A stretch of 64,000 nucleotides of DNA, from assembly GCA_025526935.1 (NCBI GenBank), contig JAHLKD010000027.1:421385-485384 (forward strand). Reading direction: 5' to 3'. Below are positions 1-64,000 of this stretch, in pieces. How positions within the stretch are numbered: position 1 is the stretch's first letter; each line of letters starts with the position of its first letter. The notes under the pieces were generated by a model. It had not been told where the DNA came from. It saw only the letters and a list, made by a program, of their open reading frames with translations, and did no database searches. Both the position numbers and the translations under genes were made by a program. Source of the stretch: Cladochytrium replicatum (taxonomy: Eukaryota; Chytridiomycota; Chytridiomycetes; Cladochytriales; Cladochytriaceae).

Positions 1-1609
1 CTGGCTGAGTTTCAACTTCTCGCCAGCAGCAACGCGAATCATGCACTCGACGAGGTCCAGACCGGTGATGTACTCAGTGATAGGGTGCTCGCTTTGGGAA
101 ACAGAAATCAGCATTAGACAGATGAACATGATTCAGAAACTCACACTTGAAGACGGGTGTTCATTTCCAAGAAGTAGAAGTTTCGCTGAGGGTCGACAAG
201 GAACTCGCAGGTACCGGCAGAGTAGTAGCCGACACGACGGGCAAGGGCAACAGCTTGTTCACCCATGGCTTTGCGGGTAGCCGGGTCGATGTGTGGGGAA
301 GGAGCCTCCTCAATGACCTTTTGGTTTCGGCGCTGGATCGAGCACTCACGTTCGGGGAGGTAGTACTGTGCGAGGATATCAAGGTTTGGGAATAGATGAA
401 CTACTATACGCTTGTCCTTCTTAAGACACTTACGACGTTGCCGTGCTGGTCACCAATGAGCTGAATTTCAATGTGCCTGGGGTGCTCGATGAACTTTTCG
501 ACAAGAAGACGGTCGTCGCCAAAGGATGATTTGGCTTCAGCTGCGGAGAGACGGAACGCGTCCTTAACTTCGGCGTCGGTGTATGCGATACGCATTCCCT
601 TTCCACCACCACCAGCAGAGGCTTTGACCATCACTGGGTATCCAATATCCCGTGCTGAAAGGAAATCATTGATTAGCCAAGAGCACGCGAATAGATGCTT
701 CGTTACACTCCGTTGTCCCACTAGGCAATGTAGCATCCCATCTAATCACCCGCAATTCGCATATTGCCTTTTCAATTCATTGCCATGGCACTACCCTGCA
801 CAACTTTCCAGCTTTGCGCTGATTTACTTCCCACACCTTCTCTCAATGCCATGGCGCTCGCAGCAGATCTTTCAAGCCCTGCGCTGATTTCCTTCCCATA
901 TTCTCTCTCACCAAACACATACCAATCTTGACGGCGTGGTCCGCATCAGCGCAAACACCGTTGAATCCGGGAATCGTCGAGACTCCAGCCTCTTTGGCAA
1001 TAATCTTGGATTCAATCTTGTCGCCCATGGCATGCATCGCGTATTCGTTAGGTCCTATAAAGGAAATGCCGAGTTCGTCCAGTGCTTTGACAAAGTGAAA
1101 GTTTTCGGAGAGGAAACCGTAACCGGGGTGAACAGCCTGAGCACCGGTCTTTTTGATCGCATTGAGAATGTTTGGCATGACGAGGTACGACTGGTTTGTC
1201 GGCGGAGGACCCTTTTTTGAAGAAAGCAACAATCAATGTTACGAATTATGTTGAGGTATCCCTTTGAACATACGACGTTGACAGCCTCGTCCGCCATTTG
1301 GACGTGCATAGAGTTTGCATCTGCATCAGAGTAGATTGCGACGGTCTTGATGCCCATTTTCTTTGCTATTAGCGGAAGCAATGAGTGATACGAAATAGAC
1401 AGATCTGAGCTATGACATTACATACCAGTTTTCATGACTCTGACAGCGATCTCGCCACGGTTAGCGACAAGGATCTTGTCGAACATCTTTGAGGAAGAGG
1501 GAGCAGGGTATGAGACATGGGAGGAGAGCTGACGAGCGGTAACGGTAATTGAGAGAGCAGGCGACCTCGCGTAGCGCACTGCGGTAGTAGATCTGAGCGA
1601 CCTCAGCAT
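1..1609 (-). CDS. PCCA: Propionyl-CoA carboxylase alpha subunit, N-terminal part (runs off left edge)
   Basis: Biotin-carboxylase half of mitochondrial propionyl-CoA carboxylase, which uses ATP and bicarbonate to carboxylate biotin so the beta subunit can make methylmalonyl-CoA. Six exons are readable: 1426-1609, 1274-1365, 923-1211, 434-654, 145-365 and 1-91, all with GT-AG introns and consistent phases. The ATG at 1609 opens an Arg/Ser-rich mitochondrial presequence of about 40 residues. It is followed by [13 protein letters not shown], the ATP-grasp glycine loop [35 protein letters not shown] and [25 protein letters not shown] favours PCCA over methylcrotonyl-CoA or pyruvate carboxylase, and the divergent partner is the beta subunit. 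The end of the carboxylase domain and the biotin-carrier domain lie outside the window. Confidence 0.95.
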
Positions 1610-1861
1610 TGTGTCGTAGTGAATGACTGTTTGGGGGGGTTGAGGTTCTAAAATAGCCGTGAGCTTTGTGCTTGTGCTGGGGGTCGCCGTGTTCCTTTCT
1701 GGGTATAAGTGCTGCCGTGACTCTTCGTGTGGCTGGCTGTGGTGTGACGTGACTCACGGCTCAAATAATAACCAACTGCTGCAACCCCACTGGGTCTAAA
1801 TACAGACTGGCCCTCGCTGCTCTCAACGACAATTACCCCTAAATCCTTGTATAACCTCACA
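1610..1861. promoter_or_regulatory. Shared divergent promoter of PCCA and PCCB
   Basis: These 252 bp separate the ATGs of the two subunits of one enzyme, which are transcribed in opposite directions, so both core promoters must lie here. A TATA-like ggtataag sits near 1701 on the plus strand. I see no other clear motif. A bidirectional promoter that keeps subunit stoichiometry is an inference from the layout. Confidence 0.6.
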
Positions 1862-4133
1862 ATGGCATCCCTGTCAACGGCCTCGCTCGCCCGTATCGCC
1901 GCTTCCTCAAGATCTGCGGCTGTCGCCCGCTCGGCGGCGACCCGCCTTGCATCCCTCGCTCTCATCAACAACAGAATCACCTCACTCCAGCGATCATCGT
2001 CATCGCTCGCTACCTCAAAGGAACAGGTTCGTCTGTTGCAGTATTGTTTCTTCACGTAATAATGTAATTCTCTTACGTCACCAGCAAGCCATCCAGAGAA
2101 TCGCTGAAAAGCGTCAGGATGCCTTTCTCGGTGGGGGTGAAAAAAGAATCGCTGCCCAGCATGCAAAGGTATTCATATTGTGATAGATCTCTTGTTTTGA
2201 ACGGCATTTGCTAACTAGAAATGCTAAAGGGAAAACTGACTGCTCGCGAGCGTATCGAGTTGCTGCTCGACATCGGCTCTTTCAGAGAATACGACGCCTT
2301 TGTTGAGCACCAATGCGTTGACTTTGGCATGGATGAATCTCACGTACGTGGTTTGAGTTGTGGGAATTTGTAGTGGCGAGTTGCACTCTGTTGACCATGG
2401 AGAGATATAATCTCGACCATATTATCAATCTAACACTCTCATTATTAGATCACGGGCGATGGTGTTGTCACTGGTTACGGCACCATCAACGGTCGCCTTG
2501 TCTATGTTTTCTCTCAGGACTTTACCGTCTATGGCGGCTCGCTCTCCAAAATGCACGCCCAGAAGATTTGCAAGGTAATCACAAGGAAAGGAAGGTGTTT
2601 CTTGTGTGGTTATGTCTAGGCACATCACAGTTATTGATCTGTATTGTGAGACATGCTCAGTCAAACTCTGTGCATCCATGACTTAAGTCTCTGACTCGCT
2701 GATTATTTAATGGCTTCCAGATCATGGACCAGGCTGTCCTCGTCGGTGCACCCGTCATTGGTCTCAACGACTCTGGTGGAGCTCGTATCCAGGAAGGTGT
2801 TGACTCACTTGCCGGCTACGCCGACATTTTCCAACGCAATGTCGACGCGTCGGGTGTCGTCCCCCAGATCTCGGTCATCATGGGTCCCTGCGCTGGTTTG
2901 TACTTAACTATTCGACTTTTCATTGTTTGAGTAACCCTCGTGTACTTCAGGTGGTGCCGTGTACTCACCCGCTCTCACTGACTTTACCTTGATGGTTCGC
3001 GACACCTCATACCTCTTTGTCACCGGTCCCGACGTTATCAAGGCCGTCACCCACGAGGAAGTCACTCAGGAAGACCTTGGTGGCGCAAAGCCCCACACTA
3101 CCAAGTCCGGTGTTGCCCACCTCGCTTTCGACAATGATGTCGAGGCTCTCGCCAAGTATGTCGAGTCTGCTGCTGGTTCAAAAAGGTTTCCCTAAATTCG
3201 TTTATCAGAGTCCGCCAATTCGTCGACTTTTTGCCCCTTTCCAACCGCCACGAGGTTCCCGTCCGGCCCACTGCCGACCCCATGTACGTGTGAGATGAGT
3301 ACTGCTGTGACATCCATCTAACGACAAGTCTTTCAAAAGTGACCGTGTTGACCCCGTTCTCAACACCATCGTCCCCGCCGACTCCACCAAGGCCTACGAC
3401 ATGAAGGAAGTCATCTCCCGCGTATGCAACAATAGTGCCGAATCAATGACCGTGAGGCTTACTTTCAGATATTGTTAAGATCTGCGACGACGGCGAGTTC
3501 TTCGAGGTCATGCCTGACTACGCCAAGAACATGGTGATCGGTTTCTCCCGTCTCGACGGCCAAACCGTCGGCATCATTGCCAACCAGCCCCTCATCTCCT
3601 CTGGTGTCCTCGACATCAACTCCTCCGTCAAAGCCGCGCGCTTCGTTCGATTCCTTGACGCCTTCAACATCCCCATCTTGACTTTCGTCGACGTGCCCGG
3701 CTTCCTTCCCGGTGTGCAGCAGGAGCACGGCGGTATCATCAAGCACGGCGCCAAGCTCTTGTACGCGTACGCCGAGGCAACGACGCCCAAAATCACGGTC
3801 ATCACGCGCAAGGCCTATGGGGGCGCGTACGACGTCATGAGTTCGAAGCACTTGAAGGGCGACATGAACTACTCGTGGCCCACGGGAGAGATTGCCGTCA
3901 TGGGCGCTAAGGGAGCCGTTGAGATTATCTTCCGTCACGCCAAGGACAAGTCGCAAGCCGAGGCGGAGTACATTGCCAAGTTTGCAAACCCGCTCCCGGC
4001 CGCGCAGCGCGGCTTCGTTGACGACATTCTGTTGCCGTCGACTACGCGCGAGACGATCATCAGAGACCTCAAGATGCTCAAGAGCAAGGACCGAAAGCCG
4101 CCAACGAAGAAGCACGGGAACATCCCGTTGTAA
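1862..4133 (+). CDS. PCCB: Propionyl-CoA carboxylase beta subunit
   Basis: Carboxyltransferase subunit, which moves carboxyl from biotin to propionyl-CoA in the mitochondrion. Exons: 1862-2026, 2085-2168, 2230-2343, 2449-2574, 2721-2895, 2951-3155, 3209-3283, 3340 to about 3420, and 3469-4133. The ATG at 1862 starts an Ala/Ser/Arg-rich presequence. Family landmarks appear in order: [56 protein letters not shown], then in the last exon [23 protein letters not shown] and [19 protein letters not shown], ending in HGNIPL as in animal PCCB. The length of about 562 residues is normal. The exon 8/9 junction (3420-3468) does not keep frame with the obvious GT donor at 3422; a GC donor at 3420 or a small sequence error would fix it. 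Confidence 0.95.
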
Positions 4134-5848
4134 AAGCAGATTGAAGGTTTAGGTATACATGGTTTATATTTGTTTTGTTGAACATGAAGAAAAATACTTG
4201 TGCTCTGATTTTTTGTCGATACAAACCATTTCAAGATTGCACTTTTTTTTTGGGTCTGACCTTCGCCAGCCGGACATGGATATTTATTATTCATATGGCA
4301 CTGCCCACACTGGATAACCAAGAACATATCAAGCCACCTTTGACGGGCAATATGCTCAATTGTGATTCTTATGAAGTTTGAGAGGAACGAACACAGCCCA
4401 TGATGACTTGACTTGCTGGCTGGCGTTGGCAAACTAAATAACAGTAAATATTATCTGTCATGGATAGATCAGCACAAATCACAGTGCAACACATACATGT
4501 AAAAGAACCCCGAAAAAACCTCTCTCAACACCCCCGAAGACACTGACGAGAAATCCCGACACCTGGTAGCCAGGATCCCAAGACATAAGAAAGTGTGGTG
4601 AGGAAATAACAATGATCCAACTAAGAACAAGAAAACTCACCATGTGCCGTACTGTTCACAATAGCAAGAGGAGCAACTTCCAGAAGTTCGAGAAACAATG
4701 GGTGAATATTGGCGTGTTGAAAAAGGTGTGTGATCTGGGATTGAGAGAGGGGAGATGGTGGCTATTGTTGATTGTTTTGTTTCTTTCATAAAAGACTTCT
4801 TTGTTTTGTTTTGTTCCGAAAAAAAATGAGAAATGTTTGTTCATTGTTACAAAAAGTTTATTGTGGCTTCTAGAGGTTTCGAACCTCGACCTCCTTATTG
4901 TTCATTTGATAATGTATCCTGTTAACTTTTGACAGTTAATTGAGATTGGATTGGTTCTATGTCTTTGTTATTTTGTTGAACTCGGAGTGAAACTTTTTGG
5001 GCCGGCGCTCCAGAAGTTTCCAGACCACCGGCAACTGTGGAGGACTTGCCAAAGGAGGAAAGCTGGCGCCGCTGCTGACGTGGAGGATTACGCAAGCAGT
5101 GGCGGAGACCAAAATCAGGGAAGTCTTGGGAAGAGCTGGGGAATAGATAGATCTCATTTGAGTTTCCAGCTCGAACGGCGTGATGAGGCAATGGTTGGCA
5201 CGAAGCTCTTGGGAACTTGCTCTACAGTAGGTCGGTTTGTGTCCGATGATGCTTTCTTGCTGAAAGTGCGGTGTGGGGTGGGTTGGTAGAGCCAGTCGGG
5301 TGGTGGTGGTTGGTGCGCAAATTGGGATGTTGGTCTTAGATCAACGACTCCAGCTCAGATTTTGAAAAGATTTGGCGCATTTCTGTGACAGCTCTGTTGC
5401 TATTACTTTTGAAGAAGTACTAGTAGGTGAAGGCATCGTGATCTAATGAAATGGTTATGAAGTTTCTAATGCTGAGAGAAGGTGGAGAGATCTTGAATTT
5501 GGAAGTTGAGCATGACATTGGTATGCGATTCAAAAAGAAAGTTGGTGGCAGTGGGAGCCCTTAATCACTCTCAGGTGGCAAGCGGTCCGTACCTTCATCT
5601 GGGCCAGGAGCGTGCGGCGGAGGTGGTGGTCGCTCACAGTTCGTCGCCTCTTGAAGAAAACTTTGCAACTCTTTGAATCAAATGTTGCAACGTAGCAGGC
5701 ACGTCTGTAATATGTAATGATCCCAATGTTTAAAGTGTATAATAATGCTACCGAGAATCCACCATTTCTCTGCAGGTTCTTCGGCTAACTATCGATGTGT
5801 GATTACAGTTCACTTCAATTCCAAATTTGGGAAATAGGTTCTGACCCC
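4134..5848. other. Intergenic, no supported gene; tRNA-like 3' half
   Basis: This lies between the converging ends of PCCB and the GPCR gene. Open frames here are short and lack recognisable domains. At about 4865-4900 the minus strand reads a T-arm with GGTTCGAAACC and an acceptor-like AGAAGCCA, but no matching 5' acceptor, D-arm or anticodon arm folds upstream. It is therefore at best a tRNA relic. A minus-strand frame at 4922-5191 is basic and Arg/Ser-rich but unidentifiable. Confidence 0.4.
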
Positions 5849-8800
5849 TTATGCACCCTGCTCTTTATCCGGCGCCTTTTCGGCCGCCACCTTCCGCCCC
5901 AGCGGACCTTTGTCAGGCCTGAGCAGTTCCACCCACTTCGCATACTCATCCTCCTTCCTAAAGTCAATCAACAACGAGCACCCTTGCTCTCCGACCATAT
6001 CCGCGGTATTGCTCATTTGGTTGCTCGACATGGTCACCGCATTAGGTGTGGACGATAGCATGCTGTTCGCGCCTGCTGAGTTTGTGATCGAGTTCCCGCC
6101 GTTGGCGTTGGGCTGGTAGAGTCCAATCGTGAAGAGCTTCCTACTAGTGTCCGCACGGGTGTAGCCCAGTTTCCAGTATCGAAGGTTAATCACAGTTCCT
6201 GTGTTGAGAGTCGACGAGTTTGCATCGAAAAGGAGAATGAGATGGTCATCGTAGAATACGCCGACTTTGGACTGCCACGCTGCGAGGAGTCCCTTCTTGA
6301 AAAGCACCGAGATCACATTGTTCGTTTTTCCAAAGCCTTTGTTCTGTTATGAAAGTTCAACATCTTCGCGAATATATGCAGCATTTCTTTGTCCTACCAT
6401 TTCGGCCTTCGCTTTCGCGGCTCGGTTACCCATGGTAGTCATACCACCAAAGTTTGTCCTGACCGCCATCCCGATCCCAGTTGAATGCGAATGTGATCCT
6501 GAATCCGAGGTCGAATTCGTTTCCACAGGGTCCCTCCACGCATCGAAAAATAGACGTTTCCCGAACAACATTCCAAAGCCGAATGCGTTGGGATACACCA
6601 ACAGCACCACTTTAAACCAGAACTTGACATTGTAGTCCGCGATGACGGACGCCATGAGAAGTGGCACGAGGACCGCAATCGTGACGACGGCATTATAAAC
6701 CGAGTACCCAATCTGAGTTGTTTCTGAGAAGAGGTCGCGGACGTTCCGGGTCAGGAAGGCAACAGCGGCAGCGATGAGCAGGAGAACGGCATTGAAAGCA
6801 TAGAATAGGCCGAGAATAATGGAGTCAACTTGGGGGCGGTCAGAGGCGCAAACGTAGAACTGGTCGATTGAGTTGGTGATGAAGGCGAGTTGGGGTCGCT
6901 TTGGCGCCGCGGCGGTCCATGCAATCGCGAGAATCTGAAGCAGTGTGCGTTAAACAGTGATCTACTTAAAAATTTGTGCTTCGTGAGCTACCAAGTTCGG
7001 AAGGACGAGTGCACCAACACCAATTAGAAGTTCAGTATTTGGAATGGCCATTTTGACACGAGTCGAGTTGGCAAAGATCCTTCGGAGCAAGAGTGAGGGT
7101 AAGATTTCAGTTCAACTCCAATCTCGTAGAGTGTAATCATAAATACCTGTAGACTCTGTAGTTTTTCACCAAGATGCATCCAACCACAATGCCATAGGAA
7201 CAAGGCACAATAAACGTCTCCACCGCGCACTTCCACTCCGTTGGCTCTCCGATGTCAATCAGTGCCACCAGATCGAGTCCGAGCATACCCGCAAGGATAA
7301 AGTACACAAACACTGGGCTCATCGCCTTCACAACCGGATGCGCACCTTTCACCGCGATGATCACCATGCCTGCCACGATCGCAAGACCAACAAACAACAC
7401 GATTCCAAGTACCGCACCTCCGCTGCCTGATGACCACGGCGTGGTGAAGATAACGCCTGTCGTGGGTGGGACGACTTTGAGGTCGCAGACGGGCCAGACG
7501 ATGTCGCCGAACGGGAAATTGCGGAGATCGGTGGGGCCGGTGACGACTGTCGCAGATACGGATGACGTAGTGCAGTTGACGTAGCGGAAGTCCAAGGCGT
7601 CGGGGGTCATGAGTGTGCCGGTCATGACGAAAGGGAAGGGATACTTTGAGGCGTTTCGGTTGGGAATGACGAGGCGGTTCCCGAAGGGATATTGGCCTGT
7701 CTGAAGGTAGATTGTTTGGAGTGCGATTGGCAGGTAGCCTTGAGCGTACTCTTGTTGGAGGACGGTGTATTGTTGCTGGTGGTTGATCATCGCTATGCGT
7801 GCCGTAAGCAAAAGCTGTTTTGTTAGGAGATGCTTTTAAGTAGGACTCACCTTCAACAACGCACGTTGAGCTGTCAAAAGATCCCATGGCAACGTTGGTA
7901 CCTTGTCCCGTTGGGATACCCAATGACTGGAAGACACCGAGAATCCTGTCAGTAGGTGCGTTAGATACATTGCAAGTGACTTGTTCCACGCAAAGTTCAA
8001 TCATACCAACACGTAGAACCGGACTCTTGAACTATCCACCGTGTCGATTTCGGGAAGAACGAAACAACACTGCTTATCTTCTGTGCTGCAGCGATCGAAT
8101 TACTCGACAAAACTCCGAGGTAGGTTGCATTGACCCCAGTCCCTGACAAAACACCAAGGAATCCTGAACAACGAACGCTTTCTCCTAACGTTGGCGCATC
8201 CGTATCCGTACACAGCGCCTGTGTCGCGAGCGGGTTCTCCTTCAAAAGCTGCTGCGCAAGGTTGGCGCCTGCCACGCCCTCATCGTTTCCAATGAATGCT
8301 AGCATGTCGCTAAAGTTTCCTTGCACATTGGCGAAACCAGAGCCCGAGTTGACTCCCACGATCGGGATCTTTTTGTCCCTTGCAGGGATCAACACGGGGA
8401 CAAACAAAGCTTGTCGTGAAAGCGAGACAATCCAGCCCGCACTTTTGACAGGGTCGTTGTTGTTTGTGACGTTGGCAATGAAGCTCGCTGCGCCGACACC
8501 GTCGGTGACTTCTGTGACCATCTCGATGGTGGACACTCCAGAGTCGACTTCGCCTCTGTAGATACCGGAGCGCCAGTTGGTCCAGAAGCCAGAAGCACGA
8601 CGGGCGTGGGAGGCGACAGTGAAGAAGGCAGATGTGCGGTTGACAGGGAAAGCGCCGTCGGGGAATCCGGCATCGCGGGCGTTGACGTAGGCGTTGAATC
8701 CGGACATGAGGTTTTGGGCTTTCAGTGAGGCGGATTGGTAAACTACCGGCCCTGTCCACAGGTGTGTGTTGTCGACCTTTGTGTAGCGGTATTTGAAACT

Positions 8801-9939
8801 AAAACCATGTTTCTCATCGAGACTCACCTTGATGCTGCCCATTTGGAACAGATGTGACAGCGTCACAGCGAGGTATCCCTGCATGTACTCTTGGTGGTCA
8901 ATGATAGTATGAATGATGTTGGCTCCCATTCCCGCCAGTGCAGTCATGGATGGACCCACGGCGACCACCGGAATAGATTTAGTGCGAAGCAAGTTGTACA
9001 ACTCATCCCCTGCTTGTCCGACAAGAAGAGTGACAAGTTTCTCACTTGGAGCAATGATAGCGTTGACTGTTGTGCCTGAATTCAAGCGTGTTACGAGCGC
9101 TGATTTGGCATCCGTGAGTCGGCTTGGGTCCAAATCGATGAATTCTTCGAGCGTTCCTTGAATCTCATCTGTGCCCGCTCGAGCACCGGCGCAAACGGCA
9201 TCCGTTCCGGCATCAAGACCTTTGGAAGGGTTCACACAGAGAACCAGAGCTCGGGTTGTGATAGCAGACGTGTTCCGTAGTGACCTAGTGTTCAATAGGT
9301 TAGATCATACTGCCATCTTTGGTTTCAATTCAACCAACTGGATCGCCTGATACCCGCTCATGGTATTGTTTGGACCAATGTATGAGAGAAGCCGTCTCCC
9401 CATTGACACGACTTGATCTTCGCCGCTAATTACGCTGACGACGCTGATGTTGGGGAAACTGTTGAGCGCTAGCTGGAATGCCGAGTTTGACGGGGTCCCC
9501 TTGATGGGGATATTGCTGATGATTGAGCCATGGTACCCTTCATTGATCAGTCCAAGGAAAACATTGCTCAGTCCATCCGGTTGGTTTGATCTCTACATAG
9601 CCGCATGAGCGTGATCGTTGCTTTCAATTGTTTCTTTATACATACATCAAAGCTGTCGAGTGAGACCCCAGCGTCCGCCGCAGCACGTTTTGCGCCAGCA
9701 GAAAACGCAAGCATCTCGCCGTTACCAAAGGTGTACTGTGTACTCAGGATGATCCGCACGTTTTGACGGTTGAAGCAGGGGCAGTTGAGGTTCTTTCGGA
9801 GAGGATCATCTTGTGCGACTATAGTTGAGCTGTTGCTCGAAGTGGATGAAGTTGGCTGCGCTTGGACCAGATGAATCCATTGAGCTACCAAAGAGATCCC
9901 AAACAACGCCGAGAATGTTTTCAGCTTGAAACCGATCAT
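5849..9939 (-). CDS. Class C (GABA-B-like) GPCR with two tandem PBP ectodomains and a PH-like tail
   Basis: Predicted plasma-membrane receptor of 1230 residues from eight exons (9646-9939, 9354-9592, 8066-9284, 7851-8025, 7147-7792, 6992-7079, 6398-6934, 5849-6343). A signal peptide (ATG 9939, cleavage near VQAQP) is followed by two consecutive type-1 periplasmic-binding-protein domains, roughly residues 50-350 and 360-780. They share landmarks: YIGPNNTMSG versus FIGNDEGVAG, and EYMQGYLAVTL versus EYAQGYLPIAL. Seven membrane segments follow, with TM1 at VLGIVLFVGLAIVAGMVII and a 7TM_3-like NVRDLFSETTQIGYSVY. The C-terminal ~160 residues run from VLFKKGLLAAWQSK to DEYAKWVELLRP, the pattern of a PH domain with its closing Trp helix. 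The ligand is unknown. The seven-helix class is firm and the PH call is tentative. Confidence 0.88.
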
Positions 9940-10244
9940 AATTATTTCGCTTGAGAAGGAGGACCCAGCTCCTTTTTAAAGGTTATGAAAGAAGTGTTTA
10001 TGCACAACAAAGCGAATGGACTCCAATCACATGTAGTTCGGTAGTTTGTGGACGTCGCCAGCAATGTGATCAGAATCTACTTTGCTTTTCTAGTGGTCTA
10101 TTTTTCTAATAAATAAACAATCGTTGCATGTGGTCAGCATGAGAATTCTGTTACATTTCTACTATTTTGTCACATAAAGTCCAAACAAATACTTTAACGC
10201 CAGTGTTACTCGTGGCTGAGTCAGCAAACAAAACCGCCGAAAAA
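9940..10244. promoter_or_regulatory. Divergent intergenic region, GPCR / SR protein
   Basis: Upstream sequence of two genes transcribed away from each other (305 bp). It is AT-rich with no motif I can name. Promoter role is inferred from position only. Confidence 0.4.
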
Positions 10245-11844
10245 ATGTCTGGTAGCCGTGTGTACTTTGGTAAGTCCACGTTGCGGCGGGAGATATGGAT
10301 CTCCATTTCTTACCTTTTCACAGGTCGCCTCCCGCGCGACTGCACTGAGCGCGAACTCGAGCGTCTCGCCCGTGACTTTGGCCGGGTCAAGGACATCCGT
10401 CTCCTATCCGGTTTCGGCTTTGTCGAGTTCGACGACAAGCGCGATGCTCGCGACTGTATCGAAAAGCTGGACGGCTCAAAGTTGATGGGTGAAAGGTGTG
10501 CTATCGCTCGGATTTTGAAGACGTGTTAGTAACCTGGTATTGTGGTTTAGGATTCAAGTCGAGCAGGCTCGTGGGGAGAGGGGTGGTGGACGTCGCGGCG
10601 ATCGAGACGGAAGTCCTCCCCGACGATCCTTCCGAGGAAACTTCAGGTTTGATACTATGATAATCGATTGGACCTTTTTATCAGATTTGCTGACGGTTTG
10701 GTGCAGGTTGATTGTTGAGCACTTGCCGAGTCGTACTTCGTGGCAGGTAAGGCTAACGTGGCCATTTAAGCTCCCTTTGTGCTCTATTTTCTGTTATCAA
10801 ATATTGGCGGCGAATGGGGTTAGGCTAGTCTTGTGGTTTCAATTCGAGAGAAATTTCTGTTATGATCCAATTGCTGAAGCCCAAATCGAAACACACAGCT
10901 GGCTTCGTTCAATTTCATTGATGGGTCGACGAAGTGTTTTACGCCGACTACTTTGGTGAATGCTGGTTCTTTGGATCTGTTTCTACCGTCTTCTGTTTAT
11001 CTACGATGTGCATGTTGTGTGTCGTGGAAACCTGCGCTCCGATTTGGCTTCCCGGTGTTACCGTGCTTCTAGTGTTCCAAATGGCAAACTGCATTTTGGT
11101 GGTCTGTTTGAGTACCGTCGAACATCCGTTCTGGTCTCTGGAAGCTGGCTGTGGATTCGAGGAAGGGAGATTAGTTAGATGCTCTGTGGGACTTTCAAAA
11201 GAGGCAGACTAGTCGTTTAGGCTCTTTCTATCTACTGTTAACTCTGGAACCTGGTTTCTTCTTGGTGGACTCTTTGTTCTCTGGGAGATATCACCTAAAA
11301 TCTCGAGGCGTTAACTGTGGGACCTTGACACACTTTGGACCAACTAGGATCTCAAAGATTTGATGCGCCGTGCTGGCGAAGTAGTATTTGCGGACGTTGA
11401 CAGGAATGGCGACGGGTTGGTGCAAGCTACCTTGGAATTTGGATGTTGTGTTAATGTGACCAAATCTCAGGATCGTGGAGTTTTCGACTGCTAGGGACAT
11501 GGAAGAGGCGATAAAATTGTTTGATGACACTGACTATCATGGCAAGCGGATCTACGTGAAGGAGGTAAAGTGGCGAAGACGCACACTTCTGCATGTTTGG
11601 AGTAACATCTGAGTTTTGTGCGTCCCAGGCCCCACGCTCAGGATCACCGAGTGGCGACCGGAAGGATCGCGATCGGTCTGATCGCGGGGACAAGGATCGC
11701 GACCGCAATGGCGACCGGGACCGCGACCGCGGCGACCGTGACCGTGGCGACCGTGACCGTGGAGACCGTGGAGACCGTGACCGTGCCAGGTCAAAGGAGC
11801 GCAATCGCTCCGCTTCACCACCTTCCCGTCGCCGATCACCTTAA
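10245..11844 (+). CDS. SR-family splicing factor with two RRMs and an Arg-Asp-rich tail
   Basis: Nuclear RNA-binding splicing regulator of the SRSF1/SRp type, 236 residues. Exons: 10245-10269, 10324-10495, 10551-10646, 10707-10746, 11348-11415, 11471-11564, 11629-11844. The first RRM carries RVYFGRLPRDCTEREL (RNP2) and GFGFVEF (RNP1), followed by an RGG-like linker with GERGGGRRGDR. The second RRM reads LIVEHLPSRTSWQDLKDLMR, then ADVDRNGDG and DYHGKRIYVKE; WQDLKD is the conserved helix of SRSF1-type pseudo-RRMs (SWQDLKD). The tail is built from RD, GDRD and RGDR repeats with only a few RS dipeptides at the end (RNRSASPPSRRRSP). The intron between exons 4 and 5 is 601 nt, far longer than the others (~55-65 nt), and may hold regulatory sequence. 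Confidence 0.9.
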
Positions 11845-12225
11845 ATTCCTCCAGATTTTTGAAGATTTACGTGAGGGAAACGCACGTTTTCTTACTTATG
11901 TTTTATATTTTTGATTAATCAAGTGATTGACAGTAGATTTTGTCTTTGTTGGGCACTGGCTAAAAGCGATCGCTGTTGACGTTCGCACACGCAGATCGGC
12001 CGTGTGGCGGTGTAACACGTGGCCTATTCTGCGATCGTCATCCGCCGATCTGAGTTTGGGTGGCAGTGCAGAGTGATCCGGTCCGCTGGGTTGGATCGGG
12101 TTGTTGCTGGTTTGGATCGGGAGCTTGACCTGAATTGGACCGCTGCATCGAGATCCGTCGACGGCCATACTTATCAACGCCGAGCCGAATACGCACCCAC
12201 CAGGAATCCAAACAACTAGCAAACC
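11845..12225. other. Intergenic, upstream of zinc-finger gene
   Basis: This holds the 3' end of the SR gene and the 5' region of the C2H2 gene on the same strand. Around 12050-12130 there are repeated ggttggatcgg / gtttggatcgg words. I see no ORF or RNA gene. Confidence 0.4.
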
Positions 12226-13834
12226 ATGGAAGAACAGCACTGTGCTACTCCGACATCCTATCCCAGTTCCACCTACCACGACCGTTCATTCTTGTATCCC
12301 CACCAGAGAGAATATTCCCGCCGCACTCTCCACGAACCTCCGTATCCGTCTCAATGGAGCCGTCGTCTGGACTCAGAGTCCAGACAGCACCACGGCGAAG
12401 CTGACAGTTGGCACTCACGATACGCCCAGCCAATCTCACGGCCTGATCCCACAGACTCGAACACTTACCGGTCTCGCTCACCTCCCAATCCGTCCCTGCC
12501 GATCCGCCAGCCCTCTGAGCATCCTCTCGCTCGTCACTCTGATGCGTTTGAATATCCCCCAAACCATATCTTCTATTCCCGCCCCGCGCCACCGGTTCCC
12601 GCGTACCATGATGCACCCCCGCCATATGAACATCCCTATCCCCCACATCATCATTATCCACAGCATCCACAGCGCTATCCACGCTACCCATACCCAGCTC
12701 CAGATCATCGCTACAGATCTCCAGAGTATCCTGCTCCATACCCACCGTCGCTTCCGCCCGCTCCGCCGCAATGCAACTGCGGTGACGTTGCTTGCTTGGA
12801 GTTTAGTCGCAGCTCTCGGTACACGCATGACTCTCGCTACGTCTACCGCCCACATCCACCACCTCGTCAACCGCCTCCTATGCCTGCATATTCCGCCAAA
12901 GAGCCGGTTGCGCACCCTGAGAGCACCTCTCTGAATCTTGACACGAAAAGCTCCCAGAAATCAGGGACTTCAACAATCATTGCTTTACCGAAGGTATCCC
13001 CAACTGGTGGGATCAATGTCCTCGCTGTTGAAGTTTCCGAGACTGTACGTGGAAGTATGAAAACATCCATCCCGCCAGAACTTGTCGCAAAATCAGACCT
13101 CCCTCCCGCAAATATCACAGAGCAAAAGCGCTACGTCGTAAGCATTACTGAACTCATTTCATTTACGTGAATGTCGTTTAACGCTTTTATTCATGTTATA
13201 GTGCCAACATTGCAACAAGGCGTTTTCGCGCCCTAGCTCGCTCACAACCCACTCTTACACCCACACAGGCGAGCGCCCCTTTGGCTGCACGATCCCGGGC
13301 TGCGGCCGCTCCTTCTCCGTCCTAAGTAACCTCCGCAGACACCTCCGGATCTGCCAGCGACGTCGCGGGGGACCCAGTTCCTCGGACAAAGGGAGCATCA
13401 GTCTTGACGACAACGCGTCAACAAACGGCAGCGAGTCTGGGTCAACGAATTCCGGAGGTCCCATACGGACGCACTCGCATACCACAACGATGACAAAGAG
13501 GTCAAGAACGACGCAGGTGTCGATCGAACGAACAACTGATGACGGGGGCAGCAAAAAGGTTGTTTCTGTGACGAGGACAGAGAAAATGGTTGAGCAACGG
13601 GAGGGTGAACGGTCTGATAATGATGAGATGGAGGAGGACGAGGTGGACGAGGTGGAACGTAAAGAGAGTGAAACTGGTGATTATGGTGTGGAAAGGCAGT
13701 TGAAAAAGGCGGGATCGTTGGCAGAGTTGGCGGAAGTTGCGGCCGCGGTTGCGGCCGCGTCGATATCAACTATTCCGACGTCTGAGGAGGGATCCGGACT
13801 TTTTGAGGCTTCGAAAAACCGTGAAAGATTATGA
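12226..13834 (+). CDS. C2H2 zinc-finger transcription factor
   Basis: Probable DNA-binding regulator of 514 residues, two exons (12226-13137 and 13202-13834). The ATG at 12226 has a good context (aaaccatgg). Residues 1-240 are a low-complexity Pro/Tyr/His/Ser region, as in many fungal activators. Two adjacent fingers follow directly after the intron: C-x2-C-x12-H-x3-H (CQHCNKAFSRPSSLTTH) joined by the THTGERPF linker to C-x4-C-x12-H-x3-C, so the last ligand of finger 2 is Cys instead of His. An acidic/basic tail with MEEDEVDEVERKES and an Ala-rich stretch (AEVAAAVAAAS) closes the protein. No target can be inferred. Confidence 0.88.
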
Positions 13835-14078
13835 TGATATTTATAGATAACCCATTTTTGTTGTATTCTGAACACACATTTGATAGGTTGATTGTGTGGT
13901 TGTTTTAATTACTACTGTGTGCGGTATATTTGTTCTCCACTTTCAACACGATGAACATCACTTTCAAATTACTCGGTTTGAGCAGTCGATTCTTCCCTCC
14001 TGATTCGAATATAATCTTTGGGTGGCACCAACCGCCTATTCAGGGTCCAATACAATACCGCCCCATCATCATATCATC

Positions 14079-15407
14079 ATGATGGGCAAACTGGGCGGCA
14101 AGGCGACCGACACATGGGCATGTTCGAACGACAACATCATGCACGATGTGTTCATCAGCTACCGCCAAGAACAACAACAGCAGCAGATCGTCCTAACCCT
14201 CTCGCGGGCGTTAGAGCAACATTACGGTGTTGTCAGCCCGATTCACACATTCGTGGATGTGAAGTGCCTCCGAGTGGGTGAAGACTGGTCTGCAGGGTTC
14301 ATGAAGGGCCTTGCGAATTCGCGCATGGTGCTGCTGATGTGCTCTGAAGTTGCTCTGGAAAAGGTGCTGGAGTCAGACAAGAAGCCTGACAATATGTTCT
14401 TGGGTGAGAATCGTTAGAAACGGCCACGATGAAGTTCGAATATTGACTGATCCGATCGGGACACCGGTAGAATGGGAAATGGCACTCAGCCGTGCGACAG
14501 CAAAGTCACCGGTTGTAGTCCCGGTGTTCCTTGGAAAGCTTGGTGAAGATAAGACGATCACGCCGTTCCGTAACTTTTCGGTGGAGAGGTTCCCAGATAC
14601 TGTGCCGTGCCATTCAAAGTCTTTGAAAAATCGAACGGTGCGTGAGATCATGGCCGATGTCTACCGGCTACAGGGAATCAGAGCCTCAGATATTGAATAC
14701 ATTGAACGGTAAAGGTGACTTCCTTCACTCACCACACTCGTGGTGTTTAATGTTCAATTTTTTGGGCCAGAATTGTCCCAGAATTGCTCAAACTGCTTCG
14801 ACAAGTCATCTATTCTGAAAAGCCGACTCTGCCTCCCGGACAAGATCCGTCCACCAATCGACAGGATCCTGTGTTACGTTGGGATGTATATGTCAGCTAT
14901 TGCCAGTGAGTCGATGCGGGCTTTCCCGTCGAATGTTTGGCTGAACTCAACAGATCGGACTATACAGCATTCGCCCGTCTCATTGTTGCCACCTTAAAAG
15001 AGCAACAATTTAGCGTGTGGGTGGACTTTGAGCAGATGATCGGGAACGTGTACGAACAAATGGCGGATGGCATTGCGGGAAGTAGGGTATTCTTGCCCAT
15101 TATATCTGTCAATTACGAGGTAGTCTTGCAATAGTGTAAGGATTTGTCCGCCTTAGTGATCCTTTTTCTTAAGACAAGGGTGAATTGCCGCAAAGAACTT
15201 TGCTATGCAGCAGATATGAAGAGGCCGATGGTGCCATTGCGGTTGGTCAAATGGGGACAAACTCCTCTCTGCGACTTGCTGACAACTGCAATGGTGTCCA
15301 TTGACGTCACTGGTGGTTATTATGATCGTTTGTCAAAGGAGAAGATTGATCAATTGTCCCGTTTAGTACGCGGAGGATTGGAAAGTTACCATCCCACGAA
15401 GAAATGA
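14079..15407 (+). CDS. Protein with two tandem TIR domains
   Basis: A 377-residue protein in five exons (14079-14403, 14435-14708, 14771-14905, 14954-15119, 15174-15407). The first TIR begins at HDVFISYRQ, continues through TFVDVKCLRVGEDWSAGF and LANSRMVLLMCS, and carries PVEWEMALSRA. The second begins at RWDVYVSYC, with VWVDFEQMIGN, IAGSRVFLPIIS and NCRKELCYAADMKRPMVPL. Both keep the Ser-Tyr box 1, the second-strand Asp and a Glu on the helix after box 2, where NAD-cleaving TIRs hold their catalytic Glu. A CAA/CAG run encodes Gln near residue 35. No membrane segment, NB-ARC or LRR is present. Candidate roles are NAD hydrolysis or self/non-self signalling; this is inference. The ATG at 14079 is followed in frame by another at 14082. 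Confidence 0.8.
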
Positions 15408-15600
15408 AAGCTTGTACATTGCTGTCCAATCTGTTCGGGATGTATATTATGATCCCAACAAATTTTGGAAAGATAGAAGGTCTTTACATCCCTGACTTTG
15501 TCCACATTTGCACCTTCGCTTCTTGGTATAAATTGCAATGAGCTGTCATATACTTGCTTTCTTTTATTGAGGACAACAATCTAGAACAGTGGCGATCTTG

Positions 15601-17204
15601 TTAAGCCTGCTCTTCTGTTACCTCGGTACCTGGGACCACACCATCCCACTTCCCACCATACTTCCAGAACCGCTCTGCAAGGATTGTGTCATCCTTCTCG
15701 GTCCAAACATCGTCGAGACCCCAGTCTGGCATTTCGGTCTGATACACTCTTCGGAGCGTCTCGCCGTTTCCGCCCGGTTCGTCCCACTCGTACTTCCACA
15801 TGTGAAGGTAGATCCCAAGCATTTCAGGAACAGGATCAGCTTTTTTAACCACACATCTAGCGCACTCAAACTTGCGACCGTCCGCAAACTCGACGAGCGG
15901 AGGGGTAGCATCCGCAGATGTATCCGCAGTTGTCGTGTTGGTATTCGAGGCTACGTTCTCAATCGCTGTGTTTTCACCTTCATCAGGGAACACCACCTTT
16001 GCAAACTCCCGTACGGCAGCCTCCTCCGACCCTTCCGAACCGGCGATCTCAGACGTCCAGAAATCTGTACAATAAATCGGATCGTTTGCGATCGGAAACC
16101 CCAAATGCATCAAGTGCACTCTAATCTGATGCGTCCGTCCCGTCAGCGGCCTACAAATCACCAAGCTCGTCGTCCCCGTCGTCGACACCATCTCAAACTC
16201 GGTCGCGCACGGTTTCCCTTCGCTGCTCACTCTGTTCAACCCAAGTTTGTGCGAAACTGTCTCGATGGGTTCGGAGCAAGTGAATGGTTTTTCGGGGAAC
16301 ACGCCTCTGACGCGTGCGAGGTAGGATTTGGAGAGGGTGCGGGAGGAGAGGAGGGATGAGATGGTGCGGGAGCGGGGTTTGGAGAGGGCGATGAGGACGA
16401 GGCCGGACGTGAGGCGGTCGAGGCGGTTGCAGGGGTGTAGGGCGGAGAGGGGGAGGGAGTTTTCGTGGGCGAGGATTGGGAGGAGGGTGTTGTGGTTGTA
16501 GCGGCCGGTTGGGTGGATCTGAATGGATGAAGCGCGATCAATGAAACGTGAAAAGTAACAGAAGTGTCACTCTTTACGGGAATGGAGGATGGTTTGTCGA
16601 CGACCCAGAGGTCTTCTTCGCGGTAGGCGATGCGGACCGGGGTCGAGGCGACGGGCGGTTCGTGGCGGTGGACGACGTGGTTGATGCGGTCAGAATTCTT
16701 CACAATGTAGTCGACAGTGACCGGTTCACCGTTCACAGTGATCCGACCGCATTCGATCGCATTCCTCTAAAAATAGCAGCGTGTCAGAGGAGCGCTGAAG
16801 TATCTTTCAAATATATTCTTTACATAGTAGGACTCGGGGTGATCTTGGAACTCTTTTGAGAACACATCGATTAATGTTCGACCATACCAACGACCTTTTG
16901 CAAACGTCGAGTAGTGGAATTCGTAAGGCTCTACTTTTCGTAGTCCTGCGATTGCAAAAATAACAGGATTGGTAAGGAATCCTACAATCTTCTGTGAAGG
17001 CATACCTTTTTCGATGATGTATTTTGGCGGTTGTGGCACCCATCCTACATCGCTGCGTCGTCTTTTCGTAGACCTGATGCGGTTCGAATTGCTTTCAGCA
17101 AGTGAATCAGCATCAGCGTCCGCTAAACCATCTTCGTTCGCATTTTCTTCATCAGGTTTCTTTCTTTTGTTGTGGCTACGCGGTGTTGAATTTGAAGGGT
17201 CCAT
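15601..17204 (-). CDS. RluA-family tRNA pseudouridine synthase (Pus9/Rib2 type)
   Basis: Converts uridine to pseudouridine, by family membership probably position 32 of tRNA. About four exons from the ATG at 17204 to the stop at 15601. The N-terminal basic region (KRKK, KRRR) may be a nuclear signal. Then come VEPYEFHYSTFAKGRW, an S4-like stretch RNAIECGRITVNGEPV, VVDKPSSIPVHPTGR, the catalytic loop NRLDRLTSGLVL (Asp nucleophile) and CRPLTGRTHQIRVHLMHLG. YEFHYSTFAKGRW...LIDVFSKEF resembles the fungal Pus8/Pus9 and animal RPUSD2 branch. The ~120-residue tail has a lone C-x2-C (ECARC) and YLHMWKYEW, also seen in that branch. No deaminase domain is present, so it is not a full Rib2. It is convergent with the TIR gene, 193 bp apart. 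Confidence 0.88.
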
Positions 17205-17654
17205 CGTGTGTTGATGCCACGTGAAGATGAAAGAGAGTGGAGTCGGAGGGGAACAGGGATCACTCAGTGAAATTGAAGCACTCGAGCATTGATTATTGTC
17301 GGGATGTATGGTTAGTGCGAGAAAAATAGATTGGCAGCATGATCAGAAGCTCCATATCTCTGTCCTCACTCCATGCAGCTGCGACCAGCGAGCGACCTCC
17401 TCTCCACCTACGTCACTGTTTCGTATGACATAATCGCCATGTGAATACATAATAATACATCATCTGTGGTTATCTGCACATGTGCCCTCCCGCTAGGTGC
17501 TCCCCCTATTTTGCTTCTATTTTTTTCAAAATTGTCCGTCCAATTTTTCGGTTCGCGTGAGCCCAGCGATCGTGCCGTCCTATTTAACCTGCAACCGACA
17601 CCTCCACAGAAACTACGCTCTTCTCAAAGCAAGCATCATCGTCAGCTTATCAGC
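17205..17654. promoter_or_regulatory. Divergent intergenic region, pseudouridine synthase / ACAD fusion
   Basis: Upstream region (450 bp) of two genes reading away from each other. No distinct motif was recognised; a pyrimidine-rich stretch precedes the plus-strand ATG. Promoter role is by position. Confidence 0.4.
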
Positions 17655-19693
17655 ATGCCGTCATTCACTGCCCAGCAGGTCGCTGCCCACAACACCGAGA
17701 AGGATTGCTGGATCATCGTACACGGAAAGGTATGTCCGTAGCTGAATTCCCCACCTCAGATGCATTTCCACAGATCTCTGACTGTAACATGCCCTCAACA
17801 GGTGTACGATGTTACCAAGTTCCTAGCAGAGCACCCCGTACGTACCAGAAATAACTTTGCCACCATTCAATCGACCTGACGTTCAATTGTTAATACTTTG
17901 CGAATAATTGGGATCACCTAATATAACAGGGCGGAAAGAAGGTTTTGATTAAGGTTGCTGGTACCGACGCCTCAAAGCAATTCGACCAGTTCCACTCTGC
18001 CGCTATTCTCCAACAATGGGGACCCAAGCTTCTCGTCGGCGACATTGGCTCTGCCGCCCCCAAGGCCGCAGAACCCGTTGGCTACCGGGAAGAAGATGTC
18101 GTGTTCGAGGGTATGGAGGAGGGCGACACATTCGGTGATGGCGTCCCGTACGGTGACCCCTACTGGTAAGTCGATCACACGACCTATGACGTGGTACAAC
18201 TCTCAATCGTAATTTGCAGGTATTCTGACTGGCAATCGCCCTACTACAAGGAATCCCACCGCCGTCTCCGTGCCGTCGTCCGCTCTTTCGTCGAGAAGGA
18301 GATCATGCCCTACTGCTACGAATGGGACGAAGCCAAACAGATCCCCAAATCGCTCTTCAAAAAGGCTGCGGACGCCGGTATTCTCGGCGGTATCGTCGGA
18401 AGCCCGTGGTCAAAGTACGCTCACCGTGGTCCCGCTGCCGGTATCAAGCCCGAGGAGTTTGACGGATTCCACGAATTCATTATCTGCGATGAGCTATCGC
18501 GTTGCGGTTCCGGTGGTGTTCTCTGGGGTCTCATCGGAGGTAGGAGTTTAAAAGACGAAGGATGTGGTCACGACTAAATTTCTGGCGTTCAGGTCTCGGT
18601 ATTGGACTACCCGCCATCCTTCACTTCGGTTCTGAGGAGCTGAAGCAGCGCATCGCCCCTGGCTGTCTTGATGGTACCAAGAACATTTGCTTGGCTGTCA
18701 CTGAGCCCTACGCCGGTTCCGATGTGGCCAACCTCAAGTGCGAGGCTAAGAAGACTCCCGATGGAAAGCACTACATTCTCAACGGAGAGAAGAAGTGGAT
18801 CACGAAGTAAATACAACTGAGAATTCATGTTTTGAATCCATCCTAACTCTAATTTTTGTTTCCAGCGGCGTGTTCGCCGACTACTTCACTGTTGCCTGCC
18901 GCACTGGTGGTGAGGGCATGAACGGCATCTCTCTCATCGTCGTCTCTCGCGACATGCCTGGCGTCAGCACCCGCCACATGCCCTGCATGGGTGTCTGGGC
19001 CTCCGGCACCTCCTACGTCACCTTTGAGGACGTGAAGGTCCCCGTTGAGAACCTGATCGGCAAGGAGAACAAGGGTTTCCGTCTCATCATGTACAACTTC
19101 AACCACGAGCGCATGGGCATCGCGATCCAAGCAACCCGTTTCGCGCGCGTGTGTTACGAGGAAGCGCTCAAGTACTCGCACAAGCGCCGCACGTTCGGCA
19201 AGAAGCTCGTGGACCACCCCGTCATTCGCCAGAAGCTCGCGCACATGGCGAGGCAGGTCGAGGCCACGCATGCGTGGATGGAGACGCTAATCTACCAGGC
19301 TACGCGCATGCCGGCCGAGATGCAAATGCTGAAGCTCGGTGGGCCGATCGCGTTGCTCAAGGCGCAGAGCACGCAGACGTTTGAATACTGCGCTCGTGAG
19401 GCGGCTCAGATCTTTGGAGGTTTGAGTTACTCGCGCGGTGGTCAGGGCGAGAAGGTGGAGCGGCTGTACCGTGAAGTGCGAGGTGAGTTAGTGGAGGGTT
19501 TATAATTACATTGGTATCTGAATTCTTTTTTGTTTCATTTTAGCGTACGCTATCCCTGGCGGGTCCGAGGAGATCATGCTTGACTTGGGTATCCGTCAAT
19601 CCATCAAGGTTGCACAGTTCATGGGTGAGGAATCAATTTCGTTTTGATTGATGGTTTTCGCTCACTCATCTTCTTTTAGGTGCGAAACTGTGA
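17655..19693 (+). CDS. Cytochrome b5-acyl-CoA dehydrogenase fusion, peroxisomal signal
   Basis: FAD acyl-CoA dehydrogenase with an N-terminal heme domain, 530 residues over eight exons. Residues 1-75 are a cytochrome b5 fold: MPSFTAQQVAAHN, then AEHPGG and QFHSAAIL supply the two heme-ligand His. After a linker the ACAD part begins at YSDWQSPYYKESHRRLR and shows LAVTEPYAGSDVAN (FAD/substrate motif), NGEKKWITN, HERMGIAIQATRFARV, RRTFGKKLVDHPVIRQKL and AREAAQIFGGLSYSRGGQGEK near the end. The last codons read GAKL-stop; AKL is a standard PTS1, so import into peroxisomes is likely. The b5 head may take electrons from the flavin. The substrate is unknown, and the domain order matches fungal b5-ACADs. 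Confidence 0.92.
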
Positions 19694-20475
19694 AACGCTA
19701 CTATCACATACCAAGGATTCGTTTTGTCCGCTTCAATTTGTCTTGTTTTAGAATTTTTTTGTTATATTTTATTGGCTCTTTTCTTCCATCTTTCCTTTTT
19801 CCACTTCAACCCATCTGCTTGCTTTAAGTTTTTGGGAGAACAAGAAAAACATCCAACAAGAAAATGGAACAGACTTCATACGCCATTTGATAAACACAGA
19901 TTTTTAGTCGTTGTGTTAGGCAAACTTATAAACTTGTTACATGATTGAATACATATCTGCAACTGATTTTACAAAGGTATAAACCGCAGTATCGATAAGC
20001 AGTTGCTTTCTGGGAACATCGGCAATACGGGACAATCTGAGAAAGGACTACTGAAACAATACAGCGATATTGAAAACACCATCACTGTTCAGGTGCTTAT
20101 GCTTATGGAATTGGTTTTCTGGTAACGCCAATTGCAGCAACATCTATTCACTCGTACCTACCGTTATCACGACCGGATTCTATATGACTGCCCTTGCAAC
20201 TAGAGCGGAAGCCTCAGTGCGCCCGCTTTGCGTCGCTTATGCGTGTGCGGAAAGGTTCCATAGAGCAAAAGAACCGAGAAACTCAAGTCCACACCTCCAC
20301 AACAACGAAAAGCAAAATTTAATACTCCACTCATCGTGCAGAGGGAATTGTCTTATTCCATGCATGAAAATGGCTTGTTCTTGCCATACATACTTATGGG
20401 AACAATCACAAATGCCTCACAGTCATTACTATAAGAACTCAACGAATTTGTTCAACAGAGTTTCCCTCGGTCCTC
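19694..20475 (+). other. 3' flank of ACAD gene and intergenic DNA
   Basis: T-rich 3' untranslated sequence to about 19830, then AT-rich DNA. The short ORF at 20070-20492 has no recognisable domain and overlaps the start of the next pseudogene, so I do not call it. Confidence 0.4.
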
Positions 20476-21100
20476 ATGCCTCATCTTCCTAGTGAAGTGA
20501 TTGACATGATTCTACTTCTGCTGGGAAAAAGGCTAGGGGGAGCTACCTAAGCCTTCCGAGTCGCAACGTATCTCCCGCGACCGTTCGTGCAGTCGGAGCT
20601 CATCGTCCGTGTAATCTCGATTGACAAAGCCAGCACGCTCGGCTTGTTTGGAATACTTCAGCTTCATCTCGAACATGGCTCCCAAGCGGGCTCGAATCCT
20701 CCGCCCCCCACCACTATATGTTTAGTGCAAGAATTTATACAAGCTTTCTGATAATGCAACGATCCGACCTGCGGAACAGACAACACATCATCACTACTCC
20801 CCGTCAACGTCCCCTGTCTACAACGCATTAAATGGTGGATTGCACACACAACCATCGAGATCGAATATGAGTGCAAACTTGGACACGTTGGCGTGCTCGA
20901 ATGGTGCCTAGCAAGCGGGTTGCAGCTAAAGTACTCAGTGCTTGCCATCGATTACGCAAGCATGTGTGCTCCTGAGGTGCAGGCATTCGGATGCTTGTAT
21001 CGATGTCCTGGATTGGTGGAAAGAGAGTGGACTTTATTTTGACATACCATCGGCTCATAATAAAAGGCTGGGATCCCAAAGCTCTCAAATGGTAGGATGA
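20476..21100 (+). pseudogene. Decayed F-box-like/Trp-Trp ankyrin-repeat gene, copy 1
   Basis: The head reads MPHLPSEVIDMILLLLGKRLG, an F-box-like LPxEVxxxIL start. After an in-frame TAA near 20548 the same frame continues AFRVATYLPRPFVQSELI and VISIDKASTLGLFGILQLHLEHG. Further on one degenerate repeat is visible (HVGVLEWCLASGLQLKYS then AIDYAS), interrupted by stops and frame changes, and the rest is missing. It belongs to the same family as the next copy. A stop so early means no full product. Confidence 0.7.
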
Positions 21101-21259
21101 AAGTGGGCTGGTTTTGTAATCTGAAAAGTCAGATACACCTACTCACACAATGGTAAAACTAATCGAACAATGAAATGCAAATTTCAGTCATTCTCACACA
21201 AAACACCCTTCAATCGAACAACGAAACGCAAATTCTTTCTTGCTTATAATTGGCTGACC

Positions 21260-22588
21260 ATGCTTAAACAACAATCAGACTTGCTCGGCATGCCCTCCAT
21301 CCCAATCGAACTCATTGGCAAAATTCTCGTGATCATCGGTACGGGCCGGCGGACCAAAGCAGGCTTTCCTGGTAGCAGCGCACCTCGGTCGTCGGTATGT
21401 TCAGTCTCGGCTCATCTACCTCATCATCTCGATGAACGAAGCGAGCAAGCTCGGTATGCCCGTTGCGCTTGAGCTCCATTTAGAAGGACACCTCCGAGAT
21501 CAACCTTACTCCATTGGCTCATTTGAAAGTGCCAGAAAAGCTCCACAACCCCGTCCTTCACTCCTTCGGATGAGGAGTGGACTGAAAAAGCAGTCGCGCT
21601 TGAGTTGTAATTTTTAGCAGATGAAATTGGAACTCCCAAGGTGCACCGAAATGAACAAAGGCGCTGACTATGCGAAAGTCCCGGAAATCCTCAGCTGGTT
21701 GGCGATCTAGCGGCTCGAACTGGGAGTACTCGTACTACGCTATGGACTACGCAATTGTAAACGGAAGGGTGGCCCTGGAGTGGTGGAGAAGAAGCGGACT
21801 GGAACTCAAGTACAAACTTAGCAGCATGGACTATGCCAGTGTGCGAGGGGATGTGAACGTCCTCGATTGGTGGATATCCGCAGAGGGACTGACGAAGAAG
21901 TTTACGATCGACCCGATCAACCTCGCTAGCATGTACTGACACGTTGAGGTTCTAGAATGGGGGACACGCAGTGGACTGCAGCTTAGGTGGGATTCAAATG
22001 CAATGGACTACGCAAGTCTTAACAGTCATGTTGATTTATTGGAATGATGGAGAACCAGTGGGGCTCCCAATCAGCTGGACTTCCAATGCAGTTAATCAAG
22101 CAAGCATGGCGGGTGACATTGAGGTTTTGAAATGGTGGAGAATGAGTGGGCTTGAGCTTCGGTGGCGATGAATGAAGCATATTCTGCTGAGGTGCTGGAT
22201 TGGTGGCGAACGAGTGGGCTCGCTGGCCCTCCACTGGACATCAGAAGCTATGGATAACGCAAAATTTTATGGTTATATTGAAAAGATGTAGTGGTGGAGG
22301 ACGAGTGGACTGGAGCTCCGCTTTACTTCTCGAGCAATGGATGGGGCGAGCGAGAAAGGTCGAGTTGAAGTAGTAGAGTGGTGGAGAACCACCGGACTGG
22401 AGTTACAATGGACATACAGGGCGATGCACGATGCGAGCCAAAATGGCCACATTGACGTCCTGCAATGGTGGAGAATAAGCGGATTGGAAGTACGATGGGA
22501 TAGTCTCTTGTTGATTAACTCTATTCACACCTGGAATGCCAAAGTGTCTCGTTGGTGGATCGAGAGCTGTTCAACAACTCATAGTTGA
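21260..22588 (+). pseudogene. Decayed F-box-like/Trp-Trp ankyrin-repeat gene, copy 2
   Basis: Starts with an F-box-like MPSIPIELIGKILVIIG and later IISMNEASKLGMPVALELHLEGH, in a different frame. From about 21740 there are at least seven ~33-residue repeats of the form AMDYASxxGxVxVLxWWRxSGLELxW, an ankyrin-like repeat with a conserved Trp pair. In-frame stops interrupt it near 21939, 22044, 22171 and 22290, and the frame shifts near 22065 and 22170. The last two repeats (GRVEVVEWWRTTGLELQW, GHIDVLQWWRISGLEVRW) are still clean. The pattern is that of a recently silenced multicopy gene. Confidence 0.8.
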
Positions 22589-22605
22589 ATTCATTTTGAC
22601 ATTAA

Positions 22606-23341
22606 ACCTATGCCAGTAAAAACCCTCTGAAGACCAGTCTTCCCTCCAAAATTCGCAACGTGGGAATTTTTCGTTTTCCTAATAATCGTTCGATCTATGT
22701 GATTTTTCTGTATCCTTTGTTCCGAGCTGCCGGTTTGACGGTTTCGTTCTTTAGAATTTGGGATGACGTGAAAGGACTTTTGAAAATTGGAGGTTGGTGG
22801 GATGATCCTTTCAAACACCCAGTCCGTACCTTCATTTGGACATCACTCCGAGAGTGAAGTACTCACCCTGAGGGAATATTAGCACACTCCTATCCTCCCG
22901 ATCACAAATACAGGATTTTGGGCTTTCTTGGGAGCATTTTTGGTTTGGATATTATGGCGGAACAACCTTTGGCTACCTCAGATACTGCCAAGGTGCCAAA
23001 AAACAGGTGAGTAATAAATAATGAGAAAAGAAAACCTCGGAGTGATGTACTCACCCTGAGGGAATATTAGCACACTCCTATCCTCCCGATCACAAATACA
23101 GGATTTTGGGCTTTCTTGGGAGCATTTTTGGTTTGGATATTATGGCGGAACAACCTTTGGCTACCTCAGATACTGCCAAGGTGCCAAAAAACAGGTGAGT
23201 AATAAATAATGAGAAAAGAAAACGTTAAAGATCTACAAATGCAGGGCCAAAGAGGGAGCTGAGTCTATGATTGGGATGGGTGATCAGTGGGGATCGGAGC
23301 ATACACACAGGGTGATCTTCTTTCGATGCTTTAAAACATAG
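22606..23341 (+). CDS. Small unknown gene with tandemly duplicated exon
   Basis: Not recognised. An open exon to 22853 encodes a hydrophobic stretch (IYVIFLYPLFRAAGLTVSFF) and GGWWDDPFKHPVRTFIW. Its donor (gtgaag at 22854) and the acceptor at 22913 join in phase to a 93-nt exon (22914-23006) reading ILGFLGSIFGLD then MAEQPLATSDTAKVPKNR. The same exon recurs at 23102-23194, followed by a last exon 23245-23341 beginning AKEGAESMIGMGDQWG and ending in TAG. Each junction keeps the frame, so transcripts with one or two copies would both be open. No ATG is visible for the first exon, so the 5' end is unresolved. The product is speculative; the splice arithmetic is what supports it. Confidence 0.4.
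22852..23223. repeat. 188-bp near-perfect direct tandem duplication
   Basis: 22852-23035 and 23040-23223 match at 183 of 184 positions, offset 188 bp (single difference at 22858/23046). Each copy carries an intron end, a complete exon and the next donor. The near identity implies a very recent event or an assembly artefact. Confidence 0.95.
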
Positions 23342-23747
23342 GCTTTTCCATCAAAGCTAGTTTCTCGAGCTGGGGGGTTTCTCTTGCAGAACAAGATTAT
23401 TTTGTCCATAACCAAACAATTATGTAATCACGTGGTGCTGTGTACCAGTCGCGTGTGCAAACGAGCGTGCAGTAGCGGGTAACGCTCAATACATTCGACC
23501 CAGGGATATATCCTAAATACCGTCACAAAGCAGAGTTCATGTTCTTTCCCACACAAAAATACGTTCACAAGCTTCTCCAAAAAATTTAATAAATATGGGA
23601 GGTGAAAAGACATTTAAAATCGGATGCATCAGCATCGTTCCAAAAACCCATGAGACATATCTTCCGCATCTAGTCCGAAGATAGAAAATGGACCATGGTA
23701 TAATACTCTGTAAAGTGAATAGTGTCTCAACTCTGCGATGACTGTTT
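23342..23747. other. Intergenic, nothing recognised
   Basis: About 400 bp between the duplicated-exon gene and the fumarate reductase gene. The short ORFs lack any domain signal; it presumably includes the promoter of the downstream gene. Confidence 0.4.
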
Positions 23748-25717
23748 ATGACTCCACGAGTTGATACAACGTATATATTCACCATGATTCACCTCCAGTT
23801 GTCCGTCCCGCGAAGGAACGCAAAATCCATCATTCCTTTCATAACAACACATTCTCCAAACCGACTTTCTGTCGTTCTGTTGGTCCTATTCGCCATGCAA
23901 GGTGCTGCAAGCGTAACATTCGTGATGGCAGCCAATGCCTCGCTATCCGCCGCTTCCACCATCCCGCGCGTCGTTATAGTTGGCGGCGGACTCGCTGGTT
24001 TGTCCGCCGCGGTGGAGGCAGCAGCAACAGGACTCGCTTCAGTCGTGCTTGTCGAGAAAGAGCCTCGAATTGGAGGAAACAGTGCAAAAGCGACTTCTGG
24101 TAATTGCACCACCCGATCGTTTACGAAGCTCTAATTAACAACTATTTTGCGATTCAGGAATGAACAGCGTTTATTCAGAAATTCAAAAGAAGATGGGGAT
24201 TAACGATTCATATGAGGCTTTCGAATCCGACACAATTAAGTGAGCAAACCGGATCAAAACTATGGTTGGCCCCTATAAAGTTATTGCCATTCAGATCCGG
24301 CGGATCGTTCTCGAATCCCGCTCTCGTTAACATCCTCGCACGCTCGTCTCTCTCGGCACTCGAATTCCTCGGGGAAAAGGGTATCCATCTCAACGCGGTC
24401 TCCCATTGCGGGGGACACACCTTCGCTCGAACCCACCGCGAAGGTCCGCGTGCGGACGGAAAGCCCGCCCCCGTAGGCTTCGACATCATTCGCACACTTC
24501 AAACTCACATCGACACCAACCTCAAATCTTCCAACGAAGCCCCCGGCAAAGTCCAGATTCTCACTGGCGTGCGTGTGACGGATCTGCTGCGTGGGGAAGG
24601 AGGAATTGCGGGGATCAGAGGTTCAAAGGGGGACGAAAGCGTTGAGATCGCGGCGGATGCGGTGGTCTTGGCTACGGGTGGATACGCGAGCGATTTTTCG
24701 GGTGAAGGTGCAATGATTCCGAAATATGCTCCTGGTGTTACGGGTCTCGCGACGACGAATGGAGCATGGGCGACCGGGGACGGCGTGAAGATGGCGGTGA
24801 GGGATGCGGGTGCGGGGACGGTGGACTTGGATAAGGTGCAAGTTCATCCTACGGGATTTGTGGACCCAAAAGACCCTGAAAACAAAGTCAAGTTCCTCGG
24901 TATGTCGGTTTCAACGCCAACCAACAAGTGAAGACTGACTCCACGGTGTTTCTTTGCAGCACCAGAATCACTTCGTGCGTACGGAGGTGTGCTCTTGAAT
25001 CCTCGCACCGTCTCCCGTTTCACCAACGAGCTTTCGACCCGTGACGTCGTCTCCGCCGCAATCTTCTCACACTGCGCCGACGCCCACCACACCGCTCTGC
25101 TTCTGGTCCCAGACTCTTCTGGTCTCGACAAAGCCTCACTGGGATTCTACGTCTTCAAGGGTCTCATGCGCACGTACGAAGACGAGGATGACGTGCTGGC
25201 GAAAGCCGCAGAGGGAGAGAACGTGGATATTGGGAAACTCAGAGATCAGATTGCCCGGCTGAACTCCGATGACGAAGAGGAACAAACGCGGTTGGGGACA
25301 AGAGTAGTGAAAGTGGATTACCCAGGAAAAGGCGGAAAGTATTGTGAGTGTTCGGCTGATGCATTCGTCACTCTGTGATCTCAATCGATGTTTGGTTAGA
25401 TGCGTGCTTGGTGACACCAGCGGTTCATTACACGATGGGCGGCCTGCGAGCCAACGAGAATACCCAGATATTGACTGAAGAGCTCGTGCCGGTGTCCGGT
25501 CTCTTTGGTGCCGGCGAAGTGACCGGAGGTATAAGCAATGTGGCAATCTTCACCTTAATTTTGATCTTGAATTTGGTGTGCAGGCGTTCACGGTGCAAAC
25601 CGGCTTGCTGGCAACTCGCTGCTGGAGTGTGTCGTGTTTGGAAGGATAGCAGGGCAGAAAGCGGCAGAGTTTGCAGAGAATTCTTTCACCCAGCGACAGT
25701 TGCATGTTCAAACTTGA
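23748..25717 (+). CDS. FAD-dependent fumarate reductase (Osm1/Frd1 type)
   Basis: Single-polypeptide flavoprotein that reduces fumarate to succinate and reoxidises reduced flavin. It starts at the ATG at 23748 (or 23784). The N-terminus has a hydrophobic segment, [19 protein letters not shown], suggesting an organelle or ER signal/anchor. Then comes the dinucleotide-binding [19 protein letters not shown]...[19 protein letters not shown]. Further landmarks are [96 protein letters not shown]. The substrate-binding His and Arg sites of the fumarate reductase/SDHA family ([19 protein letters not shown]) are all present. About five introns. It lacks heme and cytochrome b5 domains. Two acidic inserts (EDEDD, DDEEEQ) are modest oddities. 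Confidence 0.9.
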
Positions 25718-25852
25718 CTCACTATCTCGTTGACGCGGTTGAAGGCCAGATGGCGTAAATACATTCCTTTGAATCTTTATTCTATTTGCTTGTACATCGT
25801 TCAAGAAGCATCAGAAACTGCATCAAAATCACCCAAAACCCACAGACTTCTC

Positions 25853-27160
25853 TTAGGAATGAGGGAAGTGAGATTTTAACGAGTGAATATGTCCCGGCGT
25901 TGTCCTACAGCATCCCCCAATCGCTCTTGCCCCAGCCTCCGTCCACAGCTTCGCCCAAGCGCTGTAAGCAACCTTCATATCACCTCCATGCTCCTCAAAC
26001 GCCTGCCCCTTCCTCCAGCTCCTCGTATCATGGTGCCACTCCTCTCCGCTATTCGGGTAGCACAAGAATGCCTTCTCTCCCCAGCTCCCTTTCGCGTCCT
26101 CATACACCTTCTCCCCTTCCCTCAGCAAGCTCTCGACATACTTTGGATGCGTGCAGTTGATCCCGACGCCGACGATCCTCTCAGTTTTCAAAGTTTCACG
26201 CACGCAGTCGGAAAACAGTTCGCCGTGGCACACGTGCTTGGCATCGATGCATGAGAAGGAGATCCAGGCTGGGACGGCCGGGAGGAGTGTTGAGGCATGG
26301 GAGGCGAGCAGGGTCGCGAGGACACGGGCTTCTTGGAGGGTCGGGACGGTTTCGAAGGCAAGGATATCGATGCCGTGAGGGTGGTGGGGGCGGTCGGCCG
26401 GTAGACGGGAGATGAGGTGGGCGGGAAGGGCCTGGTCGAAGACGGAGAGACGGGAGATGTAGAATTGGGTGAGGTCTTCGTCGGTGACGTTGTTGTAGTC
26501 GCCTGTGAATCTTTGATACAAACAAGGAACAGTTTGAGAATGCAATGGAAGAGCCATTTTGGGATTTAAGACTAACTCTGCACCATTGGCGAGGTACGCG
26601 CCGTAAGAGCCCAGAGAAGCGGCGACGAGCGGCGAGGGTCTCCCGCTTGCGATGCGGAGCTTGCCCTTATCGGATTCGAGGAAACGAGCGCGTGCTTCGA
26701 CCGCGAGCTCGATGCTCCTAACCATCAGTGCCTTTCCTTCTTCTTCGGAGTATCCGGCAGCAATCAGACCTGGGATCGTTGCTAGAGAGCGAGAAACCAG
26801 ATCAAAATTAGCTCTAATATCGACCGCTAATCTGCTACCCTACCTTGATAGCTTGCGGTGGTAAGAACATCTATGAGTTCAGGACACGGTCGATTAGTTA
26901 CAAGCATGGATAAGCGACTTGAGATGCTACCTGCCCCTGCTTCAAGATAATCCATGTGCACTTGAAGAATCGCCTCGGGGTCCTCCTTCAGCATGCTGAG
27001 CAGATAGGCGTGTGAGCACAGGTTCATGTTCACTTCACTAAACGCACCTTGCGCTCCACAGGTCATTCTTGATGTCTTTTCCATACGAATCCTCCAGCTC
27101 TGTGGCCAGTCCACCGTCCAACAGGCACAACGGATTGAATTGCAGCAGTGGATTCTTCAT
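25853..27160 (-). CDS. Homocysteine S-methyltransferase
   Basis: Transfers methyl from S-methylmethionine or S-adenosylmethionine to homocysteine (Mht1/Sam4 type). About five exons. The ATG at 27160 starts MKNPLLQFNPLCLLDGGLATELE, with the DGGLATELE signature at the very N-terminus, so there is no targeting peptide. Zinc ligands are in GVGINCTHP and the GGCCRTTP tail. Other family marks are HMDYLEAGA, VLTTASYQATIPGL, SLGSYGAYLANGAE, FTGDY, DILAFETVPTLQEA and ISFSCID. It ends with HSLKSHFPHS at 25853. It is cytosolic by lack of signal. It sits tail to tail with the fumarate reductase gene, 135 bp apart. Confidence 0.93.
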
Positions 27161-30135
27161 GAAAATCATACTACCTCACGTGTTTCTTTGCGCCATGAAC
27201 AATTTCAGCAAATCTAATCTGAGGAATTGCGTCATGTTTTGGGAAAATCTGACTTTCACGGAGATCACACGAACTCTGCGTCAAGAGCTCTCGGATTTCA
27301 GAGGCAATGAGGTCTTCGGCACCAGCCGACGGCGCAACCGATGCCAACACTGCTTACTCATACTCAATGCAATAGAAATTTCTTATCTGCTTGCATTGTG
27401 TACCTGCAACGGACTTAGATCTCGTCATAGTTAGACGCTCGCAATGTTCATCGGCAATCCATAGCGCTCTCTGAGGAAGTGACTGTTGTCGACATGCTGA
27501 AGCTCGCCCCTGTGCGAGTTTCCCTCCGCGAAAATGTTTCTGTCCTTGAACAAAGGAGAGCGAGCACCATGGCGGGAAGGGTCACTAACATTTGTGAGCC
27601 GAATCGAGGTCAAAGTACGCCCAGTTCACAACGTACAAACCAGACAGCACGTGTAGGTGAATACGTGAGACATTGATAAGCCAGAAGTGAGATTATCACT
27701 GGAATGAAGATGCGATGTGCGATATTCTCAACAATCCGCTCATATAATAACACTCATCTGCTTTGTTCATCCTCGCCATCGTTTTCTCATACCGGAGACA
27801 ATCCTGCGCGCCATTTGACTGTAGGCTGCTAGCCTTATTGCTGAGGTAGTCATACATAATTTTAGGTCGCCTCACGCCTTCGCAACACAACGTTCAAACT
27901 ATCAATTTCTCAACATTTTGATCCCAATTGCCACTAAGGTTCTTCCAAATCCAATGATCACGTGTACACGCGTCTCTGCTTTAGGTCAAGCCTCCGCTCA
28001 CAAGCTTTCCTCTCTAACAGTTACTCCCGTGGAACTACAGACAATATTATAACGTTATAATGAGAATAAATCTTCACGTAAATTTCAGAGCTTTCCCATT
28101 TTCAAGGGTCTTTGAAGTAAACGAACCAGACCTCTAACTTGTCTCCCAATGATGCAATCGTTCTGAACTGTACTACTAATCGTGGCTCTCAATAATCCAC
28201 CCAACACGCAGCAACCTCTCCCGCGACCCTTTATAAACCCTTCCAACCGATCCCCTGATCGAAGGATCGTTGGGTTGATCTATATTCCCGTTCGCTCGGG
28301 AAGAAGCCAGATGAAGGCTGACCGTGCTCCGCATGTGGAGGATCCTTCTCACCTCCTTTTTTTGTATTTGGCTCATATAATTCTTTGCTTCTGTTGATCG
28401 GATCTGATCAAAAGTGCCATACCAACACAGCCCAAACGCGTCCTTCGACAATCCGACGGACTGATCGTTCTCTAATCTCGATAGACCCAGAACATTTGCT
28501 GCCATCGTAGTGACGTGGTAGAGGATCTGGTCCTCAGCTCACTCAGCTAATCACAACGCACCCGGCTTTGAGGAGAATCCTTTCCTTCTCGCCTTCCACT
28601 AACCAGACCAGGCTCCCCTCTTGCCCAAAGAATTCAGTCGAAGACACTTATCCCGTTCAAAAATCACTCCAAGAATCACAAAGAATCACTCTGGTACCCG
28701 TCCGTTTGCTTAAACACGACAGGTGAATCGCATGGCCGGTTACAGATACAAGTGATACAGAGGAGCACCCTTTATAAGATGAGTTTAAAAGATATATATT
28801 GTCGTCTTTGTGTTCCGCACCAGCATGACACAGATCTATGCTCTGCTATGTTCTCCTGAAGTCGCGATATGATGCTGATGTGAGAAGCGAGGCTTGATGT
28901 ATTAGCCAATATATTGCCTGGCAACAAAAAAGGAATAACCACGAAGTCGAAACCAGTTGTGATCTGATTAAGGTGGCGGCCTCGTAGATGGGGGAGATAA
29001 ATGGATGAGTGCTACGATTTGGCTGTGCAGGTGGGTATCAGTGGATTAAAGCCGCTCTTTATGGGCTGCTGATGGCTCGTCGTCTTGCAGGAAACAGATC
29101 TAGCTGTTATTGCAAACTATGGGTGATCTAAACCGTGGGAACTGTGTATTCGGCACTAGCCAAAGCGCTTGCTGGAGCATACCTAGCTAAATGTGCACAA
29201 AAAGGGGTGGGTGGTGTGACACGCGTCGAAGGCGAGGGATCCCAACATGCGACACACACACAGTTTCCTCCAATCCAAGATGGGAGGGATGTTGGTTTGT
29301 GTCCCTAGATCTGCAGGAAGAGAAGCGAAATCGGGTGCTTGTTGGAGCTGTATCAACCAAAACAACAGAAGTGTCAACCACTTTCGACCGATGAACATTG
29401 GGGAATGATTCTACGAGTCACTATGAGCGGCAGAATATTGGAGCAGCAATAAGTAGATTAGTGATTACCCACTTAACAGCTTACTGCTCTTATCTCTATG
29501 GTCAAATTTTTGATTTTACTTTCAACACTTTTTGGATCGAAAGTTTGGAGTAACAGCGCTCCACGTGCTGCGCAGCTACCATCACGTGCGCAGTTTAACT
29601 TTGGAAAGAACCGGGTTGTCGAATGCTGGGGTGGGGACAATTTTATTACCAGCCAGTGTTCTGTCACTTTAACACTGAGTTTATTTTAAATCAGGATCGC
29701 TGAAATTCGACGGGTTGAAGAATGACTTGAAATAATGCCGGAATGCTCTTTCTGGAGATGAATTCATTGTACCCATGAAACGGAGATCAAAGTATCCAGT
29801 TGCATTGCTTGATAATAAAAAAATATTCATTGCAAAAGAACAGTATATAAGTTAAATTTCTCTTGCTAAATCAAGCAAAAGATACTGCTCCTCTCTAACG
29901 TGAAAAACGCTTTATTCTCAACTCAAAATTAGTTAACATTCCTTGTTACTTTACCGGAGCGGCTTAGTATTGGCAGTTCGAGCAACACGTCCTGCTCAAG
30001 CGTAAGCAGCAAAGCGTCTCTGCAAACTCAGTGCATCGAAGCACTACTGACACTCAAAACGTTCTCCACACCTCGCAGAACAGAGCGCATCTGTGAATTG
30101 TCGGAATCGTCCACTTTTGACAACCGTCGTCAGAC
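27161..30135. other. Long gene-poor interval
   Basis: Nearly 3 kb without a convincing gene. The best open frame is 28176-28505 on the minus strand (110 aa from an ATG), with no domain and no homologue I recognise. 27431-27613 minus is a short frame with an RHGAR stretch that I do not believe. No tRNA, array or clear transposon protein was seen. AT-rich islands occur at 28770-28800 and 29800-29880. Confidence 0.4.
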
Positions 30136-31365
30136 ATGAGCCGATCTGCTGGAGGTAGTCAAATTCCATCTCAAATACGTTGCAAAATTCCCTAAATTCG
30201 CAATTTCAAACTCATCTAATCCTCCGAAATACTTAATTTCCGGCTTCATAAATTGTTTACATCACCGGTTTTCGAACATTCAGCTGGCTACGACCGGCAC
30301 ATCACCATTTTCTCCCCCGAGGGTCGGTTGTACCAAGTTGGTGAGTTCAATCGCACAGATCGGAGTCATTTTCGAGATTGGGTTATTTGGGTAATGCTTG
30401 GAATTTTCTCTGACGACAACGGGTTTACTGCAGAATACGCGTTCAAGGCAATAACGAATGCCGGTATCACCTCGGTTGGGATTCGCGGAAAGTCGTGCGC
30501 GGTTATTGCGACACAGAAGAAAGTTCCGGTAAGTTACACGCGGATTTGTGTGTGAAAGTCTCTCAACTTGTAATGCAGGACAAGCTCCTTGACCCTAAGA
30601 CCGTCACGCACCTCTTCCAGCTCACCCCGAACATCGGTTGCGTGATGACGGGCATGATTGGTAGGGTGAATTGATTTGGGCACTTCAAAATGCTGACTGC
30701 GTACATGATAATCGAAGCCGACGCACGTGCACAGGTTTCTCGTGCGCGTATGGAAGCTGCAGAATGGCGATACAAGTTTGGCTACGAAATTCCGGTGGAC
30801 CAGCTCGCTCGGCGAGTAGCCAACATCAACCAAGTGTACACGCAGCAGGCCGCCATGCGACCATTGGGTGTCTGTAAGTTGTGATGGGTGTATGATGCAC
30901 GAGGCGACGCTGATTGTCAATCGGAAAGCCATGATATTGGTCGGCGTTGATGATGAGAGGGGTCCTCAGCTTTTCAAGTGCGACCCAGCCGGGTATGTAA
31001 AAAGAACTGTTGGTGCTATTTGCGTTAATGTCAATTGCTTTTCAGCTACTATGTTGGCTACAAGGCGACTTCTGCTGGCCCAAAGCATCAAGAGGCAGCA
31101 AACGCATTGGAGAAGTCGCTTAAGAAGGGTGAAGACTTGACCGATGAGGACACAATCGAGGTGAGAGTTTCGTCTTCCCGTATTATGTGTGATTTTACTC
31201 ATGCTTGGACGGCAGCTTGCTATCACCACGCTCTCTGGTGTACTTTCGGCCGACTTTAAGAAGGCGGACATTGAGATTGGATTTGTTGGGGAGAACCGAA
31301 AGTTCCGAGTGTTGAGCGAGGAGGAGATCGATGTGTACTTGCAGAGAATTGTGGAGCGAGACTAA
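30136..31365 (+). CDS. 20S proteasome alpha subunit (alpha1, PSMA6/Scl1 type)
   Basis: Structural subunit of the outer alpha ring of the 20S proteasome, in cytosol and nucleus. Eight exons give 245 residues, the usual size. It begins [32 protein letters not shown], the alpha-subunit N-terminal signature. It continues with [93 protein letters not shown] and ends [20 protein letters not shown] and [11 protein letters not shown] point to alpha1. The first exon is only 19 nt (30136-30154). Confidence 0.95.
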
Positions 31366-31544
31366 GCGCAAGAATGTGGTCTTGCTCGTCCATGGCGCTC
31401 TGATCGTCTGTACAAATATACTTCATTGGGTGAAAATATGGGTTGACATTCGTTTGGACAAGCATCTAATTACTGTGCACAGAACTAAAGCATTAGCGGA
31501 TGATTAGGCCCAACGCGCTCGTCCGGTCGGCGACAGGGTACAGA

Positions 31545-32360
31545 TTAAAACCGCTTCGTATAGTCAAGCTTCTCGACTTTGACCTCTCCGGCAATCAGTT
31601 GGTAAACATACATTACGATTGTTGCACCCTGAACATCCATCAGCACAAACGAAGGAGTGGTCTCGACCGCGCCGTTTGCACGGGCCACCGCCTCTGCAGC
31701 AGCAGCAGCTCTTGCATCCTCTTCATTCTCTGACGGGTCCGCAGCCTCAGCTTCTTGAGGTTCGTTCTCATCCGCCGCATCTGTTTCCTCATCCTCGTCC
31801 TCCGGAACCGTCCCATCCTCACTCGGCACAACTTCCTTCTTCGCTTCTGTTTTCGCTGGTTTTGTCCCTGCCGATGCCGTTTGGGCCGCTTTAGGCTGAA
31901 ATGCTGTGAGTGGTGGAAGCACAGGCATGGCAGGCGAGAACGCCCCAGTCGCGCTCCCCGGGTTCACAAAGAACCTCCCTTCGTACTCGAACGCCTCGAA
32001 CCGGTGCGTGTTCCCCGACACCAGCACATCGACGTCCATCTGCCTAGCGAGGATCGAGAGCGCCTGGACGTCGCCTTGGGGCACGACCTGATGGCCGTGG
32101 AGCACGCCGATCTTGAGCGGGCCGTGCTGGACCACACGCATGGAGGGGGTTCCGGCCGGGAGGGATTCGTCCATGTCACCCTTGACGAGGTTGACGTCTG
32201 AGGCGACTGTGCGCAGGTAGTCAAGAATCTCTCGGTTGCAGAGGTTGCCTGTGCATAGGATCTGTTGGATCTTCCCGGGGACGAGCAGCTTTTTGAATTT
32301 AGGAGGGAGGTCGAGGGCACGGTGTGGGACGTGGAAGTCGCCGATTACAAGGACGAGCAT
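31545..32360 (-). CDS. VPS29: Retromer subunit Vps29 with acidic insert
   Basis: Retromer component with a phosphodiesterase-like fold, acting in endosome-to-Golgi retrieval with Vps35/Vps26. One exon, 271 residues. Family marks: [84 protein letters not shown] and the C-terminal [19 protein letters not shown]. Animal Vps29 is about 180 residues. Here about 85 residues rich in Ala, Glu and Asp ([20 protein letters not shown]) are inserted before the last two strands. Yeast Vps29 also has an insertion, so this may be a fungal trait. Confidence 0.95.
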
Positions 32361-33101
32361 CGTGAAGTACTTAGTTGGCGTGAAATTAAGCCACTGAAGA
32401 ATTGTGGACTATTGACTATTGAAACGAAGTTGATATAATTAGCTTATAAAGTAAGTATGTTTCGAATACGAAATGATGATCGATCATGAGTAGAATGCAC
32501 TGCTAGTAAGCTGGGGATGCAGAGAAACTAAATCATCATCGAAATGAGGGACGCAGTCGAATTTGCCCAGGGTTTCCACCCAAAATGGCAGTCGAATGTT
32601 TGAACACAGCTGTCGTTACCTTTTGAAAGGACCCATTGGGAGGACTTGGAGGATGTGGTTCTGTGCAGCAAACAATTGAATCGACTGGAAATCGTTTTTA
32701 ACTGTGACGCTGACTATTTGAGAACCGATCAAACTTAAGCGAAGAGAAGCGAAGAGAATGGACATCAGCTAGTCATCAATGAATGCAAAAAGGTTCATTT
32801 GAATTTGCCACAATATGTATTTAAGTCCTTAAGCTTCGTCGAGGAACCGCAAAAGTATCAGTTTATCCGTGCTACCTGCGATAATCTGTTTTTCGAGGAA
32901 CACTTTTTTTACCTCCATAAAGATAATTATTGTCACATGAGCGGTTCGGTTGATTGTACACTTATTACACAACAATACTACAGGGTAACAAGATATCACA
33001 GAAATATAACACTGATATGTAGATAGCCACTATGATGACGGAAAGGAAAATGTAAGGCTTCAAGTTTGTACGGTGTATCCCATGGTCGGTTGCTCTGAGT
33101 C
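32361..33101. other. Intergenic, nothing recognised
   Basis: About 740 bp of AT-rich DNA between the 5' end of VPS29 and the 3' end of the WSC gene. One 75-aa frame at 32799-33026 (plus) has no domain. Confidence 0.4.
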
Positions 33102-34038
33102 TCAATTGCGCTTTCGTCGTACGATGGGAACACCAGTGGGGCGAGCGGGAGAAGCAGGGACGGAAACGGGAGCCGGTTGCGCCTGAGGAGGGGGCAAGAT
33201 CCTGCCAGGTGTGGGCTTGGGGGTTGAGGGTCTAGGGAATGGGATTGGTGCCCTAAACATCAAGAGCAAGTTTGGGGATACCGATCCGCCACAGATCTGT
33301 CTGCGATCGCCTCCACACGGCTTGTTGCATCGTGCAGTTGGGACGTTCTTCGCAGCAACGTCATTAGGGAGTGTTCCACACCTATTCATTTAAGAACAAA
33401 TCGATATGTGAATGTGAGATAAATTTCGAAAGTATGTACCAGCAGGTGTTCCCGTTGGCGATTCCGGCGGCGTTTCCGGGAGATTCAGAGCATCGCGCAG
33501 CGCAGACGTCGATGGTCATGGTGTTCAAGAGCGTGATCTCTCCAGATGGGATGGTGTCAAAGTCAAAGCATCCCAGGGCGGAGAATCGTTTCTTGAGCAT
33601 CGGAGGAGGCGTGCCCTGTTTACTGAAGAGGGAGATGCGGTTGGTTCCGCCACATTTATCACCACGGTTTCCGGAGCAGGGAGAAGCGCATTCCGAGTCG
33701 TTTCGTTTTGCAATCAGGCGTAGAGATCTACCGCACCTAGAATGACAAGATCAGCACCCCTAGATGAGATGATTGAAGATAGAAGCACACCAGCAATCGC
33801 TTCCAGCTTCGAGGCCAGCAAGGGAGTAACCGAGACTGGAGCAAGCCTGGCGGCATAGGGTGGGAGTCATCTGGGGGAACGAGGCGATGGTTTCAAGGGC
33901 ACGGTAGCCAGGGTTGTCCACATAGCAGCCGGTGTAAGTGAACCCGTCAACGACTTCGTTTGTCCAGATCGGAGTAGAAGGTGATGATGAAGATGGGAGA
34001 GAGAAGGCAAGTATCAGGAGTATCGAGGAACCAAGCAT
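33102..34038 (-). CDS. Secreted protein with two WSC domains
   Basis: Probable cell-wall or extracellular carbohydrate-binding protein. The signal peptide starts at the ATG at 34038 (MLGSSILLILAFSLPSSSS). WSC 1: FTYTGCYVDNPGYRAL, LCRQACSSLGYSLAGLEAGSDCWC, then ECASPCSGNRGDKCGG. WSC 2: FSALGCFDFDTIPSGE, VCAARCSES, GNTCW, then CGTLPNDV, RCNKPCGGDRRQICGG. Each keeps the eight-Cys pattern. The tail is Pro/Ala-rich (LPPPQAQPAPVSVPASPARP) and ends VRRKRN, with no membrane segment, so it is not a Wsc1-type sensor. Three exons; introns near 33380-33440 and 33735-33790. Confidence 0.88.
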
Positions 34039-34669
34039 GTTGAGAAGATCAATCAGGGGACGCGCGCTCCACGTGGGTGGCGTGACATTATGAAAATGGT
34101 GATGGATTGAGCCTTGATGTTTTTGTAATGGCAACTCTCATTTGTGCTTGCGTGTTTGTGGTGATAGTGCGACCAGTATTTTGGATCGTGGTGTTGAGTG
34201 CCAAGAACCGAGAAAAGTGTAGATTAAATCAAATCTAATTTGTTTCCCATTGACGCGTCCGTCCATTGGGTTATTGGTGGGGCGTGACGGCCTTGACAGG
34301 CAGGGGGTAGAGCAGCCGGGGCAGTAATTGAGGCATTTTAGTGCAGTAAAGTTGTCAACCTGTGTACGTGCACGGTATCCGTCCACTGGTGCCTGGTGTT
34401 ACGTAATGCAGTGATTCATCAATGAGCTACTCACATACACACTGACCCGTTCATTTCTCTCCATCCTCCACTGCCACTTCCGTCTTTTGCTCTTTAAATA
34501 CCTAAAGAGTCCCTAAAATAACTCCCCAATCTCACTCACCTCGATCCCCTCCGTTCCGCACCGCACTCGCTCTCTGCTGTGCCCTGCCGCTTGTCTTTAC
34601 CGCTGCAGCCCCAAAGTTGCTTATAAACCACGGTCTCGCGGCATCTGATATTGCTCTTATCATTGAACA
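34039..34669. promoter_or_regulatory. Divergent intergenic region, WSC / glycosyltransferase
   Basis: 631 bp between two divergently read genes, both likely cell-surface related. A pyrimidine-rich tract (about 34440-34600) precedes the plus-strand start. No defined motif. Promoter role by position. Confidence 0.4.
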
Positions 34670-36622
34670 ATGTCGCAACCACAACCGAACTCTCAGCAAC
34701 AGCACGTCCACTACATGCAGGTCCCAAACGGCCAGCCGCTGCCCTCACAGCACCAACAGCAGCAATTCATCCCCTTGATGGGCCCACCCCCTCCAGGCGT
34801 TCAGCTCATCCCGATCCAAAGTCCCCCCAACGGCTTGCACCAGGCTGTCCACTTCCAGCCCGGAACCATCCCAACATTTAACCCTCAGCAACGACCACTT
34901 CCGGTCCAACCTTACCTCGCCCCGCATGTCCCACCACAGGGAAACTTGGGAAGACCACTTTCGCAGGTCCCCAACCAGTGGTCTGACGATGCCTCCGAAT
35001 CTTCAATAACAATGGGCGTCGACCCCTCCAACCCGAACGCACCACCACTGCCCTTCCCGAAGGAACCCCGTCAACAAACTCTTCCGCCTCAGATTGCTGC
35101 TCCGCCCCCACCTGTGCAGGACACCATTTCACCATCTTCTCCAACGTCGGGTGGCATCATTTCAAACCTGAAGCGAACGCTTTCGAGGAAAAACACCCAG
35201 TCATCACAGAAGCGTGCTAACGTTCCTGGGCGTTCTTACGCTCTCGATCAACCGGAGGATGCCAACGGACCGTTGAACAAGGGCAACACGCACGCTATCA
35301 TGGCACTTTTAGCCGACATTTGGTTCATCAACACAATCTTGATTTTGGGTGTTGTGTACCTCGTGACATTCATTATTCCTGGTAACCTTACCGACGCAGA
35401 AATCTGGAATACTGGATGCTACTGGAAGATTGGTATGTGTCAATGTTCTGGATTTTTTTTGTTTCCGACGCTTTGTTCTCCAGGATGGTTGCTTCCTACC
35501 CCATACACGCTTATCTGCTTTGCTGGTTTGATTATGCCGTTCCGTACTCCTCGCTTCATCTACCACGATGGATTGAAGAAGCGAAGATGTGACAACCTGT
35601 ATATTTTGACAGTCACCCGTGGTAACAACCGTGAAGCTGTGTACCGTTCCTGGAACGCCCACCGTCACCTCGAACGTCTTCACCCGTCGATCCGCGTCCA
35701 CGTCTTGACCGACGAGCCCTACTTCTTCGAAAACATAAACTGCTACACCTGCCCCAAGGCTTTCTCCACAGCCCGTTCAAAGTACAAGGCCCGCGCTCTT
35801 GACTGGTACCGGCAGACCATGCGCTACACCGAGCACGACTGGGTTTTGCATCTTGACGAGGAGAGTGTCATCGACGACGAGAGCGTTCGCCGAACCCTTG
35901 AGTTTATCTGGTATGAGACTGAGTTCCACATGGGCCAAGGACCGATTCTGTACAACCAGCACCAGTACTGGAAGAACTGGTTCTTCACTGTCGCAGATGC
36001 GCTTCGTGTTGGTGATGACTTGTCGCGCTTCCAGCTTCAGCTCACGTACATGCACCGACCGATATGGGGTTGCCACGGCTCGTTCTTGCTCGTGAACGGT
36101 CTCGTTGAAAACTCCGTGACGTGGGACTTGGGCAGTTTGACTGAGGACTACGAGTTTGCGATGGCGGCGTGGGCACGTGGGTTCAAGGTCGGTAAAGTTC
36201 CTGGACTTATTCGAGAGCAATCTCCGCAAGGGTTCCTCGATTTCCTGAAGCAGCGTCGTCGCTGGTTCGTTGGTATCTTCCGTCTCAAGCACTTCCTCCC
36301 GAAACTGTGGGCGTTCACGTGGTTCATTGGTTCCCTCTGCCTGTATTCGACTCTGATTTCGATCCCACTTGACGTAATCTTTGGTCCCGCGACACCGAGA
36401 TGGTTTGGTTTGATCAAGAACCTTACAATGGTTACGTTCGTGTACCTCTACGTCATGGGTATCTTTATCCAGGACGTGGATAAGGGAAAGAACCCGTTCT
36501 TGGTGTTGCTGCATGTGCCCATGACGATCGTGTTGCAGTACTTTGCGGTATGCATGGAGACAATCAGTGTGATGTACGCTTGCATCTTCCCGCCGAAGGA
36601 TTTCGATGTTATCAAGAAGTAA
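34670..36622 (+). CDS. GT2 glycosyltransferase, Egghead/BRE-3-like
   Basis: Multi-pass membrane glycosyltransferase of about 633 residues. Residues 1-205 are Gln/Pro-rich and disordered. Two N-terminal helices follow (IWFINTILILGVVYLVTFII; LLPTPYTLICFAGLIMPF), then a cytosolic GT2 domain with NLYILTVTRGNNREAVYRS, the metal/sugar motif DWVLHLDEESVIDDESVR, ADALRVGDDLSRF, WGCHGSFLLVNG, LTEDYEFAMAAW and the acceptor motif LKQRRRWFVGI. Three C-terminal helices complete it. DWVLHLDEE with ADALRVGDD and QRRRW matches the egh/bre-3 beta-mannosyltransferase group better than chitin synthase. One 51-nt intron at 35433-35483 is in frame, so an unspliced reading would stay open. Acceptor lipid unknown. 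Confidence 0.88.
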   Translation: MSQPQPNSQQQHVHYMQVPNGQPLPSQHQQQQFIPLMGPPPPGVQLIPIQSPPNGLHQAVHFQPGTIPTFNPQQRPLPVQPYLAPHVPPQGNLGRPLSQVPNQWSDDASESSITMGVDPSNPNAPPLPFPKEPRQQTLPPQIAAPPPPVQDTISPSSPTSGGIISNLKRTLSRKNTQSSQKRANVPGRSYALDQPEDANGPLNKGNTHAIMALLADIWFINTILILGVVYLVTFIIPGNLTDAEIWNTGCYWKIGMCQCSGFFLFPTLCSPGWLLPTPYTLICFAGLIMPFRTPRFIYHDGLKKRRCDNLYILTVTRGNNREAVYRSWNAHRHLERLHPSIRVHVLTDEPYFFENINCYTCPKAFSTARSKYKARALDWYRQTMRYTEHDWVLHLDEESVIDDESVRRTLEFIWYETEFHMGQGPILYNQHQYWKNWFFTVADALRVGDDLSRFQLQLTYMHRPIWGCHGSFLLVNGLVENSVTWDLGSLTEDYEFAMAAWARGFKVGKVPGLIREQSPQGFLDFLKQRRRWFVGIFRLKHFLPKLWAFTWFIGSLCLYSTLISIPLDVIFGPATPRWFGLIKNLTMVTFVYLYVMGIFIQDVDKGKNPFLVLLHVPMTIVLQYFAVCMETISVMYACIFPPKDFDVIKK

Positions 36623-38499
36623 ACGCAGTGCGTGTGATATTATTTCTTTATGTTTTGCGGCAGCATTTGTTGGTGCATTTATGCCATTAATGTGGCACAT
36701 GTGGTTGTTCGTCGCATCCTTCTTTCCCTTTTAATGTTTTTCTTTCTTTTGAATCTGCCTTTTCAACTTCGCAATCAGGCCAAACTCCCAACCTCGCACA
36801 ATTCCATCTTCTGACCACTCTTCTCTGATCCCGTCACTTTCACATTGAGTTGATCAAACACATTAGCTGTTTATCTCCTAATCGCACATATTTTTATTTC
36901 AAATTCTGTGTTTCTTTTAATTAATTCCCTCTTGGTTTTTGCGTTGAAGTTTTTATTGCTGAGTGTTTTCTTTTGTCTTCACTTTTTGGCTACCATGCCC
37001 CTCTCACTGTCCTTGCCTTAATTTCGGAGGGATCATATGCGATTGCGATAATGGAAATCACAGTAATAAAAAATGATAATTTCCTTATTCCTCCTTTCCT
37101 CTTCCTCTTTCGAATTGGTACGAAAGGAATTGCTCATAAGTCACCTTTAATACGTTGTTGTTCAGAATATGTAGTTCAGTTTCGCATCATTAGTCTTTTG
37201 TTGAATTTGTGGTTTGGGTACGGAGTTTGTGTTCTGATCTCATTATGTAAAGATAACCAGTTTTTCGTCGAGGTGTGAAGAGAACCAGTACGCGAAATGG
37301 TAAAGAGCGTTCAACTTTGGCAAGGCAGGTTCCAAAAGAAAATCATGCACCCCTATTGTTCCTTGGTGCGAAAGTTCCTCCAGATTTCCTCATGTTTGAT
37401 GACAGAATTTCAGAGAAAGTAGTTCTTGTATTCGATTAAGACACCGTTATGTTGCTTCATCGAAAAGGACATTTCTGTATCGTGTTAATAGTATCCACAC
37501 TTCAGTAACAGCATCAGTGACAGTGACGCAGAATGGCAATCACCAGCGATGATTCTCATCTTGTCATGATAACGACCTGCTGTGCGAAACATCACGATAG
37601 TCAAGCTCCCTGGGGTACTACAACCTCTGACCGAAACTCTGACCCGGTGGCTCCCTTCAAAGACAAGCGTGAACAACATTCCCAAAGCGAGACACAAATC
37701 GTACAAGTGTGTGGTGCAGTCCTTTGCGACTTTTCAAGATCTTAGGCAAGATCATACAGATCTCGATCAACTGGAGCTGCCATTCTCGACATCAAGACTC
37801 TATTTGCCGAGTCCAGCATTGAGTTCCGGGAACTGCCTTCGAAGAACGCCCTCGCGCAGGTCCCACTTCTTCCCCATCACCTTACTGCTGAACTCGAAGT
37901 CCCCATCACCTTACTGCTGAACTCGAAGTCACGGCCATGTCAGAGCACCCAACCGAACTGCAAAAGGGGACTGCAAAGATCGGTTCAATTCTTCTGGGAC
38001 TCCGAGTCCATGTCCAGACTTGCTTTGAAAGCTAAAACGATCAAAGTCGATTTCGTGTCTAAATATGAAGTGCAAAAAATTTTAGATCTTGGGCTGCTCC
38101 ACAAAACCTCTTTCTTATCAATTACCATTTATGTGTTAATTACAAGTTTTTTCGTTGCGGCGCTCGTGGCACAGCTCCTCCAACAGACCTTTAAAAGCTG
38201 CTCACAAACCCCATCTCATCTCATCCCTCGAAGGTCTTTCAGCAGAGCGGATAAATCTTTCGCCTTTTACTAAAGATTTCCGTGTTGGAGGACTGCCAAT
38301 TCGAGTTGCCCACTTTTTGGAAAACCTTGCCCTTGGTGCAGCTCAGGTGCTCACCAGTGGGTAATATATAACAGAACTGCTGAAGTTTTCAATTATTATT
38401 TCAAAAATGAATCGGGGTGGAAACGTTAAGAACAGTGTTCCTGTGCCTTACGCTCGCAATGAATCTGTAGTTTCTTAGTGAGGTCAAATGATATATTAT
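36623..38499. other. Intergenic, no supported gene
   Basis: A T-rich 3' flank to about 37000, then mixed sequence. Several overlapping frames between 37530 and 38370 read leucine-rich peptides but no family, and they are split by stops, so a decayed gene is possible. A 29-bp direct repeat lies at 37872-37929. Confidence 0.35.
37872..37929. repeat. Perfect 29-bp tandem duplication
   Basis: The 29-bp unit starting ccccatcacc and ending cgaagt occurs twice back to back (37872-37900, 37901-37929) without a mismatch. It shifts any frame across it, as 29 is not a multiple of three. Confidence 0.9.
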
Positions 38500-39535
38500 T
38501 CATTTAACCCAGCTCCAATTCCAGGTTGCATTCCCTGCTACACCTCTATCCCTCGCACCCACCATACTCTTCCTCATCCTCTCCGCCTCGATGAACCACC
38601 GTGCCCAGTGCCATCTGTCTGGGTATTTCACAGCCCTGACCCAGTTCTTGAAGGGCAATCCGAGAGTGTGCATATGGAGATGGTTGATACTGGTGAAAGG
38701 TGGTACGTGGAACCCGAACCGCTGCTTCTGTATGTCTTTGCCGTGGCTTTCGAGAAGCTGTTTCCCGACCGATTGCATGTGTTCAAGGAGTGGGATGTCG
38801 TTGATCGTGAGTGCTTTCACGGACGCTGAAGATAAAATAAGTATTTGGGTATCGCAGCCATCTGAGTACGCAATCTTACCAACGTGATCTCGTGGGATCA
38901 CTTGGAAGTGGTATTCTGCAGAGGGATGAATATCCATGAACGCTACAACCTGCGAATCCTAAATCACTCAGTATTCAGCTCTAAATCCACGTTATCGCGA
39001 CATCATAGAGAATACGCACCTGGTACACAATAGTGGATTCAACGGTCCCGTTGACGATTCCGCAAAACACGCAATCCTCCCTCTTCTTCTCGTTCGACGC
39101 AGACAGTTCGACCGCACTCGCTTGACCTCCAGGGCACGCAAAGAATCGTAGCAGCCACGACGGCACGGCGGGTTCCATCTGAACACACCCCATGTCGAAA
39201 AGGAAGTTCAGTTCACTGACCGACTCAACGAATCCCTTCACCGAATCCAACAGCACATTTGCAACTGTTGGTGGATTATATTGCTCATTCGACGAGGGTG
39301 AATGAGTTTGGGCACCGCTCGATGGTGGCGCGATGCGGTCGGATGGATGGCAAATCGCGAAAGAAGTGAAGCTCACCAGGTTTCCGGAATCTGTAGGGCA
39401 GATCCGATGTGATATCCTGGGTAGTTGTGCTGAAGCGATGGTTAGGAGGGGAAGGAATGCTGCGAGCAACACGGCAACGAGCAGCAACAGGGCACGGAAG
39501 TTAAATCCCCTTCTGCGTTGTTCGACAAGGTTCAT
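38500..39535 (-). CDS. HIT-family protein with N-terminal membrane segment
   Basis: Histidine-triad nucleotide hydrolase/transferase, closest in pattern to HINT3/aprataxin. Three exons. The ATG at 39535 opens MNLVEQRRRGFNFRALLLLVAVLLAAFLPLL, a basic N-terminus plus one hydrophobic helix (signal anchor or signal peptide). The HIT domain begins DCVFCGIVNGTVESTIVYQ, continues AFMDIHPSAEYHFQVIPRDHVA and INDIPLLEHMQSVG, and has the catalytic triad in SINHLHMHTLGLPF (H-x-H-x-H). It ends with WARWFIEAERMRKS and GNATWNWSWVK. HIT proteins are normally soluble, so the leading helix is odd. About 135 residues between helix and HIT domain show no known fold. Confidence 0.85.
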
Positions 39536-39752
39536 TTAAGCCACGGATAAAACTAGGCCATTTTTTTTTTACACCAAAACAAACACAGAAAACTGTACAT
39601 ACCCAGAAGCAACCGATTCGATTACATCGGGTCGTTAAAAGTACACAAAAATCGTAGTCAAGAAAAGATGGATAGAAACACAATGATGACGGTGGGGGAA
39701 TAGAAAAGACAAAGAAAAGAAAACTAGGGTGTACCAGAGTAGTTTCTTCCGC

Positions 39753-42700
39753 TCATTCTTCCCTGGCGTCGCGGATCTTTGGCTCTAGTTCGATGGATCG
39801 TTGATACGCGATCTAACATTCGAACAAAAAAAAAGGCTGTCAGCTGCTGCGGAAACTTGTGTGTGTATTACTGGCTGTGCTCACATCTTCGTCCATCAAG
39901 GGCTGGTCCACGATGAGCGCACGTATATACGGCTCCTTCGTAATATTGTACGGACTGCCAGCGAGAAGAAAAAAAGTATGTAATCGAAAACTAGCATGGT
40001 GGATATTCCAGTTACATACCGCACTTGGAAGCTCTTCATCATCATGATAAGGTCACCGAGCAACAAGAACTTTGGGAGGTTGATAGTGCCGTCCGGTTTC
40101 CGATCCTTATACGCTTCATGCGAGTATACAAGATCTCTCAAGAACACTCCGCTACATTAGCAACGAGTATGAGTCGTTAAAACTAGTCAAGAAAAAGTGC
40201 CTGTTTTGCTCACAGGTAGGGAATGCAAGGCATTTCGCTCGCCTTGAGAGCTGCTCGGTATCGGCCAAACCCGCTCTCTGTCCCCATGAGCTCCTGCAAG
40301 CTTTCATATTGCCGGTATGCAGGCGTGTTTTCAATCAACCGGCGGGTTTGTTTGAGCCGGAAGATGACCAAGGAGTTGATGCCGGCCATGATGGCCATGA
40401 GACTGTTGTAGTTGTTTGAGTCACGCAAGATCTTGTTGTTGAAAAGAAGGTCAGAAAAAATGGAGACAATAGGATCTGGGCAAATTTACCTGAGCAATCT
40501 TCATAAACTTCTCAAGCATCTTGGCTCGGTTCTTCAGCTTCTTGTTGGTGAGTATGCGTGTGATCACCCATCCCGAAAGCTTATTAAAGTGCTCGATGGA
40601 GGCTGTCACAGTCTGAGAGCGCTTCCTGCTCCAAATGTGCTGCAAAAAGTCTCGCGGCTTTTAGCGCAATGTTGGCCTAGTCAATATAAACACAACACCA
40701 CATTCTGCACAACCCTACTTTGATGTTGGTGAATATCTCAAACTCCATCAGATTAAGCTGGTTCGCGATCACATAGTTGTCGAGATCCAAGAACGGTGTG
40801 TGCAGATACGATGTCGAGTTTGCAACGCTCAGCGGCACGGTGAGCATCTTCGGCATTCCGTTACCTGCGCTCGAGCTCTGCTGCTGTCGCGACAACGACC
40901 CGTTCACAGACCCCAACATATTTGTGATATTCGGTCGCCACGATTTGCCCGTCTTCGACTGCTGGAACACCCCCGGTCCGACTCCGCCCACCAGCGTCGA
41001 CCCAAAATTCGACTCATCTTCCTCCTTATCCGACCCGCTCATCCGCCTATCTACCGTCCCATTCGAAGACGCCGCGTTGCTCACGGGCCTCTGCAAACCC
41101 CCAAACTCGTCTTCGCTCGTCGTCGCCGCACCGCTCATCTTCCTTCCGATCGGCGTCCCAGGCTGCTGTTCGTCGTGTCCGTTCTCCCCGAAAAAGCTCC
41201 ACGCGTCCGAGACCGAATTCCTCGGCACTGCGCCGTCGTCTCCGGACCTCCGCAGAGGCGGCGAAGCGACCTTATCGGTTGACTCGGGCACTTTGGGCGG
41301 CTCGGCACGGTCGGATTCCAAGGGGCGCTCGTCGTCGTCCTCGGCGGGATCGGGAACACCCCAATCCATCAATTTCAGTTCTTCCTCGGACGTCGGCTCG
41401 CGGAAGACGAGCGGGCCGAGACGGTGCACGATCTCGGAAAAGTTGGGGCGGGGAGCGCAAATTTGGAGGAATACGTGCAGAGTGAAGCGCATCTTGACGG
41501 TGTGGAAGTCACACCAGTAGTCCGTGAGCCAGTGTAAAAGCACATTGCATACTCTGTGCAGAGATAAACGCAAACTCAATATCAATGATGAATGAGGGAA
41601 GCGAGCGGATGTTACCGTAGTTGAACTGCGGGGATAACAAATCCCGCATGATGCTTGGCGGGATCTCGATTGTCGTACTCGTCAAAACGATCCATGAGTC
41701 TGTCGAGAAGCTCGCTGGGCCTCATGAACTTGCGATAAAACATCAGGAAGGCCTTTGTGAACTCCATATCTGGAACGGGCAAATAGATTTTCAGAGCGGC
41801 GTTCCCAATACATAATGACCGTTTTACCATGGGAATCGGGAGCAGTAAGTCGGAAAACCAACTCTTCAATCGTAAAGCCAGAAATCACGGTTCCCGTGGT
41901 TGCCTGTGAATTGTTACTGAAAAATTTCGACTAAGCAAACATGCGGAGAGAGGAGGTGCCTTTAGGTACCTTGCTTCAGAGTTTCTACGCGATTGGTCGT
42001 GAGTGTAGGTCGTCCCATTCGTCTTTGTCGAATCACTCCGGTGCACGAGTGTGCTCACATTCCGTGAAAGAAGTGTTCCGTTCGGGTTTCTGTAGTCTTC
42101 CACCACCATACTATCCGAACTATCATCCGGAACAACATCCCTGAAGAACAAGAACAGAAAATGGATGTTATCTTATAGCAACAACGAATCGAATTTAAAC
42201 ATCCTCACATGATGTCAAGTACAGACATGCGCTTCCCTCGTTCAGGGGACATTATGTGCGGTGCGATTCTTGGATGCATGCGTGAGCGTCCTGTACCCCC
42301 GTTCGCGTTGATCGATGCAACGATCGGCGCGATGATGTTGGAAGTTGTGGTGCTACTAGAGAGGTGTTTCAGGGTGTTGGATGTCATACTGGACACACTG
42401 TGAGGGATTGAGTGGGTTGGTGAGGCTAGCTCGGTTGGCGCCATGCTCGGCACCCTTGGGAGGGTATCTTTTGGAGAAATAGAGAGCTCATCAGGTATGC
42501 ACATGCAGATCCCATTTTTGGTTCTCACCAGCAGAGAAGTCAACGAGCTGGAACTCGCCTCCTGCCATCAGTATTTCAAAGTTCTCTTCGGATAGCAGTC
42601 CGAGATTAGGCATAGGGTAGACCAGCGTGCCCTCTTGGAAATCGAATTGATTGCTGTTGTTTGTCGAATTTGCAGATATGCTTCGACGAGGTAACAGCAT

Positions 42701-43524
42701 GCTTCCGTTTCTGGACCCTCCTCCGTTGACGGTGCTATCCGAGGTCCCGACGCTGTTGTTCAGGTGGGATTTCTTCCTGCTGCCCGACCTGCTCGGCTTT
42801 CCTCTCTTCAGTTGCCGGAGCTGCAGCCTCGCACCTGAATACGGGTCAACAGAGTCGTCTGTTGCAGCACTGCTTTCATCAACCACGGAAATGGGCTTGT
42901 CGATCAGCTCTCGGATGATCTCGCAGACTTTCCAGTCCCTCGTAGTCCTAGGTGGATCGACGGCGTCGACCTCGTGGAAACAGACCTGGAACACATTCGC
43001 GAGCTTTGTGCCGAAGACAGCTTCGACTTGACGAGGTGGATGATTGTCGCTCGTGGGGCGGCCAGTGCCGACGATCACGACTCGTTGAGAGCCCCAATGC
43101 ATCTGCGTAAGGGTGTCGAGGAGTGTGGGCATCTCGACAAAGGATTCGATGGTTGCGATGCTGTAGCACAGCACGGCGGCATCGCAGCTGTGGATCGGAT
43201 GGGAGGAACGAGACCACTTCGAGCCATCTTCGGCGTCGATCGAGAGGAGAAGGATCGATATGGAATCTTCGCCGGACGGGGAGAGAGGCATATGCATCTC
43301 GTAGTAAGTGCAGTCTGGAAAGTCAAATGAGATGATTGCACCGGCGGTCAGGTTCATGGTATACCAGAGGAATCAGAAGATGCAGTTGAGATGTCAAGAG
43401 GCCAGGCGAGCAGAGAATCGATGATGAGCGAGGTCTTTCCTGAGCCGGTTGGGCCAACCACAGCGATGCGCGGACGGCCGACCCTCGAAGGCGAATTTGA
43501 CAAGAGTTTTTGGGAGAACTGCAT
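39753..43524 (-). CDS. Ras-like GTPase domain fused to REM-RasGEF (CDC25) domains
   Basis: Single large gene, roughly 1000 residues in many exons. The N-terminus (ATG 43524) reads RIAVVGPTGSGKTSLIIDSLL, a P-loop of small-GTPase type, then DAAVLCYSIATIESFVEM and RVVIVGTG, the Ras core strands. The NKxD box is replaced by GTGR, and a clean DxxG is absent. A Ser/Asn-rich linker follows, then a REM domain (TVISGFTIEELVFRLTA, FLMFYRKFMRPSELLDRL, LLHWLTDYWCDF) and, after a ~200-residue disordered insert, the CDC25 core: LDNYVIANQLNLMEFEIF, FNKLSGWVITRIL, KMLEKFMKIAQ, SLMAIMAGINSLVIFRL, GVFLRDLVYSHEA, LPKFLLLGDLIMMM. It ends YQRSIELEPKIRDAREE. It likely activates Ras GTPases at membranes. Confidence 0.85.
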
Positions 43525-43897
43525 GTGGAAATGAGGGAGGGACGAGTTGGGCGTGCACGGATCATAAGCAGACCACGTAACAGACCATTTATTGAGAAAT
43601 ATGAACAGTTATGATGAACACACGGAACAGCAGCAGATGATGGATTACAGTATCTGTTGACTTAATAGAATTATTGCTCCTACATATCATCAGATACACC
43701 CATGTCCTCCGCCGTAGTGATATCTATCGTTACTGCCTGATATGGTGCCACTACATTCTGCGCCATGCCCACCCAACGCAACCCAATCAAAAACGTTGTG
43801 GACCGGTGCACACACACACACGTCGTTGGTTTTGCTCATTATTACCAGCGTGTGCTGATCTGGGGGCTCCTTCTTGCCTGAATCGTGGATCGCACCA
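43525..43897. promoter_or_regulatory. Divergent intergenic region, RasGEF / methyltransferase
   Basis: 373 bp between divergent genes. A short CA repeat (cacacacacacac) lies at about 43810. Promoter role by position only. Confidence 0.4.
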
Positions 43898-45405
43898 ATG
43901 GGGAACGTTTGCGCTTCGGTCGACAAGCACGACACCGCCCGGGAACTGGACACCTCTCCGCAGCACACTGAAAAACAGCCGTCTGGAGAGGTTTACACGG
44001 CTATTGACGACGCAGATTTCCAGACCATCGGATCAGAACCGACAACACCAAACTCGGCGGGTGAAGACAAATCATTCGCATATCATTCTGTCGCTGTAAG
44101 GCATATGTCCACAACCACATTCCATCATCATTAACGCGAATGTCTTTGACATGACGCCGTAGTCTTCCGCATATGTTCTTCCTGTGAGTTCAAGATAACT
44201 GCACGCGAAACGGGAAGTAACTCATGCCATGATTATAGCACCATGCTGCTGAGGGCAGCCGATTGAACTTGCAGCACTACCTTCTTCGACAACTGTTTGG
44301 CGGTCCTAACTACAAGGGTCCCCCAGAAGGGTTCTTCCGCAAGGTGTGAGAAGCAAATAAAGAAATCTACGTGCACGTCATTGATATTTCTCCAGGAAGG
44401 TCTCAAGGTCTTGGACGTTGGCTGTGGAACGGGCATCTGGCTGGCCGAGATGAACCGTGACTTCCCTGGACCGGATTACTACGGTGTCGACCTGACAACG
44501 ACAACTTGGGCTCAGACTTTCCAGGACGCTTCGGGGACAGGCAAGATTCACCTCCTCGAAGGCAATGTCATGCAAAGACTTCCGTGTAAGCGTTCGCCGC
44601 CAAAACTAAGATTGCGAGTTGCTTAATGTATAATCGCTCTTCTTCTCATGCAGTTGAGGACAACACCTTTGATTACGGTTTGTGAAATTTGTTTGAATTG
44701 CATTTTGCCCACTGATTCTGTACATAGTGCACCAGCAATACCTTGTTCTGGGTCTTCCTGAGGCCGCCTGGCCCGGAGTTATCGCTGAGCTGTGCCGAGT
44801 GCTGAAACCTGGCGGATACCTGGACATTGTCGAAGTAATTGTTTAAAATCCACTCCCATCCTTTCTAACCCCTGCTCGTTCAGCTGGATGGAATCCCAGT
44901 TTGGCAAGGTCCGAAAGGTGATGCAGCGCAAAAGTTCCAAAACTCTCTCAAAGCCATCATGGGTGCTCGTGGCTTCAACATCCACATTGGTGAGCCCAAC
45001 TCGCACGAAACTCCCCACGACTACAAACTAAATTTGTTGTTTACAAAGCTGCATCACTCGGACGGCTCGTTTCTCAGAACGGAGGGTACGAGCACGTCCG
45101 ACAGCTCCGTCGCACAGCTCCGCTTGGCTGGGACGGAAATATCGGAGAGCTTTTCCTCTGGGACTTCAAGAAGGGCATGGGAAACCTTGGTCCCCTCGCT
45201 GCGCCGGCGCTCGGTATGACCGTAGATCAGTGGGACGGTATGCTGGAGGAAACGGGTGAAAACTACACGTCTAGCAAGGTGTTCTATAACAACGTGAGTT
45301 GAAAATCTACAAACGTTTCTCCGATCCCCCTGATCAAGATTTTCTTTTTCGATCTGCGTGCAGTTCCGAGTGTGTGCCCGGAAGCGTCTCAGTCCTTCCG
45401 CTTGA
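43898..45405 (+). CDS. SAM-dependent methyltransferase with N-terminal acylation motif
   Basis: Class I methyltransferase of 338 residues in eight exons (43898-44095, 44239-44343, 44396-44585, 44655-44678, 44728-44834, 44884-44989, 45049-45293, 45364-45405). It begins MGNVCASVDK: Gly2 for N-myristoylation and Cys5 for palmitoylation, so a membrane-attached enzyme is likely. Then come RLNLQHYLLRQLFGGPNYKGPP, motif I KVLDVGCGTGIWLAEM, motif II YGVDL, FEDNTFDYVHQQYLV and LCRVLKPGGYLDIVE. The C-terminal half reads APLGWDGNIGELFLWDF and FYNNFRVCARKR, as in LaeA-like fungal methyltransferases. The methyl acceptor cannot be inferred. Exon 4 is only 24 nt. Confidence 0.88.
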
Positions 45406-45758
45406 GATGCGGAATTTTTCGGACGTGAGCAAGCGAGAAGCAAGGGCCACTTAGCGTTGGTGCCAAAAATTTGTCTCTTTTTTCTTCCCCATCATTTTAC
45501 TGCATACCAAGTTTTCCTTTACCCCTACCTGATTTGATCGAGTGTTTTCTTTTCTTCGTGCGGTGATGTCATTGCTCCCCAACATGTAATTTTGCGTATT
45601 TTCTGTATGCCACAAACGCTCGCACGTCCGCCTGCTTGCCGTGGCTGTGCCAGTGTGAGTGTCACCCACAGCGCTAAATCCAGCGATTTGTGTTGAAATC
45701 TGGCCGTGCACCTGGCGATTGCTAACCACTCGTAAGTTTCACCGGTTTTCAATACAAC
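45406..45758. other. Intergenic between methyltransferase and Pho81-like gene
   Basis: 353 bp on the same strand as both neighbours, with T-rich 3' flank then GC-richer DNA before the next ATG. Nothing recognised. Confidence 0.4.
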
Positions 45759-48700
45759 ATGAAGGTATATAGCAAACCCTCTCAATACCCATCAAACTTG
45801 CATTGCTCAACCATTGCCGTTCTAGTTCGGAAAATACATCCAGACCCAGCAGGCAGAGTGGGCCGGCACTCACTACCTCAACTACAAAGCCCTCAAGAAA
45901 ATAATCACGGTCGCAGTCTCCACCTGGGACTCCGCCGACCATGCAAACCGCCGACCCGGAGAGTCCTTGGCCTTCTCGACAGTTGCGGCGCCGGATCTGC
46001 CGGACGGCGAGCCGATCTTGATTGCAGTCACGGCGGAGGGAAGGAGAGATCGGAGGGGTGCGGATAGCGGGAGTGGGAGGGAGAACCCCGAGTTTGTGGC
46101 ACACAAGACGGAGTTCTTCTTTAGGCTGGATCGGGAGGTTGAGAAGGTATGCATAGAGAAAAATTTGGCGGAGAGTGGGACCCCATGAATGATGTAGCTG
46201 GGGATAAGGGGAGAAAACCTAGGTGGGGCTGGTATTGAGAAGAAGATAATTATGAGTGGAAAAGTTGGTTGGAAAGGTTACTTGCACATGCAATTTGGTT
46301 GTAAGCTGAAGAGGGGGGAAATGGTTGCCAGATAGCGATACTCGCAGAGTTCATCGGAATGCTCACATTCTCTGCTTCAGGTGAATGCGTTCTATCTGCA
46401 AAAGGAGAATGAGTTCAAGGTGCGACTACGATCTTTGATTGACAAGAAGCGGGTATTATTATCACGACCATCTTGGAATAAGCATGCGTCAGCGCACTCG
46501 TTACGTGAAGGATTCTTGCAGTTCCAACAGGATCTTGCAAAGCTTCAGGTGGGACCAACGATCGAAACTTGAATACAACGCATTTATTCTCGTCGATAGA
46601 AATTCGTCGAAGTGAACGGGACAGGATTCCGAAAGATTCTGAAAAAGTGGGACAAAAGATCAAAGTCGACTACGAAAGACATGTACCTATCGCGGCAGGT
46701 TGAGATCCAGCCATGTTTCAACAAGGAGGTTCTCGCAGAGTTGAACGACGTCAGCAGCACGCACATCGCAGAGCTGGATGCCGTAATAAACACATTAGAG
46801 CCAGAATCGGCTTCTGCTACCGCACCAGCACCCGCATTTGTCAGTGGGTTGGCTGGTGAGCGATATCTCGATGACGTGGAGACCGAGCTTGTACAACTTT
46901 ACTTGAACAACGAGATTGCCGCGGCTGCGGAACTGCTCGAGCGACGCAAGAGCTCAACAGTCGAAGGAACCACAAATCTCTTTGCTGAAGACAAGGAGAT
47001 CCTGTCGCGGGTGTTTCTACGTGTGATTCCCGATGGCGAGATCGATGCGCTCCAGGCACTAATCGCAACAGGCGAAGTCGATCCCAACTACGCCGACGAT
47101 GTGAGCGACCGCACTTCGCTGCACGAAGCCGCGGCTCACGGCCGATTCGATGCGCTCACCCTTTGCGTCACCAACAACGGAAAATTCGAAGCTGTGGACG
47201 TATACGGACGAAAACCTCTCCACTACGCCGCAATGTACGGCGCGCATGGATGCGCGACTTATCTGGTCTCGCTCGGTTCGGATCTCAATGCCGTCGACCA
47301 CGACGGTTCCACACCACTCGTGTACTCCATCATCAACGGCCACGCCGCATGTGCGGAGACGTTCCTCGCGAGCGGCGCACGCGTCGAGCCTGACTCCGCG
47401 ACATCACTGATCCCTATCTCGCTCGCATGCCAGTACGGCCACCGTGACATCGCGACCATGCTCCTTTCCCGTCGCGCGACGCTCCTCCCGAACGCGGAGG
47501 GGTTGTTCCCTCTGCACCTAGCTGCGAGGGAAGGGCACCACGAGGTCGTGAAGCTGTTGATCGAGAACGGCGCGGATGTGAACAGGGAGGACGTGATCAA
47601 TGGGTGGACTGCGCTGTTTTTCGCGGCTAGTGAGGGGTACGTTAAGGTAGTGAAGGCGTTGGTGGCTGCTGGAGCGAGGTACGACCGACCGGATGAGAAT
47701 GGGTGGGTGCCGAGGACGTATGCGTTGCATCAGGGGCATGTGGACGTTGCGAATTTGCTTGGGGAGGACGAGGACGTGGAGATGGAAGAGGAGGGCGCAG
47801 TTTCGATCACGGTTGCTGGTGTGCCGGTTCCGATCGAGACGGAGGTTGAACCGGTCGAGGAAGGGAGGAGGAGTGGGAATGTAAAGCCGATGGCTCCGAG
47901 TGCATTGTTTGTCGCCGGATCGGGTAACAAGCATCAACATGGGTCATTTCCATCAGATCTGGATTTAGATTCGATTCCATCGCTTTCGCTGCCACCTCCG
48001 ATCATTCCTTTCCGAATCTAGTGAGTAGATTGAAGATGACGCAAAACTATGGAGGTGCTGATCGTGGATTACTTTTCCCTAGTGGTCATAACTACCTCGA
48101 ACACAAATGCTATCTCCAGATCACACTGACTCACCTTGCCGCACCAACAGCCACCACGTCTGCACCAACACCAGGATTGCCAATCCACCTCTTCAACTCC
48201 CGCCAACTCTCCTCTCTAAAGCTGGTCATCAGCAGCCGCCCAGAGATCAACGTCCCCTACTCTGTCATCTTGCCACCAAAGTACGATCTGGAAACCTACA
48301 CCTTCCTGGTGGACGAGCAAGATCTCATCGGTATCTTGAAGCCTCCCTCGCCATCTCGGACCACACCGCGCGGATCGAACGCCAAGAAGACAACCACAGA
48401 CGGACAACAGTTCTCGCTCCAGTTTGAGATCTATCCAACCTTCGGGACGCGACCGATCGCACGGACATCGGTGCTCGCATCCCAGTTGCTTGCGATCGCA
48501 GGCTCGAACGTCACCGGCGCAGTCGAAATGACGCCCTGTATCCAACCGCTGTACGACTCGCACGTGCGCGTTGTAGGCGAGATGGTGTTTGGCTTCAGCA
48601 TCGTCAAGCCGTTCGTGCACCGCGGGCTGAAGATCGGCGGTTCTGTCGAGACGTACTGGAAGACCACCAAGGTCGTCAACGCCAGCACTGCACCGCCTTC

Positions 48701-50005
48701 GAACTCTGCGGGACTGCTGAGTTCAGCGCTGGGGACATCGGGTGTCTTTGGGACGCCGTACGAGTCCGGCGGGCCGACACAGCAGCGGGTTACGGCCGTG
48801 CAGTCGTTCATTACGGCGTCGTCGCTGGCGGAGGAGTATATACAGCTTGTGGTGCAGGTGACGAAAGACGGTGTGCCGGTTGTGTATCCGCACTGGTTCT
48901 TGCCGGTGCCTGGGATCAAAGACGGGGACTCGATGGCTGTGGACGGGGAAGAATCGGTGGATGTGGAGGGCAAAAATGTGTATGGGATCCGGATCGGTGT
49001 TTCAGGGGTAACGTTTGAGCAAGGGAAAAGGATAACTGAGGCGAGTGGGTACGCGACGCGGTTGGTGGGCGAGAGAAGTGGGGAGGGAGAGACGGGAGGG
49101 AAGTATGCTGCCGGCGGGAACGCGAGACAGGGAGGTACGGGGATGTTGGCGCTGCTTGGAGGAAGCTCTAGCACGCGCTCGGCGGGGGCAGCGGGTGTTG
49201 GACGAAGTCAAGAGTGGGCTAAGATCGTGGGAGGGGCTTTTGTCTCACTTGAGGAAGTGCTTCAGGTAGGCAACGATGGGAATAATGCTGTCGCTGCTCT
49301 AACGCCAGTTGTGTTTCAGGAGCTGCCCATGTCTGTCGGTGTAAGTATAGAACTCAAGTATCCGACCCAAGCCGAACGATCGCACTTCGATCTCGTGTCG
49401 CTCCCAGACATTAACACTTTTGTGGATGCGGTGCTTAGGGTCGTGTATGACCGTAGCGAGATGCAGGCACAACAGCCGTCGCCGGGGCAACCCGGCGGGC
49501 CACATGGCGAGCGTACACAGCGAAGTATCATTTTCAGCTCGTTCAACCCCGGCGTTTGCACGGCGATCAACTGGAAACAACCCAACTATGGAGTGTTCTT
49601 TGGAAGCCGGTGTGGATACGCGGCGGTGTCTGGCGGATCAACGATGGTGTCGCCACGACGGAGAAGAAAGCAGCAGAATGGGGAGGGAGCGGAGAAGGTT
49701 GAAACGGATCGAAGATGTTTAAGTATCAAAGAAGCGGTAAGGTTTGCAAGGAGCAGTAATTTGCTCGGTGTGGTCTGTGACGCCCGGCCTTTGGTGAGTA
49801 TCCTGACAATGGGAATCAATTATGATTAATGTGAAATTCATAGATCCAAGTACCGATGCTTATCAATACCATCAAGGAGAGCGGATTAATACTTGCAACA
49901 TTCGGGGAGGCAAATACGAAACGAGCAAATGTGGATGTGCAGGAGCGGGCTGGAGTTGATGCGATCATATCGGATGGGGTTTTTAGGTACAATACGACGA
50001 GCTGA
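45759..50005 (+). CDS. SPX-ankyrin-degenerate GDPD protein (Pho81/NUC-2-like)
   Basis: Phosphate-sensing regulator of 1262 residues in six exons (45759-45764, 45826-46146, 46381-46548, 46600-48020, 48083-49793, 49844-50005). The first exon is just ATGAAG. The SPX domain starts MKFGKYIQTQQAEWAGTHYLNYKALKKII and ends NGTGFRKILKKWDKRSKS; its Lys cluster binds inositol pyrophosphate in the family. About six ankyrin repeats follow (DRTSLHEAAAHGRFD, GRKPLHYAAMYGAHG, GLFPLHLAAREGHHEVV, GWTALFFAASEGYVKVV). Then come IYGHNYLEHKCYLQI and a GDPD-like tail. Its metal and catalytic residues are mostly lost: FVHRGLKIGG, IQLVVQV where EFDVQ is expected, VVYPHW where VYHD is expected. This fits Pho81-type CDK inhibitors rather than active Gde1. 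Confidence 0.85.
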
Positions 50006-50740
50006 TCTACATGGCACAGTCATGTAACAACGCAGATATACATAAACATACACAAAACATAGCTTTACTTGATGCAGTCGTTTTCCAACACCCCAAACCT
50101 GTTGCAGAGCACAAACAAGCCTGTCTGTCAACTGAGTCTTGCGATCTACATCCCCACAAAGTGGTTGTCGAGCCTTTTTTTTTGCATGGCTGAACACAAT
50201 CTGTTGTGTTCAGGCTCAACTACTTGCAGTGCAACAGCTCTGTGTTTATCAGCACTGACCAGGTGGATGTTCCAGTCAAAAAGGCATGTTTGTTGAGCAA
50301 CTTAAAAAATGAGAAGTGGCTCCATCATGCCACATCGAACTTTAGTAGCTTTTGTCACAGAAGGGGTTCCCTGTGACCAAATTTGGCATGTGCCAAGCTG
50401 GAATGCATTGAAGAGCGTTGAGAGAAGTCCATGGTGTGGGGTTGATGCTACAGGTGAATCCGTCTTTGGAGAAGAGTTTGCATGATGTTCTCCAACAAAA
50501 GCAAAGGAGCCCGCCGTTAGTTGGATTGAAAGCTTAAAGTGAGCAAAGAATACAGCAGAGAATAGATTGCTTTTTGTATTTTGAGCTCATTGCGGAGTGT
50601 TCTGAAAGGGATTGATCATGGTGCTTGCTCTACTTGGACCTGGGACAAGTTGATGGGAATGAAAAGCAGTTTGTTAACACTCAAAAATTCTGAAGGCGAC
50701 TGGGAGAAGGTCAAGCCTGGTGATCACGATGAATCCTGAT
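50006..50740. other. Intergenic, nothing recognised
   Basis: Flank between the Pho81-like gene and the gypsy relic. No ORF of note. It may contain further eroded transposon sequence. Confidence 0.35.
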
Positions 50741-51950
50741 CTCTATTGGCTCACCTCAAGCGCAATGTCATTCGAGGATTGAAGTGTCTATACTCCAATC
50801 ACTGCAAACCTTCCCAGTACCAAGAGAATGCTTGGAATTTGATTTGGAGAGTTAGATGGATCACCCTGTTAAGCATAAGGGAAGGGGAAGAATTGCTGCC
50901 ACTTTTCAAATGACCTTGCAATGACCAATTTCACGACTTCGAATTTGCAGTTCCACCTCGGCTTGTTGAAGTTGATATCCCTACCTCAGGAGAGGCATGT
51001 GTGGTAATCATGATGGTTCATTGCCCCCACATTAATGATGACGACACGTAGTTGACCGCCCCAGCTCACAATAAGACGCTGACTTCAACTCTTCTCCTTC
51101 CATTATTACAGTTAGAGGACTATATGGACCCAGTTGCTCAGGGCCAATATCACCAAGAGACAGTCCAATTGATGTGAACTGTGTTGGATTATGAACTTGT
51201 TGGGACTCTATTCAGAAAAGTGACCACCTCTTTCATGTCTATCCTGCAGGATAGTTGCTTTGGCAACCTCAGTTGGTACAAATAGCTTCCAATCTCTAGC
51301 ATTATGATAGAGAATATTATCTACAAATTCCCAAGAGGCGGCAAAGACTCGCTCTTGCTCACTGCCCTGCTTCAAATCTTATTGTTTTCTTCTGTAATCA
51401 CTAGATAATGCTGCGCTGGTTCATAATGAGTTTTTGCAGTTCATTCTGTGACACTTCTATCAAACTATGGGGTCCTACAGGTCCCACACGGTCATACTAG
51501 TCTGATAAATTTCCCACTTGGAGTTTTGAAGGCAATGCAGCATCCAACTAGATTACAGCAATGGGAACATCCATTGCATATAAAGCAGAACGTGTTATAG
51601 ACCAAGAGTCCACAGTACGAGAGGCAACTGTGACAAAGCATCTGGAACAACATGCAGGTAGCCTAGCCTATGCACAATTACAGCGCAATCTGCGGATTCC
51701 ATAAACTTCAAAACACATTTGTGCATATTTTCTGTTGGACCTTGGTAATTCTTCAACCACGGCAAAGCTTCATGATCTACAACAATTGACAAAGGGAGAT
51801 CCCCATACAGGAAGCTGGCTCTTTCAGCACTTTCCAGTCCTGTAATTAATCCCCAAACTTCAAGCTCCGTAGCCCACAGCTTCATCTCTGTTGGACCACA
51901 GGCCTTGCTGTAAAAAGCTATTGGTTTTGTTGTCATGTGTTGTGTACTTC
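50741..51950 (-). pseudogene. Ty3/gypsy retrotransposon relic (RNase H and integrase)
   Basis: Reading the minus strand, 51595-51936 encodes an RNase H fragment: KPIAFYSKACGPTEMKLWATELEVWGLI, SIVVDHEALPWLKNYQG and HRLGYLHVVPDALSQLP, typical of Ty3/gypsy pol. Downstream, about 51360-51200, the integrase zinc-finger region is readable (LYHNARDWKLFVP then ATILQDRHERGGHFS). Stops and frame changes follow, with no intact core. The left limit is a guess. It is abutted at 52030 by the hAT-type element. Confidence 0.75.
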
Positions 51951-52029
51951 ACACCTCTCCATGAACTTCTTCATGTTGCGGTCCTTCTCTCTCACCCTCA
52001 GGCATTGATGTGCATCAGATTATCAGGAA

Positions 52030-52200
52030 TAAGGTTCGGCGGGTCCGGGTCGGGTCCGGGTTTCAGTGGCGACCCGCACCAAACCCTTTGGGTCGGGTCG
52101 TGTTTGTCTGGGGACCCGCCGGGTCACTGACGGGTACAAAGGGAATACCCGGACCCGAAGTGGTTGAAACCCGTACCCGACCCTGACCCGCCGGGTTTTT
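52030..52200 (+). repeat. Left inverted end, ACCCG-rich
   Basis: Starts taaggttcggcgggtccggg and continues with many gggtc / gaccc words in both senses until cccgccgggttt near 52197. It is inversely related to 58195-58368. Confidence 0.8.
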
Positions 52201-52329
52201 GCTGCCCAGGAGAGGATTGATTGAATTTTGAGTTAGACCACGGATATTTACATGAACACTTTGTGTCTGTGTGGACAGTGTGTATTTTAGAAACACTATC
52301 GTAAAAAGAAACAAAACTCCACTGAGCAA

Positions 52330-54012
52330 TCACAAGTTGATAGGTGGAACAGCCCAAATCAGCTTCTGTATCTGGTTCATATCGTCAGAGTCCCATCCAC
52401 CACTGGTTACGTCCTTCGCCAACCCAGTCCTGATGAACCGATCAATGTCGTCATTTGAAAGCATGAAATCCTTGGCTAAACCTGTCTTCCAAGGTTTCCA
52501 ATCCACCTCAGGGAGCGTTATGGACGAAAGATGCCCGATGTATGCCGTCCAGAACCTTAGCCACTCAGAAGGATATGCATCCACTAATGCCCTGAACATG
52601 CGATAGATAGTGGCAGACGTACTTAGCGAATTATTGTGCCGTATCCAGTTTCCGAGCAAAATGTGCACCCTAAGAAGAGTAAGGCTGCTCCGAGAACTGC
52701 TACTTGAAGTTGATATTCGGCTTGAGCGGTCGTCTGATTCAACAAATATGGGCCGTAAAAACTCATTTCGGGAGAGGACTTCGTAGTTTACATTGACGTA
52801 CTTGATTGATGGTGGAAGAGACGGCAATTTAAGGTCATAAATAACCTCATTGATCTTATGCATCTGGAAGCAGATACCCTGGATGACCTCTTTCACCAAA
52901 AGGATAGCCGTACGACGATGCTGCTGCAGGCTAAGCAATGCAAGGGAACTCGTTGGAGAACTGGTTCGATGTACCTTCGGAATTCTACCAATCCCCTTGA
53001 TAGCCGACGATATGCTTTTTAGGCCGCCTGTTGATGTTGGCGCCGCAGGTGCTGCAGCTTCTGAATGACCAGCCTGTCGTTTCAGAGCAGCAAGCTCTCC
53101 CTCCAGGGCGGTCACACGTGATTTCCATTGTGAAATCTCCTGGGAAGTTGCCTGCTTCTCCCTTTCCATTGCAGCGGTGATCTCCCTGAATCTTGCTAGC
53201 TCTTCGTGCTCGCCGTGCTGAATCAATGCACCCGCCCTGCCCAATTCATCAATGAGAGCCTTCTCTCGCACTTCTGCTGCGATGCGGGTCCTTCTCTCGT
53301 TCATTGCAGTCTCTTCAAGATCTTTTGTCATGTTCAACAGTCGTTCTGACTGTTTGAGGACCTGTTTTGTCCTTTCACGGTCCTCATCTGCTCGTTTGAT
53401 GGTCGCTTGGAACTCGTCAACCTTTGCAGTGACGGGCATTCCTCTGTAAATGCCGTACTTGTGTCCCTGCCGCCTGTAAAAGTCCAGAAATGTTGTTTCC
53501 TTCTGAAAGGAAGAGCTTTTCAAGCACTCCATACGATAGGTGTTTGCTGCTGTTATGAACTCCGTTCGTCCACTGCATTCATCGTGAATTTCGTTCAGGG
53601 CTTGACGAACTAGCTTGCTGTCAGAGTTAAGTCGGTCGATCAACCCTTGAAGGACAAATCTTGGGCCGCATTCATCACGATTTGTTTGACAGTTGCTGAT
53701 GAAGTCCTCCGAGTCGTAGCTGTGGCCGCTCGCTTTGAATTTTCGATACCAAAGTCGTATGTCTGAAGCAGGACAGAGTCCGTCGATGAGCAAATAGTCA
53801 GCATCCCCTTTAGTACCACGTCGCGCCGGTTTCTTTGAAGGAGCTGTCGATTTGACATCTGTCGATTTGACATCAAGGCCAACTTCTGCTTCTTCCACTT
53901 CAGAACCCGATGCCAGAGATGTTTCAGGTGCAGTCACAGGTTCTGCACTTGATTCTCTTTCAGATGATGGTCTGGATTGTTTTAACGCTCGCTTCTTTGT
54001 AGTTCGAGGCAT
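52330..54012 (-). CDS. Transposon-borne 560-aa coiled-coil protein, unknown function
   Basis: Single open frame from the ATG at 54012 to the stop at 52330; no family recognised. Residues 1-75 are charged and disordered, including a small internal duplication (DVKSTDVKST). Residues ~80-200 form a compact region with LCPASDIRLWYRKFKASG and FLDFYRRQGHKYGIYRGMPV. Residues ~205-315 are a long coiled coil (KRADEDRERTKQVLKQSERL, REITAAMEREKQATSQEISQ). The C-terminal ~220 residues are hydrophobic/aromatic (LLVKEVIQGICFQMHKINEV, LRVHILLGNWIRHN, YPSEWLRFWTAYIGHL). It runs on the same strand as the transposase, separated only by repeat array 1, and lies inside the ACCCG ends. It may be a DNA-binding partner or regulator of transposition, or a captured host gene. 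Confidence 0.75.
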   Translation of the reverse strand: MPRTTKKRALKQSRPSSERESSAEPVTAPETSLASGSEVEEAEVGLDVKSTDVKSTAPSKKPARRGTKGDADYLLIDGLCPASDIRLWYRKFKASGHSYDSEDFISNCQTNRDECGPRFVLQGLIDRLNSDSKLVRQALNEIHDECSGRTEFITAANTYRMECLKSSSFQKETTFLDFYRRQGHKYGIYRGMPVTAKVDEFQATIKRADEDRERTKQVLKQSERLLNMTKDLEETAMNERRTRIAAEVREKALIDELGRAGALIQHGEHEELARFREITAAMEREKQATSQEISQWKSRVTALEGELAALKRQAGHSEAAAPAAPTSTGGLKSISSAIKGIGRIPKVHRTSSPTSSLALLSLQQHRRTAILLVKEVIQGICFQMHKINEVIYDLKLPSLPPSIKYVNVNYEVLSRNEFLRPIFVESDDRSSRISTSSSSSRSSLTLLRVHILLGNWIRHNNSLSTSATIYRMFRALVDAYPSEWLRFWTAYIGHLSSITLPEVDWKPWKTGLAKDFMLSNDDIDRFIRTGLAKDVTSGGWDSDDMNQIQKLIWAVPPINL

Positions 54013-54177
54013 GGTGTTTGTACTCTTTGTCGCGGGAAGATACTGGCCCGGTGTTCTTAGCCGGAATGTTACAGGAATGTATGCTATAATACTTCCCTGA
54101 CACTATAGTTTTCTACCCGATCTGAAAATAATAATAAGCTAGGGAAGAAACTGGCTAGTAACATTGATAGAGAGGAT

Positions 54178-54880
54178 TCTGTCCGGGTGGACAGAATCTT
54201 ATTGCTAGTAAAATTGATAGAGAGGTTAGCTGTACTTGATAGAGATCACTGAAGTACCGTCAATGAGTTGAGAAAGTGTCCGGGTGGACAGAAGTCTTAT
54301 TGCTAGTAACATTAATAGAGAGGTTAGCTGTACCTGATAGAAATTACTGAAGTACCGTCAATGAGTTGAGAAAGTGTCCGGGGGGACAGAATCCTATTCT
54401 ACCCAGACAGACACAGTGACACTCAGTCTCCCAGATTTCTGTCCACCCGGACACTTTCTCAACTCATTGACGGTACTTCAGTAATCTCTATCAGGTACAG
54501 CTAACCTCTCTACAAATACTACTAGCAATAGGATTCTGTCCACCCGGACACTTTCTCAACTCATTGACGGTACTTCAGTGATCTCTACCCAATACAACTA
54601 ACCTCTCTATCAATGTTACTAGCAATAGGATTCTGTCCACCCGGACACTTTCTCAACTCATTGACGGTACTTCAGTGATCTCTATCAAGTACAGCTAACC
54701 TCTCTAATAATGTTACTAGCAATAAGATTCTGTCCACCCGGACACTTTCTCAACTCATTGACGGTACTTCACTGATACTTCACTGATCTCGATCAAGTAC
54801 AACCAACCTCTCTACAAATACTACTTGTAATAGGATTCTGTCCAGGCAGTCGCTTTCTCAACTCCTGGACGGTACTTCAA
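54178..54880. repeat. Array 1 of ~97-bp palindrome-bearing repeats, head-to-head
   Basis: Units contain the palindrome tgtccgggtggaca followed by a block reading attgctagtaacattgatag and ending gagttgagaaag. Three units read forward (palindromes near 54181, 54278, 54376). After a spacer at about 54390-54435 five units read in reverse (near 54441, 54539, 54635, 54732, 54840). Spacing is 96-98 bp, with the last at 108. The two senses face each other and could form a long hairpin. Confidence 0.92.
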
Positions 54881-54910
54881 CAGATGAACAGTCTAAACAA
54901 CAATTTATAT

Positions 54911-57346
54911 TTAAAAGAGTGGGTTATCATCAGTTGCTTCCAACTCTAATACCACATCAAAATCCTCGCCAAAATTATGCACCTTTACAAAATCCTCACT
55001 AACATCACTTTTTGAATCTAGGGAATCATTTTTGAACGGTTCTTCAGCACTCAATTGATGCAACCAGTCATGACGGCACATCAACGCATTTATTGTTCTT
55101 GGAGCAAGGCGGTTGCGAGTTGCAGGTACCAAATCAACCCCGGCTGAAAACTTTCGTTCGACTGGAGCGCTTGTTGCTGGTATTCCTAAATAGTCCATTG
55201 CCATCTGGCTTAGGGCTGGAAAGTTCACACTTCCAACGGTCTTCCACCAGTCCATAATATTGATTGGCTTCCCATCAGAATCAATACCGCGGAGTACCTG
55301 ATCGCCAAGATAGCGATCCAGCTCATCTTTTTCCTCAGGAATCTCTTCTTGCCAGATGAAAACGGATCTAATGGCTCTCAAGCGTTCAGCGTCCGTTTTT
55401 TTCTGTCTATCACCGGAAGCTCCGCTCGAATCGTGTCGACGTTCTGGCGTGTTTCCAAAAACATCGGCACCACTGTTCTTGATTTTCCGTGACTTATACG
55501 ATTCCTCCCAGACTTTCCGCACTAGGGTGACCTGATCCCTTCCTACATCTTTCTCCCAAGCCTTTGAAATTCGATAATATTGATCCTTAAAACGAGGATC
55601 GAGTACCGTAGCAACTGCTAAACACGGGCTCTTAGCGATTGAGTAATATATTCTCAGCTTCTCTAGTGCATTTCGAAATGCTTTGGTGAAAGTTTCATCT
55701 AATTCTGCATCCTCTAGGTCCTCCAGTTGATCGATAAGATCGTTGTAAAATGGAATAACAAGCGGAAGTGTTGGATATCTAGACCCCTCGATTGCCTTTG
55801 ATATAACCTCGAAAACACTCAAACCATCCCGGATCTTCTGTAGGACCTCCCATTGCTTTGGATTTATTGACCAATCTTTCAAAGAATCTTCAATCCAGCA
55901 TATTTTGTCCATTGCCTCTCGTAGCTGTAAGGCTCGTTTGACCATATAGAACGTGCTATTCCAGCGAGTTGTCACATCGATAATTGGTAATAGAGGAACC
56001 AGTTTCACTAATCGGCACGAATCAATAAATGAGCTTCGTCGTTTTGGGGAAGACCGGATTCCTCTGACTAGCCGTCGAAGAAGGTTTATGACATTAACGC
56101 CGGAGTTATCGTCATTTGCGACTGTGTCCCCTGCGGGCGCGAATGTATCGATAAAATCCTTTGCTGCCAGATTGATAATCTGTGCCATACACCGTATGTG
56201 TTGAGTTTCTGCAGACCATGCAATATCCCTATCTTCCAAGAGCGTCTCCAGCTTAGCACTCATGGTAAAGTTGTTTGAACCGTTGTCAGTTGTAATGCAC
56301 AATAAGCGTTCACCCGATAGCATGCCAAATTCATCCAGACACTTGACAAGCTGACTAGCCATGGCGACGCCTTCATGCTTTCCAACCATCGGAATCATCT
56401 GCAGCAGCAAGTCCTGCGGCTCCCATTCTTTCGTGATGAAGTGGGCAGTAATTCCAAGAAAAGAAATCTGGTTCTTCGATGTCCAACAGTCAGCTGTTAT
56501 TGATACTTTTGAAGGCGAACCAACAATCAGACCTTTAATGAGCTCCTTCTGCCTATCGTAAAGATCCATCTCCTTTTGCTTCACTGCTTTTGCCGTCTTT
56601 GGTGTATAGTTTGGCTGAAAAGTCTTCAGCATGCTGACAAAGAACTCGTTCTCCACAACAGTAAAAGCCTGATTGTCTGCAGCAATCCAGTCCAAAATCG
56701 ACCGCCACGCTACGTCTGGATTGAACACAAAGTTTTGCTCCTTCTCCTGCGAGCCGAAATTCAATGTCTGTTGTCCCTTGGGGACGATGTCCAACAGTCC
56801 AAGCGACCTGGCAATACTTCCATGGTGGTTTTTCAGATGCCGGAGGAAGTTTTTTGTTGATCCCGTCTTATCGACCTTCTGGCTCCACTTGCATTTCGCA
56901 ACCAAACATGTTCTCAGACCATTATCAACCTTATAGTAATCCTTCGCTATGCCGCCTCGACTACCTCTACAGTCCGACATGCTATCAACATCTGCGTCTG
57001 ATGAAAGCATTGATGGTTGAACTGATCCAGCTGCAGGCTCCTGTCGCACTGAAGAGTCAGCAAAACTAACGTCGGCAGGAAGCTCTGGTGCATGCTGAGA
57101 AGCCGGGCCAAACTCGCTGGAGTCATTGGAAGAAGATGTGGAGCTCGGCTCTCGAGCGCTGTTGTTGCCACTGTGTCCTGATACACGTCTGCGTTTGTCC
57201 TGCATGATGTTCCCCTCGCTGGACGCCTCTGAAATTTGGGGGGCTGGCAGACTTTGCTTCCGTGTGTCAAGCGGATGACTGTCCACCAGTCTTTGGCTTG
57301 TGTCGGACGCTGCCTTACGCTTTGGTTTAACAAAGGCGGCGTCCAT
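54911..57346 (-). CDS. hAT superfamily transposase
   Basis: Uninterrupted 811-residue frame from the ATG at 57346. Residues ~1-130 are Ser-rich. A BED-type zinc finger follows with CLVAKCKWS and FLRHLKNHH as ligands. The RNase H-like core has TADCWTSKNQISFLGITAHF (first Asp) and LLCITTDNGSNNF (second Asp). VTTRWNSTFYMV and the following helices continue the core. The C-terminal dimerisation region reads MDYLGIPATSAPVERKFSAG and TRNRLAPRTINALMCRHDWL, the hATC signature. Length and motifs are those of an autonomous element, with no stop or frameshift, so it may still be active or be recently inserted. Flanked on both sides by ~97-bp arrays. Confidence 0.93.
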   Translation of the reverse strand: MDAAFVKPKRKAASDTSQRLVDSHPLDTRKQSLPAPQISEASSEGNIMQDKRRRVSGHSGNNSAREPSSTSSSNDSSEFGPASQHAPELPADVSFADSSVRQEPAAGSVQPSMLSSDADVDSMSDCRGSRGGIAKDYYKVDNGLRTCLVAKCKWSQKVDKTGSTKNFLRHLKNHHGSIARSLGLLDIVPKGQQTLNFGSQEKEQNFVFNPDVAWRSILDWIAADNQAFTVVENEFFVSMLKTFQPNYTPKTAKAVKQKEMDLYDRQKELIKGLIVGSPSKVSITADCWTSKNQISFLGITAHFITKEWEPQDLLLQMIPMVGKHEGVAMASQLVKCLDEFGMLSGERLLCITTDNGSNNFTMSAKLETLLEDRDIAWSAETQHIRCMAQIINLAAKDFIDTFAPAGDTVANDDNSGVNVINLLRRLVRGIRSSPKRRSSFIDSCRLVKLVPLLPIIDVTTRWNSTFYMVKRALQLREAMDKICWIEDSLKDWSINPKQWEVLQKIRDGLSVFEVISKAIEGSRYPTLPLVIPFYNDLIDQLEDLEDAELDETFTKAFRNALEKLRIYYSIAKSPCLAVATVLDPRFKDQYYRISKAWEKDVGRDQVTLVRKVWEESYKSRKIKNSGADVFGNTPERRHDSSGASGDRQKKTDAERLRAIRSVFIWQEEIPEEKDELDRYLGDQVLRGIDSDGKPINIMDWWKTVGSVNFPALSQMAMDYLGIPATSAPVERKFSAGVDLVPATRNRLAPRTINALMCRHDWLHQLSAEEPFKNDSLDSKSDVSEDFVKVHNFGEDFDVVLELEATDDNPLF

Positions 57347-57470
57347 TTTTGCTGTGGTGTGGCTGGAACGTTACCGACTCTAATGTCCAGGTGCACAGAA
57401 AGCACAGCTCTCGAGGTCTGTTGTGGTAGAAATTGTTTGTTACAGAACTTCCGTTGTGACTTCTTGGAAA

Positions 57471-58160
57471 GTGTCCGGGTGGACAGAATCGTATTGCTAG
57501 TAACATTGATAGAGGTTAGTTGTACTGGGTAGAGATAACTGGAGTACGTCAATGAGTTGAGAAAGTGTCCGGGTGGACAGAATCGTATTGCTAGTAACAT
57601 TGATAGAGAGGTTAGCTGTATTGGGTAGAGATAACTGAAGTACGTCAATGAGTTGAGAAAGTGTCCGGGTGGACAGAATCCTATTGCTAGTAACATTGAT
57701 AGAGAGGTTAGTTGTATTGGGTAGAGATCACTGAAGTACCGTCAATGAGTTGAGAAAGTGTCCGGGGGGACAGAATCTTATTGCTAGTAACATTGATAGA
57801 GAGGTTAGCTGTACTTGATAGAGATCACTGAAGTACCGTCAATGAGTTGAGAAAGTGTCCGGGTGGACAGAATTTTATTGCTCGTAACATTGATAGAGAT
57901 GTTAGTTGTACTTGATAGAGATCACTCAAGTACCGTCAATGAGCTAAGAAAGTGTCCGGGTGGACAGAATCTTATTGCTAGTAACATTGATAGAGATGTT
58001 AGTTGTATTGGGTAGAGATAACTGAAGTACGTCAATGAGTTGAGAAAGTGTCCAGGTGGACAGAAAATGCATGCCTCGATGTCTGTTGTGATGCAAAATT
58101 GTTTGATACATACAAAACTTATATTGCGTCTTCTTGGAAAGTGTCCGCGCGGACAGAAAG
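57471..58160 (+). repeat. Array 2 of ~97-bp palindrome-bearing repeats
   Basis: Eight forward units with palindromes near 57473, 57567, 57663, 57760, 57857, 57954, 58050 and 58143; spacing 93-97 bp. The outermost units are preceded by a shared acttcttggaaa / gtcttcttggaaa and by similar ~70-bp leaders (57398-57470 and 58063-58140), a higher-order duplication. Orientation is opposite to the units just left of the transposase. Confidence 0.92.
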
Positions 58161-58194
58161 AACAATAGCTTCGTTTTAGATTCTCTATCACATC

Positions 58195-58368
58195 AGGTTT
58201 TACTCGGGTCTGACTTTTGACCCGAGAAGGGTTTTCCTACTGGACCCGATACCCGACCCGGATCCGACCCGAAAATTTTCCATGAAAACCCGGCAGTCGG
58301 GTCGGGTACATTTAGTCAATGGACCCGGACCCGACCCGAAAGACACTAAAACCCGCCGATCCTTACAA
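58195..58368 (-). repeat. Right inverted end, ACCCG-rich
   Basis: From about 58200 the sequence carries gacccg/acccga words, and it ends acccgccgatcctta, the inverse of the left end with one change (GATCC for GAACC). This marks the right border of the hAT-type element. Confidence 0.8.
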
Positions 58369-58434
58369 TAAACTACCTATGAACACTTTGTTTGACAACG
58401 GAAGTGAGTTGAATCTGCTCAAGCAAAGGATCAT

Positions 58435-59058
58435 GTGGGTTTGCTTGATACAGGCGCAACTGTTTGGATGACACCTAATCGTCACGCCTTTAGTTCGCTG
58501 ACGTATACGAATGACGAGGACGTGGTGGGACTAGCGGATAGTCATACAATTCCAGTTTGTGGTTTTGGAGATGTATCTGTAGTTTTACCCAATGGGCGAA
58601 TTAAGATAATACACAACGCACTTTATGTTCCTGATCTCGAAGACACACTTGCATCGGTGTGTAGTATCATTGGAGACTCTGGGGACATTGTGAGTTTCAC
58701 CAAAGACAAGGTTATCCTCACGCATGGTGATACAGATGAACACGTTATTATTGGGCGACGGGAAAGAGATTTATACTATCTCTATGCTGATGTTAGTACC
58801 ATCGGAACTCACCAACTGCAGCATGTGATTGCTCAACGAGCTAAAGCATTAGCAGTATCCACAGAAGATCTCGATCAGTCGATGGACTTTACGTCCGGTG
58901 TACGATCTTCTCACGCGATGGGTCTCGATGTAATGTCAGACAACAGCATTCGTCAAACGAACGATGATGAATGTCAACGAGCTGTTGAACAAAGCTGTGG
59001 TCTGGATCCTCAGGTTGTGTGTGTTGCTAATTCACGGGTTAATGTTTCTAAGAGATGA
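58435..59058 (+). pseudogene. copia protease region
   Basis: Pol fragment with the aspartic-protease motif LLDTGATVWMTPNRHAF, then VCGFGDVSVVLPNGRIKIIHNALYVPDLEDTLASV and RRERDLYYLYADV, typical of copia PR just before integrase. The frame is open from AKDHVG upstream of the first in-frame ATG. It ends at a TGA at 59056 in sequence that no longer resembles pol. Confidence 0.85.
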
Positions 59059-59510
59059 ATAAAGAAGATTGCGAGTCACAAGTACTAGCGCAAGAGAATG
59101 CTCCTTGTGTGTATCGCCACAGGCTCCTTAAATAAGTGTACTGTCGTTTTGGCTTTTCCTTCCGGAAGATCTGGATCGAAGCAATAAGGTTTGACTCTTC
59201 TTCTCACAGGCGTAGCAAAGCATAATCATGCTAAGCTGTGCGTGAGATCTAGCTCTCCTCAACAGGATTGTTCTCACACATGATTCCCACGAACGCGTTA
59301 ATCATATGTAAACCTTTGCTGTGATCTGATCCGGGCTTCACTTCTACAAGTGGATGATAGAAAAGTAATGACAGTTTACTATACCTATGGCCGCAATAAA
59401 TATAACCCATGAAGAAATACCCGGAGGTATCCAAACTCGTAATAGATCATCATCTATATGCTTTAGTTCAATAGTTAGAAATGTTGCTCAGTGAAGAGTG
59501 ACATTTCTGT
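59059..59510 (+). repeat. LTR-like noncoding block inside copia pol
   Basis: About 450 bp separate protease from integrase, where copia pol should be continuous. The block shares short words, in the same order, with the LTR at 61842-62522: cgccacaggctc followed by actgtcgttt-ggctttt, and later caatagttagaaatg. A diverged solo LTR of a related element is the simplest reading; the limits are uncertain. Confidence 0.5.
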
Positions 59511-60784
59511 ATATCGGGCGTTTGTGTTTTTGTACTATCAATGACTGGATTGGCCAAGTCCATCAATCGAAATACTTAACACGAGCATCTCAAGATACAG
59601 TTGGAGTGAGCACCAACTTATCGCCAGTGACAGTACACGAACTTGCAAAGTTACACCAGCAGTTTGGTCACATCCACTTACGGACGATCTTTCGAACGGC
59701 AGAGAAGCTCAACATCAAAATGCCCAAGGTTGAACCGGATGCATTCAATCTTGTCAACAAATCAATTATGCAGAATTGTTTGGTCTGTAGTCGCACGAAG
59801 CTGAAGCAGAAGCCGATTTATTCTACAATAAGTCGAGCTCCGAGGAAACTTTTCCGTCTGTTTTCCGATGTCGTACGTTTAATCTACGACGGACAGAAGA
59901 GATATTGGCAGATCATTGTCGACGAACAACCTCGTTTCATCACAATCTACTTCCTGAATCGAAAGAGTGATGCGGTGGATAGTATGATTCGACATATCGC
60001 TGATGTGGAAAATCGCAATCACCCACTACACGTTGCTGAACTACATTCCGATTCAGGAGAATTGATTACGAAACGGTTGATCCAATGGTGCAATACCAAG
60101 ATTCCTCGCATCCACGTCCACCCAGCTCCTCCGTCAGTAAAGGAACTCGATGGTCTATCAGAGCGGAATATACAATCGATCAAGTATATGTCGGACGCGA
60201 TGCTGCTACAAGCTGGACTACCACGAACACTTCAATTCATGCAACTCTCCATCCTATACGCTGCGGTCGTCAAGAACGCTACTTTCCATTCAGCTGTGAA
60301 TGCGATTCCGTACTGTGCTTACCTTGACAAGCGGATAGATTTGGCAACTATCCACGCCTTTGGAACACTTGTTAGTTTGTGGATCTCACACGAACAAAGG
60401 TTGGCGCGCAGAATCCGAGACAAGTCTGAACTAGGTCTGTTTCTCGGATACAAGGGTGAAGACCTGAAGATCGTCATAGCACTCAATTTTCGGACAAACA
60501 CAATAGGCGAATACTTCCATGTTACGTTCCACGAGGGAGTTTTTGTTGGTTATAATCCTACCCGACAGTTACTCGACGATCTTACGGTACAATATCCACT
60601 GAAGGCCGGGACATATTTCGATGTTGATCAAATACCAACCGGGGATCAGGGGGTGCAAGAGACGACTGTTGAGTTTGTCTCAGACAATTTCCCGATTTCT
60701 ACCGTTGCAGACGAAGAAATCGATGAGGATATGAACGACGACCCCATATATTACCGCTTAGAAGAAGCTGGTGACAGTTGTTGA
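59498..60784 (+). pseudogene. copia integrase region
   Basis: Integrase with zinc-binding HQQFGHIH and CLVCSRTK, then the core: FSDVVRLIYDG (Asp 1), ELHSDSGELITKRL (Asp 2), ELDGLSERNIQSIKYMSDAML (Glu). It continues FGTLVSLWISHEQR and LFLGYKGEDLK, then an acidic linker. The first visible residues of pol are near 59560 (HQSKYLTRASQDTVGV). The frame ends at a TGA at 60782 just before RT takes over in another frame. Confidence 0.88.
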
Positions 60785-61859
60785 ACATTTACATGGACTA
60801 GACGTTGATGACCCAGACGATGCTGATTACGATCCAAATGCTGATTTATCGACTCCACAATCCATTACTGAAGAATCTCCGAATTTGTCTTCCGTATCTC
60901 CTGTAGAGGAATATGATGCACAACTCGAAAGTGATCTTCAATTCATTGGAGAAGATGTCGACGAAGCGTATGCAGCAAGAAAACGAAAACGTCAAGCAAG
61001 TGCAAATTTGTCGAACGCCAAAAGGAAACAAAATTCCTTGTTTACCCAATCCGTTCGTAATATCGATTGGACCCTGAAGGCCGATTCCTCATATCCAACA
61101 CAACCAATTGCGAATGGAAATATACGGACTGCACCAAAGACTCTTCGTGAGGCTTTATCACGATCCGATGAGGCTCCATTCTGGTTAGCGGCGATGAAGG
61201 AGGAAGTCACACAACTAGTTGGCAACAATACTTGGGCCGAAACGTTTTTACCTGATGGACGGAATTTATTATCGGGCAAATGGGTTTTCACATATAAGCT
61301 TGACAAACATGGCAATATTACTCGATTCAAAGCACGTTGGGTCGTACGAGGATTTTCACAGATTGAAGGATTGGATTTCGATGAAACCTATTCTCCAGTT
61401 ACGAAAACGTCCACGATCCGTTTTCTGATTGCATTAGCAGCATTAGTCGGCATGATAATATTCCAGTTTGATATCAAGGGTGCATATCTCAATGCGATAC
61501 TGGAAGAAGAGAACTATGTCGAACTCCCTCATGGTTTCGGACGAGTAGATTTCCGGAATCGACCCATCGTCTGCAGACTTATCAAAAGTCTGTACGGTCT
61601 ACACCAGGCAGCTCGAGAATGGTACAAAACTCTTTGGAAACAATATCTCAGTGTTGGTTTTGTGAGGAATATTGCAGACATCTGTCATTTCTGGCGATAC
61701 AATCCAACAAATAATACCCGCGAACACACTACCGTTCATGTCGATGATATACTACATTTTTCCACAGATCCAAACGCATATCATCGGTTTCAGACCGATT
61801 TGGAAACTTCGTTCACAGTAGGCAGTACTTCAAAGGCGAAATGTCGAAGTTTGGTTTGA
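60771..61859 (+). pseudogene. copia reverse transcriptase, truncated
   Basis: Begins in the acidic linker (one frameshift from the integrase frame at about 60775), then EAPFWLAAMKEEVTQLVGNNTW, GKWVFTYKLDKHGNITRFKARWV, FDETYSPVTKTSTIRFL, FQFDIKGAYLNA (catalytic Asp), CRLIKSLYGLHQAAREWYK and the VHVDDIL box. Homology stops after STSKAK at about 61841, where the LTR of another element begins. RNase H is absent. Confidence 0.9.
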
Positions 61860-62522
61860 GGGCGATGTGATTTGATCAGTTTTAGTGCTGCTGATCTGGG
61901 ACTTGCGCTAGAGATAGTCCTCAGGTTGATCTGTGTATGTGCAGAGTTTCGTGTTTCTCCAATCACGCTCTTGCGCCACAGCCACCCGAAATCTCATATC
62001 GCCACAGGCTCTTTGAATTGTGCAAACAATTCAAATATACTGTCGTTTCGGCTTTTATAATTAACCTGTGGCTATAGATATATGGAAATATCTGATATAA
62101 ACATTATTCTCTCGAATAGAGAGATATAGATCCCAGTGATCGTTTACAATAACCATTGTGAGCAGAACATGAAGATTAGCTATAATCTTGTCTACAATGA
62201 CATGTTCTCTATGAGAAATAAGTATGTAGTACCTTGCATTAATATCATACGAGATGTACTCGAGTATGATATAACTGTCAGCAGCAAACTGATTATCATC
62301 ACATTCTTTCTCAAACGCGTGATCACTCGCAGAACTCTACTAGATTCCAATGAGTAAAGGAGGATGTCTTCATGACCAATAGTTAGAAATGCCAGTTCTT
62401 TCATGTAATGTATGATTACGCATGAACTTGTCCCAGACGTCTCTGGTAAGGCTATTTCCCCTCAGTGTCGGTAGTGGATGAAGACTGGAGTAGCTAGTTC
62501 CATATATGTGCATGCATCAACA
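61842..62522 (-). repeat. 3' LTR of minus-strand copia
   Basis: The forward sequence begins TGTCGAAG and ends CATCAACA, so on the minus strand it runs TGTTGATG...CTTCGACA, with TG/CA ends. It is directly preceded (minus sense) by the purine-rich ctgcgggggtg at 62524-62536. It interrupts the plus-strand RT exactly where homology is lost. The five bases before it are cgaaa, the expected target duplication. Length 681 bp. Confidence 0.75.
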
Positions 62523-62607
62523 CACCCCCGCAGTCAAAGCTGCGGTAGACAATGAGGATATTGGTATGAGCGTTGAGTCGCACGTCTGTTTGTTGGTAAT
62601 GTATGTA

Positions 62608-64000
62608 TTAGTCAACAAGGGTCAAATCAGATTGACGTGTAAGACCAAGTGCGCGTGTGAATTTTGAAGATAGTTTGAATGTCAAGGGTTTTGTGAAAAT
62701 ATCAGCAATTTGGTTCTCAGTATCAATATCTCTGAGTTCCTGCTGCTTCTGCTCAATTTGAAGATTCACAAACTTTTCGCAAACATCCATGTGTTTAGTT
62801 CTGTGATCATTAAGCAGGTCATTGGCAATAGACTGTGTAGAGGTATTATCTTGCCAGAGGATCATGGGCTTACTTTTGGATGAAATACCAATAATTGCCA
62901 GGAGGTTTTCATCCACTTCATCTCACGTGATAATTCATTCAATGCATATAACTCTGCTTCAGTGGAAGAGCAAGTTATAACCTGTTGCTTTGTAGACTGC
63001 CAGCAAACAGCTGCATTGGCAAACATTACAACATATCCTGTCCTGGAATAGCGAGCAGGATCATTTGCCCAGTCTGCATCAGCATATCCCATAGGGATGT
63101 GTTCATTTGATGCAAACTCATATACACCATCAGAGTGTACGTTGGGAGTGGGTATGTTGTTGCGTGTGTAATGCAAACCATAGTCCCATGTTCCCAATAA
63201 GTAACGATGCAGGCGAGCTAGTGCCTTTTGTTCGCAAACTCGTGGTTCAACCTGATGTTGTGCCAAGACATTGACAGCAAAGATAAATCAGGTCTGGTCT
63301 TTGTAGCTAGGTACGAGATTTTCATGAGTTCCGAGCGAAAAATAGTTGCATCATTTTTGGATAAAATAGGCAAGCTTGTTTCATGTTTGTAGTGAGAAGA
63401 AATAGGTGTTTTGGCTGGTTTAAGATTGGATTCCCATAATTTCAATCTCTGCAATATTTCCTTTGCATATTGAGCATTGGTTATGAAATAACCGTGAGTA
63501 GTTTTGATCAATTGCATTTTCAGAATCCATTTGGCTGTAGAGTGACTTCTGACCTTGAATGAGGAATTCAAGCCATCCATGAAGTCTTGGTAGCCATTTG
63601 GGTCTGGAGAGAAATGAAGAATATCATCTACATGAACAGTAGTGTGTTCACGTATTTTCACAGGGAACTGTGAGTAGATGGTTTCATTTGCCAGAAATGA
63701 CAAGCATCTGAAAGATCACGGATGTATCCCATGTCTTCATATTTTGCCCAGAGGCATTTGTACCATTCTCTAGCAGCTTGATGTAAACCATATAAGCTTT
63801 TCACAAGATTACAAACTAATGGATTGCCAGATTCGTCAGTCTCTGTAAATCCATGAGGCATTTCAACATAAACATCTTCCTCAAGTGATGCATTGAGATA
63901 TGCTCCTGTAATGTCAAATTGATAAACGTGTAATTTGACAATTGCAGCAAGAGCAACTAGTAATCGAATTGTAGTGGTTTTCGCCACAGGAGAATAGGTT
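62608..64000 (-). pseudogene. copia RT-RNase H region, frameshifted
   Basis: Minus-strand pol: AKTTTIRLLVALAAIV, YQFDITGAYLNASLEEDVYVEMPHGF, NLVKSLYGLHQAAREWYK, VHVDDILHFSPDPNGY, LKLWESNLKPAKTPISSHY, then RNase H with MGYADADWANDPARYSRTGYVV, CSSTEAELYALNELSREMKW, LWQDNTSTQSIANDLLNDHRTKH and a final IADIFTKPL. At least three frame breaks (about 63660-63690, 63230, 62900) split it. The stop at 62608 is the natural end of pol. Confidence 0.88.

Follow-up and report, generated by a model that had tools for sequence, protein, structure and literature searches.

The window, which is the whole stretch of 64,000 nucleotides that was analysed (positions 421385-485384 of contig C27, in a searched genome of 50.5 Mb and 198 contigs), contains a hAT element at positions 52030-58365 that carries two genes on its minus strand. 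The first gene (54911-57346) codes for a hAT transposase of 811 amino acids with a match to PF05699 in Pfam. The second, termed ORF2 (52330-54012), lies 3′ of the transposase gene and codes for a basic, coiled-coil protein of 560 amino acids that has no family assignment. A preliminary description of this DNA had proposed that both frames are intact, that they share a strand, and that they lie between inverted ends of the form TAAGG...TCGGCGGGT. Each of these points is confirmed by the open frames, the ORF listing, the Pfam match (2.2e-20) and the end sequences at 52030 and 58365. Only the right boundary needed revision, as inspection of the end sequence shows that the coordinate 58368 given earlier is three bases too far.

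The left terminal inverted repeat, TAAGGTTCGGCGGGT (52030-52044, plus strand), and the right terminal inverted repeat (58351-58365, minus strand; reverse complement TAAGGATCGGCGGGT) are identical at 14 of 15 bases when the right copy is reverse-complemented. Both have the short length typical of hAT ends. Motifs of the GGGTCGGGTC type are positioned along the left subterminal region (52036-52200), and motifs of the GACCCGACCC type along the right one (58205-58350). Repeat and core counts further reveal arrays of a 97-bp unit built around the palindromic core TGTCC-N4-GGACA. One array is located upstream of ORF2 (54179-54398, plus strand, three cores) and another upstream of the transposase gene (57383-58158, plus strand, nine cores). 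An array of opposite orientation with four cores resides just 3′ of the transposase gene (54437-54879, minus strand), such that 97-bp arrays separate the two genes.

The transposase carries the C-terminal dimerisation domain expected of the hAT superfamily (Dimer_Tnp_hAT, PF05699; E 2.2e-20, 72.7 bits versus a cut-off of 21.4). Its nearest solved structure in a PDB sequence search is that of Hermes (E 2e-12), with an alignment that covers the TADCW and VERKFS region and in which two of three aligned stretches are weak. The protein contains the motifs TADCW, TTDN and PVERKFS, whose acidic residues may be the catalytic ones of an RNase-H-like core. A BED-type zinc finger is common at the N-terminus of hAT transposases; the sequences CLVAKC and HLKNHH are found in the present protein, for which Pfam returns no BED match up to an E of 1. 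A search of the genome with the PF05699 profile, in which the best 150 of 297 candidates were scored, provided three loci (on C19, C103 and C32) that were picked for their differing look and read as candidates for other hAT families. All three proved to be members of the same family, with ORF2 sequence downstream. A second hAT family may nevertheless exist in this genome.

The landmarks of this element recur throughout the genome far more often than expected by chance. Allowing up to two mismatches, a 28-base pattern starting at the left terminus is found 282 times, a 26-base pattern ending at the right terminus 238 times, an ORF2 motif 306 times, and a transposase core sequence 254 times, versus zero for the reversed control of every pattern. 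When the left 2 kb serves as the query, 38 of the best 40 full-length matches start within about 10 bases of the left end; the match runs into the flank only for the window itself and for a copy on contig C138. The right end and the transposase, used as queries, recur likewise across the genome. Linkage was counted among the sites listed for contigs C1-C36, using exact matches for three patterns and allowing the right end at most one mismatch, and the resulting values are lower bounds that include truncated copies. Among 62 left ends, ORF2 is found at the expected offset in at least 45 and the transposase in at least 30, and at least 18 show the complete set of four landmarks in the right order. 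Similarly, ORF2 is in place for at least 44 of the 76 transposase cores listed, with 32 lacking it.

Hallmarks of insertion were sought in 25 fetched copy regions that had been selected for holding the ORF2 half. Both ends are present in the same orientation, 1-9.5 kb apart, in 20 of these regions. Perfect 8-bp target duplications, as expected for a hAT element, flank 11 of the 20 paired-end copies (nine of 6.3-7.6 kb plus two deletion derivatives of 3.2 and 3.6 kb) and are absent at the window copy, whereas the flanks of the other nine copies agree at only 1 to 4 of 8 bases. For six of the 11 duplicated copies (L009, L015, L020, L031, L032 and L033), the joined flanks match an unfilled site across the junction in fetched sequence, although for L032 and L033 the match on one side already ends about 30-40 bases beyond the junction. 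The joined flanks of the other five have no match in fetched sequence. The clearest example is L020, where a young element has inserted into the ORF2 of an older copy, leaving TTGGCGCC on both sides, and where the joined flanks align unbroken to the element over 609 columns with 90.8% identity.

Because ORF2 recurs with the same ends, inside perfect 8-bp duplications and at loci with unfilled counterparts, we conclude that it moves with the element. Two genes therefore reside in one mobile unit, and ORF2 was already part of older copies. The preliminary description had suggested that ORF2 belongs to the element, and had named ORF2 sequences found only outside such ends, or ends that fail to recur, as observations that would speak against this. 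Instead, both ORFs and the same ends recur hundreds of times across the genome, though 26 of the 97 ORF2 sites listed for C1-C36 lack all of the other three landmarks in their vicinity. The roles that it proposed for ORF2, in target choice, DNA binding or regulation, remain putative. The empty sites and target duplications it called for have likewise been found, and an excess of silent changes in ORF2, described below, also favors its assignment.

The ORF2 protein is basic (pI 9.05 for the whole protein and 9.6 for residues 1-66) and has a coiled coil at about residues 195-315. This coiled coil is the only confidently predicted part of a single-sequence AlphaFold2 model that is otherwise poor (pLDDT 45.8, with 37.1 for a separate, likewise poor model of the C-terminal part; residue numbers in the model equal protein numbers minus one because the first codon was left out). 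The four Pfam matches obtained are weak (E 0.019-0.79) and none reaches the cut-off, and a PDB sequence search yields only weak matches that are of the coiled-coil type or due to chance. One scan each of viral_contigs and genome_contigs, which comprise viruses and prokaryotes where a eukaryotic relative is hardly expected, recovered no relatives. In the same genome, no host-gene version stands out among the best 78 of 1098 candidates, which are 95-100% alike; such searches score the best candidates, so that a diverged host homologue could escape. Overall, no homologue outside this hAT family was found in the genome itself, the viral and prokaryotic collections, Pfam or PDB. Of the copies that reach 96% identity and exceed 90% coverage, 21 of 28 retain an intact ORF2 and 13 of 23 an intact transposase. 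Furthermore, 55 of the best 78 of 1098 ORF2 protein matches, a set biased to good copies, are free of stops. The only ORF of at least 100 amino acids listed antisense to ORF2 has 111.

Changes that arose within the young burst look neutral in both ORF2 and the transposase gene, as expected if copies are not under selection after insertion. We also examined older ORF2 fragments in the fetched sequence with identities below 97.3% (approximately 82-94% identical to young copies), which form nine groups after merging the related loci on C32 and C110. Two of these groups represent the halves of a single old copy (L020) and so are not independent, and another two come from the same locus (L018), with an overlap of at most 8 bases within each pair. 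The analysis was restricted to ORF2, as old transposase fragments hardly overlap. Changes present in at least two old groups were considered shared and were taken to have arisen on the replicating lineage. There are 52 shared changes, consisting of 26 silent changes, 25 replacements and one stop. This silent fraction exceeds the expected value of 0.289 (p 0.001) and corresponds to an omega of about 0.41. In contrast, only 60 of 208 private changes are silent, with a neutral-looking omega of 0.91, and the two fractions differ (Fisher p 0.0036). The sample is small and derived from few fragments, and these p-values assume independent sites.

The excess persists under stricter rules. When all groups present (at least three) must agree, 15 of 25 changes are silent and omega falls to 0.26, and when C>T and G>A changes are omitted, 18 of 34 are silent (p 0.0012). 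Leaving C32 and C110 unmerged weakens the effect but preserves its direction (27 of 58 silent, p 0.0026; Fisher p 0.011). As controls, the other two sense frames give no silent excess. An excess does appear in one antisense frame (27 of 52), which is explained by the third positions that it shares with ORF2. The single shared stop, R127*, is a C>T change in two of two copies and perhaps reflects parallel decay. The C32 and C110 copies form an old subfamily (98% alike over 450 bases) that was considered as evidence for a working ORF2 and then set aside, since the end of ORF2 is broken in both. A gene that decays neutrally after capture should not produce the difference between shared and private changes seen here. 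Given this silent excess among shared changes versus neutral private decay, ORF2 was probably under purifying selection in the past rather than being carried as a dead passenger.

The arrays were compared by counting an 18-base core motif, with up to three substitutions, in 12 elements (the window copy and the 11 perfectly duplicated copies). The array before ORF2 has three cores in all 12, whereas the oppositely oriented array after the transposase gene ranges from 2 to 17. Before the transposase gene, each of the ten full-length elements carries 7-10 cores; one deletion derivative has 3 there and the other 0. ORF2 and the transposase gene are preceded by arrays of the same orientation, and no core occurs elsewhere in the window outside the element arrays. 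On either side of the transposase gene lie 97-bp arrays that are inverted relative to each other, as if this gene had once been a separate unit.

We propose that these sequences represent a recently amplified family of two-gene hAT transposons, in which the transposase would move the element by ordinary hAT cut-and-paste with 8-bp target duplications, while ORF2 would serve as an element-encoded accessory protein that is retained by selection. The ORF2 protein, as a coiled-coil dimer or oligomer, would bind the TGTCC-N4-GGACA cores of the arrays upstream of both genes. In its bound form, it might, in the manner of VANC, increase the element's expression or protect it from silencing, or alternatively might help to bring the ends and transposase together in the manner of TnpA. 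We infer the nuclear location, oligomerisation, DNA binding and regulatory effect that this model attributes to ORF2, and we assign the full model, including array binding, a probability of roughly 0.5. It is very likely that ORF2 truly belongs to the element and has been maintained by selection. A bolder version holds that a hAT lineage has evolved a sequence-specific anti-silencing or targeting protein that reads self-made palindromic tandem arrays before both genes. This version is rather unlikely, but if true it would provide a hAT parallel to VANC of VANDAL elements and could help explain the recent burst to more than 200 copies.

Selection on ORF2 is silent regarding mechanism, and the protein could act outside the arrays as a copy-number repressor, as a transposase partner through protein contact, or as an anti-defence factor. 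The arrays would then serve only as transposase sites or promoters. Indeed, hAT transposases themselves bind subterminal repeats, and the array-binding protein could be the transposase itself. The constant three cores before ORF2 and the shared orientation of the upstream arrays fit a function of the arrays in gene control, and we regard an ORF2 role away from the arrays as somewhat unlikely, although nothing speaks directly against it. If selection retains ORF2, it could in principle work through the host, such that the gene would be beneficial cargo. Hundreds of near-identical copies and the neutral pattern within the burst are more consistent with a selfish element, making this explanation highly improbable.

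A captured host gene that travels as a passenger without a role for the element, as with histone H3 in hAT elements of Pseudocercospora fijiensis, has precedent because fungal hAT elements are documented to have captured genes (PMC6710886, available in part). Neutral changes in the young burst would suit such a passenger, and its host homologue might have diverged enough to escape searches that score the best candidates. We nevertheless consider it improbable, as the replicating lineage carries a silent excess, the 560-codon frame is open in most near-identical copies (21 of 28), most of the best-scoring matches (55 of the best 78 of 1098) lack stops, and ORF2 already existed in older copies. 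Another explanation begins with the inverted arrays around the transposase gene and the missing target duplication of the window copy, both of which might indicate a composite, formed when a one-gene hAT came to lie beside an unrelated ORF2 unit by chance or by an assembly artefact. Many independent copies flanked by perfect 8-bp duplications carry both genes between a single pair of ends, and linkage, duplications and unfilled sites largely refute a composite for the present-day element, which makes it barely credible here. A composite may still describe how the element originated.

Transposons of the hAT type are usually regarded as single-gene elements, VANDAL elements are of the Mutator type, and PIF/Harbinger ORF1 proteins have a Myb-like DNA-binding domain. 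The present family resembles the hAT superfamily in its C-terminal dimerisation domain, short inverted ends and 8-bp target duplications, but differs by an additional ORF that selection has probably maintained and by the long, palindromic 97-bp arrays that precede both genes. Like PIF/Harbinger elements, which encode ORF1 and a TPase (PMC2836001, available in part), it has two element proteins, but the superfamilies are distinct and Pfam identifies no Myb-like domain in ORF2 up to an E of 1. In the CACTA element En/Spm, subterminal repeats are recognised by TNPA, which acts alongside the transposase TNPD (PMC2613891, available in part). Again there are two element proteins, one of which is a DNA-binding partner that recognises repeats of the element, whereas the present transposase belongs to another superfamily, DNA binding by ORF2 is a prediction, and Pfam reveals no sequence relation. 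Likewise, VANC is a second element protein that removes DNA methylation and binds a short motif multiplied in fast-changing, non-coding tandem repeats, located in introns and upstream of VANA (PMC5735166, PMC10398659, both available in part). Core numbers in the arrays of the present family vary between copies (2-17 and 7-10, with 3 before ORF2), which by analogy only is a VANC-type target layout. Binding and effect have been demonstrated for VANC and are proposed for ORF2, and Pfam again gives no sequence relation. The array layout therefore resembles those of both TNPA and VANC in logic.

A second coding sequence in a hAT element is already known. Elements of Pseudocercospora fijiensis and Pyrenophora tritici-repentis have captured histone H3, and share with the present family a fungal hAT origin, a second coding sequence between the ends, and amplification to many copies (PMC6710886, available in part). 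According to the same source, the captured H3 copies in P. fijiensis are inactivated, whereas ORF2 is mostly open in young copies, bears a sign of purifying selection and has no host homologue that we could see. Open-access literature on second genes in hAT elements or on hAT elements in chytrids provided no example with a selected second ORF, including the available portions of PMC6431247 and PMC10512250. What appears to be new, and unusual for hAT transposons, is a second gene whose function selection has apparently preserved. With such a gene, one could test whether hAT elements evolve dedicated partners that serve regulation, anti-silencing or synapsis, and whether bursts are driven by a partner of this kind. 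The present burst supplies numerous near-identical copies whose arrays differ in length.

The window copy has its own history. It is flanked by ATCAGGAA on the left and CAATAAAC on the right, and thus has no target duplication. Its left flank is identical to that of the C138 copy at 730 of 730 bases, and its left 3.47 kb is 99.86% identical to that copy, which is a deletion derivative of 3.57 kb flanked by ATCAGGAA at each end. A search for the source of its right half, allowing up to one mismatch, recovered no left end with CAATAAAC before it. Its right end adjoins a Ty1/copia-like stretch (Pol_BBD, 6e-16; RVT_2, 1e-40; an SH3-like match just below cut-off). The window copy is probably a chimera created by recombination, aberrant transposition or misassembly rather than a clean insertion. 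Its transposase also carries a private H389Q change within the sequence RCMAHIINL of other copies. Because the RCMAH(IINL) motif is conserved in hAT transposases, the transposase of the window copy may be inactive despite its open frame.

The left flank of the window's two-gene hAT copy (window 51300-52029) recurs on contig C138 over 730 bases with zero differences, where it sits beside L009, a copy of this element shortened by deletion. This identity could reflect a segmental duplication, a second haplotype or an assembly effect. A minus-strand ORF in the left flank, judged from its sequence, reads like a Ty3-type RNase H. It is unrelated to the Ty1/copia-like pieces (window 58435-61859, plus strand) that directly adjoin the right end of the copy, and that match Pol_BBD and RVT_2, with an SH3-like match slightly under the cut-off.

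Elsewhere in the genome, the family includes two head-to-head structures (L014, C13:411549-421979; L016, C31:11280-19821), each with two left ends facing outward and one transposase between them, which perhaps arose through aberrant transposition or recombination. In another copy (L034, C19:483500-489700), the 97-bp array that separates the transposase from ORF2 is far longer, comprising approximately 2 kb of repeats.

Two adjacent plus-strand frames at window 46612-49829 match SPX (weakly), ankyrin, GDE1-like C2 and GDPD (partially), and are probably a single gene split by an intron or a frameshift. A 432-aa ORF on the minus strand (window 7997-9295) resembles a periplasmic binding protein domain, which is odd for a eukaryotic genome; the match has an E value of 1.7e-6 but falls below the threshold, scoring 28.2 bits where the cut-off is 35.1.
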